Source: Gammaproteobacteria bacterium (GTDB taxonomy: Bacteria > Pseudomonadota > Gammaproteobacteria > Ga0077554 > Ga007554). Taken from it: DNA of 64,000 nt. The notes beneath the pieces were generated by a model. It was not told where the DNA came from, did not search any database, and was given only the letters and a program-made list of their open reading frames with translations. Where the stretch lies: positions 1,744,188 through 1,808,187 of the forward strand of contig JAMPIW010000007.1 in the NCBI GenBank assembly GCA_040183005.1, in the 5' to 3' direction. The translations under genes were made by a program, and so were the position numbers. Each line of letters opens with the position of its first letter. The first letter of the stretch is position 1. Below are positions 1-64,000 of the stretch, one piece after another.

Positions 1-46
1 CGCGGGCTCGTTGAGCACGGCGCAGACGTGACAGCTTTTTATCCAC
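1..46 (-). CDS. rplR: 50S ribosomal protein L18 (5' end only)
   Basis: The first 15 codons of L18 run off the left edge of the window. Read on the minus strand from a GTG at 46 they give MDKKLSRLRRAQRAR, the usual basic N-terminus of bacterial L18, which binds 5S rRNA. An AGGTGA-type ribosome binding site precedes it. It directly follows rplF, as in the spc operon. Confidence 0.9.
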   Translation of the reverse strand, partial: MDKKLSRLRRAQRAR

Positions 47-57
47 GAAACTCACCT

Positions 58-591
58 TTACTTCTTCTTGGCTTCTTTACGAACAATCACTTCGTCCGAG
101 TACTTAACACCTTTACCCTTGTAAGGTTCCGGTGGACGGTAGGCACGAATTTTGGCTGCTATCAAACCAACCAGATTCTTGTCGATACCTTTAACCAGGA
201 CCTCAGTCTGACTTGGGGTTTCAATCGTAATCCCAGCGGGCGCAGAAAAGCTGATCGGGTGCGAATATCCCAACGTCAAATTAAGCGCCGAACCCTGTAC
301 CTGCGCACGATAACCTACTCCTACCAGCTCCAGCTTCTTCTGAAAACCGGTACTGACACCAATTACCATATTATTGATAAGCGCACGAGCAGTACCCGCC
401 ATGGCATTGGAGAATGTATTCGTGTCGCGCGGGGCGAAAGTGAGAACATTACCCTCTTGACGAATTTCAACAACATCAGGCACATCAAACGACAACGAGC
501 CTTTGCTGCCTTTTACAGTGACAGATTGACCGCTAAGGGTCACATCAACACCACCAGGAATAGTAACGGGTTTTTTTGCAACTCTCGACAT
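58..591 (-). CDS. rplF: 50S ribosomal protein L6
   Basis: L6 of the large subunit, 177 residues as usual, located near the sarcin-ricin loop and factor-binding site. It starts MSRVAKKPV and ends with the conserved basic tail [19 protein letters not shown]. It sits between rpsH and rplR in the standard spc order and is cotranscribed with them. Confidence 0.98.
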
Positions 592-606
592 TACTGCACA
601 CCCACC

Positions 607-1002
607 TTATGAGATAACACAAAGGACTTCACCGCCATGCCCTGCAGCACGCGCTGCGCGATCCGTCATCACGCCCTTCGAAGTCGATACGATGCTAATA
701 CCTAAACCACCCATAACCTTGGGAAGTTCATCCTTGCCACGATAAGCGCGCAAGCCGGGTCGGCTAATACGCCGTATCTGCTCGATCACCGGCCTGCCTT
801 CATAATATTTCAGATCAATCACAAGCAGCGGTTTGCCATCCTGATCCTGAACAGAAAAGGCATTGATGTAACCTTCATCTTTTAGCACCTGGGCAATAGC
901 CTGCTTCTGTTTCGACATGGGCATGCTTACAACCGCTTTGGAGGCTCCCAATGCGTTACGAATACGGGTCAGCATATCTGCTATAGGATCAGTCATACTC
1001 AT
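607..1002 (-). CDS. rpsH: 30S ribosomal protein S8
   Basis: S8, 131 residues, a primary 16S rRNA binder for the central domain. It begins [17 protein letters not shown], like other gammaproteobacterial S8 proteins, and ends [11 protein letters not shown]. In Escherichia coli S8 is the translational repressor of the spc operon; no operator structure was worked out here. The neighbours are rpsN and rplF. Confidence 0.98.
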
Positions 1003-1053
1003 AATTCAATTCCACATTACAATTAAAATTCCGCATTCGCGAAATCGGGGCAT

Positions 1054-1359
1054 TTACCAACTGGCCTTAACCAACCCAGGAACATCCCCACGCATCGCAG
1101 CCTCGCGTAACTTATTCCGCGCCAAACCAAACTTACGGTAAAAACCGCGAGGGCGGCCGCTAATTTGACAGCGGTTACGGATACGACAAGGACTGGCATC
1201 GCGCGGCAAGGCGTGAAACTTACGCTGAGCCTCATCACGTTCCACAGGAGTAAGGTTCAAATCAACAATCATCGCTTTCAGCTGAAGCCGGTGTGCTGCA
1301 TATTTTTGAACAGTACGCGCGCGCTTAACTTCGCGATTAATCATGCACAATTTCGCCAT
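1054..1359 (-). CDS. rpsN: 30S ribosomal protein S14 (zinc-free type)
   Basis: S14 of the 3' domain of 16S rRNA. At 101 residues, and without the paired CxxC zinc ligands of the short form, it is the C-minus long type. The conserved core [18 protein letters not shown] and the terminal KASW are present. It lies between rplE and rpsH in the spc order. No zinc-dependent paralogue is in this window. Confidence 0.97.
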
Positions 1360-1368
1360 AAATCTTCC

Positions 1369-1908
1369 TTACTTCCTGAAAGGGAAACTAAAGGCGGCCA
1401 ACAAGGCGCGGCCTTCGTCATCGTTCTTGGCTGTAGTCGTAATTATCACATCCAACCCGCGCAAGGCATCTATCTTATCGTATTCGATCTCAGGAAAAAT
1501 AATCTGCTCGCGCACACCCATGCTGTAGTTTCCGCGCCCATCGAAAGACTTTGGGCTAATTCCGCGAAAATCACGAATACGCGGCATGGCGATATTGATT
1601 AACCGATCAAGAAACTCATACATGCGATGGCGGCGCAGAGTAACCTTACAGCCAACAGGCCAGCCTTCACGGACTTTAAAGCCAGCAACCGACTTACGCG
1701 CAAGCGTAATCACGGGCTTTTGTCCGGCAATTTTCATCATGTCAGCGACTGCATTTTCAATGACTTTTTTATCGCCGACAGCCTCACCTACCCCCATATT
1801 CAGGGTGATTTTGGTAATCTGAGGCACCTCCATGACACTCTTATAGTTATACTGCTGCATAAGCTGCTTAACTACAGTGTCACGATAGTATTCTTGGAGT
1901 CTTGCCAT
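1369..1908 (-). CDS. rplE: 50S ribosomal protein L5
   Basis: L5, 179 residues, contacts 5S rRNA and the P-site tRNA. It starts [17 protein letters not shown] and carries the conserved [15 protein letters not shown] and [17 protein letters not shown] segments. It is ten bases upstream of rpsN and follows rplX in the standard spc gene order. Confidence 0.98.
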
Positions 1909-1923
1909 TCTATTTTTCCGAAC

Positions 1924-2241
1924 TTAGACGTCAACTATTTCATTGTTGGACTTAAAGTAACGCACTTTACGCCCATCTTCCAGCACTCTAAAACCAATCC
2001 TGTCAGCCTTTTTTGTTACAGGATTGAACAGTGCAACATTAGAGACATGAATGGACATTTCTTTTTCAGAAATGCCTCCAGACAGCCCACGCGCAGGATT
2101 AGGCTTGACATGCCGCTTTACCATGTTGACGTTTTCCACGACAACGCGGTCATTAATCAAAACGCGCAACACACCGCCACGCTTTCCCTTGTCTTTACCG
2201 GTGAGGACTACTACGTCATCACCTTTACGAATTTTTCGCAT
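1924..2241 (-). CDS. rplX: 50S ribosomal protein L24
   Basis: L24, 105 residues, an early assembly-initiating protein of the 50S subunit. The N-terminal KOW motif is visible as [17 protein letters not shown], followed by [14 protein letters not shown]. It lies between rplN and rplE and is cotranscribed with both. Confidence 0.98.
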
Positions 2242-2269
2242 CTTTCAGTATTCCTACCGTTTTACCGAA

Positions 2270-2638
2270 TCACAACACTTCAGGAGCTAAAGAAACAATT
2301 TTCATGAATTTCTCTGTACGCAACTCACGTGTCACTGGCCCGAATATTCGGGTACCGATAGGCTGGAGCTGATTATTCAGCAACACCGCCGCATTGCCGT
2401 CAAAACGGATCAATGAACCATCAGGACGACGTACTCCTTTCCGAGTCCGAACAACCACAGCGTTGTATACTTCACCCTTCTTAACCTTGCTGCGCGGCAT
2501 AGCATCTTTGACGCTTACTTTGATAACGTCACCGATATTGGCATAGCGGCGATGCGAGCCACCGAGTACTTTGATACACATCAACTCGCGCGCGCCACTA
2601 TTGTCCGCCGCCTCAAGCGCTGTCTGCATTTGGATCAT
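2270..2638 (-). CDS. rplN: 50S ribosomal protein L14
   Basis: L14, 122 residues, a very conserved protein at the subunit interface. It starts [19 protein letters not shown] and ends with the typical [10 protein letters not shown]. It is the first gene of the spc section and follows rpsQ after 32 bases, with no visible terminator between the S10 and spc parts, so the two sections are probably read through. Confidence 0.98.
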
Positions 2639-2670
2639 TGATTATCCCCAATCTACCATTCGAGCCTGAA

Positions 2671-2931
2671 TTAACCCGCTCGTTCAATAACTTTGACTAA
2701 GCGCCAAGACTTGGTTTTAGACAGCGGACGGCACTGCTGTATCACAACCAAATCACCTTCATTACATTCATTATTTTCATCATGAGCGTGCAGCTTTGTA
2801 GAACGCTTAATGTACTTTTGGTACAAAGGATGCCGTACATTCCGCTCTATCAATACCGTGATGGACTTGTTCATCTTATTGCTGACAACACGTCCGCTCA
2901 TCGCATGAGATATTTTCACTTCTTCGCTCAT
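2671..2931 (-). CDS. rpsQ: 30S ribosomal protein S17
   Basis: S17, 86 residues, a primary binder of the 5' domain of 16S rRNA with an OB fold. The conserved block [18 protein letters not shown] and the later [13 protein letters not shown] are present. Its start overlaps the stop of rpmC by four bases, which indicates translational coupling. Confidence 0.98.
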
Positions 2932-3128
2932 GACACCTTACCTGCTTTCTCATTCAGTATGGTTTTAATACGTGCAACATTCTTACGCGCTGCATTCAAC
3001 TGGTGGGGCTTGGATAACTGCCCCGAACCTCTTTGCATACGCAAGTTGAATTGCTCACGCATAACATTTAAAAGCTCTTGCTTCAGCTCAGCACTGCTTT
3101 TGCTTCTTAGATCTTTTGCTTCCATCAC
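2928..3128 (-). CDS. rpmC: 50S ribosomal protein L29
   Basis: L29, 66 residues, two helices near the peptide exit tunnel where trigger factor and SRP dock. It starts [19 protein letters not shown]; the second methionine is an equally good start. It overlaps rplP upstream and rpsQ downstream by four bases each. Confidence 0.97.
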
Positions 3129-3538
3129 ATCACCGTCCGAACTGTAAAGGTTGTCTGCACGGGCAGCTTGGCAGCGGCCAGTTTAAATGCCTCGCGTGCC
3201 ACCTCCTCCGTGACTCCTTCCATTTCATACAACATCCGGCCCGGCTGAATTTGGGCGACCCAATATTCAACATTACCCTTACCACTGCCCATACGCACCT
3301 CAAGAGGCTTTTTGGTAATGGGCTTGTCCGGAAAAATGCGTATCCAAACTTTACCGCCACGTTTCACATAACGGGTCATGGCACGACGCGCAGCTTCAAT
3401 CTGACGCGCAGTTATTTGCCCACGACCAACAGCTTTGAGTCCAAACTCACCAAAGCTGACTTTATTGCCCGTCGTCGCCAAGCCGCGGTTGCGGCCTTTG
3501 TGCTGCTTGCGATATTTGGTTTTTTTAGGCTGAAGCAT
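3125..3538 (-). CDS. rplP: 50S ribosomal protein L16
   Basis: L16, 137 residues, helps build the A-site region of the peptidyl transferase centre. It starts [19 protein letters not shown] and has the conserved [18 protein letters not shown] segment. It lies between rpsC and rpmC. Confidence 0.98.
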
Positions 3539-3553
3539 AACCGTACATCCTCA

Positions 3554-4240
3554 TTAGTTGGCGGCGGCCTTTTCAGGGGCTACGGCATCGGTCTTTTCTC
3601 CCTTGCCGAAAACTTCACCCTTGAAAATCCAAACCTTAATACCAATCACACCCGATGGGGTATGCGCTTCAGCAACACCGTAGTCAATGTCTGCGCGCAA
3701 AGTGTGGAGTGGTACTCGTCCCTCACGATACCATTCGGTACGCGCTATTTCAGCGCCACCCAAACGGCCGGCAACCTTGATCTTGATACCCAAGCCACCC
3801 AAGCGCATGGTATTGGTAACTGCTCGTTTCATGGCGCGACGGAACATGATACGGCGTTCCAGCTGCTGAGCGACACTTTCTGCGACCAAAGTGGCGTCTA
3901 GCTCAGGCTTACGAATTTCCTCGATGTTGATGTGAACCATGTTCACATGAACTTTCATCATCGTGGCAACTTCCTTGCGCAAGGACTCAATATCCTCACC
4001 CTTTTTGCCAATAACAATGCCAGGGCGCGCCGTATGAATCGTAATACGCGCATTACGCGCGGGACGCTCAATCTGTATTCTGCTCACGGAAGCTTGAGCA
4101 AGTTTCTTTTTTAAAAATGCGCGCACGCGCAAATCCGTGTTGAGATACTCGGGATAGTGCTTGGAGTCAGCGTACCACTTAGACGTCCAATCCTTAACTA
4201 TGCCAAGACGAATCCCTGTGGGATGTACTTTCTGGCCCAT
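3554..4240 (-). CDS. rpsC: 30S ribosomal protein S3
   Basis: S3, 228 residues, at the mRNA entry channel, with a KH domain ([18 protein letters not shown], about residues 75–92) and a C-terminal S3 domain. It starts [18 protein letters not shown]. The alanine-rich tail after GEKTD is normal for the family. It follows rplV by 12 bases. Confidence 0.98.
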
Positions 4241-4252
4241 GACTAGCTCTCT

Positions 4253-4585
4253 CTATTTTGCTGCCACAGTCACTGTAATGTGACTGGTACGCTTAAGAAT
4301 ACGATTGCCGCGACCCTTGGCACGTGCGTGCATGCGCTTTTGTGTCGGACCTTCATCCACGCAAATCTTACACACCTTAAGTTCGTCAACATCGGCACCG
4401 TCGTTGTGCTCTGCATTGGCAATCGCCGATTCTAGCACCTTTTTAAGTATTACGGCTGCTTTTTTTGGACTAAATGTCAGCAACTGCAAGGCGCGATCAA
4501 CTGGCAGACCACGGATCTGATCGGCAACCAGCCGGCCCTTTTGGGCCGAAAGGCGCGCATATTTCAACTTTGCAACAGTTTCCAT
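4253..4585 (-). CDS. rplV: 50S ribosomal protein L22
   Basis: L22 lines the nascent-peptide tunnel. The start [19 protein letters not shown] gives 110 residues, the usual length, and has a purine-rich site just upstream. A further in-frame GTG at 4600 would add MTGLG and overlap the rpsS stop, so that start is possible but less likely. The C-terminal [16 protein letters not shown] is typical of the family. Confidence 0.96.
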
Positions 4586-4596
4586 TCCTAACCCCG

Positions 4597-4869
4597 TCAC
4601 TTCGTCTTCCGGTCACCGGAATGACCTTTAAATGTACGCGTCGCCGCAAACTCACCCAGCTTATGCCCAACCATGTTCTCGGACACGAGCACTGGAATAT
4701 GTTGCTTGCCATTATGCACAGCGATAGTCATACCCACCATATTAGGAATCACCATCGAACGTCTCGACCATGTTTTGATCGGCCGTTTGCTGTTGGTGGC
4801 AATAGCTGCCTCCACCTTATGAATAAGGTGGGAGTCAATGAATGGACCCTTTTTAATTGAACGTGGCAC
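4597..4869 (-). CDS. rpsS: 30S ribosomal protein S19
   Basis: S19, 90 residues, in the head of the 30S subunit with S13. It starts [18 protein letters not shown] and has the conserved [20 protein letters not shown] segment. It lies between rplB and rplV. Confidence 0.98.
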
Positions 4870-4887
4870 GCTTCAATCCTCTTAACT

Positions 4888-5709
4888 TCACTTACGACGG
4901 CGTACAATCATGCCGACGGTACGCTTATTACTGCGCGTCTTATAACCCTTAGTCGGGGTACCCCAAGGCGAAACAGGATGACGACCACCCGAAGTTCTAC
5001 CTTCTCCACCACCATGCGGATGATCCACTGGATTCATAGCTACGCCGCGCACTGTGGGACGAACCCCGCGCCACCGCGAAGCACCCGCCTTGCCCAGAGA
5101 GCGCAGATTATGCTCACCATTGCTCACTTCGCCAATGGTAGCTTTGCAATCCACATGAATCTTGCGTATCTCACCCGAGCGCAAACGTAAAGTTGCATAA
5201 CCACTTTCACGCGCAACCAACTGAACCCCCGTCCCCGCGCTACGCGCAACTTGCGCGCCCTTGCCAGGCTTCAGCTCGATACAATGCACCGTGCTACCCA
5301 CCGGAATGCTGCGCAGAGGCAGACAGTTACCGATCTTAATGGGTGCATCGGCACCGGAAACCAGCGTCTCTCCTGCCTTGACACCTTTTGGGGCGATAAT
5401 GTAACGGCGCTCACCGTCCGCATACAGCATCAAGGCGATATTGGCGCTACGGTTGGGATCGTATTCAATACGCTCTACCTTCGCCGGTATGCCATCTTTA
5501 TTGCGCTTAAAATCAATGATGCGGTAATGCTGCTTATGACCGCCGCCCTGGTGGCGCACAGTAATACGCCCCTGGTTATTACGCCCGGCGCTTTTGGATT
5601 GTTTCTCCAATAACGGGGCGTAGGGGTCACCCTTGTACAAATCCGGGTTCACCATCTTTACAACAAAGCGGCGCCCCGCAGAGGTAGGCTTTTCTTTAAT
5701 TAATGCCAT
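4888..5709 (-). CDS. rplB: 50S ribosomal protein L2
   Basis: L2, 273 residues, is required for subunit association and supports the peptidyl transferase centre. The conserved C-terminal [20 protein letters not shown] loop, with the histidine that lies near the active site, is intact. It has the KOW-like and OB-fold parts at the usual positions. It follows rplW by 31 bases. Confidence 0.98.
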
Positions 5710-5740
5710 TACTAAGATCCTTTATACGCTGATCGCCCGT

Positions 5741-6037
5741 TTACTGCGGCCCCATGAAACTAATATCATGACCGGGTTTTAACGTGACATACGCCTTCTT
5801 CCAGTTGGAACGACGACCTTGCATGCGGCCAGCGCGCTTCACTTTACCTTTCACGTTACACACGCGAACTGCGGAAACCTGCACGCTGAACATTAACTCA
5901 ACAGCACCCTTAATTTCAGGCTTGGTAGCATCGCTCGCAACCTTGAACACGAACTGCCTGTTGCTTTCCGCCGTGCGCGTGCTTTTTTCCGAGACATGGG
6001 GCGCCAAAAGTAAGCCTATTAAACGCTCCTGATTCAT
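5741..6037 (-). CDS. rplW: 50S ribosomal protein L23
   Basis: L23, 98 residues, sits at the tunnel exit as a docking site for trigger factor and [23 protein letters not shown] and the [19 protein letters not shown] tail are typical. Its start overlaps the end of rplD by four bases, which suggests coupling. Confidence 0.98.
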
Positions 6038-6654
6038 CCCAGCGCCTCCTCAAATTGCCTAACAGCACCAACCGTCATTAAAATACTTCCAAAACCGACC
6101 AGACTTACTGGATCAACACTCTTGGCATCAACCACATCAACACGATAGACATTACGTGCTGCCAAATAAAGATTCTCGTCGGCGTTTTCCGTAACAATGA
6201 GCACGTCGCTCAAATCCATCCCCTTCAACTTGAGCAGTAATTCGCTGGTTTTAGGGGCGGAGACGGAGAAATTTTCGACTACAATGAGCCGGTTTTGCCT
6301 GATTAGTTCAGACAAAATGGCCTGTATCGCGCCGCGATACATCTTTTTGTTAACCTTTTGCGAATAATCAGCAGGCACAGCGGCAAAAACCTTACCACCT
6401 TTACGCCAAAGCGGGCTTCGTGTGGTACCGGCGCGGGCGCGGCCCGTACCTTTCTGGCGCCACGGCTTGGCTCCGCCGCCGCTGACCTGTGCGCGGGTTT
6501 TCTGTGCATGGGTACCAGCACGGGCGCCTGCAAGGTATGCAGTTACCACCTGATGCACCAGCGCTTCGCTATACGGGCGATTGAAAGTGGTATCAGATAC
6601 CTCTATCACCCCCGCAGGGACACCGGCTTTAAGACTTTGCAGTTGTAATTCCAT
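6034..6654 (-). CDS. rplD: 50S ribosomal protein L4
   Basis: L4, 206 residues from the start [11 protein letters not shown] at 6654. An open frame extends further upstream into rplC but does not fit the family start. The tunnel loop [19 protein letters not shown] is present. In Escherichia coli L4 represses the S10 operon; here rpsJ is joined to tuf, so that leader would have to lie elsewhere, and none was recognised. Confidence 0.97.
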
Positions 6655-6664
6655 AACCTTTCCT

Positions 6665-7309
6665 TCACGCACGCGCTTTAACGGCAGGACGAACGATAAC
6701 ATCGCCACCCTTGGCACCTGGCACAGCACCTTTCACTAACAACAAACCACGTTCGCTATCAACACGCACTACTTCAAGGTTCTGAACGCAGCAACGCTCA
6801 TTACCCATATGCCCGGCCATCTTCTTGCCCTTGAACACGCGGCCAGGTGTCTGACGCTGCCCAATAGAGCCAGGGGACCGATGGGAGAGCGAGTTACCGT
6901 GAGTAGCATCACCCATGGTGAAGTTATAACGGCGGATTGTACCAGTAAAACCTTTACCTATGCTGGTGCCGACCACATCAATTTTTTGTCCCGGCTGGAA
7001 TACATCAACTTTCAGCTCAGCACCGACATCAATGCCTTCACCTTCATTTCCATCAAGACGGAACTCCCAGAGACTGCGTCCGGCGCCGACACCGGCCTTG
7101 GCATAGTGACCCGCCATAGGCTTGGTGACACGGGACGCGCGGCGCGTGCCCACTGCTACCTGCAGACTACGGTAACCATCGGTCTCCAAGGTTTTCACCT
7201 GGGTCACGCGATTGGATTCAACTTCTATCACGGTGACAGGCACGGATACACCATCTTCGGTGAACACCCGGGTCATTCCGCACTTACGACCGATTAATCC
7301 GATTGCCAT
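6665..7309 (-). CDS. rplC: 50S ribosomal protein L3
   Basis: L3, 214 residues from [16 protein letters not shown] at 7309, binds near the peptidyl transferase centre and starts 50S assembly. The loop with the glutamine methylated in enterobacteria ([20 protein letters not shown]) is conserved. It is separated from rpsJ by about 75 bases. Confidence 0.97.
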
Positions 7310-7383
7310 CTTTAAAACCCTATTCTTAAAATAGCAGGCTCTCGCCAACTCTTCACGCGGAAGGTTGGCTAGAGAAGCGCTTT

Positions 7384-7695
7384 TTATGTCAACTTGATCT
7401 GTACATCCACGCCAGCGGCCAAGTCCAGCTTCATCAGAGCATCGACCGTCTTATCCGTTGGATCCACGATGTCCATCAAACGTTTGTGAGTACGAATCTC
7501 GTATTGGTCACGGGCATCCTTATCGACATGAGGAGAGATAAGGATGGTAAAACGCTCTATCTTGGTCGGCAGCGGAATCGGACCTTTTACCTGAGCGCCC
7601 GTGCGCTTAGCAGTCTCGGCTATTTCGCGCGCCGACTGATCAATCAGCCGATGGTCAAAAGCCTTCAAACGGATGCGTATTCTCTGATTAGCCAT
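7384..7695 (-). CDS. rpsJ: 30S ribosomal protein S10 / NusE
   Basis: S10, 103 residues, is both a 30S protein and NusE, the partner of NusB in transcription antitermination. It starts [19 protein letters not shown] and has the conserved [19 protein letters not shown]. It lies only four bases from the tuf stop, so the S10 section is probably transcribed from the str promoter. Confidence 0.98.
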
Positions 7696-7699
7696 TGAT

Positions 7700-8890
7700 T
7701 TACTCGATCACCTTAGTTACAACACCGGCGCCGACAGTACGGCCACCCTCACGAATCGCAAAACGCAATCCTTCGTCCATAGCAATCGGGGCAATCAGGC
7801 TCACCGTGACACGCACGTTGTCACCCGGCATCACCATCTCGATCCCCTCCGGCAGATCCACCGAACCGGTAACGTCGGTGGTGCGGAAGTAAAACTGCGG
7901 ACGGTAGCCATTGAAGAACGGGGTGTGACGTCCACCTTCGTCCTTGGACAAGACGTACACTTCGGCTTCGAACTTGGTGTGCGGCTTGATTGAACCCGGC
8001 TTGCACAGTACCTGTCCGCGCTCGACGTCTTCGCGCTTGGTGCCGCGCAACAGGACGCCGACGTTGTCACCGGCACGGCCTTCGTCCAGCAGCTTGCGGA
8101 ACATTTCCACGCCGGTGCAGGTGGTCTTGACGGTGGGCTTCAAGCCGACGATTTCCACTTCTTCGCCAACTTTGACAATGCCCTTTTCAACACGGCCCGT
8201 CACGACGGTGCCACGGCCAGAGATCGAGAACACGTCTTCGATCGGCAACAGGAAAGGCTTGTCAATCGGGCGTTCGGGCAAGGGAATGTACGAATCCATC
8301 GCTTCGAGCAGCTTGATCACCGCAGGTACGCCGATATCGCTCTGGTCGCCTTCGAGCGCCTTGAGGGCGGAACCAGTGATGATCGGGGTGTCGTCGCCGG
8401 GGAATTTGTATTTATCCAGCAGCTCGCGCACTTCCATTTCCACCAGCTCCAGGAGCTCGGGATCGTCCACCATGTCGGCCTTGTTCAGGAATACGACGAT
8501 GTAGGGCACGCCGACCTGGCGGGCCAGCAGGATGTGCTCGCGGGTCTGCGGCATGGGGCCGTCAGCAGCGGAGACGACGAGGATTGCGCCGTCCATCTGG
8601 GCTGCGCCGGTGATCATGTTCTTTACATAGTCGGCATGGCCGGGGCAGTCTACGTGCGCATAGTGACGAGCGTCGGATTCGTACTCGACGTGCGCGGTGG
8701 CTATGGTGATGCCGCGTGCGCGCTCTTCGGGCGCCGAGTCAATCTGGTCATAGGCTTTGAATTCACCGCCATGACGCTCCGCCATCACTTTCGTCAACGC
8801 TGCCGTCAACGTGGTCTTGCCATGATCTACGTGACCAATCGTGCCTACGTTAACATGCGGCTTGGTACGCTCAAACTTTCCCTTGGACAC
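7700..8890 (-). CDS. tuf: translation elongation factor Tu
   Basis: EF-Tu delivers aminoacyl-tRNA to the ribosome. The 396 residues carry G1 GHVDHGKT, G3 DCPGHADY and G4 NKAD in the GTPase domain, then the two beta-barrel domains ending [15 protein letters not shown]. It lies between fusA and rpsJ. The codon use is clean and conserved, as expected of a very highly expressed gene. Whether a second tuf copy exists cannot be seen here. Confidence 0.99.
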
Positions 8891-8922
8891 GGTTCATTAC
8901 CTCTCAAATTAATTACAATTTC

Positions 8923-11025
8923 TTAGGCCGATGCTTTCTTAATCACGGCTTCAGCGATACTCGCCGGGACTTCATTATACTTGGCAAACTCCATCGCATA
9001 GGTCGCCCGACCCTGCGTAGCGGAGCGCAAATCGGTAGCGTAACCAAACATCTCTGACAATGGGACTTCGGCATGCACGAGCTTACCGGATGGCGAATCA
9101 TCCATGCCCAGAACGATACCCCGGCGGCGATTCAAATCGCCCATGACATCACCCATATAATCTTCAGGGGTGACCACTTCAACTTTCATGATCGGCTCGA
9201 GCAACACGGGACTCGCCTTGCGGGCACCCTCTTTGAAACCCATTGAACCAGCGATCTTAAACGCCATTTCATTGGAATCCACGTCGTGATAAGAACCATC
9301 GAACAGGGTAACCTTGACATCGACAACGGGATACCCGCCGATGACGCCGTTCTTCATCTGTTCCTGAATACCCTTATCGACAGGGGCGATATATTCGCGC
9401 GGTACCGTACCACCAACGATCGCATTGACGAACTCATAGCCCGCACCCGGCTCACGCGGCTCAATGCGCAACCAGACGTGTCCGTACTGACCGCGCCCAC
9501 CGGACTGACGCACGAACTTGCCTTCCTGCTCAACGCTCTTGCGGATCGTTTCACGGTACGCAACCTGCGGCGCGCCAACATTGGCCTCAACCTTGAACTC
9601 GCGTTTCATGCGGTCCACGATGATTTCCAGATGGAGCTCACCCATCCCGGAAATGATAGTCTGACCAGTCTCTTCATCGGTATGAACACGGAAGGAGGGA
9701 TCTTCGCCGGCAAGCTTGGAAAGCGCAATGCCCATCTTTTCCTGATCGGCCTTGGTTTTTGGCTCCAGCGCCTGGGAAATCACCGGCTCAGGGAATATCA
9801 TCCGCTCCAGAATGATAACATTTTTCAGGTCGGACAGGGTATCGCCGGTGGTAACATCCTTCAGACCGACGGCGGCTGCGATATCGCCAGCATGCACTTC
9901 CTTGATCTCATCGCGGTGATTGGCGTGCATTTGCAGCAGACGGCCAATACGCTCTTTTCTGTCCTTGATAGGGTTGTACACCGTATCACCGGAACTCAAC
10001 ACACCCGAATATACGCGGAAAAAGGTCAGCGTTCCCACGAAGGGATCGGTAGCGATCTTGAACGCCAGCGCAGAGAACGGTTCGGAATCGGACGGATGGC
10101 GCTCCGTCTCGGAACCGGCAGCATCATCACGCAGCCCCTTGACTGCTTCTACGTCAGTAGGTGCAGGCAAGTATTCGATCACGGCATCCAACATCGCCTG
10201 GACACCCTTGTTTTTGAAGGCGGAACCGCACAATACGGGGACAACTTCATTCCTCAGGGTTCTGGCGCGCACGCCCTTCTTGATCTCTTCAATAGAAAGA
10301 TCGCCACCCTCAAGATACTTTTCCATCAATGTTTCATCAGCTTCGGCGGCGGCCTCAATAAGCTTCTCGCGCCACTCCTCACAGGATGCCAGCATCTCGG
10401 AGGGAATCTCACCTTCCTTGAAGCTCATGCCCATGTTGGCCTCATCCCAATGGATGGCCTTCATCTTGACGAGATCAACCACGCCTTCAAAGCGCTCTTC
10501 TGCTCCGATGGGAAGTTGCATGACTACGGGATTTGCGCCTAGGCGCTTCTTGATCTGCTCGACAACACGCAAAAAGTTGGCGCCGGCACGGTCCATCTTG
10601 TTGACAAAAGCAACACGCGGCACACGATATTTGTTGGCTTGACGCCATACGGTTTCAGACTGCGGCTCCACCCCGCCCACGGCGCAGAAAAGGGCGCAGG
10701 CGCCGTCCAGCACGCGCAGCGAACGCTCCACTTCGATAGTGAAGTCCACGTGACCGGGGGTATCAATGATGTTGATACGATGCGGCGGGAACTGACCAGC
10801 CATACCCTTCCAGTAACAGGTGGTGGCGGCGGAGGTGATGGTAATGCCACGCTCCTGCTCCTGCTCCATCCAGTCCATGGTGGCGGCACCGTCATGCACC
10901 TCACCAATCTTGTGAGAGACACCGGTGTAATACAGAACACGCTCGGTGGTCGTCGTTTTACCGGCATCAATGTGGGCCATGATGCCAATATTACGGTAAC
11001 ACTCAATAGGGGTTGTACGGGCCAC
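8923..11025 (-). CDS. fusA: translation elongation factor G
   Basis: EF-G drives ribosomal translocation and, with RRF, recycling. It has 700 residues, with G1 [10 protein letters not shown] near residue 17, G3 DTPGHVDF and G4 NKMDR, followed by domains II–V and the [20 protein letters not shown] segment. The length is normal and there is no sign of a paralogue-type change. It lies between rpsG and tuf in the str operon. Confidence 0.99.
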
Positions 11026-11078
11026 GACTCAACAATCCTTCAATTATACAGCCATCAAACAAATGAAACCTTTCATGC

Positions 11079-11549
11079 TTACCAACGGTAATGCGCGAAT
11101 GCCTTATTAGCTTCCGCCATGCGGTGCGTATCTTCGCGCTTCTTCACTGCGGTGCCGCGACTCTCGTAGGCATCCATGATTTCAGCAGCCAAACGCAAGC
11201 CCATGGATTTTTCGCCGCGCTTCCGCGCAGAATCCACCAGCCAGCGCATCGCCAAAGCATTGCGACGCAAGGGGCGCACCTCAACCGGAACCTGGTAGGT
11301 GGCACCGCCTACACGGCGGGACTTCACTTCGACCAGCGGGCGGACATTATCGAGTGCCTGACTGAATACGTCCAGCGCATCGCCACGGCCTTTTTTGGCC
11401 AACTGATCAAGCGCGCCATAAACAATCTTCTCGGCGACAGACTTCTTGCCGCTTTCCATGATCACGTTAATAAACTTGGCCAGCGTTTCGCTTCCGTACT
11501 TTGGATCAGCGATTACAACCCGCTTGACAGCTACTTTTCTTCTCGACAT
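11079..11549 (-). CDS. rpsG: 30S ribosomal protein S7
   Basis: S7, 156 residues, starts assembly of the 30S head and in Escherichia coli represses str operon translation. It starts [12 protein letters not shown] and ends [11 protein letters not shown], the short tail form. It lies between rpsL and fusA. Confidence 0.98.
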
Positions 11550-11607
11550 CGCTTCACCTGCATTCGATTCTGGTGTTTACGAAAATTAATCTTCCAGCCC
11601 GCAAAGA

Positions 11608-11982
11608 TTACGACTTGGGACGCTTCGCCCCATATTTGGAACGGCCCTGACGGCGGGCACTTACACCGGAGGTGTCAAGACTGCCGCGCACCGTATGGTA
11701 GCGAACACCTGGCAGATCCTTCACGCGACCGCCACGGATCAGAACCACGGAGTGCTCTTGCAGGTTGTGACCTTCCCCGCCGATGTAGCTGCTCACCTCC
11801 ATGCCATTGGTGAGACGGACACGCGCCACTTTGCGCATCGCGGAATTCGGCTTCTTAGGCGTGGTTGTGTAAACACGCGTGCATACACCGCGCTTTTGCG
11901 GGCTTTCACCCAGCGCAGGCACATTGCTTTTGACCTTTTGCTGCACCCGAGGTTTGCGCACCAACTGATTAACTGTTGCCAT
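11608..11982 (-). CDS. rpsL: 30S ribosomal protein S12
   Basis: S12, 124 residues from [12 protein letters not shown] at 11982, forms part of the decoding centre. Lys43 (in TPKKPNSA) and Lys88 (in [11 protein letters not shown]) are the wild-type residues whose replacement gives streptomycin resistance in other bacteria, so the streptomycin-sensitive form is present. Asp89, the methylthiolation site in Escherichia coli, is also present. It is the first gene of the operon. Confidence 0.98.
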
Positions 11983-12123
11983 TAGCTTACTAACTCCCGC
12001 ACAAAACAGACACAAACGAACATCCCTACGCGCCACTTAAAAACGGCGACAACTAACGCGGAATGCCCAAGAATTTACAACGACAGCCCGGAGGTTCTGC
12101 AACGGCCCATCAAAGAAGCGGAG

Positions 12124-12152
12124 ATTTTAGGGAGTCGACGCCCATATGTCAA
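12124..12152 (-). promoter_or_regulatory. str/S10/spc operon promoter (sigma-70 type)
   Basis: On the minus strand there is a perfect TTGACA (12147–12152), exactly 17 bases, then TAAAAT (12124–12129). The likely transcription start is near 12117, about 135 bases before rpsL. This is the strongest promoter match in the window, in the right place for the long ribosomal operon. Confidence 0.85.
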
Positions 12153-12252
12153 GCAAGATTCCATGACAAAACCATGCTTATACGCAAAATCCTGAGCGGG
12201 ACGGCCTAAAAGCCGGGGGCTTCCCTCTAAAATCTCTCGCCTGCGCCATTCT

Positions 12253-13173
12253 CTAGCTATTCTTGCGCAGACTAATAAACAGCACTCCTGCCAGTACCAG
12301 CGCCGCTCCTGCCATCTGAATGACCGACAAAGACTCACCCAAAAACAGATAAGCCAGAAAAATGGTGGCGACGGGGCCTATTGAGCCGATTATGGATGTC
12401 TTGTCCGCGCCAATCCTGCGCATACCTTCGGCGAGCAGCAGCGCGGGCAATACCGTTGAAAATAGCGCCATGGCAAGCGCCATTCCATATACCGGCAGTG
12501 GTTGAATCAGCGCCGCTGGCGCGTTCACCATTCCAAAGTGCAGGACGACGGCAGCACAGGAGACCGTCAACGCATAGCCGGTAAAGCGCGCCGGACCAAG
12601 CTTGGCGATCACTTGACCACTACCGACCAGATATATGGCATAGGTCAAGGTGCTGGCAAAAACGAGACTTGCCCCGATTACGACATTCCGCTGGCCCAGG
12701 CTGGCATCGCTTGCAAACACCAGCGCAATGCCGACGTAACTGAGAGCCAGCGCAACGACTACACCGCCGGTAATGCGCCGCGCCAGGAACAGCGCCGACA
12801 ATATTACAACCATCGTCGGATAAAGAAACAGAATCAGGCGTTCCAGGCTGGCCGGAATGTAGGCAAGGCCCAAAAAATCGAGCAGGCTGGACAGGTAGTA
12901 GCCCAACAGCCCAAGCGACACGACAGACAGCCAGTCCCGGGCCGTAAGGTTAACGGCACCGGCATTGCGCGCCGACCACACGGCGATTGCGATAAAAAAC
13001 GGCAGGGAAAACAACATGCGCAATGCCAGCAAGGTGACGGCATCGACGGAATAACCGTAGGCCAGCTTGACCAATATCGCCTTGCCGGAAAAACCAACGG
13101 CGGCGAGAAGGGCGTAAACAGCGCCCAATACGGCACGCCTGTTATTTATTGAGTGTAATGATGGGGGCGCCAC
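12253..13173 (-). CDS. EamA/DMT-family membrane transporter
   Basis: A 306-residue, very hydrophobic protein with about ten predicted membrane helices arranged as two EamA repeats of the drug/metabolite transporter superfamily. The segments AVLGAVYALLAAVGFSGKA near the start and MAGAALVLAGVLFISL near the end mark the first and last helices. Members export amino acids, nucleobases or other metabolites; the substrate cannot be read from sequence. It stands alone between the str promoter and the divergent kelch gene. Confidence 0.9.
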   Translation of the reverse strand: MAPPSLHSINNRRAVLGAVYALLAAVGFSGKAILVKLAYGYSVDAVTLLALRMLFSLPFFIAIAVWSARNAGAVNLTARDWLSVVSLGLLGYYLSSLLDFLGLAYIPASLERLILFLYPTMVVILSALFLARRITGGVVVALALSYVGIALVFASDASLGQRNVVIGASLVFASTLTYAIYLVGSGQVIAKLGPARFTGYALTVSCAAVVLHFGMVNAPAALIQPLPVYGMALAMALFSTVLPALLLAEGMRRIGADKTSIIGSIGPVATIFLAYLFLGESLSVIQMAGAALVLAGVLFISLRKNS

Positions 13174-13477
13174 ACAAGATCCTTAATGTTGGGCGGCGGA
13201 TCTTGCAGCGAAAACGGAAGACACGACTGCGGGAAGATCCGCGGCCATGCTTGCTGTTCGTTATTTTAGGGAATCAGACGGAAACACACGGGCCACAGCG
13301 GACGGACAGCAGCAGTCGCCACAGCGTGAGCTTATTCAAGCGGAATATCTGGGTGATGCGGGTAAAGTTCATGCGCAAAGTATAGGCCTTGGTTGACCGC
13401 AGCGTCAAAAGGTTTTGCCGATCGACCATCCTGTCAACCAGATGAAGCATTCTGAACCTTTAGGATACACTACCCGC
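13174..13477. other. intergenic region between divergent genes
   Basis: About 300 bases between the EamA gene (minus) and the kelch-type gene (plus). Short open frames cross it but none has a family signature or a good ribosome binding site. It presumably holds both divergent promoters; no clear boxes were found. Confidence 0.5.
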
Positions 13478-14584
13478 ATGCAGGACAAGCCGCCCACTTC
13501 AAGCAAGAACACTTCACTGCTGCTGCCAAGCATCGGTGCGCTGCTCATCGCCGTACTCATGTTCCTGCTGTTCAATAGCAGTGCCACGCCACAGAACGAT
13601 CCGGGCTGGGTCAGCGGCTGGAAGCCGGTCAACAACTTTCATTTGCCGAGGCGCGCACTGGCAGCGGCGGTGGCGGGTGATTATCTATATGTGGTGGGCG
13701 GCATCAATGACAATGACGAGTACGTCAAAGAGGTCGAATTTACCCGCATCAATGCCGACGGCACGCTGGGCGAATGGCAAACCACCTCCAACCTGCTAGA
13801 AGGGCGCTTCTATCTCGCCGCCGTTACATTGAACGGCTACCTCTACGCGCTCGGCGGCGCGACTGGCCCGCGCGGGGACGACAATCAGCCCATCGCCTCA
13901 GTGGAAAAGGCGCGCATCAATCCCGATGGCAGCCTGGGGCCGTGGCAACTCGAAAATTATCTCACCACGCCACGACGCGGCCTGAAGACTGTCACATACA
14001 AGAACCGAATCTATGCCATCGGCGGTTACAACGGTATCTTCCTCAAATCCGTGGAACGTGCCGAAATCAATCCGGACGGCACACTCAGCGGTTGGCAACT
14101 GGAGAAGGAAGAATCGGTGATTGACCGCTACATCCACTCCGCCGCCATTCTCGGCGACAAGATCTATTTGCTGGGCGGACATGTCAGGGACCCCCAGAAA
14201 GTCAGCTATGGCGACGTGGAGATGGCCTCTATCGGCAGTGACGGGGCGCTCCAGACCTGGCGCATCGAGCCAACCTCACTGCAAACACCGCGCTTCATCG
14301 CCACCGCATTTGCGATGAACGACTATATTTATATGATGGGCGGACATGATGGGCAATTCCGGCTGGACAGTGTGGAATTCGCCCCGATTGACGCGAACGG
14401 CCAGGTGGGTGACTGGTTATTTACTTCGCAGATGAAGGCTGCGAGAAGCGCCGCTGCTGTGGCGATACATAAAAATGCCATCTATTTAGTGGGCGGCATG
14501 GATGCCAACCGAGCGCTCGATACAGTGGAAATGGCCGTGCAGGGCAAAGGCGGGCAATTAGGCCACCCCCTACCGGCACCTTAA
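13478..14584 (+). CDS. membrane-anchored kelch-repeat beta-propeller protein
   Basis: 368 residues from the ATG at 13478; in-frame ATGs at 13415 and 13442 are alternatives and none has a clear ribosome binding site. A single hydrophobic helix (about residues 13–32) is followed by six kelch-like blades. Each has a (I/L)Y-x-x-GG core: YLYVVGG, YLYALGG, RIYAIGG, KIYLLGG, YIYMMGG and AIYLVGG. An INADGTLGEW-type motif also recurs. This predicts a six-bladed propeller outside the cytoplasm, held by an N-terminal anchor. Function is unknown; such domains usually bind protein or glycan. Confidence 0.8.
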   Translation: MQDKPPTSSKNTSLLLPSIGALLIAVLMFLLFNSSATPQNDPGWVSGWKPVNNFHLPRRALAAAVAGDYLYVVGGINDNDEYVKEVEFTRINADGTLGEWQTTSNLLEGRFYLAAVTLNGYLYALGGATGPRGDDNQPIASVEKARINPDGSLGPWQLENYLTTPRRGLKTVTYKNRIYAIGGYNGIFLKSVERAEINPDGTLSGWQLEKEESVIDRYIHSAAILGDKIYLLGGHVRDPQKVSYGDVEMASIGSDGALQTWRIEPTSLQTPRFIATAFAMNDYIYMMGGHDGQFRLDSVEFAPIDANGQVGDWLFTSQMKAARSAAAVAIHKNAIYLVGGMDANRALDTVEMAVQGKGGQLGHPLPAP

Positions 14585-14674
14585 TCCCCGCCGGACAACA
14601 CGATATTCCTTGCAACCCCGCATGCAGCCTAAGATAATGCATAGTTTACTTTTACCTAACCGGCCGCCCGCAAG

Positions 14675-16573
14675 ATGCCCGATCAAAACCATTGCCCGCT
14701 GCTGAAGACAATAAACTCCCCGGAGGACTTGCGCAGACTCCCTGAGTCACAGCTCGTCCCGCTGGCGGGAGAGTTGCGCGGCTTTTTGATCCAGACGCTG
14801 AGCCGTACCGGCGGGCATTTGTCCGCAGGCCTGGGCACGGTGGAGCTGACTATTGCACTGCATTATGTCTTCAACACCCCCGAAGACCGACTGGTCTGGG
14901 ACGTTGGCCACCAGACCTATCCTCACAAGATCCTCACCGGCCGCCGCGAGCAGATGGCTACGCTTCGCAAGAAAGACGGTCTGGCGGGCTTTCCCAAGCG
15001 TGGCGAAAGCCCTTACGACACCTTCGGTGTAGGACATTCCAGCACGTCGATCAGTGCCGCGCTCGGCATGGCCCTGGCGGCGCGCCAGCAGGGCATCGAC
15101 CGCAAGGCGGTGGCAATCATTGGCGACGGCGCGCTGACCGCAGGCATGGCCTTCGAGGCGCTGAACCACGCGGGTGATATCAGCCCTGACTTGCTGGTAA
15201 TCCTCAACGACAACGATATGTCGATCTCGCCTAACGTGGGGGGATTGTCGCATTATCTAGCACGGGTACTGTCCGGCAAGCTTTATTCAACGGTGCGCGA
15301 GGGCAGTAAAAAGGTGTTGGGCGTGATGCCCCCCGTGTGGGAGCTGGCGCGCCGCGCGGAAGAACATGTGAAGGGCATGATTGTGCCCGGCACGCTGTTC
15401 GAGGAAATGGGCTTCAACTACATAGGCCCCATCGACGGCCATGACCTCCCCACCCTGGTCAAGACGCTCACCAACCTGCGCTCCCTGAAAGGGCCGCAGT
15501 TCCTTCACGTTGTCACTAAAAAAGGCAAGGGATACACGCCTGCGGAAGAAAATCCATGCGCCTACCATGGCGTACCGCCTTTCGAGCCGGAAACGGGTGA
15601 AATGCTCGCCACCAGCGGCGGCCTGACCTACACCCAGGTGTTCGGTGAATGGCTGTGTGACATGGCAGCGCTTGATGAGCGTCTGGTCGGCATCACTCCG
15701 GCAATGCGCGAAGGGTCAGGCCTGGTGGAGTTCTCCCAGCGTTATCCGACGCGCTATTTCGATGTCGCCATTGCCGAGCAGCATAGCGTCACCCTCGCCG
15801 CTGGCCTGGCATGCGACGGCATGAAGCCGGTGCTGGCCATTTATTCGACGTTTTTGCAGCGCGCCTATGACCAATTGATCCACGATGTCGCCATACAAAA
15901 CCTGCCGGTATTGTTCGCCATCGACCGGGGCGGCCTGGTCGGCCCCGATGGGCCTACCCATGCCGGCAGCTTCGATCTGAGCTTTCTGCGCTGCATACCG
16001 AACATGATCATTATGGCGCCCGCCGACGAAAACGAGTGCCGCCAGATGCTCTACACCGGCTTTCAGCATAACGGCCCTGCGGCGGTGCGTTACCCGCGCG
16101 GGTCGGGGCCGGGTGTTGCCATCCAGAAAAAGATGTCCGCGCTACCCATTGGCAAGGCGGAGCTGCGCCGCCAAGGGCACAAGGTCGCCATTCTTGCCTT
16201 CGGCAGCATGGTCACGGCCTCCCTTGATGCCGCCGGACAGATTAATGCAACTGTCGCCAACATGCGCTTCGTGAAACCACTGGACGAGGACATGGTGCTA
16301 CGGCTCGCCAGCGAGCACGAACTGCTTATCACCATAGAAGAAAATGCCGTGATGGGCGGGGCGGGCAGCGCCGTCAACGAATGCCTGGCGACACACGGCG
16401 TCCAATGCTCCATAGTCAATCTCGGCTTGCCTGACAGCTTTATCGAGCAGGGCGCCAGGGAGCAATTGCTGGCCGAGTGCGGCCTTGATTCCAATGGAAT
16501 TATTCGCACCGTTACCCGTCATTTCGGAGAGGGGGCTTGCCAAACCGCCCCAATCCGGTTAAATTCCTACTAA
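14675..16573 (+). CDS. dxs: 1-deoxy-D-xylulose-5-phosphate synthase
   Basis: Dxs condenses pyruvate and glyceraldehyde 3-phosphate, the first step of the MEP isoprenoid pathway; it also feeds thiamine and pyridoxal synthesis. It has 632 residues, the usual length. The thiamine diphosphate site [15 protein letters not shown]…[12 protein letters not shown] lies around residues 150–190. The transketolase-like middle includes [14 protein letters not shown]. ispG, a later enzyme of the same pathway, is at 22.6 kb. A new start region after the kelch gene suggests its own promoter. Confidence 0.98.
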
Positions 16574-16591
16574 ATCAGTCAAGTTTATTTT

Positions 16592-16972
16592 ATGAGCCCC
16601 CGCTACACCCTTAAAGTCGTGACTGATTTCGCCGCTGCCCACACCTTGCGGGATTATCCCGGTGCGTGCAGCCGTATGCACGGCCATAACTGGAAACTCG
16701 AAGTCGAGGTGTGCGCCACCGCGCTGGATGAGGTCGGCATGGGTCTTGATTTCAAGGTCATCAAGAATGCGGCGCGCGAACTGGCGGGACGCCTGGATCA
16801 CTACTACCTGAACGACATCCCGCCGTTTGACAAAATCAATCCGACCGCCGAGAACATCGCGAGCTATTTTTACAAAGAATTGTCTAACACGCTGAATTCC
16901 TGCGTTTTGAAAGTAAGCGCGGTCACCCTGTGGGAAACCGAGCGCGCATGCGTGCGCTACACCGAGGAATAA
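16592..16972 (+). CDS. queD: 6-carboxytetrahydropterin synthase / PTPS family
   Basis: 126 residues of the QueD/6-pyruvoyl-tetrahydropterin synthase family, which acts on dihydroneopterin triphosphate. The zinc-binding and catalytic pattern CSRMHGHNW (Cys and His-Gly-His), DHYYLND, PTAENIA and the terminal [10 protein letters not shown] are intact. It is 19 bases after dxs and 5 bases before folE2, so the GTP cyclohydrolase product would be handed to this enzyme. That fits queuosine synthesis. A folate-related PTPS role is possible, but the family-III hallmark glutamate replacing the cysteine is absent. Confidence 0.88.
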
Positions 16973-16977
16973 CCACC

Positions 16978-17802
16978 ATGAGCACCATGAAACAAAACAT
17001 CAACCAGCCGGCGGCTGGCATCGCCGATGTCCAGGGCAGCCTGGATACGCGGCGGATCGCTATCGACAAGGTCGGGGTCAAGGACATCCGGCATCCGGTG
17101 CGCGTCAAAGATCGCAGCGACGGTGAGCAGCACACCATCGCCACTTTCAACATGTACGTGAGACTACCGCACAACTTCAAGGGTACGCATATGTCACGCT
17201 TCGTGGAGATTCTTAATCACCATGAACGCGAAATCAGCGTGGCGTCCTTCAAGGACATGTTATCCGAAATGGCGACGCTGCTCGCTGCCGAATCCGGGCA
17301 TATCGAAATGACATTCCCGTATTTCGTCAATAAAACCGCGCCGGTATCCGGCGTGAGAAGCCTCATGGATTATAACGTCACATTGATCGGCGAGATCACT
17401 GGCGGAAAGTCCACCACATCCATCAAAGTTGTTGTGCCAGTCACCAGCTTGTGCCCTTGCTCCAAGGAAATCTCCAAATACGGCGCCCATAACCAGCGCT
17501 CTCACGTCACCGTAAATGTACGCACCGAGGGGTTTGTGTGGATTGAGGAGGTTATCGACATCGTAGAGAAAGAGGCCTCCTGCGAACTCTACGGCATCCT
17601 TAAGCGCCCGGACGAAAAATACGTCACCGAACGCGCCTATGAAAATCCCAAATTCGTCGAAGATATGGTGCGCGACGTTGCCGCGCGCTTGAATGACGAT
17701 CCACGCATCACGGCCTATGTCGTGGAATCGGAGAACTTCGAATCAATCCACAATCACTCGGCGTACGCGCTGATTGAGCGGGATAAAAGCCTGGAACTGT
17801 AA
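16978..17802 (+). CDS. folE2: GTP cyclohydrolase FolE2 (type IB)
   Basis: 274 residues from [18 protein letters not shown]; the frame is open further upstream, inside queD, but that part is not family sequence. FolE2 makes dihydroneopterin triphosphate from GTP, feeding folate and queuosine. The metal/catalytic region [20 protein letters not shown] is present. The family works with metals other than zinc and is often Zur-controlled, but no Zur box was identified. No FolE1 gene is in this window. Confidence 0.95.
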
Positions 17803-17836
17803 GTTTGGCGCGTCCTGTCAATGACGCGCGCACCCA

Positions 17837-19222
17837 TCACTTAAACTTCTTGATATGCCGTTTCAGGCGCCGCCGTTTGTCGAGCTGGCGCGAGGTGAGG
17901 ACGTTCTTTTTTTCGCGATAAGGATTCTCGCTGCCTTTGAATTCTATGCGTACCGGCGTGCCTTCAATCTTGAGGATGAGACGAAAGGCGTTGGAGAGGT
18001 AGCGCCGGTAAGTGTCGGGCACGGAGTCGACCTGATTGCCATGAATCACAATGACGGGCGGATTTTGTCCTCCCTGGTGGGCATAACGTAGCTTGATGCG
18101 ACGGCCATGCACCAACGGTGGCTGATGCTGGGCGATGATGTCGGCCAGGTGGCGCGTCAGTTGCGGGGTGGATAGTTTTTGGGTGGCGCAGCGATGCGCG
18201 TTGTCCACGGCGGCGAGCAGCTTGTCGACGCCCGTGCCATGCAATGCGGAAATAAAGTAAACGCCGGCGAAGTCGAGAAACGGCAGTTTGCGCTCCAACT
18301 CGCGCTTGAGATAGGTGCGGCGCTCGGCATCCAGACCATCCCATTTATTCACGGCAATCACCAGCGCCCGGCCGCTCTCGAGAACAAGTCCGGCGAGACT
18401 GGCGTCCTGATCGGTGATGCTCGCCGTAGCGTCCAGCACCAGGATCACCACATGAGACTCTTCAATCGCCTGTAAGGTTTTCACTACGCTGAATTTTTCT
18501 ATCGCCTCGGTCACTTTGTGGCGGCGGCGTATGCCTGCGGTGTCGATCAGCGTGTAGTCTTGCCCGCCGCGTTCAAAGGGAATATAGACGCTATCGCGCG
18601 TGGTGCCGGGCAAGTCAAAGGCCAGTACGCGCTCCTCGCCGAGTATGCGGTTGACGAGGGTGGATTTTCCGACATTGGGTCGTCCAGCGACGGCGATCTT
18701 GATGCCGGGCTGTACCGCCTCCTCCAGCTCGACGGGCAGGGTAGACAGCACAACCTCCATCATTCGCCCGACACCGTCGCCGTGGGTGGCGGACACCGGA
18801 TAGGGCTGCCCCAGCCCCATCGCCTGGAACTCAGCGCCGACAATCGCGCTTTCCAGGCCTTCGGCCTTGTTGAGCACGAGGTACACCGGCTTGCCAAGCT
18901 GGCGCAGCCGCGTTGCAATCTCTTCGTCCCCTGCCGTCATGCCGGCACGGCCGTCGACGAGGAACAGGATGATGTCCGACTCTTGCATGGCGAGCCGCGC
19001 TTGTTCAGCCATCAGGCTGTCTATGCCATCCCGCTCACCGCTCAAGCCGCCGGTATCAATAACGATATAGGGCCGGTCACCGATTCTGCCTGCACCGTAG
19101 ATGCGGTCACGGGTCAGGCCCGGCTGATCGGCCACCAGCGCAGCACGCGACTGAGTGAGGCGGTTAAATAGCGTGGATTTGCCGACATTGGGACGGCCTA
19201 CCAGGGAGATAACAGGTTTCAT
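17837..19222 (-). CDS. der: ribosome assembly GTPase Der (EngA)
   Basis: 461 residues with the tandem GTPase domains unique to Der: P-loops [15 protein letters not shown] near the N-terminus and [15 protein letters not shown] near residue 190. Both have DTGGL/DTAGI switches and NKAE/NKWD motifs, and a C-terminal KH-like domain follows. It is needed for late 50S maturation. It is the last gene of the minus-strand block with bamB, yfgM and hisS, the same order as in Escherichia coli. Confidence 0.98.
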
Positions 19223-19346
19223 TTGAGATTTGGGAGAAGATGCCGGTTAGTAAGACGTAAAGAGAAAGTGAGGGGAGTATACCAAACTCTGGATTGCACG
19301 TTGAAAAGGGGGAAGCTTGCGAGAGGCTAAACTAACCCCCTCTTTT

Positions 19347-20519
19347 TCAAGGAGAGGGACTACCGAGAGCAGCGCCGGGCACAGCTATCGCGCTCAAAGC
19401 GCCGTTTTTTCCGCGCACATAGAGGGTGTCGCCCGCTACTACCGGGGTAATCGTTATGGCCGAATCGTTTACCCTGTAACGCGCCACAAAGTGGCCGTCA
19501 TCACGCGCCAGCCAGTGCAGATAGCCTTCGATGTCACCCGCCACAACATAATCACCGTGAATAACGGGCGCAGTTAGCCCGCGGCCACTCAGCTTGTCCT
19601 GTTTCCACAGCGCTACGCCATTGGTGCGATCGAGCGCCCATACCTGGCCTTCGCTGTCCGTGGCGTAGATTTTGTCTTTATCCATGGCGATATTGTTAAA
19701 GGATGACATATCGCGCGCCCAGAGCAGGCGGCCTGTGTCCAGCGCCACGGCAGCGAGCCGACCCTGAAAAGATACGGCATAAACAACGTCATCCATAATG
19801 ACTGGATCTGCGTCGACATCCACCATTTGCTCAAGTTCGGAGCGTCCTTGGGGCGCGGCGATTCTGACCTCCCACACTGCCTTGCCATCGGCCAGACTGA
19901 AAGCCGCAAGATTGCCGTTGGCAAATCCCACGATGACCTTGTCTCCCGAGACCAACGGCGCACCCGTGCCGCGCAAGGTCAGGATAGGAACGGTTTGCCC
20001 CTGCATCCACAGGCGGTTGCCATTTTTGGCGTCCAGTGCAAGCACTTTGTCATCCACCGTGCGCGCCACGACCATGCCCTCGGCAGTGCGCGGCGGGGCC
20101 AGCACTTCGCTGGATACCGGACTGCGCCACGCCACTGCGGCATCATCCTTGCGCAAGGCCAGCACTTCGGCATTGCGGGTGCCCGCTAGCAGCAAGCCTT
20201 CGCCGCTGCCCAATCCCGCCGAGATTTTGGCCTTGGTCTCGACGACCCACAAGGTCTTGCCGCTGGCAGCGTCCAGGCTGGCCACTCTCCCCTCGCCGTC
20301 CGCAACAAACAGCTTGCCCCCTTCCACGATGGGAGCGAAACGCTGGTATTGACCTTCCAGCTTCGCGCCGAAGTTGGTTGACCAGAGTGCATGCACCGGC
20401 ACCCCCCCCTCCAATACAGTCAGCTTGGGTGGTGGCTCTCTGTCCGGTGTCATGATGCTGCTGCAACCTCCTCCAAGGAGAGCCAGCAGCAAGACGCCCG
20501 CTATGCCGCGCACAGGCAT
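19347..20519 (-). CDS. bamB: outer membrane assembly lipoprotein BamB
   Basis: 390 residues from MPVRGIAGVLLLALLGGGCSS at 20519, preceded by a GGAG-type site. The signal peptide ends in a lipobox (LGGGC), so the protein is a lipoprotein. The rest is an eight-bladed PQQ-like propeller with repeated ALDxxxGxxLW motifs. BamB is part of the BAM complex that folds outer-membrane proteins. The frame runs on upstream to 20642 through a palindromic repeat; that extension would bury the signal peptide and is rejected. Confidence 0.95.
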   Translation of the reverse strand: MPVRGIAGVLLLALLGGGCSSIMTPDREPPPKLTVLEGGVPVHALWSTNFGAKLEGQYQRFAPIVEGGKLFVADGEGRVASLDAASGKTLWVVETKAKISAGLGSGEGLLLAGTRNAEVLALRKDDAAVAWRSPVSSEVLAPPRTAEGMVVARTVDDKVLALDAKNGNRLWMQGQTVPILTLRGTGAPLVSGDKVIVGFANGNLAAFSLADGKAVWEVRIAAPQGRSELEQMVDVDADPVIMDDVVYAVSFQGRLAAVALDTGRLLWARDMSSFNNIAMDKDKIYATDSEGQVWALDRTNGVALWKQDKLSGRGLTAPVIHGDYVVAGDIEGYLHWLARDDGHFVARYRVNDSAITITPVVAGDTLYVRGKNGALSAIAVPGAALGSPSP

Positions 20520-20544
20520 GTTCCCCGCTCCCGCGCGTCGTGCG

Positions 20545-20610
20545 ACGTGCATGGATGCACTAGTGTCGCGCAAGGCAGGATGCCGGAAGCGACCGCCTGC
20601 AGGATTAGTG
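20545..20610. repeat. palindromic repeat related to the argS insert
   Basis: Between bamB and yfgM lies a short element containing AGTGTCGCG, AAGGC and then CAGGATGCCGGAAGCGACCG. It matches, with few changes, both ends of the element inserted in argS at 61143–61254, but lacks the inner ~50 bases of that copy. Part of it is in frame with bamB upstream of the chosen start. Confidence 0.65.
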
Positions 20611-20622
20611 CGTCCCTGCACG

Positions 20623-21255
20623 TTATTTGGCTCCAACATCATCCAGCTTCATCTGTAACTGCGCACGCTCGGCAGCGCCCGGCTCCAGCGCGGCGAGCGC
20701 CTTGGTGTATGCGGCGCGCGCCTCGGCGGGCTTGCCCAGTGCAATCTGGATATCGCCCTTCAATTCCTCGTACTGCGTTGCAAAGTCGCCAGACTCGACG
20801 GCATTGAGCGTGGCCAGCGCGGGGGCGTTCTGCCCCTCGGAGAACAGGATTCTCGCCAAGCGCAGCCGCGCTATATTCTGCACGCCGGGTTGATCGCTGT
20901 GATCCAGCACCCATTGCAACTGGGTGCGCGCGGACTTACTGTCGCCCTGATCCAGCTTGGTCTTGGCCAACGCTAGAGCGGCGAACGCGGCATAGGGTGT
21001 GCTGCTATATTGGCTAATGATGCGCGATGCGCGCTCCTGCACTACTTGCGCGTTATTCTTGGTGAGTCCAGCCACCAGCTGCTGATACTCGGCGGAGGCG
21101 GCCTCGGCCTGAACCGTTTGATTATGCCGCCACCACTGGCCACCCGCCAGGGCGGCTACGCCAAGCACTACACCCGCAGTGACTAATTTGCCGTATTTCT
21201 TCCACCATTGCTTGAAAGATTCAAGTTGTTCGTTTTCTGATACGTAGCCTTCCAC
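20623..21255 (-). CDS. yfgM: YfgM-like periplasmic chaperone/SecYEG accessory protein
   Basis: 210 residues: a short cytoplasmic N-terminus, one membrane helix (LVTAGVVLGVAALAGGQWW, about residues 20–38) and a periplasmic TPR-like helical domain. This matches YfgM, which with PpiD works beside SecYEG on newly exported proteins. Order hisS–yfgM–bamB–der is conserved in Gammaproteobacteria. Confidence 0.93.
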   Translation of the reverse strand: MEGYVSENEQLESFKQWWKKYGKLVTAGVVLGVAALAGGQWWRHNQTVQAEAASAEYQQLVAGLTKNNAQVVQERASRIISQYSSTPYAAFAALALAKTKLDQGDSKSARTQLQWVLDHSDQPGVQNIARLRLARILFSEGQNAPALATLNAVESGDFATQYEELKGDIQIALGKPAEARAAYTKALAALEPGAAERAQLQMKLDDVGAK

Positions 21256-21261
21256 GCACTA

Positions 21262-21306
21262 ACCCTCTAAATGTGAGGGGTGGGCTTCAAACCCACCCTG
21301 CCAGCA
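21262..21306. repeat. small intergenic hairpin between yfgM and hisS
   Basis: A short inverted repeat, GGGTGGGCTT…AACCCACCCT, fills most of the gap between hisS and yfgM. It resembles the GTGGGC-type palindromes seen at 39.6 and 40.6 kb. It has no T-run and is not an obvious terminator. Confidence 0.45.
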
Positions 21307-21313
21307 GCCTAAC

Positions 21314-22585
21314 CTACAATAGCTTCGCCAAATAGTCCGCCAATTCCGCCTGTGACACGTTCTGCTGCGGACGGTCTTCGCGCAGGGGCTTGATACTCAC
21401 CTCGCGCCGCGCCGCTTCGTCCTCGCCGAGCAGGAGCGCATACGTGGCACCGCTCTTGTCTGCCCTCTTAATCTGGCTCTTGAAGCTGCCACCGCCGCAG
21501 TTCACTTGCAGGCGCAAAGCGGGCACGCGGTCGCGTAGCGATTCCGCAAGCAGAACACCCTGCCGCTCCGCCGCATCGCCGCTTACCACCAGGTAGGCAT
21601 GAGGCAACGCGGCGGGTAGCGTTACACTGCGGTCTATCAGTAAGGCGACGAGGCGCTCGACACCCATGGCGAAACCCGCCGCTGGGGTGGGCCTGCCGCC
21701 TAGTTCCTCAACCAGCACATCATAACGCCCACCCGCACAGACTGTGCCTTGTGCGCCAAGGCGATCGGTGACCCATTCAAACACGGTCTTTCCATAATAA
21801 TCCAGTCCACGCACCAGGCGCGGATTCACCACATAACGCACTCCGGCAGCGTCGAGCAGCGTTTTCAATTTCTCGAAATGCTCACGTGATTCATCATCCA
21901 GCATTTCCAGGAAGCGCGGCGCGCCCTCGATCAAGGCTTGCAGCGATGGGTTTTTGCTATCCAGGATGCGTAGCGGATTGGCGTGCAGGCGCCGCCGGCT
22001 GTCCTCGTCGAGCTGTTCGACATGCGCCGAGAAATACTCCACCAGTTGCGCGCGGTAGACGTTGCGCGCGTCTGCCGTACCCAGCGAATTAAGATGCAGC
22101 ACCAGATCGTCCTGCAAGCCCAGCATACGCCACAGGCGGGCGGTGACCAGTATCAGCTCGGCGTCGATGTCCGGCCCTGCCATGCCGAAGGTTTCGGCGC
22201 CGATCTGGTGAAACTGGCGATAACGCCCCTGTTGCGGACGCTCATGACGGAACATCGGCCCCTGGTACCACAGGCGCTGCACCTGATTGTGCAACAGGCC
22301 GCTCTCGATGGCGGCGCGGGTACAACTGGCGGTGCCTTCCGGGCGCAGGGTAAGGCTGTCGCCGTTACGGTCGAGAAAGGTGTACATCTCTTTCTCAACA
22401 ATATCGGTGACCTCGCCCAAGGTACGGGCGAACAGCTCAGTCTTTTCCACCACCGGCAGACGAATCTCGCCATAACCATAACCGGTCAACACCGCACGCG
22501 CACTGTCTTCGACAAACCGCCAGCAGGCGGATTGGTCCGGCAGGATGTCGTTCATGCCGCGGATTGCTGGGATGGTTTTAGCCAT
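21314..22585 (-). CDS. hisS: histidyl-tRNA synthetase
   Basis: 423 residues, class II synthetase. Motif 2 is in [19 protein letters not shown], and the histidine-binding signatures are [15 protein letters not shown] and [15 protein letters not shown]-terminal anticodon-binding domain follows. The length is standard. It lies between ispG and yfgM as in Escherichia coli. Confidence 0.98.
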
Positions 22586-22605
22586 GATATGTGTTGCAGG
22601 AGCAC

Positions 22606-22652
22606 TCCCTGGTTGCCCGCAGGTGGCGGGCAGGCACAGGGCCTGCCCCTAC
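22606..22652. repeat. GC-rich palindromic repeat at the ispG 3' end
   Basis: The hisS–ispG gap is filled by a palindromic repeat with GGTTGCCCGC…GCGGGCAGGC and CAGGGCCTGCCCCTACA. Its end supplies the ispG stop codon (TAG at 22649–22651). Similar GTAGGGGCAGGCCCTG units are widespread dispersed repeats in Proteobacteria. It could form an mRNA hairpin between the two genes. Confidence 0.6.
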
Positions 22653-23740
22653 ATGACCTCTTCCGATGTTTTTTTCAACTTTGCGCGGATTTCGCGCTCC
22701 AGCTCATCCACAAGCTCTTCATTGCTGAGCTTGCGCGCCGGTTTGCCATTGATGTACAGCAGATTAGGCGAGCCGCCCGCCAGGCCGATATGAGCCACCT
22801 TCGCCTCGCCGGGGCCATTTACCACGCAACCGATAACGGCGACATCCAGCGGCTCCAGGATATCTTCCAGGCGCGCTTCGAGGGCGTTTACCGTGCCGAT
22901 CACATCGAATTCCTGGCGCGAACAGGACGGGCAGGCAATCAGATTGATCCCCTTGTTGCGCAAGCGCAGGCTCTTGAGGATATCGAAACCAACCTTGACC
23001 TCTTCCACAGGGTCCGCCGCCAGCGACACGCGCAGGGTGTCGCCAATGCCGTCCATCAGCAGCATTCCCAGGCCGATAGCGGACTTCACAGTGCCCGCAC
23101 GCAACGCGCCTGCCTCGGTGATGCCCAGATGCAGCGGCTGTTCGATCTGCCCGGCCAAAATGCGATACGCGGCCACCGTCATGAATACTTCGGAGGCCTT
23201 GAGACTGACCTTGAAATTCTGAAAATCCAGCTTGTCCAGAATATCAATATGGCGCATGGCGGATTCCACCAGCGACTCCGCCGTCGGCTCGCCATATTTC
23301 TTTTGCAGGTCTTTTTCCAGCGATCCCGCGTTCACTCCGATGCGAATGGGAATATTGTTATCGCGAGCGGCATTAACCACGGCGCGCACCCGATCATCGC
23401 GGCCGATGTTACCGGGATTGATACGCAGGCAGTCGACACCCAGTGTTGCGACACGCAACGCGATTTTATAATCAAAGTGGATATCCGCGATCAGCGGCAC
23501 ATCCACTTCTTTGCGTATCATGCCAAACGCCTCGGCGGCATCCATAGAGGGTACCGACACCCGCACGATATCAACGCCGGCGCGCTGCAAGGCACGGATC
23601 TGCGCCACGGTCGCCGCCACATCGCAGGTCTCGGTGTTGGTCATGCTCTGCACGGAAATCGGCGCATCGCCCCCGACAGGAACCTTGCCCACCCAGATTT
23701 GGCGCGACTTGCGGCGCTTGATAGGACTTTCCTGGCGCAT
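22649..23740 (-). CDS. ispG: 4-hydroxy-3-methylbut-2-enyl diphosphate synthase
   Basis: IspG (GcpE), 363 residues, carries out the [4Fe-4S]-dependent penultimate step of the MEP pathway. [15 protein letters not shown] at the start and the cluster cysteines in [13 protein letters not shown] and [12 protein letters not shown] are intact. It is one base from rodZ. The C-terminus (KKTSEEVM) abuts a palindromic repeat that supplies the stop codon. Confidence 0.98.
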
Positions 23741-23741
23741 G

Positions 23742-24719
23742 TTAGCGTGTGGCCTCTACTGGTTTGCCGAGAGTAAACGTCGCCACTTCACCTTGAGTGT
23801 AGGGCTTCTGGTCAAAAGGAGCGCCATTATATTCGATCTTCACCCCCGGCGCGTGACCCAGCACAACATCGAACGGTGCGGGGCCTTTCAGAGACTTTGT
23901 CTCACCCGCCTTACCCATGGCATAAAACAAGCGCTTTCCGTTGGCATCGTTGATCTCCACCCAGGAATCCTTTTCAAAACGCAACTGCACGGTGGCGCGA
24001 TCAAGCGAGGCCGAAGGAGACGGGGTTGGCTGTGCTGGCACGGGTAGCGATGACTGAGGCGATGGGGTTGGGGTCGCTGGTGCAGCACCCGGCTGTGGCA
24101 GCACTTGCCCAGCGGCGTCTGGCGCTACAGGCAACCCACCTTCAACGCCAGACGGGCTGATTGCCTCGGGAGGCTGTGGCACCAGCGGTTGGGCCGGCAG
24201 TTCAGGCGGCATCTCGGGAGAGAGCAGCTCTGCGCTATCAGGTGCGGTGATTTGCTGTTGCGGCTCCGAACTTTCTTGATATTGCCACCACACCACCAGC
24301 GCCACGATCACGGCCAGTGCAATCAGATAGCTGGTAATGCGAACCGCTTTATCACTTTTGTGTTCGGGTTTTTTATTGGCGGTGGTGCCCAGACGCACTG
24401 GCGGCTGCGTGACAAAACCAAGGCGCTCATAGTCGGCCATCACCACTTCAACCGGCAGATTCACCAAACGCGCATAGTTACGCAAATAGCCACTCACGAA
24501 CGTGGGCGGCGGCAGTTTCTTATAATCGTCGGCCTCTAGCGCGGTGACGATCTTGGGCTCAAGATGCAACTGCCTACACACATCGGCTTGGCTCATACCG
24601 AGTGCATCGCGCGCCTCGCGCAAACGCCGCCCTGGCCCTGTGGCATCCGCTACCGGGCCAGGCACACTGGCGGCTTCTTCGGGCCGCTTCTCAAAATCGG
24701 GTATTACATCCGTTGTCAT
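23742..24719 (-). CDS. rodZ: cell-shape protein RodZ
   Basis: 325 residues with the RodZ layout. A cytoplasmic helix-turn-helix domain ([20 protein letters not shown], about residues 30–95) binds MreB. One membrane helix follows ([16 protein letters not shown], around 130). A long proline/glutamine-rich periplasmic linker then leads to the C-terminal DUF4115 domain ([20 protein letters not shown]). It links MreB to peptidoglycan synthesis. Its start overlaps the pilF end by four bases. Confidence 0.95.
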
Positions 24720-25465
24720 TTCTTCTCCGCTTCCAACAACCGGGTCTCCTCAGAATCAGGGAAATTACTTTTAAGCTGCGCCTCATATTTGGCTACAGCG
24801 TTATCATCGCCAAGCGCACGCTCTATTTTAATACCCAACCACAAACTCTGCGACGTGTGTTGCGCCACTTCCAGATAGCGTTGCAGATACGCACGCGCCG
24901 GAAGATAACGCTGCTTTTCATAGCTCAGTGACGCCATTTGATGGAGCGTGCGCGGCAATTTTGAATTAATCCCCAACGCTGCGCGAAAATTCTGCTCGGC
25001 TTTTTCTGCATCGGGGATACGCTGTGCACACATGCCCGCATTTTCATAGGCCTGCTCGGGCGTTTCATAACGGGGATTTTTGGCCGCCAGCAGAAACTGC
25101 TGCTCCGCCTCATCGCGACTTCCATGCCCGCACAAAAACGCACCGAAATTATTGCGCAGCATCGGATTTCCCGGGTCCAGCTTTACCGCGCGCCGATAAT
25201 AGCGCTCGGCTTCTTCTACTTGCCCAAGCTGCTGGTAAGTCTCGGCGAGATAGTGGTTGGCCGCGGGCAGGTCAGGGTCAGCCTCGATAGCACGCTGTAG
25301 CTTTTCCAGCGCCAACTCGCGCTTGCCTTGCTGTAAATAGGTAAGCCCAAGATTGGTATAAATCTGGGCAAGGGAATCACCCTGCCCAGATCCGGTGCGC
25401 AGCGGCTGCTGAGTGCATGCAGCCAGCGACAGAACCAGCAACCCGGACAACCACCATGCCTTCAT
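24716..25465 (-). CDS. pilF: type IV pilus lipoprotein PilF/PilW
   Basis: 249 residues with a lipoprotein signal (LLVLSLAACTQQ) and six or so TPR repeats, for example YTNLGLTYLQQGKRELALEK. This is the pilotin family that brings the PilQ secretin to the outer membrane. Its place between rlmN and rodZ is the standard one in Pseudomonas and Chromatiales and implies that the organism makes type IV pili; no other pil gene is in the window. Confidence 0.93.
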   Translation of the reverse strand: MKAWWLSGLLVLSLAACTQQPLRTGSGQGDSLAQIYTNLGLTYLQQGKRELALEKLQRAIEADPDLPAANHYLAETYQQLGQVEEAERYYRRAVKLDPGNPMLRNNFGAFLCGHGSRDEAEQQFLLAAKNPRYETPEQAYENAGMCAQRIPDAEKAEQNFRAALGINSKLPRTLHQMASLSYEKQRYLPARAYLQRYLEVAQHTSQSLWLGIKIERALGDDNAVAKYEAQLKSNFPDSEETRLLEAEKK

Positions 25466-26575
25466 TTATCCTGCCGCCCGCGCTTGTTCAACCGCCATCA
25501 ATCTAATTTTCCGCTTGCTGCGATCCATCACCTTGCCTGCCAATTGTCCACACGCGGCATCAATATCATCACCGCGGGTTTTGCGCGTGATGGTCGTATA
25601 GCCGGCATTTATCAGCATATCGCGGAAACGTATAATCGCCGCATCGCCGGATCGCGTATAACGCGTACCAGGGAAGGGGTTGAATGGGATCAGATTGATC
25701 TTGGACGGCACGTCCTGTAACAACTTAATCAGCTCGCGGGCATGTTGCGGGCTATCGTTAATACCGTCCAGCATGACATATTCAAAGGTGATTCTGCTGT
25801 GCGGCTTGCCTGCCAAGTAACGCTTGCAGGCATCGAGCAACTCGCGGATCGGGTATTTCTTGTTGAGCGGCACCAGCTCATTGCGTAGCGCGTCATTCGG
25901 CGCATGCAATGATACCGCCAGGGCCACATCGCTCACTTCACGCAGCCGGTCCAGCGCCGGAACCACACCTGCGGTGCTCAACGTGACGCGGCGTTTTGAC
26001 AGGCCATAGCAGAAGTCGTCCATCATCAGATTCATGGCCTTGACCACGTTGTCGAAATTCAACAACGGCTCACCCATACCCATCAGCACCACGTTGGTGA
26101 TGATGCGCTCACCTTTTGGATCCTTGCCCAGAGCACGATTTGCCACCCAGACCTGACCGATGATCTCGGCAGCACTGAGATTGCGGTTAAAGCCCTGCTG
26201 TGCAGTGGAACAAAAGGTGCAGTCCAGCGCGCAGCCTACCTGCGAAGACACGCATAAAGTGCCACGATCACGTTCCGGGATGAACACTGTCTCGATGCAG
26301 TTGCCACTGTCCAGGCGCAACAGCCATTTGCGCGTGCCATCCGCCGATGCCTGCTCCAACACCAATTCTGGCGGCTTGATCTCGGTGATTTCCTGCAAGC
26401 GTTTGCGCAGATCCTTGCTGATGTTGGTCATGGCATCGAAATTATCGACACCATTTTGGTGTATCCATTGCAGCACTTGGGTAGCACGAAAAGCCTTCTC
26501 GCCGATACCGGCGAAGAAGGCTTCCATGGACTGCCGGTCTAATCCCAGCAAATTGGTTTTCGGTTGCGTTTCCAT
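25466..26575 (-). CDS. rlmN: 23S rRNA/tRNA adenine C2-methyltransferase RlmN
   Basis: A radical SAM enzyme that methylates A2503 of 23S rRNA and A37 of some tRNAs. The cluster motif [19 protein letters not shown] is present, as are [12 protein letters not shown] and the C-terminal cysteine region [19 protein letters not shown], where the methyl-carrying cysteine lies. It has about 369 residues from the ATG at 26575; a GTG directly before it is an alternative. It follows ndk by 27 bases. Confidence 0.97.
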
Positions 26576-26602
26576 CACAGGCTCAGGAAAAGTCGAAACT
26601 AT

Positions 26603-27034
26603 TTAGCGTGTGCGCGAACACAGATCTTCCGGCTTGAAGAAAAAGCTGATTTCCTGCTCGGCGGTCTCCGGCGCGTCGGAACCATGCACTGCGTTCTCCT
26701 CCACGCTATCGGCGAAATCGGCGCGGATGGTGCCTGGCGCGGCATTCTTGGGATTGGTGGCACCCATCAGGTCACGGTTCTTGGCAATGGCGCCTTCGCC
26801 TTCCAGCGCCTGGATCATCACCGGTCCGGTGATCATGAAATCCACCAGATCTTTGAAGAACGGGCGTTCTTTATGCACGGCGTAAAACGCCTCGGCCTGC
26901 GCGCGTGTCAGTTGCGCCATTTTCGCCGCAACGATACGCAGCCCGTTTTTTTCAAAACGGCTGTAAATTTCACCGATTACATTCTTGGCAACGGCATCGG
27001 GCTTGATGATGGATAAGGTACGTTCGACAGCCAT
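26603..27034 (-). CDS. ndk: nucleoside diphosphate kinase
   Basis: 143 residues; Ndk balances NTP and dNTP pools with ATP as phosphate donor. The start [20 protein letters not shown] and the phospho-histidine motif [12 protein letters not shown] are intact. It starts its own transcription unit after the isc terminator and leads into rlmN. Confidence 0.98.
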
Positions 27035-27063
27035 TATGAATTCTCCAACAATGATTTAGGTAA

Positions 27064-27095
27064 TAAAGACAAACCCGCGAACAAACGCGGGCTTG
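27064..27095 (-). terminator. rho-independent terminator after iscA
   Basis: On the minus strand the stem CCCGCG/CGCGGG with a six-base loop is followed by TTTGTCTTT. It lies about 75 bases after iscA and before ndk, so it ends the isc transcript. Confidence 0.75.
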
Positions 27096-27168
27096 TATGT
27101 GAAAAAATCTTATCTAGTTTAATCGGTTGATGCGACACTAGCAATCACTGGATCACCCAGAGGTCTCG

Positions 27169-27492
27169 TCAGACGCTGAAACTCTCGCCACAACCGCAGG
27201 TATTCTTGACGTTTGGGTTGTTGAACTTGAACTCCGCGTTCAAGCCTTCTTTCACATAGTCAAGCTCCATACCGGCCAGATAAAGCAGGCTCTTGGGATC
27301 AACCACAATCTTCACCCCATGATCTTCATACACTTTATCGCCCGCCTCAATCCGCTCGGCGACATCCACCGTATAGGCGTATCCCGAGCAGCCGTTTGTC
27401 TTGACACCAAGGCGCAACCCCTCTCCCTTGCCCTGCTTGGCAAGGAATTTCCGCACATGCTCGGCTGCAGCCGCTGTTAATGTAATGCTCAT
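27169..27492 (-). CDS. iscA: A-type Fe-S cluster carrier IscA
   Basis: 107 residues of the A-type carrier family that hands [4Fe-4S] clusters to target proteins. The three ligand cysteines are seen in [10 protein letters not shown] and the C-terminal [11 protein letters not shown]. It is 14 bases downstream of the desulfurase gene. iscU, hscB, hscA and fdx, which normally surround it, are absent here. Confidence 0.95.
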
Positions 27493-27506
27493 ATAGCTTT
27501 TATCCC

Positions 27507-28664
27507 CTATGTATGGGCCTGCAAATAGTCAATCTGTTCGCGCAACACTGCAGTGAACCGCAACACATCCTCCGGGGTATTCCCTTGCCCAAGACTGACC
27601 CGAATCACGCGGCGCGCCACGTCGGGATCGACACCCATCGCAAGCAGCACATGGCTGGGTTCACCACTGCCGCTGGCGCAGGCCGAGCCACTGGAAACAG
27701 CGATGCCTTTGCGGTCGAGGTTCATCAATAGCGCCTCACCATCAATACCCGGAACACCGATCAGCACCGTATTAGGCAAGCGCTCGACGCGTTCGGCGAA
27801 GATCACCACACCGGGCAGTTCACGCAAGCCAGCCTCAAGCAAATCCCGCAACCTGTACAGATGAGCACTACGCACTGCCAACTCGTTGAGCGCCAGCTCC
27901 GCCGCTGCGCCAAATCCTACAATTCCGGCGACATTTTCGGTGCCGCCGCGCCGCCCCATCTCATGCCCTCCGCCATGCAGCAAAGGCTCCAATTCCAGGG
28001 TCTTGTCGACGATCAGCGCGCCGACGCCTTTAGGGCCATATAGTTTGTGCGCGGAGAGACTCATAAGATGGGCGCCGCTGGCAGGAAAATCAACCGGGAT
28101 CTTGCCTGCGGCCTGCACGGCATCGGTATGCATGATGGCGCCAACGCGGCGCGCTTGCGCGCTGATGGCGGGTATATCCTGAATCACGCCGGTTTCGTTA
28201 TTCGCCATCATTACCGAAACGATTTGCGGCGCGGCTTTTATCACATCAGACGATGCGTCTTCAAGCACCTCGGACAATGACGCCAATGATATCCGGCACT
28301 GATCGTCCACCGCGATGGTGTCAATGATCCAGCCCTGCCGCTCCAGTGCGCACGCCGGGCCCAGCAACGAGGCGTGCTCAACGGCACTCACCGCGACACG
28401 TCCCGCCGCCAACCGTGCCGCCACGCCCTTGAGCGCAAGATTATTGGCCTCTGTGCCGCAGCCGGTGAATACCACTTGCGCCGACTGGGCATTAACCAGA
28501 GCAGCGACCTGCTCACGCGCCTGATCGACGGCGTTGCGTGCCAACCTGCCATACGAGTGAACACTGGACGCATTGCCATGATGATCCCGCAGATAGGGCA
28601 TCATGGCCTCCAGCACCCGCGGATCCAGTGGCGTGGTCGCATTATGGTCAAGATAAACGGCCAC
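27507..28664 (-). CDS. iscS: cysteine desulfurase (IscS/NifS type)
   Basis: 385 residues of class V PLP aminotransferase fold that supplies sulfur from cysteine. The start is [15 protein letters not shown], the PLP lysine is in [16 protein letters not shown], and the catalytic cysteine loop is [17 protein letters not shown]. It is shorter than Escherichia coli IscS (404) and its N-terminus resembles NifS-type enzymes, so the exact subtype is uncertain. It lies between iscR and iscA. Confidence 0.92.
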
Positions 28665-28704
28665 TAACCGATCCCGCCAACGTGCGCCATCAAGGCCAAC
28701 AAGA

Positions 28705-29178
28705 TCAGCTTGCTAGCGCGCCACCCGCAACGCGCCCGCGCTGCAACAGATCCTGGCGCACCACGACCTCTTTAACCTCGCGGCGCTCCACCAGTTGGGC
28801 AAGATTGATACCGCTCAAAAAGTCATAGATCTGGCGGCTCAGGTCGGTCCACAGCTCGTGCGTCAGGCAAGGCTCGCCGTCCTGGCAGTTGGCCAGGCCG
28901 CCGCAGCGGGTCGCTTCGACCGTCTCATCAATCGCGCTTATCACCTGCACCACGCTAATCTCAGCCGCAGAACGGCTTAGCTTGTAACCGCCGCCTGGGC
29001 CACGGGCGCTGTCTACCAAGCCTTCCTTGCGCAATCGGGCGAAAAGCTGTTCAAGATAGGACAGGGATATACCCTGGCGCTGCGAAATGTCGGCTAATGG
29101 CACGGGAGAATTCACGGCATGAACCGCCAGGTCGAGCATGGCGGTGACTGCATAACGACCCTTTGTTGTTAATCTCAT
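28705..29178 (-). CDS. iscR: Rrf2-family iron-sulfur regulator IscR
   Basis: 157 residues from [19 protein letters not shown] at 29178. It has a winged helix ([18 protein letters not shown]) and the three cluster cysteines in [18 protein letters not shown], with the usual spacing. It represses the isc genes when it holds a [2Fe-2S] cluster. It is the first gene of the reduced isc operon. A dyad that fits self-regulation overlaps its promoter. Confidence 0.96.
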
Positions 29179-29231
29179 CTGCGTCTTCCTGGTAGCCTTA
29201 GTATTTGGAGGGGAAAATAACCACAAAAATC

Positions 29232-29261
29232 ATTATACTTAGTTGATAAAAATAGTCAACT
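29232..29261 (-). promoter_or_regulatory. iscR promoter with candidate IscR operator
   Basis: On the minus strand TTGACT (29254–29259), 16 bases and TATAAT (29232–29237) form a good sigma-70 promoter ending about 50 bases before iscR. The dyad AGTTGA-N9-TCAACT (29241–29261) overlaps the -35 box, the position used by IscR in Escherichia coli. The -35 box overlaps the cysE stop codon. Confidence 0.72.
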
Positions 29262-30038
29262 ATCTCCCGTGGCACGCTCATCGCTTGCCGGTTCATTGAC
29301 CTCAAACTGCTCAAGACCAGGCAGAGCGGCACCTTCCACATTGCCGCCCAACCTTCTGATCTCCTGGGTCATCTGCTCCACCCTCCCGTCCAGGGCATGG
29401 ATATGATCAAGCATGGCATTGACCGCGTTCACCACAGGGTCAGGCATATCCTGCGTCGTGCCGTAGGCATCGAAACCAATTTTTTCCGCAAAGGCGCGCC
29501 GCCGCTGGTCTGATTCCACCTTGTCCTTGGCGCGCACTATCCGCCCCGGGATGCCGACCACCGTCGCACCGGGCGGAACATCCTTCACCACCACGGCGTT
29601 GGAGCCGACACGCCCGCCGTCGCCGATGGTGATCGGCCCCAGCACCTTGGCGCCCGCCCCGACCACCACATCGTTGCCCAGCGTGGGATGGCGCTTGCCC
29701 GCCTTCCAGCTTGTGCCCCCCAGGGTAACGCCGTGATACAGCGTGCAGTCATCGCCAATCTCTGCCGTCTCGCCGATCACCACACCCATGCCGTGATCAA
29801 TAAAGAAGCGCCGGCCGATCTTCGCGCCCGGATGGATCTCGACCCCCGTCAGCCAGCGCGCGAGCATCGAAAGAAACCGCGCCAGCCACTTGAGATTAGC
29901 GCCCCACAGGGCATGATTGAGACGGTGAAACAGCACCGCATGCACGCCCGCATAGGTGGTCAGCACCTCAAACGTGGTGCGCGCCGCCGGATCACGGTCG
30001 AAAACGCAGCGGATATCTTCACGTAAATGATCAAACAT
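29256..30038 (-). CDS. cysE: serine O-acetyltransferase
   Basis: 260 residues, a left-handed beta-helix acetyltransferase making O-acetylserine for cysteine synthesis. The hexapeptide part with [18 protein letters not shown] and [11 protein letters not shown] is intact; an N-terminal helical part and a C-terminal extension with a coiled look follow the EpsC-like short type. It sits directly upstream of iscR, coupling cysteine supply with the desulfurase. Confidence 0.96.
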
Positions 30039-30103
30039 TGTCGCCTAGAATACCATAAAATATTTAAGGTTAAATACCAGAGTATAATACTATGGAATAA
30101 CTG

Positions 30104-30841
30104 CTATTTTGTATGCTTTTTCTGCACTGCCGTCAAAATGCCGCGCAATATGTTGTACTCATTTCTGTCGAGCTGGATGCGGTTAAACATGCGGTGCATA
30201 CGGCGCATCAAGCGGCGCGGTTTGGCGGGATCAAAAAACTCGATGTCGATCATCGTTTGCCGCAAATGCTCATAAAATTGCGCCATTTCATCCGCTGTGA
30301 CACGTTCCATGTACTCGCCCGGGACACAGACAAGGCTTGCATCATCCACAGCACCCATGTCATACGCCATCATGGCTTCATAGGCCATCACCTGCACCGC
30401 CGACGCCAGATTAAGCGAGGGATAGGCGGGATTACTGGGAATCTGCACCAGATAGTGACAACGCTCCAACTCGGCGTTGGTCAACCCGGAATCTTCACGG
30501 CCAAATACCAGGGCCACTTCGCCGCCGGCGCTCTCCGCCACCGCCAGCCGGGCACATTCACGGGGGCCAACTTGAGGCCACGCAATCGTCCGCAGCCGGG
30601 CGCTGGCGCCGAACACTATACTGCAACCTGCCAGCGCGGCGTCCAGCGTATCGCACACGTGCGCCGCCGCCAGAATGTCATCAGCCCCCGAGGCGCGCGC
30701 AGTAGCCTCGGCGCAGGGAAATTTCTCCGGCTGCACCAGATACAGCTTTTCCAGGCGCATGGTCTTCATGGCTCGCGCCGCAGCCCCGATATTGCCGGGG
30801 TGGCTGGTGTTGACTAAAACAACTCTAATATTCGCCAGCAT
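30104..30841 (-). CDS. trmJ: tRNA (C32/U32) 2'-O-methyltransferase TrmJ
   Basis: 245 residues of the SPOUT (trefoil-knot) family. The start RVVLVNTSHPGNIGAAARAM and the SAM-binding ALVFGREDSGLTNAEL and PSLNLASAVQVMAYE motifs are intact. It methylates position 32 of the tRNA anticodon loop. It lies between cysE and the divergent suhB, as in many Gammaproteobacteria. Confidence 0.96.
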   Translation of the reverse strand: MLANIRVVLVNTSHPGNIGAAARAMKTMRLEKLYLVQPEKFPCAEATARASGADDILAAAHVCDTLDAALAGCSIVFGASARLRTIAWPQVGPRECARLAVAESAGGEVALVFGREDSGLTNAELERCHYLVQIPSNPAYPSLNLASAVQVMAYEAMMAYDMGAVDDASLVCVPGEYMERVTADEMAQFYEHLRQTMIDIEFFDPAKPRRLMRRMHRMFNRIQLDRNEYNILRGILTAVQKKHTK

Positions 30842-30953
30842 GCCTGTTAATCCAATAGGGACAAAGAAGCGATATTAACATTTGTGGTATTCTATTGAGT
30901 TGAATTAATCGCTCATTACCATCTATTGATACGCCAATCCCGGGACTTCCATC

Positions 30954-31751
30954 ATGCATCCCATGCTTAATATCGCGGTACGTGCGGCCAGGGCCGCAGG
31001 CAACGTTATCTCGCGCTCCGCCGGGCGGCTCGACTCGCTGACCGTCACCTCCAAAACGCCTAACGATTTCGTCAGCGAGGTAGACCTCCAGGCCGAAGGT
31101 GAAATCATCAAGATCCTGCGCAAGGCCTACCCCAGCCATGGCATCCTCGCCGAAGAGGGCGGCAGCCGGGACGGCGATGAATATCTGTGGATTATTGATC
31201 CGCTCGACGGCACCACCAACTACCTGCACGGCTTCCCTCAGTTTGCGGTCTCCATCGCGCTCCAGCACAGAGGCATCCTGACCCAAGCCGTGATCTACGA
31301 CCCGATGCGCCAGGAACTGTTCACCGCCTCACGCGGCGAAGGAGCACAGCTCAATAACTGCCGCATGCGCGTAACCAAGGCCAAGGGACTCGAAGGCGCG
31401 CTGCTCGGCACCGGCTTTCCGTTCAAGGATTTGCGGCACCTGGATGCCTATCTCGGTATGTTCAAAGACTTTATTCCGCCCACTGCCGGCATTCGCCGCG
31501 CCGGTTCCGCCGCGCTGGATTTGGCCTACGTCGCAGCCGGCCGCCTCGACGGCTTCTGGGAGATCGGCCTTAATCCGTGGGACATGGCCGCCGGTGCGCT
31601 GCTGATTCAGGAGGCCGGAGGCATCGTCAACGACTTCTCGGGTGGACAGGATTTCATGCAGACCGGCAATGTGGTCGCCGGGAATCCCAAGATATTGCAG
31701 GAAATGTTAAAAACCATACAACCTCATTTGACCCCGGATCTGTCCAGGTAA
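30954..31751 (+). CDS. suhB: inositol-1-monophosphatase family protein SuhB
   Basis: 265 residues. The lithium-sensitive phosphatase motifs are present: ILAEEGGSRDG, IIDPLDGTTNYLHGFPQFAV and the C-terminal GLNPWDMAAGALLIQEAGG. Besides phosphatase activity, SuhB joins the rRNA antitermination complex in Escherichia coli. It is divergent from trmJ and is followed closely by a repeat-bounded GxxExxY element. Confidence 0.96.
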   Translation: MHPMLNIAVRAARAAGNVISRSAGRLDSLTVTSKTPNDFVSEVDLQAEGEIIKILRKAYPSHGILAEEGGSRDGDEYLWIIDPLDGTTNYLHGFPQFAVSIALQHRGILTQAVIYDPMRQELFTASRGEGAQLNNCRMRVTKAKGLEGALLGTGFPFKDLRHLDAYLGMFKDFIPPTAGIRRAGSAALDLAYVAAGRLDGFWEIGLNPWDMAAGALLIQEAGGIVNDFSGGQDFMQTGNVVAGNPKILQEMLKTIQPHLTPDLSR

Positions 31752-31784
31752 CCGATGTTACCCACCTCCAATGGGAAGATGCCA

Positions 31785-32226
31785 TCCACGAAAAACACGA
31801 AAGACACGAAAAAATGGGTGGGGAAGTTTGGCACAAAGAAGAGTGTTATCAGATACAAGGTGCAGTGTTTGACGTGTATCGGGAAATGGGCTGTGGTTTT
31901 CTTGAGACTGTCTATCAAGAATGCCTGGAAAAGGAGTTATCAAAGCGCGGGATTCCCTTTGTAGCACACTAGGAGCTGACGCTTTTCTACAAAGGTGAAG
32001 CATTGCAGCAAACCTATATTCCTGACTTTATTTGCCATGAATCCATTATTATCGAACTTAAAGCGCTTTCTGTCACAACGGGAGCACACAAGGCGCAGGT
32101 TTTGAACTACCTGAAAGCCACAAAAATGCGCTTAGGCTTGCTGGTCAACTTCGGCTGCTATCCGAAAGCAACAATCGAACGGATCGTACTATGAAGATTT
32201 TTCGTGCCTTTCGTGTTTTTCGTGGA
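31785..32226 (+). mobile_element. putative GxxExxY element with terminal inverted repeats
   Basis: A 442-base unit between suhB and mutS begins with TCCACGAAAAACACGAAA and ends with the inverted copy TTTCGTGTTTTTCGTGGA. Together these frame a single GxxExxY gene. The same arms occur at 51078–51209 and 59245–59321 without the gene. It has the look of a small mobile unit, but no transposase is inside and no target duplication could be fixed. Confidence 0.55.
31814..32194 (+). pseudogene. GxxExxY family protein, interrupted by an amber codon
   Basis: Starting at ATG 31814 the frame gives the GxxExxY signature (EMGCGFLETVYQECLEKEL), then a TAG at 31970–31972. The same frame continues without a shift to ELTLFYKGEALQQTYIPDF, IIIELKALS and LLVNFGCYPKATIERIVL before its stop at 32192. 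The TAG sits where relatives often have a glutamine, so CAG to TAG is the simplest cause. GxxExxY proteins are thought to be PD-(D/E)xK-like; their role is unknown. Suppression or restart cannot be excluded. Confidence 0.85.
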
Positions 32227-32261
32227 CAATGCATGACATTAAGTAAGCTCGCCTCGCAAGG

Positions 32262-34817
32262 ATGAATACCGCCGCCCACACGCCGATGATGCAGCAATAT
32301 CTGCGCATCAAGAGCGAACACCCCCACATGCTGGTGTTCTACCGCATGGGGGATTTTTACGAGCTGTTCTTCGACGATGCGCGCAAGGCGGCGCGGCTGC
32401 TCGACATCACCCTCACCACACGCGGCCAGTCGGCGGGAGAACCCATCGCCATGGCGGGCGTGCCGTATCACTCTGCGGACGGCTATCTGGCGCGGCTGGT
32501 GAAACTCGGCGAGTCGGTGGCGATCTGCGAACAAATCGGCGACCCGGCGACCTCCAAGGGGCCGGTAGAGCGCAAGGTGATGCGCATCGTCACGCCCGGC
32601 ACCATCACCGACGAGGCGCTGCTGGATGAACGCCGCGACAACCTGCTCGCCGCCCTGCACCAGCGCGGCGAGACGTTCGGCCTTGCCACGCTCGACATCA
32701 CAAGCGGGCGCTTCACCATTCTGGAAGTGCAGGGACAAAATGCCGCACTTGATGAGCTGGAGAGAATCAAACCCGCCGAATTACTGGTAAGCGAGGACTC
32801 CGCCAGCCGCGCGCTACTCGAAGGCCGCCGTGGCGTGCGCTACCAGCCGCCCTGGTATTTCGCAACAGACAGCGCCACGCGCCTACTCACGGCGCAGATG
32901 GGTACTCGCGATCTATCCGGCTTCGGCGCGGAAGGCCTGCCTGCCGCAATTGCCGCAGCGGGTTGCCTGCTGCAATACGCGCGTGACACGCAACGCGCCG
33001 CGCTACCGCACATCCAGGACATCAAGGTGGAACGGCGCGAGGACGCCATCCTGCTCGACGCCGCCAGCCGCCGCAATCTGGAGCTGGAAACCAACCTGCT
33101 GGGCGGTCACGACAACACCCTGAGCTGGGTCATGGACCACACCGCCACAGCAATGGGCAGCCGTTTGCTGCGGCGCTGGATCAATCGCCCACTGCGTGAT
33201 CACGCCGTATTGCGCCAGCGCTATCACAGTATCAGCACCCTGCTTGATGATAACGGTCACGCCGCCCTCCATACCCTGTTGCGTGGTATCGGCGACATCG
33301 AACGTATTCTGGCGCGCGTAGCGCTCAAATCGGCGCGCCCGCGCGACCTGGCGCACACACGCGAGGCGCTGGGCGCGCTGCCCGGCCTGCACGATCTATT
33401 GCAAGACAAAGACTCGCCGCTGCTGCATGCGCTGCGCGAACAGATCGGCACACATCCTGAGATCCACGCACTGTTGCAGCGTGCCATCATCGAAACACCG
33501 CCAATGCTGATCCGCGACGGCGGTGTAATCGCACCCGGCTTTGACGCCGAACTGGACGAATTGCGGGGCTTGAGCGAAAACGCCGGACAGTATCTGCTTG
33601 ACCTTGAGATTCGCGAGCGTGAACGCAGCGGCATCAACACCCTCAAGGTCAGCTACAACCGCGTGCATGGCTACTATATTGAGGTCACCCGCGCGCAATC
33701 CGAGCGTGTGCCCGACGACTACCAGCGCCGCCAGACCCTGAAAGGTGCGGAGCGCTACATCACCCCGGAATTGAAGGCGTTCGAGGACAAGGCACTCAGC
33801 GCACGCGACCGGTCTCTGGCGCGAGAGAAAATGCTCTACGAGGCGCTGCTGGATGACCTGCTGCCACATCTGCCGAAGTTACAGGCCACGGCAGCGGCAC
33901 TTGCCGAGGTGGATGTACTGACCACCCTGGCCGAGCGCGCCGACACATTGAACTTCAGCGCGCCAGAGCTGCTGGACACGCCCCTGCTGCACATCGAAGG
34001 TGGACGCCACCCGGTTGTGGAACAGACTCTGAATGGCCCGTTCGTCCCCAACGACATCGACCTGCACGACGCGCGGCGTATGCTCATCATCACCGGCCCC
34101 AACATGGGCGGCAAATCCACTTACATGCGCCAGACAGCGCTGATCACCCTGCTCGCCCACATCGGCAGCTTCGTGCCCGCCAAGCGCGCCGTGTTCGGCC
34201 CCATTGATCGCATCTTTACCCGCATCGGCGCCTCGGATGACCTGGCAGGCGGGCGCTCAACCTTCATGGTGGAAATGACCGAAACCGCCAATATTCTGCA
34301 CAACGCCACCGAACACAGCCTGGTGCTGATGGATGAGATCGGACGCGGCACCAGCACCTTCGACGGCCTGTCGCTGGCCTGGGCCTGCGCCGAGCACTTG
34401 GCGCGCAAGGTGCGCGCCTTCGCCCTGTTCGCCACCCACTATTTCGAGCTCACCGAGTTGCCCAGCCGCATCGACAGCACCGCCAACGCCCACCTCGACG
34501 CCGTCGAACACGGCGACAGCATCGTGTTCCTGCACGCGGTAAAAGACGGCCCTGCCAACCAGAGCTACGGCCTGCAAGTTGCGGCCCTGGCCGGCGTACC
34601 GCGCACCGTCATCGAACAGGCCAAACGGCGGTTGAAAGAATTGGAGAACGGCAGCATCCAGCGCCCAACGACCTTGCCCGAACAACAGATTTCGCTATTC
34701 CCACCGGCAGTCGATCATCCGGTGGTGGATGAGTTGAACACAATCAACCCCGACAATCTCAGTCCAAAACAGGCATTGGAGACGTTGTACCGGCTTAAGG
34801 ATTTACTGAAAGATTGA
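32262..34817 (+). CDS. mutS: DNA mismatch repair protein MutS
   Basis: 851 residues, full length. The mismatch-recognition motif [15 protein letters not shown] (Phe and Glu) is near residue 30. The ATPase has Walker [18 protein letters not shown], the DELxxGTS-type signature [19 protein letters not shown] and the [10 protein letters not shown] switch. The C-terminal region ends in a short helix used for tetramer formation in relatives. Its last 29 bases are found again at 37731–37759. In Pseudomonas-like relatives fdxA follows closely; here it is 13 kb away. Confidence 0.98.
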
Positions 34818-34931
34818 CGTGGAATATCGCCCAGCGTTACCGGGAGATGGGCAATGAACAATTGGCATGCACGCTGGAAGCCGGGGTGATTATGCGTGAC
34901 GCCACCCCGGATTCGCCCGCGCTCACCCAGG

Positions 34932-35954
34932 CTACTTGCTCGTAGCCATTCCAATAATCGTAGCGCCTAACTCCTTTTTCAGAACAGCGTCCGCCTCATC
35001 CAGAGCGCGTCTGATTGCACTTTCCTTGTCTGTTGCAGAGCCCTTGATAGGCCAGCGTTGTGTGCCAAGTACACGCCCGGTGGCAGCCTCTGACATGGAA
35101 ACTTCCAGATTGCCGCGTTGCCAGTACCAACCTTGCTTGAGTCCAAGGTCCGTCAGTTGAAGGCTTGCTTTAAGTAGAAAATCTGGCTTTTCTCCGGTGT
35201 CGATCATGAAGCCGGCCTGAGACAATGCACCTGCCACCACCTCATCCAGCCCTGGGACGGAACCCTCCAACACCCTTGGCGCTACCCGCACACGCTTTAA
35301 CAAATCGTCCATATCGGCCTTAAGTCTGCCGCTGTTGAATTTGGACTCTAAACCACGCCCCGTTATGTCTACCACTTGCAGCGCTTTCTGCAATCCCTCG
35401 CGCTCCAATTGTGACGCTACCGCTTTGCTGGCGGCTGCAATTTTAATAAACAGATCGGAATTTTTATTTGACTGGTCAACGCTGCCTTGTGTCGCATCAT
35501 CCAGTTGATTAATCTGTTGCCTCAAAGCAGCGGCAGCCTGCAAGCGAGGCAGTATTGCCAGCACATGCTGATTCTTGCTGACGGGGTCCTGCCAGATTTC
35601 CGCGATCTGTATGCCTCTGACAATCTGATCAGTACGGGTGGTGATACGACGCGAAGATTCTCCAGCATACTGCCCTGCTCCACCTGCAGCATCACTCTTG
35701 AAGCTTTGCACATCCTCGCTATCCACCGCTACCGCCACCTGGAAAATCTTGGCCAAGTCAGCGCGGGCACGATCTTTAGCCTCTTCCATCGTAGAAGCCT
35801 GACCCCGCCCAATCAAATATTGGGCGCTCTTGTATTTGGCACTTTCGCCGACAACCCAATCCGGCTGGGCCGATTGGGTCGGCTGGGTGGCACAGCCACC
35901 CAACAACCAGACCGTGGCTGAAAATATAATGGTTAGTAATAATTTCATTCTCAT
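34932..35954 (-). CDS. LPP20-family lipoprotein
   Basis: 340 residues with a lipobox (WLLGGC, Cys21). An LPP20-like domain follows (PDWVVGESAKYKSAQYLIG, about 32–130, with KDRARADLAKIF). The remaining half is a further alpha/beta region with no clear family. It probably sits in the outer membrane. It ends the lipoprotein operon, 128 bases after the LpoB-like gene. The function is not known; the LPP20 domain is shared with flagellar FlgP and related proteins. Confidence 0.8.
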   Translation of the reverse strand: MRMKLLLTIIFSATVWLLGGCATQPTQSAQPDWVVGESAKYKSAQYLIGRGQASTMEEAKDRARADLAKIFQVAVAVDSEDVQSFKSDAAGGAGQYAGESSRRITTRTDQIVRGIQIAEIWQDPVSKNQHVLAILPRLQAAAALRQQINQLDDATQGSVDQSNKNSDLFIKIAAASKAVASQLEREGLQKALQVVDITGRGLESKFNSGRLKADMDDLLKRVRVAPRVLEGSVPGLDEVVAGALSQAGFMIDTGEKPDFLLKASLQLTDLGLKQGWYWQRGNLEVSMSEAATGRVLGTQRWPIKGSATDKESAIRRALDEADAVLKKELGATIIGMATSK

Positions 35955-36082
35955 TTCCTAACAGCAGAAAGCTAATTGGATATCGAATTAGGATAATTCA
36001 ACTTTAACGCTATGGGCGCCTAACACCCACAAATGTATGCCAGCCAAGATGCGTACTGCGTCCAAATCTCCCAATCCTGCGC

Positions 36083-36694
36083 TTAGAACCGGAGGCGGCT
36101 ACGCGCAACAAATTTCTTTATTTTCTTTTCGCCGTTCCAGACTATCTCATTGTCGATCAAGCTAATCAGGGTCAAGTTTACCTGGTAAAAACGTACCTGA
36201 TCTTTACCGCTGGTATCAATAATGGTGTTGATAGTACCCTTCAGCATAAAGTCGGCACCCTTCTCCTTGCCCATTGCTTTGCGGGTATCTTCACTGGCAT
36301 TGATATCCTGGTCAGCCCGCTCACTACGCACTTCCTCGCGCTCGGTGGAGGATGCAACAAATTTAACTTTCCCGTCATTGATCATGTTTCGCTGCAACTC
36401 TTGCACGAAGGTGCTTACGTTGATGTGCTCATGGCTCAGGTTACGTATCTCACCCACAATTACCGCTGGCTTGCGCTTTTTGTCGCCCTTGAACTCGCCT
36501 ATCCAGGCACGATTCATTACGTCATCCATCATCTCTTTCGCAACCATCTGAGAGTCCGTGTCGTTCCACGCACCGCTAAGATCCTTAACCTCCCCGGAAT
36601 CCATGCGTGTAACCGCTGTGGAGCACCCGCCCAATGACAACGCCAGAACAATCAATACCGCTACCTTGTTGTTTAAAAGTGATGGGAAACGCAT
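36083..36694 (-). CDS. LpoB-like penicillin-binding-protein activator lipoprotein
   Basis: 203 residues with a lipobox (LSLGGC, Cys24) and the LpoB/YcfM domain, for example GEIRNLSHEHINVSTFVQEL and GADFMLKGTINTIID. In Escherichia coli LpoB activates PBP1b from the outer membrane. It overlaps the next upstream gene by one base. Flanking LPP20 genes suggest that the three proteins act together in the envelope; whether it really activates a PBP is inference. Confidence 0.85.
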   Translation of the reverse strand: MRFPSLLNNKVAVLIVLALSLGGCSTAVTRMDSGEVKDLSGAWNDTDSQMVAKEMMDDVMNRAWIGEFKGDKKRKPAVIVGEIRNLSHEHINVSTFVQELQRNMINDGKVKFVASSTEREEVRSERADQDINASEDTRKAMGKEKGADFMLKGTINTIIDTSGKDQVRFYQVNLTLISLIDNEIVWNGEKKIKKFVARSRLRF

Positions 36695-37266
36695 TATTTT
36701 TTCTCCTTTGCAATGCGATCGAAAATATTGTCCGCAGTGGTTGCGATGTAACGTTTCAAATCAACATTCATGTCGTTTACTCCCGCCATAGTGCTCTTTA
36801 CATGCTTCATATCCAGCTCGGCAACCGACCATATCGTGTTCGATTTAGGGTCGCGCCAACTGCCAATAATTCTGGCGCCTGCCATGTTAACCTTGGTAGT
36901 ATTTTTAATCTGGCGCGACACGGCCTCTTCATTCACACCGGTATCGCCCGACTTTGCGGATGCCATGTAGTCATTTGAAACCACATCCAGATAAGATGAA
37001 AGTACACGCGCGACTTCAGCTCTTGCCCTATCGTCTGCGACTGATTTCTGCAGCGCCATATCGCCCATTTGCGAAGCGGAGCCAACGCCATGGAACAGCC
37101 GTCCGTCCTTGGTGCTCAAAATATTGCTGCCCTCATTCACCCAATCTGGAGCGCCCTTGATGCCTAAATCACTTTCAACTTGCGTGGGTTCGCTGGCACA
37201 ACCAGAAATTACAATCGTCAACACCACCAACGAAAACCATTTCTTAAAACAACCAAGATTGTTCAT
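36694..37266 (-). CDS. LPP20-family lipoprotein
   Basis: 190 residues from MNNLGCFKKWFSLVVL at 37266; GGAG just upstream decides this start over the ATG four codons earlier. Lipobox IVISGC (Cys23) and an LPP20-type domain (GAPDWVNEG…FHGVGSASQMGD…ADDRARAEVARVL) are seen. It is the first gene of the three-gene lipoprotein operon and shares its domain type with the last gene. Confidence 0.82.
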   Translation of the reverse strand: MNNLGCFKKWFSLVVLTIVISGCASEPTQVESDLGIKGAPDWVNEGSNILSTKDGRLFHGVGSASQMGDMALQKSVADDRARAEVARVLSSYLDVVSNDYMASAKSGDTGVNEEAVSRQIKNTTKVNMAGARIIGSWRDPKSNTIWSVAELDMKHVKSTMAGVNDMNVDLKRYIATTADNIFDRIAKEKK

Positions 37267-37833
37267 TGTTTTCTCCAAATTAAAGGTATGGTTACCGGAC
37301 TAAGGTGATTAATAAAAAACTATTACGCTATTATCGTCGCTCTACGCTCTAGCGTCTAACTGAGAAATTAAAAATGGATTAATTTATTTAATTATCAATT
37401 TGTTATAATGCATATTAATGTTGGTATCTTTTGCGGCTAGCAAGTAGCCTAATGAGTGTTTTTTGCGGAACCCGAAGCCTTTTGGTCACGGATGCCGTGT
37501 TTGCTGGGATTGGCCATCCACTCACCCCTACCGAGATACGCAAGAGCGGTCGCACATATCTCCCCTTCATTTTTCGTACGCACAGCGCACGCTTGCTTAT
37601 GATCCACAACAAGCTGCTCATATCCTCGTGCCAGTAGCGCACAGAATATGTCGCCCCGCCCCACGACCCCAATAGTGCGCACCGGCACACGCCTCCATCG
37701 CCTCCCGGCAGGGCTCGCATTGCCTCAATGCAGGCACTGGAGACGTTGTATCGGCTTAAACTTGTTGAAGGTTTAGAGATTGCCCATATTTGGGCGCGAA
37801 ATGTTACCAGGATTTGTTGAAGGAGATAGAACG
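37267..37833. other. gene-poor, AT-rich then repeat-rich stretch
   Basis: The first 150 bases are strongly AT-rich and likely hold the lipoprotein operon promoter. From 37430 to 37700 there is a short minus-strand frame (37449–37688, 79 codons) with no recognised family, and a CGTACGCACAGCGCAC piece shared with 39650. From 37731 there is a copy of the mutS tail and then a toxin remnant. Confidence 0.5.
37731..37759 (+). repeat. duplicated 3' end of mutS
   Basis: 29 bases matching the end of mutS (34770–34798) with two differences, in the same orientation, but with no mutS sequence before it. It lies about 2.96 kb downstream of the original and directly before a toxin-gene remnant. Confidence 0.75.
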
Positions 37834-37837
37834 ATGA
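37772..37837 (+). pseudogene. remnant of a HigB-like toxin C-terminus
   Basis: Read in the frame that ends with the TGA at 37835–37837, the last codons give AKCYQDLLKEIER. This resembles the C-terminal helix of phage Gp49-like/HigB toxins, and the stop overlaps the antitoxin's old ATG in the usual ATGA. Nothing upstream continues the toxin; the sequence runs into the copied mutS tail. Confidence 0.45.
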
Positions 37838-37906
37838 GCGATAAGCGATAAGCGATTTTCCAGCGCGTGGGAAACGATTGCCGACACGCCCGAGGAAGCG
37901 GAAAAC

Positions 37907-38122
37907 ATGAAGCTCCGCTCAGCCTTGATGATGGCTTTGAAAGATCACATCACCCGCGCCGGCCTGAGCCAGTCGCAGGCCGCCAAGCTGTTCGGCGTCA
38001 CGCAACCGAGCGTCTCCGATCTCATGCGCGGCAAGATCGGCCTGTTTGCCATTGATGCCCTGACCAACATGGTGGCCACCGCTGGCATGCACTTTGAAAT
38101 GCGCGCACTGGAAGCCGCGTAG
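37907..38122 (+). CDS. XRE-family HTH protein (HigA-like antitoxin), start disrupted
   Basis: The in-frame part begins MKLRSALMMALKDHI and holds a clear helix-turn-helix (LSQSQAAKLFGVTQPSVSDLM), ending at residue 71. Relatives carry about 20 more N-terminal residues. These are encoded here (FSSAWETIADTPEEAEN) but the ATG at 37834, which has a good AAGGAG site, is out of frame with them. The cause is a doubled seven-base unit AGCGATA at 37837–37850: removing one unit gives MSDKRFSS and an intact gene. The shortened form may be made from 37907, or the gene may be dead. Confidence 0.75.
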   Translation: MKLRSALMMALKDHITRAGLSQSQAAKLFGVTQPSVSDLMRGKIGLFAIDALTNMVATAGMHFEMRALEAA

Positions 38123-38235
38123 AACAAGCCAATGGGAATAAAAGGTCAGCGAATAGTCAAGGGTGGGCAATCCGATTTTGGGTTACACCACGCAGTGCGC
38201 CATCATCAACCACAGCGGTTTATCATTTGTCATCA

Positions 38236-39554
38236 GAAGTGTCCGGCAATTTCGCAAAGACGGCTATATAACATGATGATGTTGAATAGGAAAGTGTGTG
38301 TTTAGGGGTGTCACCGACTTGAACGTGAATTTTTTGGGAAACTGGGGCTTTCCCCCCAGGAGTTTCCGTCATGTATTCAGGCCAGTTGGTGTTCGCACAA
38401 CTCATGGAGCATTTGCCCCTTCACACATTCCGTCGCTGCGTGCAGCGCTACCCTTCCAAATATCCCACCAAGACTTTTTCGCATCTCGATCAATTTCTCT
38501 GCATGGCGTTCGCGCAGCTGACTTACCGCGAAAGCCTGCGCGACATCGAAACCTGTCTGCGCGCCCACCAAGCCAAGCTCTATCACTTGGGCATACGAGG
38601 CAACATCGCCAAGAGCACGCTGGCCGATGCCAACGAGCAACGCGACTGTCGCATCTACGCGGATTTCGCGATGAGCTTAATCCAGACCGCCAGAAAGCTT
38701 TACGCCAGCGACAGCTTTGCGGTCGAACTGGAACAGACGGTCTACGCACTCGATACCACGACCATCGACCTGTGCTTGAGCGTCTTTCCGTGGGCACGCT
38801 TCCGCTCCACCAAAGCTGCCGTCAAGATGCATACGCTGCTCGACCTGCGCGGCAACATTCCAACCTTCATCCACATCAGCGATGGCAAGATGCACGAGGT
38901 CAATGTGCTCGATATCCTGATACCCGAAGCCGGCAGCTTTTACATCATGGATCGTGGCTTCACCGACTTCGCTCGCTGGTTCACCCTGCATCAAGCACAG
39001 GCGTTCTTTGTCATCCGTGGCAAATCCAATCTGCTCTTTCGTCGCGTCTACTCTCGCACCGTGGACAAGTCCACTGGACTGCGCTGCGACCAGACCATTG
39101 CATTGACTGCTCGCAAGGCCAGCAAGGATTACCCGCAGCACCTGCGACGCATCAAGTTCTACGATGCCGAACACGACAGGTTTCTGGTCTTTCTGACCAA
39201 CAACTTCGACCTGCCTGCGCTGACCATCGCTCAGCTTTATCGTTGCCGCTGGCAGGTCGAGCTATTCTTCAAGTGGATCAAACAGCATCTTCGAATCAAG
39301 CGGTTCTATGGCACCACCGAGAATGCAGTCAAGACGCAAATATGGATCGCCATCGCGGTTTACGTCGTGGTCGCCATCGTGAAAAAGCGGCTCAATACCG
39401 AGGCTTCGCTTTACACAATCCTACAGATTTTGAGCCTGACTCTTTTCGAGAAAACGCCACTCGATCAATTACTTAAAAATGCGGAGACGCAAATGAGCAT
39501 GCAGAAAGACAATAACCAATTGAATCTATTCAATTAAATTACCGGACACTTCTG
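38236..39554 (+). mobile_element. IS4-family insertion sequence, intact
   Basis: 1,319 bases bounded by imperfect inverted ends: CAGAAGTGTCCGGCAATTT at the left, and at the right the inverse of CAGAAGTGTCCGGTAATT. The nine bases ATTTGTCAT occur directly outside both ends (38227–38235 and 39555–39563), the expected target duplication. One full transposase gene is inside. Confidence 0.93.
38371..39537 (+). CDS. IS4-family transposase (DDE)
   Basis: 388 residues with a CAGGAG site eight bases before the ATG. The N-terminal DUF4372-like part (TYRESLRDIETCLRAHQAKL) is followed by the DDE_Tnp_1 core: aspartates in YALDTTTIDLCL and FYIMDRGFTDFARW, and the YREK signature YRCRWQVELFFKWIKQHL. No frameshift is seen, so the element may be active. 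Confidence 0.95.
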   Translation: MYSGQLVFAQLMEHLPLHTFRRCVQRYPSKYPTKTFSHLDQFLCMAFAQLTYRESLRDIETCLRAHQAKLYHLGIRGNIAKSTLADANEQRDCRIYADFAMSLIQTARKLYASDSFAVELEQTVYALDTTTIDLCLSVFPWARFRSTKAAVKMHTLLDLRGNIPTFIHISDGKMHEVNVLDILIPEAGSFYIMDRGFTDFARWFTLHQAQAFFVIRGKSNLLFRRVYSRTVDKSTGLRCDQTIALTARKASKDYPQHLRRIKFYDAEHDRFLVFLTNNFDLPALTIAQLYRCRWQVELFFKWIKQHLRIKRFYGTTENAVKTQIWIAIAVYVVVAIVKKRLNTEASLYTILQILSLTLFEKTPLDQLLKNAETQMSMQKDNNQLNLFN

Positions 39555-39556
39555 AT

Positions 39557-39880
39557 TTGTCATGTTCATTCGTCTCCGCGCCTGTCCGCGTGGGCACAGA
39601 AGGCGCGCCCACCCTACCGGGCTGGCGTGCCACACCCATTTCGTGCGCACAGCGCACACTACGCTTGCTACCACCCATCATGCGTCACGTTCATTCGTCC
39701 GCGTTTGCTCATCAGTGTGTAGGTTGGGTTAGCCCGCAGGGCGTAACCCAACAGATCCGCGAAGAAACGTCGGGTTACGCTACGCTAACCCGACCTGCTG
39801 GACTACCACCCATCATGCGTCACGTTCATTCGTCCACGTTGGCAAGCAAAAAAGCTGTTTGCCCACCCTGCGGGACTTGC
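39557..39880. repeat. cluster of dispersed intergenic repeats (copies A and B)
   Basis: This gap holds no gene. It contains two copies (from 39669 and from 39804) of a unit beginning TACCACCCATCATGCGTCAC, then TTCATTCGTCC. It also has a GTAGGTTGGGTTAGCCCGCA palindrome (39719–39800) and a GTGGGCACA…GCCCACCCTAC palindrome at the left. The second unit ends in TTTGCCCACCCTGCGGGACT. Confidence 0.8.
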
Positions 39881-40276
39881 TCACAAAAGGCGCGCTGATT
39901 GACCTTGCGCCGTGAGAAGCGCAACCGCCTTTTTGTCGAAGGAAACGAAGGTTTCCCCGCCGAGCCAGCTCCCCTCGTAGGCAATGACGCCATCGGCGAA
40001 ATCCCCGCCCGCTTCGAGCACCGACAGGCCAGCCTCCACGGCCGGTCTGTTCACTTCCACGTTGGCGACGGCAAGTAGTGCGCGGATCGCGGTGGCCGCG
40101 TCGGAGGGTTGGAATTCGTAGACCCGGAGCAGCACCCACACAAATTCGCACAGGCACGGCAGCGCGACCGCAATTAATCCAGCATCGGTCAAGACCTTGG
40201 CGGCGACGCTCGCTTGCGCTGGGTCGTCACGCACGACAGCACGAATAAGGACGTTGGTATCAACAGTGATCTTCAT
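39881..40276 (-). CDS. vapC: PIN-domain toxin (VapC type)
   Basis: 131 residues with the PIN nuclease pattern. Asp6 is in ITVDTNVLIRA, a glutamate in LCEFVWVL, a further aspartate in GGDFADGVIAYEG and one in FVSFDKKAVALL, together able to hold Mg2+. VapC toxins cut tRNA or rRNA. Its start overlaps the antitoxin stop by four bases. Confidence 0.92.
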   Translation of the reverse strand: MKITVDTNVLIRAVVRDDPAQASVAAKVLTDAGLIAVALPCLCEFVWVLLRVYEFQPSDAATAIRALLAVANVEVNRPAVEAGLSVLEAGGDFADGVIAYEGSWLGGETFVSFDKKAVALLTAQGQSARLL

Positions 40277-40524
40277 TCTTTACCAGCCCAACCTTGCGCG
40301 GTCGCCTCGTTGATTTCTTCAAGGGTGGCGACTTTTTTTGTCCGGCCCGCGAGCAGTCCGACGAAGCCATCAATCGTTCCAGTAGGCCGGAATGCTTTAA
40401 GTATACCCCTGCCATCTGGCAGCAAATCCAGCTCGATCTTTTCGCCCGGCTTGATGCCGAGGTGTTGCAGCACGTCTTTTCTAAACGTCACTTGTCCCCG
40501 TGCGGTAACAGTCAATGTGGTCAT
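40273..40524 (-). CDS. vapB: AbrB/MazE-type antitoxin (VapB type)
   Basis: 83 residues from MTTLTVTARGQVTFRKDVL at 40524; the open frame extends 16 codons upstream but the swapped-hairpin DNA-binding domain starts here. The C-terminal part (GLLAGRTKKVATLEEINEAT) would wrap the PIN toxin. It presumably represses its own operon. Confidence 0.9.
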   Translation of the reverse strand: MTTLTVTARGQVTFRKDVLQHLGIKPGEKIELDLLPDGRGILKAFRPTGTIDGFVGLLAGRTKKVATLEEINEATAQGWAGKE

Positions 40525-40665
40525 GGTGATGTCCTTGTAATCTATTGATCGATACTTTACAAAGTAATGCAAAATCGCCTTACTGTCAACGTCTGTTGTC
40601 AGTCAGTAGGGTGGACACGTTTTTTGTGCCCACGCGGTAAAAGCACAGAGAGCCAGGACACACTC

Positions 40666-40744
40666 TACCACCCATCATGCGTCACGTTCATTCGTCTGCG
40701 GGCAGGCAAACAAAAAACCGTTTGCCCACCCTATAGGACTTGCT
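40666..40744 (+). repeat. dispersed intergenic repeat, copy C
   Basis: A third copy of the unit seen at 39804–39881, in the same orientation: TACCACCCATCATGCGTCAC at the left, then AAAAACCGTTTGCCCACCCT and GGACTTGCT. With copy B it brackets the vapBC genes as direct repeats about 860 bases apart. Confidence 0.8.
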
Positions 40745-40766
40745 ATAGTGGCGGAAAAGAAGAGAG

Positions 40767-41813
40767 TTACTGGGCAATGATTCGGCTGCAGAGTAGTTCA
40801 ACTTCACTTGGCTTAAAGTATTCGCGTCCGGTCATGAAAATGCTCACATGTTCACGAAGTCGTTGCACGTGTTCGGGAAACCTCGCCTCAAGGACTGTCT
40901 TTTGGTTTAGGCACGGCACGAATATAAATGCGCGCTCTTGATTTTGGTGCTCAGAAACGAAAGTAGCCATCTCAGATTTCACGCCTGGGCAGACATACAC
41001 TTTCATCTTCTCCTCGAGATTGTGGTTCACATCGGGATACTTCTTGCGCAACCGTTTAATGAAGCGCGAGATCCCAAGAAGATCGCGGTTTACATCAATA
41101 CTTCTTGTTTGACCGACGCCTGGATCTTGAGTGGCTGATATATTACGCCCCCTATCGATGTCAACAATGTAATGAGCTTCAGTGAAATTAGGATTCTGAT
41201 ATCGGTCGAAATGAAGCTTGAGCCATTCCGAGTCTATTGCTTCCATCGTCCAAGATGGGTTGAGGGAGAAGAATTTACCCTCAAATTTTCCCCAGTGATC
41301 CCGTGCATCGGCCATTGTGAGCACGTTGAATCCACGTCCGCTTGCGCTTTGAGGCGCGAGCGAGGGGATAATATTCGCACCCTTGCTCTCGAATCTCTTG
41401 CGAATCTTATCCACAACAGCACTTGTCAATGGTTCTTGGGTTTCTAGATATAACCACCCGTCAAGATCGGTTGGAAATTTTGGCAATTCTCCGTTAGGTT
41501 CTGTGACGCTTACAATTGCCGTCCTCGCCTTTCCAAAATGACTAAGAAAGAAACCCAGCTCCATTGTGACGTTATCGCGAGGCGTCCAATAAGTATCGGA
41601 GCCGGTGCGAATTTCGTCGTCGCACGAGAGCATTGCGATGCCATACTGACATGATTCAATTGAGTCAATAATATTATCTAGAAGAACGCCACCACTCCAG
41701 TCTGCGTCCTGCCAATGTACCACCTCATAGTCATGCTGAAGGCTCTCCTGTAGTGCCTGAGCAATCTTCTGCTTCTTTGAGCAGTAGGCCAGGAATACGC
41801 GACGTTTCGTCAT
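40767..41813 (-). CDS. TIR-like nucleotide-binding protein with unknown C-terminal domain
   Basis: 348 residues with a strong AGGAGG site. Residues 4–145 fit the PF10137/COG4271 TIR-like fold: RVFLAYCSKKQKIAQAL, a WSGGVLLDNIIDSI helix, and PRDNVTMELGFFLSHFGKAR. Glu85 in the last piece is in the place of the catalytic glutamate of NADase TIR domains. Residues about 160–348 match nothing I recognise and could be the sensor; no membrane helix is seen. It lies 25 bases after the KamA-like gene in one operon. Base composition looks AT-richer than the flanks. A defence role is inference. Confidence 0.82.
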   Translation of the reverse strand: MTKRRVFLAYCSKKQKIAQALQESLQHDYEVVHWQDADWSGGVLLDNIIDSIESCQYGIAMLSCDDEIRTGSDTYWTPRDNVTMELGFFLSHFGKARTAIVSVTEPNGELPKFPTDLDGWLYLETQEPLTSAVVDKIRKRFESKGANIIPSLAPQSASGRGFNVLTMADARDHWGKFEGKFFSLNPSWTMEAIDSEWLKLHFDRYQNPNFTEAHYIVDIDRGRNISATQDPGVGQTRSIDVNRDLLGISRFIKRLRKKYPDVNHNLEEKMKVYVCPGVKSEMATFVSEHQNQERAFIFVPCLNQKTVLEARFPEHVQRLREHVSIFMTGREYFKPSEVELLCSRIIAQ

Positions 41814-41838
41814 TGGATCCTCCTGTAATGGTCGTTAA

Positions 41839-42894
41839 TTAAACTAAATCCATCACCTCTGAAACTGGGTGCCAGAATGTTCGGCCCGTTCGTTCCGTGT
41901 CGCAGGCCTGCAGGTATTTCAGCAGGACTCGCGACCCTTCTAATGCGAGCACTTGAATTTTCCCGGTTGGGTGCGTGATGCAGTATCTGGCGGTCTTTGA
42001 CAAACCAGAGCCCACGTGGCTTTCCCGCTCAAAAATTGAAAACGCCTCATCTAGAGGAAGCATGAAGTGTTCATTACCGTCGGTTGGTCGACAGTGAAAG
42101 ACATAATATTGAGGGCACCCAATGAACTCCATCTGTTCGAAGAGGTTGCCGAGGACCCCATTATCGGTATTGACGCCTCGCAATAGCGGACATTGATTGA
42201 GGCAGGCCAAGCCCGTTCGCGCCAATAGTTTGACTGACTGCTTTGCCTCCCTAGTGACCTCGCGAGGATGATCAAAGTGGGCCATGAGGTATAACTGCTT
42301 GCCACGCTCCGAAATTGCCTCCAATCCTTGGATGAGGGTGCTATCTCGCAAGATTCTGGCTGGGTCAAACGCAGGTGTCTTGCTTCCAATGCGAATCACC
42401 CTAACACTGGCAATATCGGCAATGCGATTCAGCAAATTAATGAGCTGAGACGTCTTCATCGCAAGAGCATCACCTCCCGAGAGTATGACATTTGTGATCT
42501 CGGGATGCTCAGCAATGTAAAGAAGAGCGGGGGAGAATTCGTGCGGAACCTCCTGACTGCTTGGCTGAAAAAGACGCTTTCGAAAGCAAAATCTGCAGTA
42601 AGCAGCGCAGTTCGTGGTGCAAAGCAAAAGGCCAGTGTCAGGAAATTTGTGTTGGAGACCCGGCGCAACCGTTGATTGAGCCTCTTTGGTGGGGTCAAGG
42701 CTCTCCACCGGTCGCAGCTCGCGAATATCCGGTATGACTAGTTTTCGAATTGGATCGTTTGGGTCGTCAAAGTCAATCAGGTCTAAGTATTGCGTAGGCA
42801 CACGAAACCGGTAAGCGCTTTCTGTCTCGCTTAGATCACTGGCATCCAAAAGCGCTGTGGGAATCTGCTGGACACGTGTCAGGACTCGCCGCAT
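41839..42894 (-). CDS. KamA-family radical SAM protein (aminomutase-like)
   Basis: 351 residues. The radical SAM cluster motif CAAYCRFC is at Cys96, Cys100 and Cys103, and LSGGDAL (138–144) is the SAM-binding GGD. The N-terminal FRVPTQYLDLI and the LNQCPLLRGVN piece match the lysine 2,3-aminomutase/EpmB superfamily. The usual PLP-binding PGGGGK loop is reduced to PTGK, keeping Lys312. No epmA or efp gene is nearby, so a role in EF-P modification is unlikely. Substrate unknown. First gene of the operon with the TIR-like protein; GGAGATCG precedes the ATG. Confidence 0.85.
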   Translation of the reverse strand: MRRVLTRVQQIPTALLDASDLSETESAYRFRVPTQYLDLIDFDDPNDPIRKLVIPDIRELRPVESLDPTKEAQSTVAPGLQHKFPDTGLLLCTTNCAAYCRFCFRKRLFQPSSQEVPHEFSPALLYIAEHPEITNVILSGGDALAMKTSQLINLLNRIADIASVRVIRIGSKTPAFDPARILRDSTLIQGLEAISERGKQLYLMAHFDHPREVTREAKQSVKLLARTGLACLNQCPLLRGVNTDNGVLGNLFEQMEFIGCPQYYVFHCRPTDGNEHFMLPLDEAFSIFERESHVGSGLSKTARYCITHPTGKIQVLALEGSRVLLKYLQACDTERTGRTFWHPVSEVMDLV

Positions 42895-43094
42895 TTTCGA
42901 TCTCCGTCACAAGATGGTTGAAGTATACCTAGACCAGGAACTCTTGATCATCAGAACGAGGGCGCGTAAAAGGGTCAATTCTCGCCTTGCACCTCCTGTC
43001 TTTCACAAAAATTAACAACAAAACACTTCAACAATTCAACCACACACCGCCACTTTACTGATCACGCCGCCAACTTGCCCTGTATTGCGGAATG

Positions 43095-43598
43095 TTACAA
43101 GGCCGGTAAGTTGATACTTGGTTCACCACTTGTCATGGAGATACAAATACCATCGTCATGGAGGACTGAGAAACCGAGCCTCTGATAGAGCATCACTGCT
43201 CGAGCATTGCATTTCAGCACCGTAAGCCGCAGCGGCTTACCCGCCCGTCCGGCCTCTGCCAATAGCTGCTGGAGCAGTAGCGTTCCGATACCCAAGCTCC
43301 GGTGTTCCGGAAGGAACGCAATATCGATGATTCGGAATTCCTCGTCGCCCTTCTCCACCCAGATCCTTCCAACAGGACGTTGATCCAGCATGACGATGCT
43401 ATGCCCGGATCGCGGATAGCGCGATTCGTAGCTTTTTTGCTGGGCGCTGAACTGCAACCTGAGAAATATATCCCGCTGTTGTTTGTCCCAGGGCAGAGAC
43501 GCAAAATCTTCTTGTCGCGTGCTGGCATATATCTCGAACAGGAACGCCTCATCCTCCGAACGAGCAGGACGAAGCGTTACAGTCGCGGCGGTTTTCAT
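43095..43598 (-). CDS. GNAT-family N-acetyltransferase
   Basis: 167 residues with the acetyl-CoA loop HRSLGIGTLLLQQLLAEA and the conserved VLKCNARAVMLYQRLGFSV at the C-terminus. The substrate is unknown. It follows the tail-collar gene by 23 bases on the same strand, a pairing that suggests that it modifies the collar protein or acts in the same process. Confidence 0.9.
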   Translation of the reverse strand: MKTAATVTLRPARSEDEAFLFEIYASTRQEDFASLPWDKQQRDIFLRLQFSAQQKSYESRYPRSGHSIVMLDQRPVGRIWVEKGDEEFRIIDIAFLPEHRSLGIGTLLLQQLLAEAGRAGKPLRLTVLKCNARAVMLYQRLGFSVLHDDGICISMTSGEPSINLPAL

Positions 43599-43621
43599 AT
43601 CATCAGCGTGCCTACAGGCTG

Positions 43622-44134
43622 CTAATTCCTGGACGGATAGATCCCCTCCAGTGCGATGATCCAGTTGAGCGTCAGGTAGGGTTGCCGGTTTTCATGCGGC
43701 TGGCTGCCTCCTGCAGGTCCGATCATGCCGGCGGACATTACCGTGTTCGCGGCGGCGTTGTATGATCCGGTGCTGCCCCCAGCCGGTACGTTGTTCGTCG
43801 GAGCCGTATCGGTGGGATCGCCGGCGTTGGCGTTTGCGGAATGTGTGTGCTGCGGCATCTGGGGCGCCGTCAGGGTGATGCTTTCCGCGCCGCCTGCTTC
43901 ACCAAGGGTGTAGTTGTTCAGGCCCGGCCCCTGTCCCGACGAAAGCGGGACGCGGCCGCGCAGGTCAGGCAGGGCAAAGGTCGTTTGACCATCACCACCG
44001 TACGTGGTGCCGAGTAGCGAAAACAGGGCAGTGTTTTGCGCTATGGAAAGCAACTGCCCATTGCACATTGCCCAGCCCTGCGGCGCAAAATTGTACGGCA
44101 CCAACAGTAATTGCCCGATAAATGGATCACTCAT
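43622..44134 (-). CDS. phage tail-collar-domain protein (MdpB-like)
   Basis: 170 residues: MSDPFIGQLLLVPYNFAPQG, then MCNGQLLSIAQNTALFSLLG and FALPDLRGRVPLSSG form the tail-collar domain. MPQHTHSANANAGD and QPYLTLNWIIALEGIYPS complete the microcystin-dependent-protein-like family. There is no signal peptide and no other phage gene nearby, so this is not a prophage. It may be secreted by, or part of, a contractile particle; this is unproven. Confidence 0.88.
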   Translation of the reverse strand: MSDPFIGQLLLVPYNFAPQGWAMCNGQLLSIAQNTALFSLLGTTYGGDGQTTFALPDLRGRVPLSSGQGPGLNNYTLGEAGGAESITLTAPQMPQHTHSANANAGDPTDTAPTNNVPAGGSTGSYNAAANTVMSAGMIGPAGGSQPHENRQPYLTLNWIIALEGIYPSRN

Positions 44135-44234
44135 GTCATCTTCCTATTGTAAGGTTCAATCAAATGGTTAAGGCTGATATCCCATCCCGCTGCCTGATCT
44201 CCCAGAAACAGCTTCAAAACCACCCACACGCCAC

Positions 44235-44795
44235 TCAGCCACGGTGACGGTGAGCTCCATACAACACGATCAAGCCCACGGCCATCAGCAGCAGGCCTTC
44301 AGGTTCCGGAACAACCGTCACGGAAGCATTCACTGCCAGTGTGTTGCCATTGGACAACGTGTCCGTATCCGGATTGAACAGGGGGTGATTGGGGCTGACC
44401 GAAAAGAGGTCATAGTTCAGGACGATTTGGCCACTGGCGACAGCCCCTATCAACGCCCCCGCATCAATTGCAAAACTCCCGACACCTGTCTGGTTCAACA
44501 CATCGAATGTTTGTGATACCGAGGTGTTGTCCGGCGCAGGACCGACCACAAAGAAGTTGAAGGCACTGATGAAATCAGTAAACGTGCCCAGCGGTGTTGT
44601 TGGAACAAAGCTTGCGCTGCTTATCACCAGATAGTCCGTAGTGTTAGTGAGCGTGAAGCCCCAGCCGACGGTAGCGCCGGGAGCTCCGGAAATGGCGCCG
44701 CCAGGAGGGTCCAAGGCCAAGGTGGACGCCGCCTGCGACACTGCACAGAACAGTGCGCTTGCAAGCGCCATGGATTTTAGAACTCGCTTTATCAT
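44235..44795 (-). CDS. PEP-CTERM sorting-domain protein
   Basis: 186 residues: signal peptide MIKRVLKSMALASALFCAVS, a beta-rich secreted part, and a C-terminal VPEPEG motif followed by a membrane helix (LLLMAVGLIVLYGA) and RHRG. This is the tripartite exosortase signal, so the protein is probably processed and bound to the cell surface or exopolysaccharide. It starts 14 bases after the P-domain gene and is likely in the same operon. The exosortase must be encoded elsewhere. Confidence 0.9.
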   Translation of the reverse strand: MIKRVLKSMALASALFCAVSQAASTLALDPPGGAISGAPGATVGWGFTLTNTTDYLVISSASFVPTTPLGTFTDFISAFNFFVVGPAPDNTSVSQTFDVLNQTGVGSFAIDAGALIGAVASGQIVLNYDLFSVSPNHPLFNPDTDTLSNGNTLAVNASVTVVPEPEGLLLMAVGLIVLYGAHRHRG

Positions 44796-44809
44796 GATTT
44801 CTCTCCGCC

Positions 44810-47491
44810 CTATCTAAATTGATTGTTCAGTGTTTTGGACCCCGTGGACAAACCGCCGTTGGAGCTGAACGGGATCGTGGCGCTGAACCGCGATGTTGCA
44901 GTACACCCTGTAAAGTCTATCGTCACGTTGCCGCTCGCCGAACCGCCAGCCGGGATGGTGCCGACCGGCAGCGGGAACGAGGCCGGGCTGGTGATGGTCG
45001 GTGTACATACGGGGCCAAAGGTTTGTGTCAGCGAGAGTCCGTTGATCTGCGCGTTGGTGGCGGTGCCGGGGCCGCTGTTAGCAAGGGTAACCGTCCAGAC
45101 CCGTGCATTCTGCGCGCCCGTCTTGCCGGTGATCAGCGCCGACAGGGGGGGTGGCGTCGTGGCATTGATGGTCAGACACGCCCCGCCGGCAAAACTGCCG
45201 CTAGCGCCCAGCCCATCATTGACCACATACAGACTCCAGGGACCATTCGGATCGGTGCCGTCAAAGGCCGATCCAAACGTCGCCGCGCCAAACGGAGCCG
45301 CGAAGTTATACGGCGCCGCCGGGGCGGGTGCAGGGAACACGCTGGCGCCGCTGAAATTAACGCTGGTGGGACGGAATGTTCCACTCGCGAGCGGGCCATT
45401 ATCCGGCACGAGCGAACCGGCAGCGTCGTCCAGGGTGAGGGTCACGTTACTGGCCGACGAGGTCCCGCCAACGTCGGACAGCGCAACCACTTGCGCGCCG
45501 GTCGGCCCGACCAACAACAAGTCGATATCATCCGGCCGGTTGTGGTTCAGGTTATTGAGCGTCAAGGTCACGTTGGTGGCGGAGCTCGCCAAACCGGAGA
45601 CAAAGATGTGCGAGGGATAGGGGGTAGCCGTACCTGAACTGTTGATGGCGAGGGGGCCGGCGTTGCAGAAGGTGTTGCCGCTCACCGTGGTGTGATTGTC
45701 CACCGTTTGGGTGACACTGCCGTTGCTGATATTGAAATTACCGGCACTGCCGTTGTACACCGCAGTGATCACATGCACTCCTTCGGGGAGCGCGGCGGTC
45801 GTGAAGCTGGCCGTGCCCGAACCATTCAGCGTGACCGGGCCGGCCAAGACGGTGGCGCCTTCTTTGAAGGTGACCGTTCCCAGCGTCACACTGCCGTTGT
45901 CGCTGCTCCGTTTCACCTGGGCAGTGAATGTTACCGTGTTGCTGGGAGACGAAGTGAAGGACGGGTTTTGCGATGAGGTGACGGTGGTGGTGGTCGGTGT
46001 ATCGCTGGACATTACGAAGCTCAGGCACGCGCTGGCGATGCTGCCAGCCCCGCCGCCGGTGGCGTCATCAACCACATACAGGCTCCAGGTTCCATTGGGA
46101 TTGCTGCCGCCAAAAGAGGTGGCGAAGGTCGCCGCGCCAAAGGGGGCGGCAAAGCTATAGGGCGCTCCGGGTGCTGGAGACGGGAACACCGCGCCGGAAC
46201 CGGAGTTGACAGCCGTGGCACGGAAGGTACCTGCTGTGATGGGTGTCGTGTCCGGCAACAGCGACGCTGCAGTGTCGTCCAGCGTCAGGGTGATGTTGCC
46301 GACGGCGTTCTGTCCGCCGACATCAGACATGACAACGAACCTGGCGCCATTCGGGCCAACCAGCAGCATATCCAGATCATCGGGGCGAGTTTCCGTCAGA
46401 TTATTCAGCGCCAGGGTCACCTTGGACACACCCCCTGTCAGGCCCGACACGAAGATGTTGGACGGATACGGTGTGGCTGGGCCACCCGTGAGCGCGCCGT
46501 CTGGAATAGCGATGGGGCCAGGGTTGCAGAAGGCATTCCCGGTAACGATCGTATGATTGTTTACCACTTGCGTGAGCGTGCTGTTGCTGGTGGCAAAACT
46601 CGCCGTACCATCATAGATGGCCTTGATGAGATGGCTGCCTTCAGCGAGCGCGCTGGTCGTGAAGGTCGCCTGACCGCTCCCGTTGACCGCCGTCGCCGCC
46701 TGCAACGTCGCCGCGCCTTCCATGAACGTGACCGTGCCTTGTGTGACAGGATTGCCCGCGCTGGTCACCGTGGCGGTGAAGGTCGCCGTGTTGCTGGGGG
46801 TGGTCGTGAACGAAGGATTCAGTGACGAGGTGATCACCGTAGCTGTTGGCGCAGCGGCGGCGGCCGTAGTGATGGTGATGCTCCAGCCACCTGTGATAGC
46901 GGCACCTATCCCTGCGGAAGGGCCAAATGCATCGTCTACGACATAGAGATTCCATGTCCCGTTGGGATTTATACCGTTGAATTGAGAGGCGAATGTACCC
47001 GTCCCGAAGGGTGCGGCGAAGGTCAGGGCTACCCCTGGCCCCGGGGCAGGAAAGTTGTCTTTCACAATGCCAGAGTTGACGGCGGTGGGCTTGAACGTGC
47101 CGGAGACCAGTGGACCATTGTCCGGCAACTGGGAAGCTGCAGCATCGTCCAGCGTTAGCGTCGTGCTAGCGGCGGCAGTGTTGCCTCCCAGGTCGGATAT
47201 GATGACCAGATTGGCGCCGCTCGGACCGACCAGCACCATGGCCATGTCATCTGGCCGGTCTACGGACAGATTGTTGATGGTAACCGTCACTTTCGAGATG
47301 GTACCCACCATGCCAGAGACGGTGATGGCTGACGGATAGGGGCTGTACGGAATACCGGGGCCGGTGCCCGACGTGCCCGCACCAACAGGACTGGTGATGG
47401 TTGTAGCATTGGAAAACGTGGCCGCAGCAGACAGACCGGTCAAGGTCATCAGCAGAATCCCCGCCAGGATGCGGGCAATGAGTCTCAACAT
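44810..47491 (-). CDS. secreted protein with three P-domain-like and two Ig-like repeats
   Basis: 893 residues from MLRLIARILAGILLMTLTG at 47491 (GAAGGGAT site); an upstream in-frame ATG has no site. After a signal peptide come three repeats of about 180 residues resembling the proprotein-convertase P domain, each with RPDDxxxxLVGPxGA, LTLDDxA, SGTFxPTxVN and PNGxWxLYVVDD. Ig-like domains of the bacterial Big_3_5 type lie between them (NPSFTTTPSNTATFTATV; LEGSHLI-like loops). No protease domain and no PEP-CTERM are seen. It probably acts as a binding or structural exoprotein. Confidence 0.87.
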   Translation of the reverse strand: MLRLIARILAGILLMTLTGLSAAATFSNATTITSPVGAGTSGTGPGIPYSPYPSAITVSGMVGTISKVTVTINNLSVDRPDDMAMVLVGPSGANLVIISDLGGNTAAASTTLTLDDAAASQLPDNGPLVSGTFKPTAVNSGIVKDNFPAPGPGVALTFAAPFGTGTFASQFNGINPNGTWNLYVVDDAFGPSAGIGAAITGGWSITITTAAAAAPTATVITSSLNPSFTTTPSNTATFTATVTSAGNPVTQGTVTFMEGAATLQAATAVNGSGQATFTTSALAEGSHLIKAIYDGTASFATSNSTLTQVVNNHTIVTGNAFCNPGPIAIPDGALTGGPATPYPSNIFVSGLTGGVSKVTLALNNLTETRPDDLDMLLVGPNGARFVVMSDVGGQNAVGNITLTLDDTAASLLPDTTPITAGTFRATAVNSGSGAVFPSPAPGAPYSFAAPFGAATFATSFGGSNPNGTWSLYVVDDATGGGAGSIASACLSFVMSSDTPTTTTVTSSQNPSFTSSPSNTVTFTAQVKRSSDNGSVTLGTVTFKEGATVLAGPVTLNGSGTASFTTAALPEGVHVITAVYNGSAGNFNISNGSVTQTVDNHTTVSGNTFCNAGPLAINSSGTATPYPSHIFVSGLASSATNVTLTLNNLNHNRPDDIDLLLVGPTGAQVVALSDVGGTSSASNVTLTLDDAAGSLVPDNGPLASGTFRPTSVNFSGASVFPAPAPAAPYNFAAPFGAATFGSAFDGTDPNGPWSLYVVNDGLGASGSFAGGACLTINATTPPPLSALITGKTGAQNARVWTVTLANSGPGTATNAQINGLSLTQTFGPVCTPTITSPASFPLPVGTIPAGGSASGNVTIDFTGCTATSRFSATIPFSSNGGLSTGSKTLNNQFR

Positions 47492-47531
47492 AACGATATC
47501 CCTTCGAGAGATGTGGAAACCAATGCTTATA

Positions 47532-47548
47532 TGCATTAAGCGTTCCAA
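47532..47548 (-). promoter_or_regulatory. sigma-54-type promoter of the P-domain/PEP-CTERM operon
   Basis: On the minus strand TTGGAACGCTTAATGCA carries GG at -24 and GC at -12 with exactly ten bases between them. It differs from the TGGCAC-N5-TTGCA consensus at two positions. The start would be near 47520, about 30 bases before the gene at 47491. Confidence 0.65.
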
Positions 47549-47625
47549 TCCTTCATCGCCCAACAGAATATTTATTAAAGAACAAATAGTTGGGATATTT
47601 CCAGCGGCAGCGTCAAAAACACGGG

Positions 47626-47642
47626 TGTAAAATTTTCCGACA
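47626..47642. promoter_or_regulatory. upstream activator-like motif, copy 1
   Basis: TGTAAAATTTTCCGACA, about 80–95 bases upstream of the sigma-54-like promoter. It is one base different from copy 2 at 47808. The ends (TGT…ACA) make it a weak dyad. It is a candidate site for an enhancer-binding protein such as PrsR. Confidence 0.55.
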
Positions 47643-47807
47643 AAAATTGGAGGAATTATGATCGATTTGCGATTAATATCGAGCCGATCAGCGCAATATC
47701 GGCAATGATCGAGACGGTATAATATTTCCCTATACCATTGATTTAAAACTCCATTTATTGGGTTAATAGGTGCCGTTTCAACGCCGACCGTAGCACAGGT
47801 TTTATAA

Positions 47808-47824
47808 TGTAAAATTTTTCGACA
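47808..47824. promoter_or_regulatory. upstream activator-like motif, copy 2
   Basis: TGTAAAATTTTTCGACA, 182 bases from copy 1 and in the same orientation, with a single change. Two near-identical sites at this distance upstream of a sigma-54-type promoter fit an enhancer. Confidence 0.55.
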
Positions 47825-48159
47825 ACATAATTACAATCCCCGATCATAGCCCACGCCACATGAGGTCATATGTGCCATGCAGGGATACAGTGTAGCCCCT
47901 CAGTCAAGACAATAAGGCTGTAGAAAAATCACCTGGAAAACAGCGGGGGACTTGATCTCAGGGTGCCTCTTGACCCCATCATCTGACGATCTGGCGCATT
48001 TACTATGAGCTTAATCACCGGCGGACATCGCAACTTTGCTGATGGATTTACGGCCGATACAAATTTTCGGCCGATACTCGCCATAAGCCCGCAGACCGAT
48101 TAACATATTGCACAAGCGATGGCGCGCCCATCCGACCCTTTTTCTGTCAGGAGAATTGC

Positions 48160-48483
48160 ATGACTTTCATCGTTGTTGATAACTGCATCAAATGTAAATA
48201 CACCGATTGCGTCGAAGTGTGCCCGGTGGACTGCTTCCACGAAGGCCCCAACTTTCTGGTAATCGACCCGGACGAGTGCATAGACTGCACTCTGTGTGAA
48301 CCGGAATGCCCGGCAGAGGCCATTTTCTCAGAACATGACCTGCCCGATGATCAGAAGCACTTCCTTGCGCTGAATGCGGAACTCGCCAAAGAATGGCCGG
48401 TAATCACCGAAAAGATTGACGCGCCCGACGATGCCGATCAGTGGAAGGGTGTAGAGGATAAGCTCAAATATCTTGAGCGCTGA
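48160..48483 (+). CDS. fdxA: 7Fe ferredoxin FdxA
   Basis: 107 residues of the seven-iron ferredoxin type (one [3Fe-4S] and one [4Fe-4S]): [18 protein letters not shown] and [17 protein letters not shown] hold the ligands, followed by the long C-terminal tail with [14 protein letters not shown] clear AGGAG site precedes it. In Pseudomonas it stands next to mutS; here the accessory island separates them. Confidence 0.97.
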
Positions 48484-48492
48484 GAGGCCGTG

Positions 48493-48527
48493 AAAAAATC
48501 AGGGGGCATAAGCACACAGCCCCCTGA
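48493..48527 (-). terminator. terminator of the CHRD gene (and possibly fdxA)
   Basis: The stem TCAGGGGGC/GCCCCCTGA with an 11-base loop is followed on the minus strand by TTTTTT. It lies between convergent fdxA and the CHRD gene; the T-run favours the minus-strand gene, though the stem may serve both. Confidence 0.85.
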
Positions 48528-48539
48528 GACATGCCATCC

Positions 48540-49103
48540 TTAGTCTTTGTCTTTCCCAAACCGCCGTTTGAGCTGCCCGCGTATCTCACCACCAGGGAAT
48601 GTTTGTGAATGCACATTTACGTAGGCATTTCCCCAGAAGATATTGTTGATTACGTCCTCCAGGGTATTCACGCCCAGACCCGGCTTGGCCTCGACATTGG
48701 CAGCGGTTAATACCCCGCTTAGCATGCCTGGAAAATCACCTTGCGAGGCGCGGCTAAACAATGTAATCAACACTGGTCCATTCGCCCCTTTCGGGCCAAG
48801 ATGAATGTGCGCGGCAAGTACCGGGGTGCCAAAATTGGAGGCATGCAACCGAAACTCCAGACTTTGGCGATCTTGCGCAAGCTTGACATGCACCATGCCA
48901 AACGCACCTGTGGCGACAGGACCATTGACAATTGCAACTGGGGTCTTGCCATCAGCGCCTACGACACTTACCGTTGTCACTTCCTGCCCTCCACTCAGAT
49001 CAGCGGCAAATTCCGTACCGCCTGGCACAGTATGGGCAAACGAAGGCATCGACGTTAATAATAAAAACGCCGTCACAACTACCACAGAACTCAGTCTATT
49101 CAT
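48540..49103 (-). CDS. secreted CHRD-domain protein
   Basis: 187 residues: signal peptide MNRLSSVVVVTAFLLLTS…FAH, then a CHRD domain with HASNFGTPVLAAHIHLGPKG, a central LITLFSRASQGDFPGML and the ending AYVNVHSQTFPGGEIRGQL. Such proteins are exported; their role in bacteria is not known. It has its own terminator and lies beside the FadL-type porin on the same strand. Confidence 0.9.
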   Translation of the reverse strand: MNRLSSVVVVTAFLLLTSMPSFAHTVPGGTEFAADLSGGQEVTTVSVVGADGKTPVAIVNGPVATGAFGMVHVKLAQDRQSLEFRLHASNFGTPVLAAHIHLGPKGANGPVLITLFSRASQGDFPGMLSGVLTAANVEAKPGLGVNTLEDVINNIFWGNAYVNVHSQTFPGGEIRGQLKRRFGKDKD

Positions 49104-49170
49104 ATCTCTCTCCTTTTAGATAAAACACACGCCCTACACCGCATTGGGGCACCAACGCACTTTATGAAAC

Positions 49171-49205
49171 AAAAACCCCTATGCACCATGATTAGAGCAT
49201 AGGGG
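49171..49205 (-). terminator. terminator after the FadL-type porin gene
   Basis: On the minus strand the stem CCCCTATGC/GCATAGGGG with a 12-base loop is followed by TTTTTGTTT, 40 bases after the fadL-like stop. Confidence 0.88.
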
Positions 49206-49245
49206 CAGACATCGTAATTACAGGCAAAAGAATGCACCCGCACCA

Positions 49246-50472
49246 CTAAAACCGTTTCGTCACACCCAAACCAAGCAGCTGCGCGCTGTTCTCGTATTTT
49301 CCGTTGTACGCCACCGTACCGTTCGGGTCTTGCGAAGCAACGGAAGACGGCGAAGGAGTGAACGGCGTCGCTGAGACGTAACTCCTGTCGTCGAATTTTA
49401 CGTACATGTACGCACCTTCTAGCTCCCAGCCCCCGGCAAATTTGTGCCTGAGACCAACGCTAAAAAGATTTCTGTCGGCATCGGGTACGCGCGCGCTGAA
49501 ATGCGCATCGCCCTGGCCTGTCATATCGCGTGAATAGCCGGCGCGCAACTGATTATTGGCATTTAAATCATAGGTCATACCCAATCGGTAAGCGTCGGTA
49601 TTACTCCAACCATTGGAATTGATGACGCGCGGACTACCTGTGGTCGTAGCGACGACAATCTGGTTGAATTTCTTCCAGCCAGTGCGCTCGTAATCAAACT
49701 CGACACCCAGTTTATCCGTCGCCTGATAGCGTGCGCCAACTTGCAGCATCCAGGGCAGATTGACATCGGCAACGACAGGCGTTGTGCCTGACGTCGAGGT
49801 CAGTTTCCCATCAACACCAACGCTGATGGCGGAACGGTACGACGCGCCGAAACTCCAGGGGCCGGCCACATGCATCAACGCGGCATTCCAGCCGAAATCC
49901 CCCCCGTCGCCGTTGATGGTGGCGGCCTGAGTATTGAGTTTCACCTCTCTCACCTTGTAATAATCCAGGCCAAAGGCAGCGCTGGTATTGGCGTTAATTT
50001 TGTAAGAAACATTGGGATTGAAATTAACCAGCTCGATCCTGGTTTGCTCAGGATGCATCGAGGCAGGGACTGGAAAGGTATTTTTTGGCCAGTTGGTCTC
50101 CAGGCCAAACGGCGCATTAATGTTAAACCCCCAACTCCACTGTGGGCTACGCCGGTTTATCACAGAGAGATTGGGCACATAGGCCAGGCTATCATGGTCG
50201 CTATCTATTTTGCCTGTCTTGCCGGCGGGTGTAACACCGGCCTTGTGATCGATCAATATCAAGCCCGCCACGATATTCGTGCCCTCGTGAAAAGACATGG
50301 CAGCCGGGTTATAGGCTACCGCACCGAGTTCCTTGTAATTGGCAACCAGGGCATTGCTTGTCCCCACACCAGCGACTGATGCCTCTGGCAGACGAAAACC
50401 TGACGCGCTGGCGCTCAAGCTCACCATCATCCCCAGCGACGCAAAACCAAACAGCGGATACAGACGTTTCAT
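49246..50472 (-). CDS. FadL/OmpP1/TodX-family outer membrane transporter
   Basis: 408 residues with a signal peptide (…SLSASASGFRLPEASVAGVG). The conserved N-terminal hatch segment follows mature-end motif SGFRLPEAS. KELGAVAYNPAAMSFHEGT is the family's NPA box. The rest is amphipathic strands ending in LGLGVTKRF with a terminal Phe. Members take up long-chain fatty acids or hydrocarbons. The nearby fatty-acid desaturase (54 kb) is the only other lipid gene in the region. Confidence 0.93.
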   Translation of the reverse strand: MKRLYPLFGFASLGMMVSLSASASGFRLPEASVAGVGTSNALVANYKELGAVAYNPAAMSFHEGTNIVAGLILIDHKAGVTPAGKTGKIDSDHDSLAYVPNLSVINRRSPQWSWGFNINAPFGLETNWPKNTFPVPASMHPEQTRIELVNFNPNVSYKINANTSAAFGLDYYKVREVKLNTQAATINGDGGDFGWNAALMHVAGPWSFGASYRSAISVGVDGKLTSTSGTTPVVADVNLPWMLQVGARYQATDKLGVEFDYERTGWKKFNQIVVATTTGSPRVINSNGWSNTDAYRLGMTYDLNANNQLRAGYSRDMTGQGDAHFSARVPDADRNLFSVGLRHKFAGGWELEGAYMYVKFDDRSYVSATPFTPSPSSVASQDPNGTVAYNGKYENSAQLLGLGVTKRF

Positions 50473-50606
50473 AAAACTCTCCCCATTATAATAAAAGGCC
50501 CTGTGCTCTAAGCATCAAACAGAAGCCCCAAAAAAGCAAGGATTGGACGAGCAGTCTGCGCGTGTTCGCGTGACTCTGTAACAAGCGCGATCTGTTTGCC
50601 TAATGA

Positions 50607-51059
50607 TTATTGGGGGCTTGCCGCAGCTCGCAGCAGGAAAGTCACAGGACCATCATTGGTGAGTGTCACCAGCATATCCGCGCCGAAGCGGCCAGCAGCA
50701 AGATTAGGATGTTGATTGTGCGCTTGCAGGACAAGATGATTGAATAAGCGTAGCCCTGCCTGGGGTGAGGCCGCAGGGGTAAAGCTCGGACGCATGCCCT
50801 TGCGGGTATCGGCGGCCAGAGTGAATTGCGGCACCAGCAGCAGGCCACCGCCGACATCGCGCAGGCTGAGGTTCATTTTGCCGTCGGCATCGGCAAACAC
50901 GCGGTAGCCGAGCAGACGCTCCAGCAACCGGTCGGCCTGCGCTTCGGTATCGCCCTGCTCTACGCCCACCAGCACCAACAGACCGTGACCGATGGCGCCA
51001 ACAACTTCCCCGTCCACAACCACCTGCGCAGCACGCACTCGCTGTAGCAGGCCGATCAT
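50607..51059 (-). CDS. dtd: D-aminoacyl-tRNA deacylase
   Basis: 150 residues; Dtd removes D-amino acids and glycine from mischarged tRNA. The start [20 protein letters not shown], the central [21 protein letters not shown] (the SQxTL-type motif reads PQFTL here) and the terminal [10 protein letters not shown] with the GP motif are present. It follows pip, from which a miniature repeat element separates it. Confidence 0.96.
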
Positions 51060-51077
51060 CCTTAAAACCTCTTTTTG

Positions 51078-51209
51078 TCCACGAAAAACACGAAAGTCAC
51101 GAAATAAAACAAAAACATGGCGATTGCTTCAGCAGCCCACCGGATAGGGTGGCAAGTAACACGCGATTTACACTTGAATATTTTCGTGTTTTTTCGTGAA
51201 TTTCGTGGA
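51078..51209. repeat. miniature inverted-repeat element between dtd and pip
   Basis: 132 bases flanked by TCCACGAAAAACACGAAAG and the inverse of TCCACGAAATTCACGAAAA. The arms match those of the GxxExxY element at 31785–32226. The centre is short and non-coding, with a CCCACC/GGGTGG hairpin. It looks like an internally deleted relative. Confidence 0.7.
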
Positions 51210-51227
51210 TAACTGAGTTTTTTAGGA

Positions 51228-52181
51228 TCATTGCTGAAGGTTATTTGCCATCATCATGGTGGCTTTAACGAGGGCGTCGGTGATGCCTGGCTCGCTGGCG
51301 GAGTGCCCGGCATCGGGGATGATATTAAGCTGGGCCTGCGGCCAGACGCGATGCAATGACCACGCATTCTCGACCGGACAAACAATGTCATAGCGGCCAT
51401 GCACGATAATGCCGGGGATGTCGGCAAGCCGCTTCGCATCGCGCAGGATTTGATCGGGTTCAAGAAAGATGTCATTCATGAAGTAGTGGCATTCGATACG
51501 TGCCAGGCTGAGCGCCGTGGACGGGTTGGCGAAGTGATCGATCACTGATTTGCTGGGACGCAAGGTCGCGGCGCGTCCTTCCCAGACCGACCACGCCTTG
51601 GCGGCGGCCATGCGCGCCACCTCGTCATCGCCGGTAAGACGTTTGTAGTAGGCGCGCACCATGTCGCCGCGCTCGGCCTCGGGGATAGGACGCAAATAAT
51701 CCTCCCAATAGTCCGGGAAGATGCGGCTGGCGCCCTGCTGGTAAAACCATTCAATTTCGTGCGGTCTGCACAGGAAAATGCCGCGCAGAATCAAGCCCTG
51801 CACGCGCTCGGGATGGCTCTGGGCATAGACCAGCCCTAGCGTTGAACCCCACGAACCGCCGAACACTACCCAGCTGTCGATCTTCAAGTGCTGACGTATC
51901 GTCTCCATGTCGGACACGAGTGCCTGAGTAGTATTGCCCGCCAGCTCGGCATGCGGCGTAGAACGCCCGCAGCCGCGCTGATCGAACAGCACGATACGGT
52001 ACACATTGGGATCGAAAAAACGGCGGTGATACGCCTCACAGCCCGCGCCGGGGCCGCCATGCACAAACACCACCGGCAGCCCTTCCGGGTTGCCGCACTC
52101 CTCTATATAGATCTGGTGCGGCGACGCGACCGGGAGCCGGTGCGTTGCGTAAGGCTTGATCTCTGGATAGAGCTTGTACAT
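51228..52181 (-). CDS. pip: proline iminopeptidase
   Basis: 317 residues of the alpha/beta-hydrolase family S33. The oxyanion segment VFVHGGPGAGC, the nucleophile GGSWGSTLGL, the aspartate in GRYDIVCPVENAW and the histidine in IPDAGHSASEPG are intact. It removes N-terminal proline from peptides. The start MYKLYPEIKPYATHRLPV is conserved. Confidence 0.97.
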   Translation of the reverse strand: MYKLYPEIKPYATHRLPVASPHQIYIEECGNPEGLPVVFVHGGPGAGCEAYHRRFFDPNVYRIVLFDQRGCGRSTPHAELAGNTTQALVSDMETIRQHLKIDSWVVFGGSWGSTLGLVYAQSHPERVQGLILRGIFLCRPHEIEWFYQQGASRIFPDYWEDYLRPIPEAERGDMVRAYYKRLTGDDEVARMAAAKAWSVWEGRAATLRPSKSVIDHFANPSTALSLARIECHYFMNDIFLEPDQILRDAKRLADIPGIIVHGRYDIVCPVENAWSLHRVWPQAQLNIIPDAGHSASEPGITDALVKATMMMANNLQQ

Positions 52182-52202
52182 GGATCCTGAAAACAGATAT
52201 TA

Positions 52203-52346
52203 GCCACAGGGACACGGAGCACGCGAGACATTTGAAAACGTTACGGCATATCCGCTCTGATTCGTTACAGACACTGGTCACATCATCGTAACCACTGCGA
52301 ACCAAAACATACACCCTTTTCTCTGTGTTCTCCGCGCCTCCGTGGC
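52203..52346. repeat. miniature inverted-repeat element between typA and pip
   Basis: 144 bases with imperfect inverted ends: GCCACAGGGACACGGAGCAC at the left and, inverted, GCCACGGAGGCGCGGAGAAC at the right. The unit resembles GCCACGGAGACACGGAG-type dispersed repeats and is a second family, distinct from the CACGAAA type. Confidence 0.6.
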
Positions 52347-52360
52347 AAACCATCAATCAA

Positions 52361-54187
52361 TTACATTGATGAGCTGCGCGAGGCCTTCTTGCGCTCGTGC
52401 TCCAGCAAAAACTTTTTGCGCAACCGGACGCTACTGGGCGTCACCTCGACCAACTCATCATCCTCAATGAACTCCAGCGCCTGCTCCAAGGTAAGGCGGA
52501 TCGGCGGTATGAGCGTTACGGCCTCATCCGAACCAGAGGCCCGCATATTGGTAAGCTGCTTGGCCTTGAGCGGATTAACGACAAGATCGTTATCACGCGA
52601 GTGGATGCCAACAATCATACCCTCGTAGAGCTCTTCGCCGGGGCCGATAAACAGCTTGCCGCGATCCTGCAAGTTAAACAAGCCAAAGGCCACGCTCTTG
52701 CCCATGCCATTGGAGATTAGCACACCGTTGATACGCCCGCCGATGCTGCCCTTTTTGATCGGGGCATAGTTGTCGAACACATGGTGCATCAAGCCGGTGC
52801 CGGATGTGATGGTGAGAAACTCGGTGTGGAAACCAATCAAGCCACGCGCAGGAATCCGGTACTCCAGCCGCACCCGGCCCTTACCGTCCGACACCATGTC
52901 GAGCAGGTCGCCCTTGTGCATGCCGAGCTTCTCCATGATAGCGCCCTGATGTTGTTCCTCGAGATCCACGGTCAACATCTCGTAAGGCTCGCACATCTCG
53001 CCGTTGACCTCTTTGAGAATCACCTGCGGGCGCGACACCGCCAGTTCGAAGCCCTCACGACGCATGTTTTCAATCAGGATGGACAAATGCAGTTCACCAC
53101 GCCCGGACACCTTGAACTTATCGGGGTCTTCAGTATCTTCAACACGCAGCGCAACGTTGTGGATCAATTCCTTTTGTAAGCGATCGCGAATCTGGCGGCT
53201 GGTGACGAATTTGCCTTCCTTACCGGCAAACGGCGAGGTATTGACCTGAAAGGTCATGCTCACGGTAGGCTCGTCCACGGACAGCGCGGGCAATGCCTCT
53301 ACATTAGCCGGATCGCACAGGGTATCGGAAATGCCCAGATCGTCAACGCCGGTAAAGGCGATGATATCGCCCGCCTGAGCATCGGGCACCTCGACACGAT
53401 CCAGACCCAAAAAGCCAAAAATCTGCAATATACGACCGTTACGGCGCTTGCCGTCGCGGCTCACCACGACCACCGGCGAATTGGTCTTGACCCGTCCCCT
53501 CGCGATACGCCCAACACCGATCGTACCGACATAGCTGGAATAGCTCAACGAGCTGACCTGCATCTGGAACGGCCCCTCGGGGTCTACAGCGGGGCAACTA
53601 ACATGCTGTATGATCGCCTCGAACAGCGGGGTCATGTCGCCGGAACGGACATCCGAGGTCAAACCTGCGTAACCCTGCAATGCCGAGGCGTAGATCACGG
53701 GAAAATCCAACTGCTCGTCGGTGGCGCCAAGGCGGTCAAACAGGTCGAAGGTCTGATCAAGCACCCAGTCCGGGCGCGCGCCCGGACGATCCACTTTATT
53801 GATCACCACAATGGGCTTCAAGCCACAGGCAAACGCCTTCTGGGTAACAAAGCGGGTCTGCGGCATGGGGCCGTCCACCGCGTCCACCAGCAGCAGCACG
53901 GAATCCACCATCGACAACACACGCTCAACTTCGCCGCCGAAATCGGCGTGGCCAGGGGTATCCACGATATTGATGCGGTAATCGCGCCAGCGAATCGCGG
54001 TGTTCTTTGCCAGGATGGTAATACCGCGCTCACGCTCCAGATCGTTCGAGTCCATGGCGCGCTCGGCAACAACCTGCCGCGCACCGAAAGTGCCGGACTG
54101 CTGCATCAGCTTATCCACAAGTGTGGTTTTGCCATGATCGACGTGAGCAATGATAGCGATATTGCGTAAATTCTTTATGGAATCCAT
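52361..54187 (-). CDS. typA: ribosome-associated GTPase TypA/BipA
   Basis: 608 residues from [19 protein letters not shown] at 54187; the frame is open 31 codons further but that part is not family sequence. G1 AHVDHGKTT, the [12 protein letters not shown] switch, [14 protein letters not shown] and [13 protein letters not shown] are intact, and a C-terminal BipA domain follows. It helps 50S assembly, chiefly at low temperature. It is monocistronic or followed by pip after the repeat. Confidence 0.97.
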
Positions 54188-54280
54188 AGTACGGTACTCA
54201 AGAGGTGGTGGTGATGGCCGACAAATCTGTGTGCCGACCCAATATAAACGAAGCATTATACCCGATATGGGGGCAAACAC

Positions 54281-54313
54281 ACAAAAAACCCACCTTTGAG
54301 GTGGGTTTTTTGT
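54281..54313 (-). terminator. strong bidirectional terminator after the desaturase gene
   Basis: ACAAAAAACCCACC, a five-base loop and GGTGGGTTTTTTGT form a perfect stem with T-runs on both strands, 20 bases after the desaturase stop and upstream of typA. Confidence 0.92.
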
Positions 54314-54332
54314 GTCTGCAACGACAGACTGA

Positions 54333-55538
54333 TCAGGTTACGGATGCGTGCAGGGTGTAGCCGCGCAGTGATTTCGCGAAATCCTGCAAACTCTTGATGC
54401 CGGTCGCCTCTGCCTGTTTGCACCATTCCTGTAGGCTGTGCAGCAGGCTCTCCTGTGTCAGCGTCGAGCGCTTCCAGATCTCCTGCAGGCTCAGCTTGTG
54501 CTGATAAACGATTTTCAGCGCCTGGCTGCGATCCAGCACGGTATTCAACTTGCTCTTCGCTGCATCATCCATCAAGGACTCATCACGCACCAACAGCTTT
54601 TTGGCGCGCGTGAACAGGGCGCGGCAGGAATCATCCGCCTTGTGCAACTCATCCTTGAGTACGGGCAGCATTACATCCTGGCCATAATTGGAGAGCACAT
54701 GAAGACGGGTGACGATCACGGCACGTAATGTCTCCATGTCCACAGCCTGCTTGCCGGGGACGATAACCGGCTCGATGGCAACTTTCTTTACGTGCGCCAG
54801 CCCAAATATTTCAAACAGGCGGATGTACATCCAGCCGATATCAAACTCCCACGGCTTGGAGGAAAGCTTGGCGGAACCTGGGAAGGCATGGTGATTGTTG
54901 TGCAGCTCTTCGCCACCGATGATGATGCCCCAGGGGGAGATATTGGTAGACGCATCCGCTGGCTCGTAGTTGCGGTATCCCCAGTAGTGGCCGATACCAT
55001 TGATGATCCCGGCGGCCGTGATGGGGATCCATATCATCTGCACCGCCCAGATGCTGATGCCCGCGGCGCCGAACAGCAGCACATCGAGAATGATCATCAG
55101 CACAATGCCGTATCGGCTGTGTTTGGTGTAAAGATTGCGCTCTATCCAGTCATCCGGTGTGCCGTGGCCGTACTTATCCAGGGTTTCCTGGTTTTTGGCC
55201 TCCGCGCGGTAGAGTTCGGAGCCTTCCCAGAAAACCTTCTTGATCCCAAGAACCTGCGGGCTGTGCGGGTCTTCCGCAGTCTCGCACTTTGCGTGATGCT
55301 TACGGTGAATCGCCGCCCACGCCTTGGTGACCATGCCGGTGGTCAGCCACAGCCAGAAGCGGAAAAAGTGGCTGATAATAGGATGCAGATCCAGCGCGCG
55401 ATGCGCCTGGTTACGATGCAGATAGATGGTCACGCCTGCGATTGTGATGTGGGTCATGATCAACGCAGCGGCGATGTACCCCCATACGGAAAAGCCCAAC
55501 AAGCCATTAGCCAGTAGATTCAAGACCCAGTCAAACAT
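54333..55538 (-). CDS. acyl-lipid/acyl-CoA delta-9 fatty acid desaturase
   Basis: 401 residues from MFDWVLNLLANGLLGFSVWG at 55538, with several membrane helices. All three histidine boxes for the di-iron centre are seen: HRNQAH, HRKHH and HNNHH (in GEELHNNHHAFPGS). It resembles DesA-type enzymes that desaturate membrane lipids. The C-terminal ~130 residues are a helical extension (VDMETLRAVIVTRLHVL…) common in this proteobacterial group. Confidence 0.92.
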   Translation of the reverse strand: MFDWVLNLLANGLLGFSVWGYIAAALIMTHITIAGVTIYLHRNQAHRALDLHPIISHFFRFWLWLTTGMVTKAWAAIHRKHHAKCETAEDPHSPQVLGIKKVFWEGSELYRAEAKNQETLDKYGHGTPDDWIERNLYTKHSRYGIVLMIILDVLLFGAAGISIWAVQMIWIPITAAGIINGIGHYWGYRNYEPADASTNISPWGIIIGGEELHNNHHAFPGSAKLSSKPWEFDIGWMYIRLFEIFGLAHVKKVAIEPVIVPGKQAVDMETLRAVIVTRLHVLSNYGQDVMLPVLKDELHKADDSCRALFTRAKKLLVRDESLMDDAAKSKLNTVLDRSQALKIVYQHKLSLQEIWKRSTLTQESLLHSLQEWCKQAEATGIKSLQDFAKSLRGYTLHASVT

Positions 55539-55787
55539 ACGGAAAGAAACCCTCCAAAGAGTTGGGGTGCTGCAAGTGATGCACGGCACTCCATTGTCAT
55601 AAAAAACTTGTGGTTAATATACGCTGGATACTCACCAAACGTCAATGGCGATAATTCCCAACACAATTCCATTGTTTATAATGAGGGTATTGTCGCCGTA
55701 AAACAACCACCCGCCCAAAATAAACCGGTAATCGCCCGATCATACGAAAAAAACACAGGGATGGGAACGAGATTTTTTGAAAATACC

Positions 55788-56021
55788 TCAATAATGCGGC
55801 GGCGGTGTTTCCTCGGAACTGGAGGCTATATTGAACTGGGCCTGGGCGCGCACCTGCTGCCTTAGCGCGTCAAGCTCCGCACCGAGCCGGTCTATCACCT
55901 TCTGCTGATGCGCAAGGGCATCGCTCAGCTCCTGCATCGCCGCCTCCTGGTAGGTGAGGCGGGTTTCCAGTTCGATGACGCGCATCTCATCTACACCGCT
56001 TGCCATTTCTCTGTCACTCAC
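55788..56021 (-). CDS. slyX: SlyX-like protein
   Basis: 77 residues, a coiled coil ([20 protein letters not shown]…) ending in PPPHY, the SlyX tail. The GTG at 56021 overlaps the tex stop; an ATG at 56005 is an alternative start. The role is unknown. It is likely read from tex. Confidence 0.85.
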
Positions 56022-58324
56022 GGCCGCAGCTTGGCGAAAGCGGCCGCCATCGCGCCTTCCATCGACGGCTTGGATTCCTGTTTCACCTTCGGCTTGCGCG
56101 GGGTATTATCCGCTTTTGGCTGGGCAGGGAGGACTGCCGCCTGCTCGTCGAGCCGCATGGTAAGGGCGATGCGGCGGCGCTTTTCATCCACTTCCAACAC
56201 CTTGACCTTGACCACATCACCGGCCTTCACCACGCTGTGCGGGTCTTTGACGAATTTGCCGGCCAGGGCGGAGATGTGCACCAATCCGTCCTGATGCACG
56301 CCGATATCCACGAACGCGCCGAAGTTGGTGACATTGGTCACCACCCCTTCCAGCATCATGCCGGGCTGCAGGTCTTTGAGATCCTCCACACCCTCCCGGA
56401 ATGCTGCCGTCTTGAATTCTGGACGCGGATCACGGCCCGGTTTTTCCAGCTCGGCGAGAATATCCTTCACCGTCGGCAGGCCGAAGCGTTCGTCGGTGAA
56501 TTCCTTGGGGGATAGCGTCTTCAGCACGGCGCCGTTGCCGATAATTGAACCGATCTCCACACCGAGCTTGGCGAGGATGCGCTGCACCACCGGATAACTT
56601 TCCGGGTGTACGGCGGAGGCATCGACGGGGCTGTCGCCATTCATAACGCGCAAAAATCCCGCCGCCTGCTCAAAGGTTTTTTCACCCAGGCGGGGCACGT
56701 CCTTGAGATCACGGCGATTCTTGAACGGGCCATTGTGGTCGCGGAATTCCACGATATTTTTTGCCAGCGTCTGGTTCAGGCCCGAGATGCGCGCCAGCAA
56801 CGGCACGGAAGCGGTGTTCACGTCGACGCCCACGGCGTTGACGCAGTCTTCCACCACCGCATCCAGGGAGCGGGCCAGCTCGGTCTGGCTGACATCATGC
56901 TGATACTGGCCGACACCGATGGCCTTGGGGTCGATCTTGACCAGCTCTGCCAGCGGGTCTTGCAGCCGCCGCGCGATGGACACCGCGCCGCGCAGGCTGA
57001 CATCCAGTTGCGGGAACTCCTTGGAGGCAAACTCGGAGGCCGAATACACCGACGCACCGGCCTCGGATACCACCAGCTTCTGCAAGCCCAACTCGGGATG
57101 ACGCTTGATGAGGTCGGCACCGAGCTTGTCGGTCTCGCGCGAGGCGGTGCCGTTGCCGATGCTGATAAGCTCCGCCTTGTGTTTGCGCGCCAGCTCCGCC
57201 AGCACATGAATCGAGGCGTCCCACTGATTGCGCGGGGCATGGGGGTAGATGGTCGCGGTATCCAGCAACTTGCCGGTGGCGTCCACGACCGCCACTTTCA
57301 CGCCGGTGCGCAGGCCGGGGTCAAGACCGATCACGGTGCGCGGCCCTGCCGGGGCAGCCAGCAGCAGGTCGTGCATGTTGCGGGCGAACACCTTGATCGC
57401 CTCGCCCTCGGCGCTTTCCCTGACCTGCGTCATCAGATCAAGATCCAGATGCAGGAAGATTTTCACCCGCCACGCCCAGCGCACCGTCTCGCGCAGCCAG
57501 GCGTCCGCCGGGCGACCCTGATCGGAGACGCTGAAACGCTGCGCGATCATGGATTCACATGTGTTGGGCTGGGCACTCCTGCCGGTGCCTTCTTCCTCGT
57601 CCGGCAGCACCATATTAATCTGCAAAAAGCCTTCGTTGCGCCCACGGAACAATGCCAGCGCACGGTGCGAGGGAATCGCCTTGAGCGGCTCGCTGTATTC
57701 GAAATAATCGCGGAATTTCTCGCCCTCCTCGCCCTTGCCCTCGACCTTGCGGGAAACGAGCTTGGCGTTTTCCCACAGGAATTCGCGCAACCGGCCCAGC
57801 AGTTCCGCATCTTCGGCGAACCGCTCCATCAGGATATGACGCGCGCCCTCCAGCGCCGCTTTCACATCCGCTACGCCCTTATCCGCGCTGACATACTCTG
57901 CCGCCACTGTCTCGGGCGTGAGTGTGGGATTGCCCAGCAACGCCAGCGCCAGCGGCTCCAGCCCCGCCTCGCGCGCGATCTGCGCCTTGGTGCGGCGCTT
58001 CTGTTTGTAGGGCAGATACAAATCTTCCAGGCGCGTCTTGGTTTCGGCCTCGATGATATCCTTTTCCAGCTCCGGAGTGAGCTTATCTTGCTCCCTGATG
58101 CTCTTCAAAATCGCCGCGCGACGATCTTCCATTTCACGCAGATAACGCAGCCGCTCTTCCAGAAAGCGCAGCTGGATATCGTCCAGGCCACCTGTTGCCT
58201 CCTTGCGGTAACGGGCGATGAATGGCACCGTTGAGCCCTCGTCGAGCAGTTGCACGACGGCTTCAATCTGCCTTTCCTGAACCGACAGCTCGTTTGCGAT
58301 GCGCTGGGTGATGCGGATGATCAT
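56018..58324 (-). CDS. tex: RNA-binding transcription accessory protein Tex
   Basis: 768 residues, close to the Escherichia coli YhgF/Tex layout. An N-terminal helical part ([20 protein letters not shown]) comes first, then a YqgF-like nuclease-fold domain ([19 protein letters not shown]), helix-hairpin-helix motifs, and a C-terminal S1 domain ([20 protein letters not shown]). It acts in transcription and RNA handling. The long opposite-strand frame over this gene is a shadow. Confidence 0.97.
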
Positions 58325-58344
58325 GGATTGTGAACCTTATTCAT

Positions 58345-59211
58345 TTATTCGATGGCTATAGTATAACGCCACACCTGCTCTTCTCCGGCGGCAATACTCA
58401 CCACGCCCGGTTTGTCACGGAATTCTCCATCAAATTCCTGCGGGCTGGCATGCCCTTGCCAGGGTTCTATGCAGACAAATCCGGCGCCGGGTTTGGTCCA
58501 GATTCCCAAGTGGGGAAAATCGGCAAAATCCACGCGAATAGTGGGTGCATCGGGCGCGGTGTAGCGCAGGGAGCGGCTGTGCAGTTGGTCGAAAAAGATT
58601 ACGTCATCGACAAAAATATCATCGCACAGCGATAGCGCCTGCCCCTGCACCGGAGTGGCGTAAGATTCCGGCTTCACCAGCCCGCCTGCAAGACGGCGGA
58701 TCGGCGCGGACTCATTCTGATCGAAGATGATTTTGTGTTGCAGCCGCTCTGCGCCTGCGTTGAGCGGCCAGACGAAGGCCGGATGCGTACCGACGCTCGC
58801 CAACAGGTCGGCCGAACCTGGGTTGCGCAGGGCATAGGTAATCTCCAAGCCGTTGCCGTGCAGGGTATGCGTAATGCGCAACTCGAAAGCAAATGGATAA
58901 CGGCGACGTGTCTCGGCATCATCCTTGAGCAGCATGGTGCAACTGGCAGCGGAGGCAATCTCGCACTCAAACGGCAAGTCACGCGCGAAGCCGTGCTGAG
59001 TCATGGGATAGCTTTTGCCTTCATGCACCAAGGCATCGTTTTTAAGACGGCCAACAATGGGAAACAAGTGCGGCGCATGACGTGCCCACACAGCAGGATC
59101 AGCCTGCCAGAGCAGCTCCTGACCATTCGCCATCTTGAGCGACTGCAGTTCTGCGCCTTGGGTGGAAACCGCCACGGACAGGGTGTCGGATCGAAGTGTG
59201 TAAATTGGCAT
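58345..59211 (-). CDS. aldose 1-epimerase family protein (YihR/LacX-like)
   Basis: 288 residues from MPIYTLRSDTLSVAVSTQGA at 59211. The galactose-mutarotase fold is seen in GAELQSLKMANGQELLWQAD, HGFARDLPFECE, SVGTHPAFVWPL and CIEPWQGHASP. Catalytic His and Glu are in HGFAR and the CIEPW region. It equilibrates anomers of an unknown sugar. The frame is open further up, through a CACGAAA-type repeat, and that part is not gene sequence. Confidence 0.92.
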   Translation of the reverse strand: MPIYTLRSDTLSVAVSTQGAELQSLKMANGQELLWQADPAVWARHAPHLFPIVGRLKNDALVHEGKSYPMTQHGFARDLPFECEIASAASCTMLLKDDAETRRRYPFAFELRITHTLHGNGLEITYALRNPGSADLLASVGTHPAFVWPLNAGAERLQHKIIFDQNESAPIRRLAGGLVKPESYATPVQGQALSLCDDIFVDDVIFFDQLHSRSLRYTAPDAPTIRVDFADFPHLGIWTKPGAGFVCIEPWQGHASPQEFDGEFRDKPGVVSIAAGEEQVWRYTIAIE

Positions 59212-59244
59212 GATGTATTTTCCTTTGGTTGATATTGCGCGCCG

Positions 59245-59321
59245 TCCACGAAAAGTTCGAAAACAACAGTTAAACGGGATGTGCCATGAAAATTTTTCGT
59301 GCCTTTCGTGTTTTTCGTGGA
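59245..59321. repeat. short CACGAAA-type inverted repeat element
   Basis: 77 bases, TCCACGAAAAGTTCGAAAA at the left and TTTCGTGTTTTTCGTGGA at the right. The right arm (from 59293) is identical over about 25 bases to the right arm at 32200–32226. It lies between the epimerase-like and SPOR genes. Confidence 0.7.
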
Positions 59322-59338
59322 CCGCATCTTCCCCAAAG

Positions 59339-59944
59339 CTACCCCTTGGCCTTGAGCGGAATGGCATTAATGTTGTTTTGCCGGAGCTGGGTACGCACTT
59401 TGTTGAGTTCATCCATGCCGCTATACGGCCCCATGCGCACGCGGTGCCAGGTATCATATTCAACCGTGACCGACTGGATTTTGGCCTCGATGCCGAGCAG
59501 GGCAAGGCTCGCCTTGAGCGCGTCGGCGTCCGCCAGATTTTTGAATGATCCGGCCTGCAGGAAGTAGGATTCTGCTTTACCTGCCTGCGCATCGGTTGCC
59601 GCGCGTTTTTTTAGTTCTTTGTCGGGGATGATTACTTCCATCTCCGGCAGGATAGTATAAAAATCAAAACGCGGCTTTGGAGGTGTTGCTGCGCTGGCGG
59701 TATTTTTCTCTTTCGTGCTGGGCTTCTGCTGCGGCTTCGCAGCCGGTACCGGCTCGGCGCTGACAGCAGACTCGGGAACATGATCCGATGCAGGACGCTT
59801 GTCCAGCCAGATCAGAAATGCAACGAACAGCCCAACAGTCAAACCGGCGGCGAGCCACATCCAGCCTGGCACCGGCTTGCGTGTCGACGCCCTTTTTCTC
59901 GCACCCTTAAGGGTGCCCGAGGTTTTTTTGTAGTCGCGCGCCAC
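59339..59944 (-). CDS. SPOR-domain membrane protein
   Basis: 201 residues: a basic cytoplasmic N-terminus, one membrane helix (MWLAAGLTVGLFVAFLIWL, about 29–47), a charged periplasmic linker and a C-terminal SPOR domain (SYFLQAGSFKNLADADALKA to the end). SPOR domains bind denuded glycan at the division site, as in FtsN. It starts two bases after argS, the same neighbour as ftsN-like genes in relatives, so it may be the FtsN-type protein. Confidence 0.9.
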   Translation of the reverse strand: MARDYKKTSGTLKGARKRASTRKPVPGWMWLAAGLTVGLFVAFLIWLDKRPASDHVPESAVSAEPVPAAKPQQKPSTKEKNTASAATPPKPRFDFYTILPEMEVIIPDKELKKRAATDAQAGKAESYFLQAGSFKNLADADALKASLALLGIEAKIQSVTVEYDTWHRVRMGPYSGMDELNKVRTQLRQNNINAIPLKAKG

Positions 59945-59946
59945 GG

Positions 59947-61815
59947 CTACATGGCTTCGGGCGCGGATACACCGAGCAGGGTTAGGCCATTACGCAGCAC
60001 ATGACGGGTGGCCATGATGAGATTGAGGCGCGCATCACGCAGCAAACCGTCATCCACGATAAAGATGTGGGCGTTGTAATAGGTGTGGAAATCATTCGCC
60101 AGATCACGCAGGAAATGGGCCAGTTGATGCGGCTCGTGATTAAGCGCCGCCGTCTCGACGATCTCGGGATAACGCGACAGGCCAAGCATCAGCGCCTGCT
60201 CGTGCGTCTCGGTGAGCAGATGTAGATTGGCGCGCCCGCGCGCCTCATCCCAATGCAGACCCTTTTCCTGCAACTGGCGCATTACGCTGCACACTCGCGC
60301 GTGGGCGTACTGGATGTAATAGACAGGGTTATCGCTGGATTGTGACTTGGCAAGATCAAGATCAAAATCCATGTGCTGCTCACACTTGCGCAGCACATAG
60401 AAAAAGCGCGCCGCGTCATCGCCGACTTCGTGGCGCAATTCACGCAGGGTGACAAATTCGCCGGAGCGGGTGGACATCTGCGCCTTTTCGCCAGCGCGGT
60501 ACAGGGTGGCGAACTGCACCAGCAGCACATCCAGCCGCGAAGGATCATCACCCACTGCGGCGAGCGCGGCCTTGACGCGCGGCACATAGCCATGATGGTC
60601 CGCACCCCACACATCGATCACACGATCAAATCCGCGCTCCATCTTATCCATGTGGTAGGCGATATCGGCAGCGAAATAGGTCTTCTGGCCATTTTCACGC
60701 ACGATAACGCGATCTTTCTCGTCGCCGTAATCCGTGGAGCGGAACCACAGCGCGCCATCCTTTTCATAGAGATGGCCACTGGCCTGGAGACGGGCCACTG
60801 CGCGATCCACTGCGCCGCTTTCGAACAACGAACGCTCCGAAAACCATTCTTCATAGATCACACCAAACTCGCGCAGATCCTCACGGATATCTTCCAGAAT
60901 GTCGTTTAGCCCCAGATCAAATACCTGGCGGTAGGCGGCCGCGCCGAGTAATTGCTTGGCACGGGCGATGAGGGCATCGATGTGCGCCTCCTTGTCTCCG
61001 CCTGCCGGCTCGTCCGGCGGCAGGTCTTGCATGACCTGCGCAATGGGATGATGCAGGGTGTCGCCATACTGGGTACGCAGATCCGCAGCGATATCACGCA
61101 CATATTCGCCTTTGTAGCCATTGGCTGGAAAGGCAAATGTTTCGCCGCACAGGGATGTGCCAGTGTCGCGGGAAGGCCACTCCAGCGCATCCTGCTCTCG
61201 CGGCACTTGTCCATCCCTGGACGGCGCAGGATGCTGGGAACGACCGCCGCACAGCTCCAGATAACGCAGCCAGACGCTGGTGGCGAGGATATCCATCTGG
61301 CGTCCTGCGTCGTTGACGTAGTATTCGCGGTGCGCTTTATAACCCACCGCCTCCAGCAGATCGGCGACTGCCGCGCCATAGGCGGCGCCGCGCCCGTGCC
61401 CCACGTGCAGTGGCCCGGTGGGATTGGCCGACACGAATTCCACCTGCACCAGCCGCCCTCCGCCAAGGGTGCTGCGGCCATAGTGCGGGCCTTCCGCCAT
61501 GATCTCGGTGATGACGCCCTGAAAGGCCGCGGGGGTCATGTAGAAATTGATAAAACCCGGCCCCGCGACTTCAACCTTGGCGATTTTATCCGAAGCAGGC
61601 AGCGCGGCGACGATATGCTCGGCCAGCTCCCTGGGTTTGCGGCGCGCGACCTTGGCCAGGGTCAGCGCGACATTGCTGGCAAATTCGCCGTGGCTGCGGT
61701 CACGGGTGCGCTCAACCGGGATATGTGACGGCAGTTCGATATCAGCGGCCAATCCGCCACCCTGTTGCAGGCCAACGAGGGCGCTCGAAAGCAGGTGTTC
61801 CAGATGGTGTTTCAA
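59947..61815 (-). CDS. argS: arginyl-tRNA synthetase with an in-frame 34-residue insert
   Basis: 622 residues, class I. The HIGH-type motif is [17 protein letters not shown], and the ArgS signatures [21 protein letters not shown] and [17 protein letters not shown] follow. The anticodon-binding end is normal ([18 protein letters not shown]-like). Between LELCG and [12 protein letters not shown], residues about 190–223 ([18 protein letters not shown]…) are foreign. They derive from a 102-base palindromic element flanked by a ten-base direct repeat, and the frame is kept. The gene is probably functional because it is essential. Confidence 0.95.
61143..61254. repeat. palindromic element inserted in frame in argS
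   Basis: CGCCGCACAG occurs at 61143–61152 and again at 61245–61254, exactly 102 bases (34 codons) apart. Between them are inverted pairs such as GCATCCTGC/GCAGGATGC and CAGGGATG/CATCCCTG. The two outer parts match the element at 20545–20610. Confidence 0.8.
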
Positions 61816-61863
61816 GGGAGCATCCTGAGTATAGTTAGGGAAAAAACAGTGGATATGCGGATT

Positions 61864-63939
61864 TTACCCTGATGGGGAGGAAACGAGAAGCCGTGCAGCT
61901 TCATCGGCGGGCAATGGCCGACTGAAATAATAGCCTTGCATTGCGTCACAGTGATGCTCGACCAAAAATACCCTTTGCTCTGCGGTTTCCACGCCTTCGG
62001 CAACCACCCGGATGCCCAGGTTGTGCGCCATGGCGATAATCGCCATGGCAATCGCCGCGTCATCATGATCGGCGGGGATGTCGCTCACGAATGAACGATC
62101 AATTTTCAGGGTGTTGATCGGCAGGCGCTTGAGGTAGCCCAAGCTGGAATAGCCGGTACCAAAGTCGTCGATACTGATATCTATCCCCATGGCGTCCAAT
62201 GCGTTCAGGGTAGTAATGGCGGTTTCAGCATTTTGCATGAGCATGGTCTCTGTCAGCTCCAGCTCCAGATAACACGGCTCCAGCCCCGTTTTCTGCAATA
62301 TCTGCGCAACGGTACCAATAAAATTGGATTGCCGAAGCTGGCGCGCCGAGAGATTAACTGCCATGCGCACTGGCGGCAGGCCCTGATTCTGCCACGCCTT
62401 GTTCTGCAGGCAGGCGGTGCGCAGCACCCATTCGCCTATCGGGCTGATCATGCCGGTGTCTTCAGCGATGGGAATAAACTGCAGCGGCGAAATCATGCCC
62501 AGCTCAGGGTGCCGCCAGCGTATCAGGGCTTCCATGCCGATAATTTCGCCGCTTTCAAGATCCACTTGCGGCTGGTAATGCAGCAGAAATTCGTTCCGCT
62601 CCAACGCATGGCGCAGGGCATTCTCCAGCGCCAGCCGCTCGAAGGCTTTGGCATTCATCGCGGCGGCGTAAAATTGATAGGCGCTGCGTCCCTGTTCCTT
62701 GGCATGGTACATGGCAGTATCCACGTTTTTGAGCAGCGCCTCCGGTGTATCGCCATCGAGCGGGAAAAGCGCGATGCCAATACTGGCACTCATGAACAAT
62801 TCGTACTCGCCAACACGGAAGGAATAGGCAAAACTGTCCAGGATTTTTTGCGCAACACGCGCCGCATCCTCCGCGTGCGCAAGATCCGGCACGATCACCG
62901 CAAACTCGTCGCCTGCCAGACGCGAGACCGTATCCACCTCACGCATACAGGCTCTCAGCCTTTTGGCGACCACCTGGATCAACGCGTCGCCGACACCATG
63001 TCCCAGCGTATCATTGATGGTCTTGAAGCGATCCATATCAAGCAATAACACCGCAAGCACTCTGCCGCGCCGTTCAGCCTCAATAATGGCCTGTTCCAGA
63101 CGCTGCTTGAACATCACGCGGTTGGGCAGGCCGGTCAGATCGTCGTGATGGGCGAGGTGATGAATACGTGCCTCGGCGTGTCTACGCTCGGTGATGTCCT
63201 GTATCGCGCCCTCATGGTATAGCACCTGGCCGGTGACACCACTAACCACCCGGCTACTAATCTCGACCCAGATTATATCGCCATTATGGCGGCGCAACTG
63301 CGCCACAAAACCGCTGGTCTTTCCCCCTTGTTGCAGCATTTTGTCCTGCAGCCTCTGAAAACCCTCGGGATGCACACACAAATTGAGCACATTATGTGCG
63401 CGCAAGGCATCCAGGTCCTGGTAGCCAAGCATCTGCAGCAGCGCCGGATTGGCATCCAGTATTTGTCCATCCGGGGTTGTTTGATACAACCCCACGGGCA
63501 CACCATCAAACAGGCCACGATAGCGAAGCTCGGCATCCAGCAAAGCTCGCCGCTGCCGCGCCTGATTCAGGGCGGCATTGACCGCAACAACCAATCGGCC
63601 AATATGATCGGGGGATTTGATGATGTAATCATCAATATCCGCCTTCATCGCCGCTACGGCAACCTCCTCACTGCCCGTGGCGGTAAACATGATGACAGGG
63701 CAATGCGGCCAGCTCATTTTGACGGCACGTAATACGGCCAGGCCGTCCGTCCAACGGATTTGATAGTCCGTGATGACCAGATCAAAACCGCCCTCCGTCA
63801 GCGCCTGATCCAGCCCTGGCGCACCGGTGATTTCACGGACATAAGAATCGGGATATTCGCGACCCAGGACGCGCATTACCAGAGCACGGTCGTCAGGGTT
63901 GTCATCAACAAGTAAAATATGCAAGGGGCAATCAGTCAT
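61864..63939 (-). CDS. REC–PAS–GGDEF–EAL cyclic-di-GMP signalling protein
   Basis: 691 residues from MTDCPLHILLVDDNPDDRAL at 63939. A receiver domain comes first (acidic DD at 12–13, phospho-acceptor Asp58 in VITDYQ, Lys in IIKSPD). A PAS domain follows (LRYRGLFDGVPVGLYQTTPD). The GGDEF domain has the active-site loop LAGDEF, and the EAL domain has EALIRWRH and DDFGTGYSSLGYLKRLP. Both cyclase and phosphodiesterase signatures look usable, though the first Gly is Ala. No partner kinase is visible. It follows the argS start on the same strand with its own start region. Confidence 0.95.
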   Translation of the reverse strand: MTDCPLHILLVDDNPDDRALVMRVLGREYPDSYVREITGAPGLDQALTEGGFDLVITDYQIRWTDGLAVLRAVKMSWPHCPVIMFTATGSEEVAVAAMKADIDDYIIKSPDHIGRLVVAVNAALNQARQRRALLDAELRYRGLFDGVPVGLYQTTPDGQILDANPALLQMLGYQDLDALRAHNVLNLCVHPEGFQRLQDKMLQQGGKTSGFVAQLRRHNGDIIWVEISSRVVSGVTGQVLYHEGAIQDITERRHAEARIHHLAHHDDLTGLPNRVMFKQRLEQAIIEAERRGRVLAVLLLDMDRFKTINDTLGHGVGDALIQVVAKRLRACMREVDTVSRLAGDEFAVIVPDLAHAEDAARVAQKILDSFAYSFRVGEYELFMSASIGIALFPLDGDTPEALLKNVDTAMYHAKEQGRSAYQFYAAAMNAKAFERLALENALRHALERNEFLLHYQPQVDLESGEIIGMEALIRWRHPELGMISPLQFIPIAEDTGMISPIGEWVLRTACLQNKAWQNQGLPPVRMAVNLSARQLRQSNFIGTVAQILQKTGLEPCYLELELTETMLMQNAETAITTLNALDAMGIDISIDDFGTGYSSLGYLKRLPINTLKIDRSFVSDIPADHDDAAIAMAIIAMAHNLGIRVVAEGVETAEQRVFLVEHHCDAMQGYYFSRPLPADEAARLLVSSPSG

Positions 63940-64000
63940 AATACCCATTTTCCCGGCGCGTGTTTTGCCAGGGCAAACCCAGTGATCAGCATCCACTTTT

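Follow-up and report, generated by a model that had tools for sequence, protein, structure and literature searches.

What would a KamA-family radical SAM enzyme be doing directly beside a TIR effector, and do the two genes work together? An earlier note on this DNA had described the two as a same-strand operon within an accessory island. It pointed out that TIR-like domains of this family act as effectors in several known defence systems, and proposed as one possibility that the enzyme makes or changes a small molecule or protein mark sensed by the second domain of the TIR protein. We examined the gene pair, its surroundings and the relatives of both proteins. Positions refer to the window, the 64,000-nucleotide stretch of gammaproteobacterial DNA that was analysed, and the features discussed below are collected in Table 1.

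Table 1. Features of the gene pair and of the mobile sequences next to it (positions within the window).
Feature	Position	Strand	Remark
KamA-family radical SAM/PLP aminomutase-like gene, 351 aa	41839..42894	minus	first of pair
TIR effector gene, 348 aa	40767..41813	minus	second of pair
CAP12/Pycsar-type TIR domain (PF10137)	41439..41801	minus	residues 5-125 of TIR protein
C-terminal domain of TIR protein, presumed sensor	40767..41366	minus	residues about 150-348
Intergenic gap, 25 bases, with AGGAGG ribosome-binding site for TIR gene	41814..41838	minus	
High-copy IS, DUF4372 and DDE transposase (38371-39537)	38232-39556		21-base inverted ends
Dispersed repeats 'GTAGGGTGGRCAC / GTTTGCCCACCC'	39557-39881 and 40606-40744		flank VapBC pair on both sides

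A compact gene pair of unusual composition

The anatomy that had been described for the pair was borne out in every respect. Both open reading frames are present on the minus strand, separated by the 25 bases claimed, and both encoded proteins belong to the families named. The two ribosome-binding sites were also found: AGGAGG stands 5 bases ahead of the ATG of the TIR gene, and GGAG stands 7 bases ahead of that of the KamA gene. The pair is AT-richer than its surroundings, with a GC content of 47.6% in the TIR gene and 51.3% in the KamA gene as compared with 55.7% for the whole window. Third-position GC is likewise lower (0.50 and 0.54, respectively, versus about 0.65-0.78 in flanking core genes). 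Codon statistics favoured the annotated frame throughout both genes, though in the C-terminal half of the TIR gene it scored only slightly above one of the reverse frames. Searches around the pair for a sigma-70 promoter or a terminator gave nothing above shuffle expectation. The KamA and TIR genes are probably co-transcribed.

A TIR effector with a Cap12-type NAD site and an unrecognised second domain

The TIR domain matched PF10137 with an E-value of 1.9e-20 (73.5 bits against a curated cut-off of 24.7), and the PADLOC TIR effector models agreed on this assignment. The nearest solved relatives of the protein are Cap12 (7un8) and PycTIR. In SfSTING, the NAD pocket is formed by R78, N80, E84, and D110 (PMC9402430), which align to R79, N81, E85, and D116 of the TIR protein, all four being kept. 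The same alignment places Cys11 opposite SfSTING Ser10 and Ile48 opposite Leu47. Given this family membership and the kept NAD-site residues, the TIR protein is likely an NAD-cleaving effector, and its attribution to a family of defence effectors stands.

The remainder of the protein was far harder to place. Its C-terminal half had no relative in Pfam, the PDB, plasmids, phages, or viral contigs. About 1,230 genome scans, covering its own class and phylum, a Planctomycete group, and an Acidobacterial group, likewise gave none (some genomes overlap between scans). PHROGs returned a weak match alone for the TIR protein (E 0.014). The Cap12 profile NF050171 covers residues 5-144 only, and what follows is so diverged that a remote fold match to STING would be possible; a single-sequence structure model of the TIR protein reached a pLDDT of 35.5 and was not used. 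Two weak plasmid matches to the C-terminal domain were treated as chance, as the matching reading frame resembles a regulator in R. tropici and an ABC-transporter permease in Paenibacillus cellulosilyticus.

Among known systems, the closest likeness is to Cap12, the TIR-STING protein of CBASS, which shares the PF10137 TIR, its N-terminal position ahead of a second domain, a similar total length, and the NAD-site residues. However, the TIR protein scored 49.9 bits against the Cap12 cut-off of 450, and no STING domain was recognised; in Cap12 the second domain serves as the binding site of a nucleotide ligand (PMC9402430). CBASS entails a CD-NTase nearby or elsewhere in the genome, and none appeared among the ten neighbours under PADLOC or in a genome scan for the SMODS nucleotide cyclase (PF18144), other CD-NTase types being possible. 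PycTIR of Pycsar has a TIR of the same family, but at the C-terminal end (residues 157-268 of the solved chain) rather than the N-terminal end as here. PADLOC identified no Pycsar component in the ten neighbouring proteins, and a uridylate/cytidylate cyclase was absent from both the PADLOC and the Pfam scans of the neighbours. Thoeris with a macro-domain ThsA also relies on a TIR enzyme that uses NAD, but there is no ThsA-like partner here and the TIR belongs to the Cap12/PycTIR family. Thoeris TIR base exchange does offer a precedent for a signal that incorporates an amino acid, histidine adenine dinucleotide (PMC11204291), but a beta-amino acid is no heterocyclic base.

Two further observations concern PF10137 itself. 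The same genome encodes a second PF10137 protein of 289 aa (G000:C9:37157-37513, L132), with its TIR at the C-terminal end and no KamA gene in the stretch fetched. Another genome (G206) holds about ten PF10137 fragments at ten places (L141, L146, L149-L156), spanning profile positions 71-118 and interrupted by in-frame stops in most cases, which resemble a family of dispersed repeats or pseudogenes.

A foreign, highly diverged KamA protein with its active site kept

The KamA protein matched the family model TIGR00238 with an E-value of 9.5e-58, its 195.7 bits falling narrowly below the cut-off of 199.2. It lies far below the curated cut-off for each of the named equivalogs, including glutamate 2,3-aminomutase (TIGR04368; 197 versus 650 bits) and EpmB (177.5 versus 369.3 bits). 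Lysine 2,3-aminomutase was its sole sequence match in the PDB (E 5e-50) and, as entry 2a5h, the top PDB fold match (E 1e-25) of a structure model with a pLDDT of 85.8. With lysine and glutamate 2,3-aminomutases it shares the fold, the CxxxCxxC radical SAM cysteines (C96/C100/C103), and the PLP lysine (K312), and it looks like a catalytically intact enzyme of the 2,3-aminomutase type. It differs from lysine 2,3-aminomutase in having Arg269 at the column of Asp293, a residue that we take to bind the amine of the lysine side chain. Arginine occupies this column in 82 of 82 homologues, and glutamate 2,3-aminomutase presumably has a basic residue at the same position. Together these residues suggest that the KamA protein acts on an acidic (anionic) substrate. 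EpmB, the member of the KamA family in the EF-P pathway (EF-P beta-lysylation), is encoded separately in this genome, where it adjoins EF-P; we therefore rejected a housekeeping EpmB role for the KamA protein.

The best 80 KamA relatives in the genome collection were 42-49% identical and came mainly from Planctomycetota, Acidobacteriota, and Paenibacillus. In a tree, the protein was nested within this subfamily with modest support (88/82), a long-branch placement that is uncertain. Its branch length of 3.1, as compared with a median of 0.22, makes it the most diverged member by far. It departs from the family at 16 of 102 near-invariant columns, the next highest count being 8 of 106, while every catalytic residue is kept and most of the departures are conservative (Y/F, W/F, T/S, D/E). 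Divergence of this kind suggests a changed role. Of 274 genomes of its class, just one apart from this one held a KamA relative passing an E-value of 1e-50, at 33% identity. Judged by these comparisons, the KamA gene is foreign to the genome.

What adjoins the relatives gives some indication of where such enzymes normally work. An OpuAC glycine-betaine-type transporter lies near them in several Acidobacteriota, and a class I/II aminotransferase in several Planctomycetota. In Paenibacillus, the neighbours include an argininosuccinate lyase gene, and in Paenibacillus alvei a glutamine synthetase gene that overlaps the KamA gene by one base. On Rhizobium plasmids, the nearby genes are annotated as biotin-carboxylase (ATP-grasp) family. 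These neighbours point to amino-acid and compatible-solute metabolism as the setting to which KamA relatives belong.

KamA-type proteins also occur on mobile elements. Viral contigs held a single relative, at 31% identity. Several large phage records of 200-735 kb, namely LR756500, LR756501, and Pseudomonas PpuM phages (H125-H139), encode KamA/EpmB-type proteins that are 30-33% identical to the one in the window. On the conjugative Klebsiella oxytoca plasmid pKOR-5873 (L122), a KamA-family gene forms a four-gene run with three hypothetical proteins (4389-9765).

A variable spot outside any defence island

Downstream of the pair lie VapBC (39881-40572), the dispersed repeats, and the high-copy insertion sequence; upstream lie genes for a GNAT protein and a tail-collar protein. 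The DUF4372/DDE insertion sequence is present as about 20 nearly identical copies genome-wide, and the dispersed repeats of Table 1 also occur in genus mates and family mates. In one genus-mate (G001), the VapBC pair (85% DNA identity) and a GNAT remnant are kept, and kelch and LuxR genes lie between them. That other genes stand between the same flanks indicates that the spot is variable and that the pair occupies it as a block. PADLOC identified no defence protein among the ten neighbours, and the PADLOC and Pfam scans together ruled out a defence island around the pair. The accessory island of toxin-antitoxin and mobile sequences that had been described thus reduces to one VapBC, one high-copy insertion sequence, and the dispersed repeats.

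The pair was found in one genome

The earlier note had proposed counting how often the homologues are adjacent and how often they lie in defence islands, and had set two outcomes against its own reading: a pair confined to one genome and homologues at metabolic loci. None of the 80 related KamA loci had a TIR neighbour. Conversely, no KamA gene was present in the stretches fetched around PF10137 loci of 49 KamA-bearing genomes. PF10137 exceeded its cut-off in 12 of 369 genomes of the class, and among the loci fetched from this sample only the window's own had KamA beside it. No TIR partner was seen in the opened regions around phage and plasmid relatives of KamA. Within the collections searched, which held no close homologue, both outcomes were observed: the pair occurs in this genome alone among those examined, and KamA relatives adjoin mainly amino-acid and osmolyte genes. 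The open-licence papers searched on radical SAM enzymes or aminomutases with TIR defence did not report the pair.

How the pair might work

We tentatively favour the reading that the pair is a horizontally acquired accessory unit, in which an NAD-depleting TIR effector is accompanied by a KamA enzyme that feeds into its control by providing or adjusting a small-molecule input. The acquired unit and its effector have good support, whereas the link to KamA is an inference. A trigger would act on the C-terminal domain of the TIR protein, upon which the TIR domains would assemble and hydrolyse NAD+. This would stop the cell, most plausibly at phage infection. The KamA enzyme would have been recruited from amino-acid metabolism, possibly that of a beta-glutamate-type osmolyte, as a working radical SAM/PLP enzyme of the 2,3-aminomutase type, and its product or activity would bear on the TIR protein. 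Such a working link is plausible because of the 25-base spacing, the foreign look that both genes share, and the unusual divergence of the KamA protein.

The pairing might instead be fortuitous: a TIR effector that stands alone and a metabolic KamA unrelated to it would have gathered by accident at one variable spot and on one strand, a reading that we regard as possible though somewhat doubtful. It would fit the failure to find a second pair at the 80 KamA loci or the PF10137 loci examined, the metabolic genes adjoining KamA relatives, the different contents of the VapBC-GNAT spot in the genus-mate, and the dispersed repeats close by. The tight 25-base spacing, the strong ribosome-binding site within it, and the foreign look of both genes argue against accident, as does a KamA protein so far removed from its metabolic relatives with its catalytic residues kept.

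A specific form of the joint-unit reading casts KamA as ligand maker and the TIR protein as receptor. The C-terminal domain would bind a beta-amino acid made by KamA, which would either hold the TIR off until its loss in infection releases it, or switch it on. The order of TIR and second domain resembles that of Cap12, whose second domain binds nucleotides (PMC9402430), the adjoining KamA has a probable anionic substrate, and no SMODS-type cyclase was found in the genome. Nevertheless, no ligand-binding fold can be recognised in the C-terminal domain and the open-licence literature searched offers no precedent, and we consider this version unlikely. Less likely still is the full, as yet unrecorded defence-type module, in which the beta-amino acid from an anionic-substrate KamA would gate a Cap12-like TIR NADase by way of a sensor domain of a new kind.

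Decay after acquisition, leaving a non-functional pair whose long KamA branch reflects relaxed selection, would account for the 16 departures from near-invariant columns. It is improbable given that both frames are open at full length, that the cluster, PLP, and NAD-site residues are all kept, that most departures are conservative, and that in both genes the codon statistics point to the true frame throughout. Least probable of all is an EpmB-like KamA whose amino-acid product would then be joined to EF-P or to the TIR protein, altering translation or TIR activity, for although KamA and EpmB form one family, EpmB already lies beside EF-P, Arg stands where lysine-type enzymes have Asp, and a scan of the pair's immediate surroundings showed no EpmA-like ligase.

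With respect to the functional proposal of the earlier note, the TIR family, the NAD-site residues, an intact, foreign, and diverged KamA, and a variable spot all stood, whereas the defence island, recurrence of the pair, and relatives outside metabolism did not. Even apart from any link between the two proteins, the TIR protein carries an unrecognised domain in place of the STING of Cap12, and the KamA protein strikingly illustrates how a metabolic enzyme can diverge fast while its active site is kept. To our knowledge, the bacterial TIR defences considered here respond either to nucleotide ligands or signals or to direct contact with a protein. If the defence-type module were real, it would represent immune control by a non-nucleotide metabolite from a radical enzyme. 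A TIR effector governed by an amino-acid metabolite of a neighbouring radical SAM enzyme would then be a new class of immune input, with a new receptor domain.
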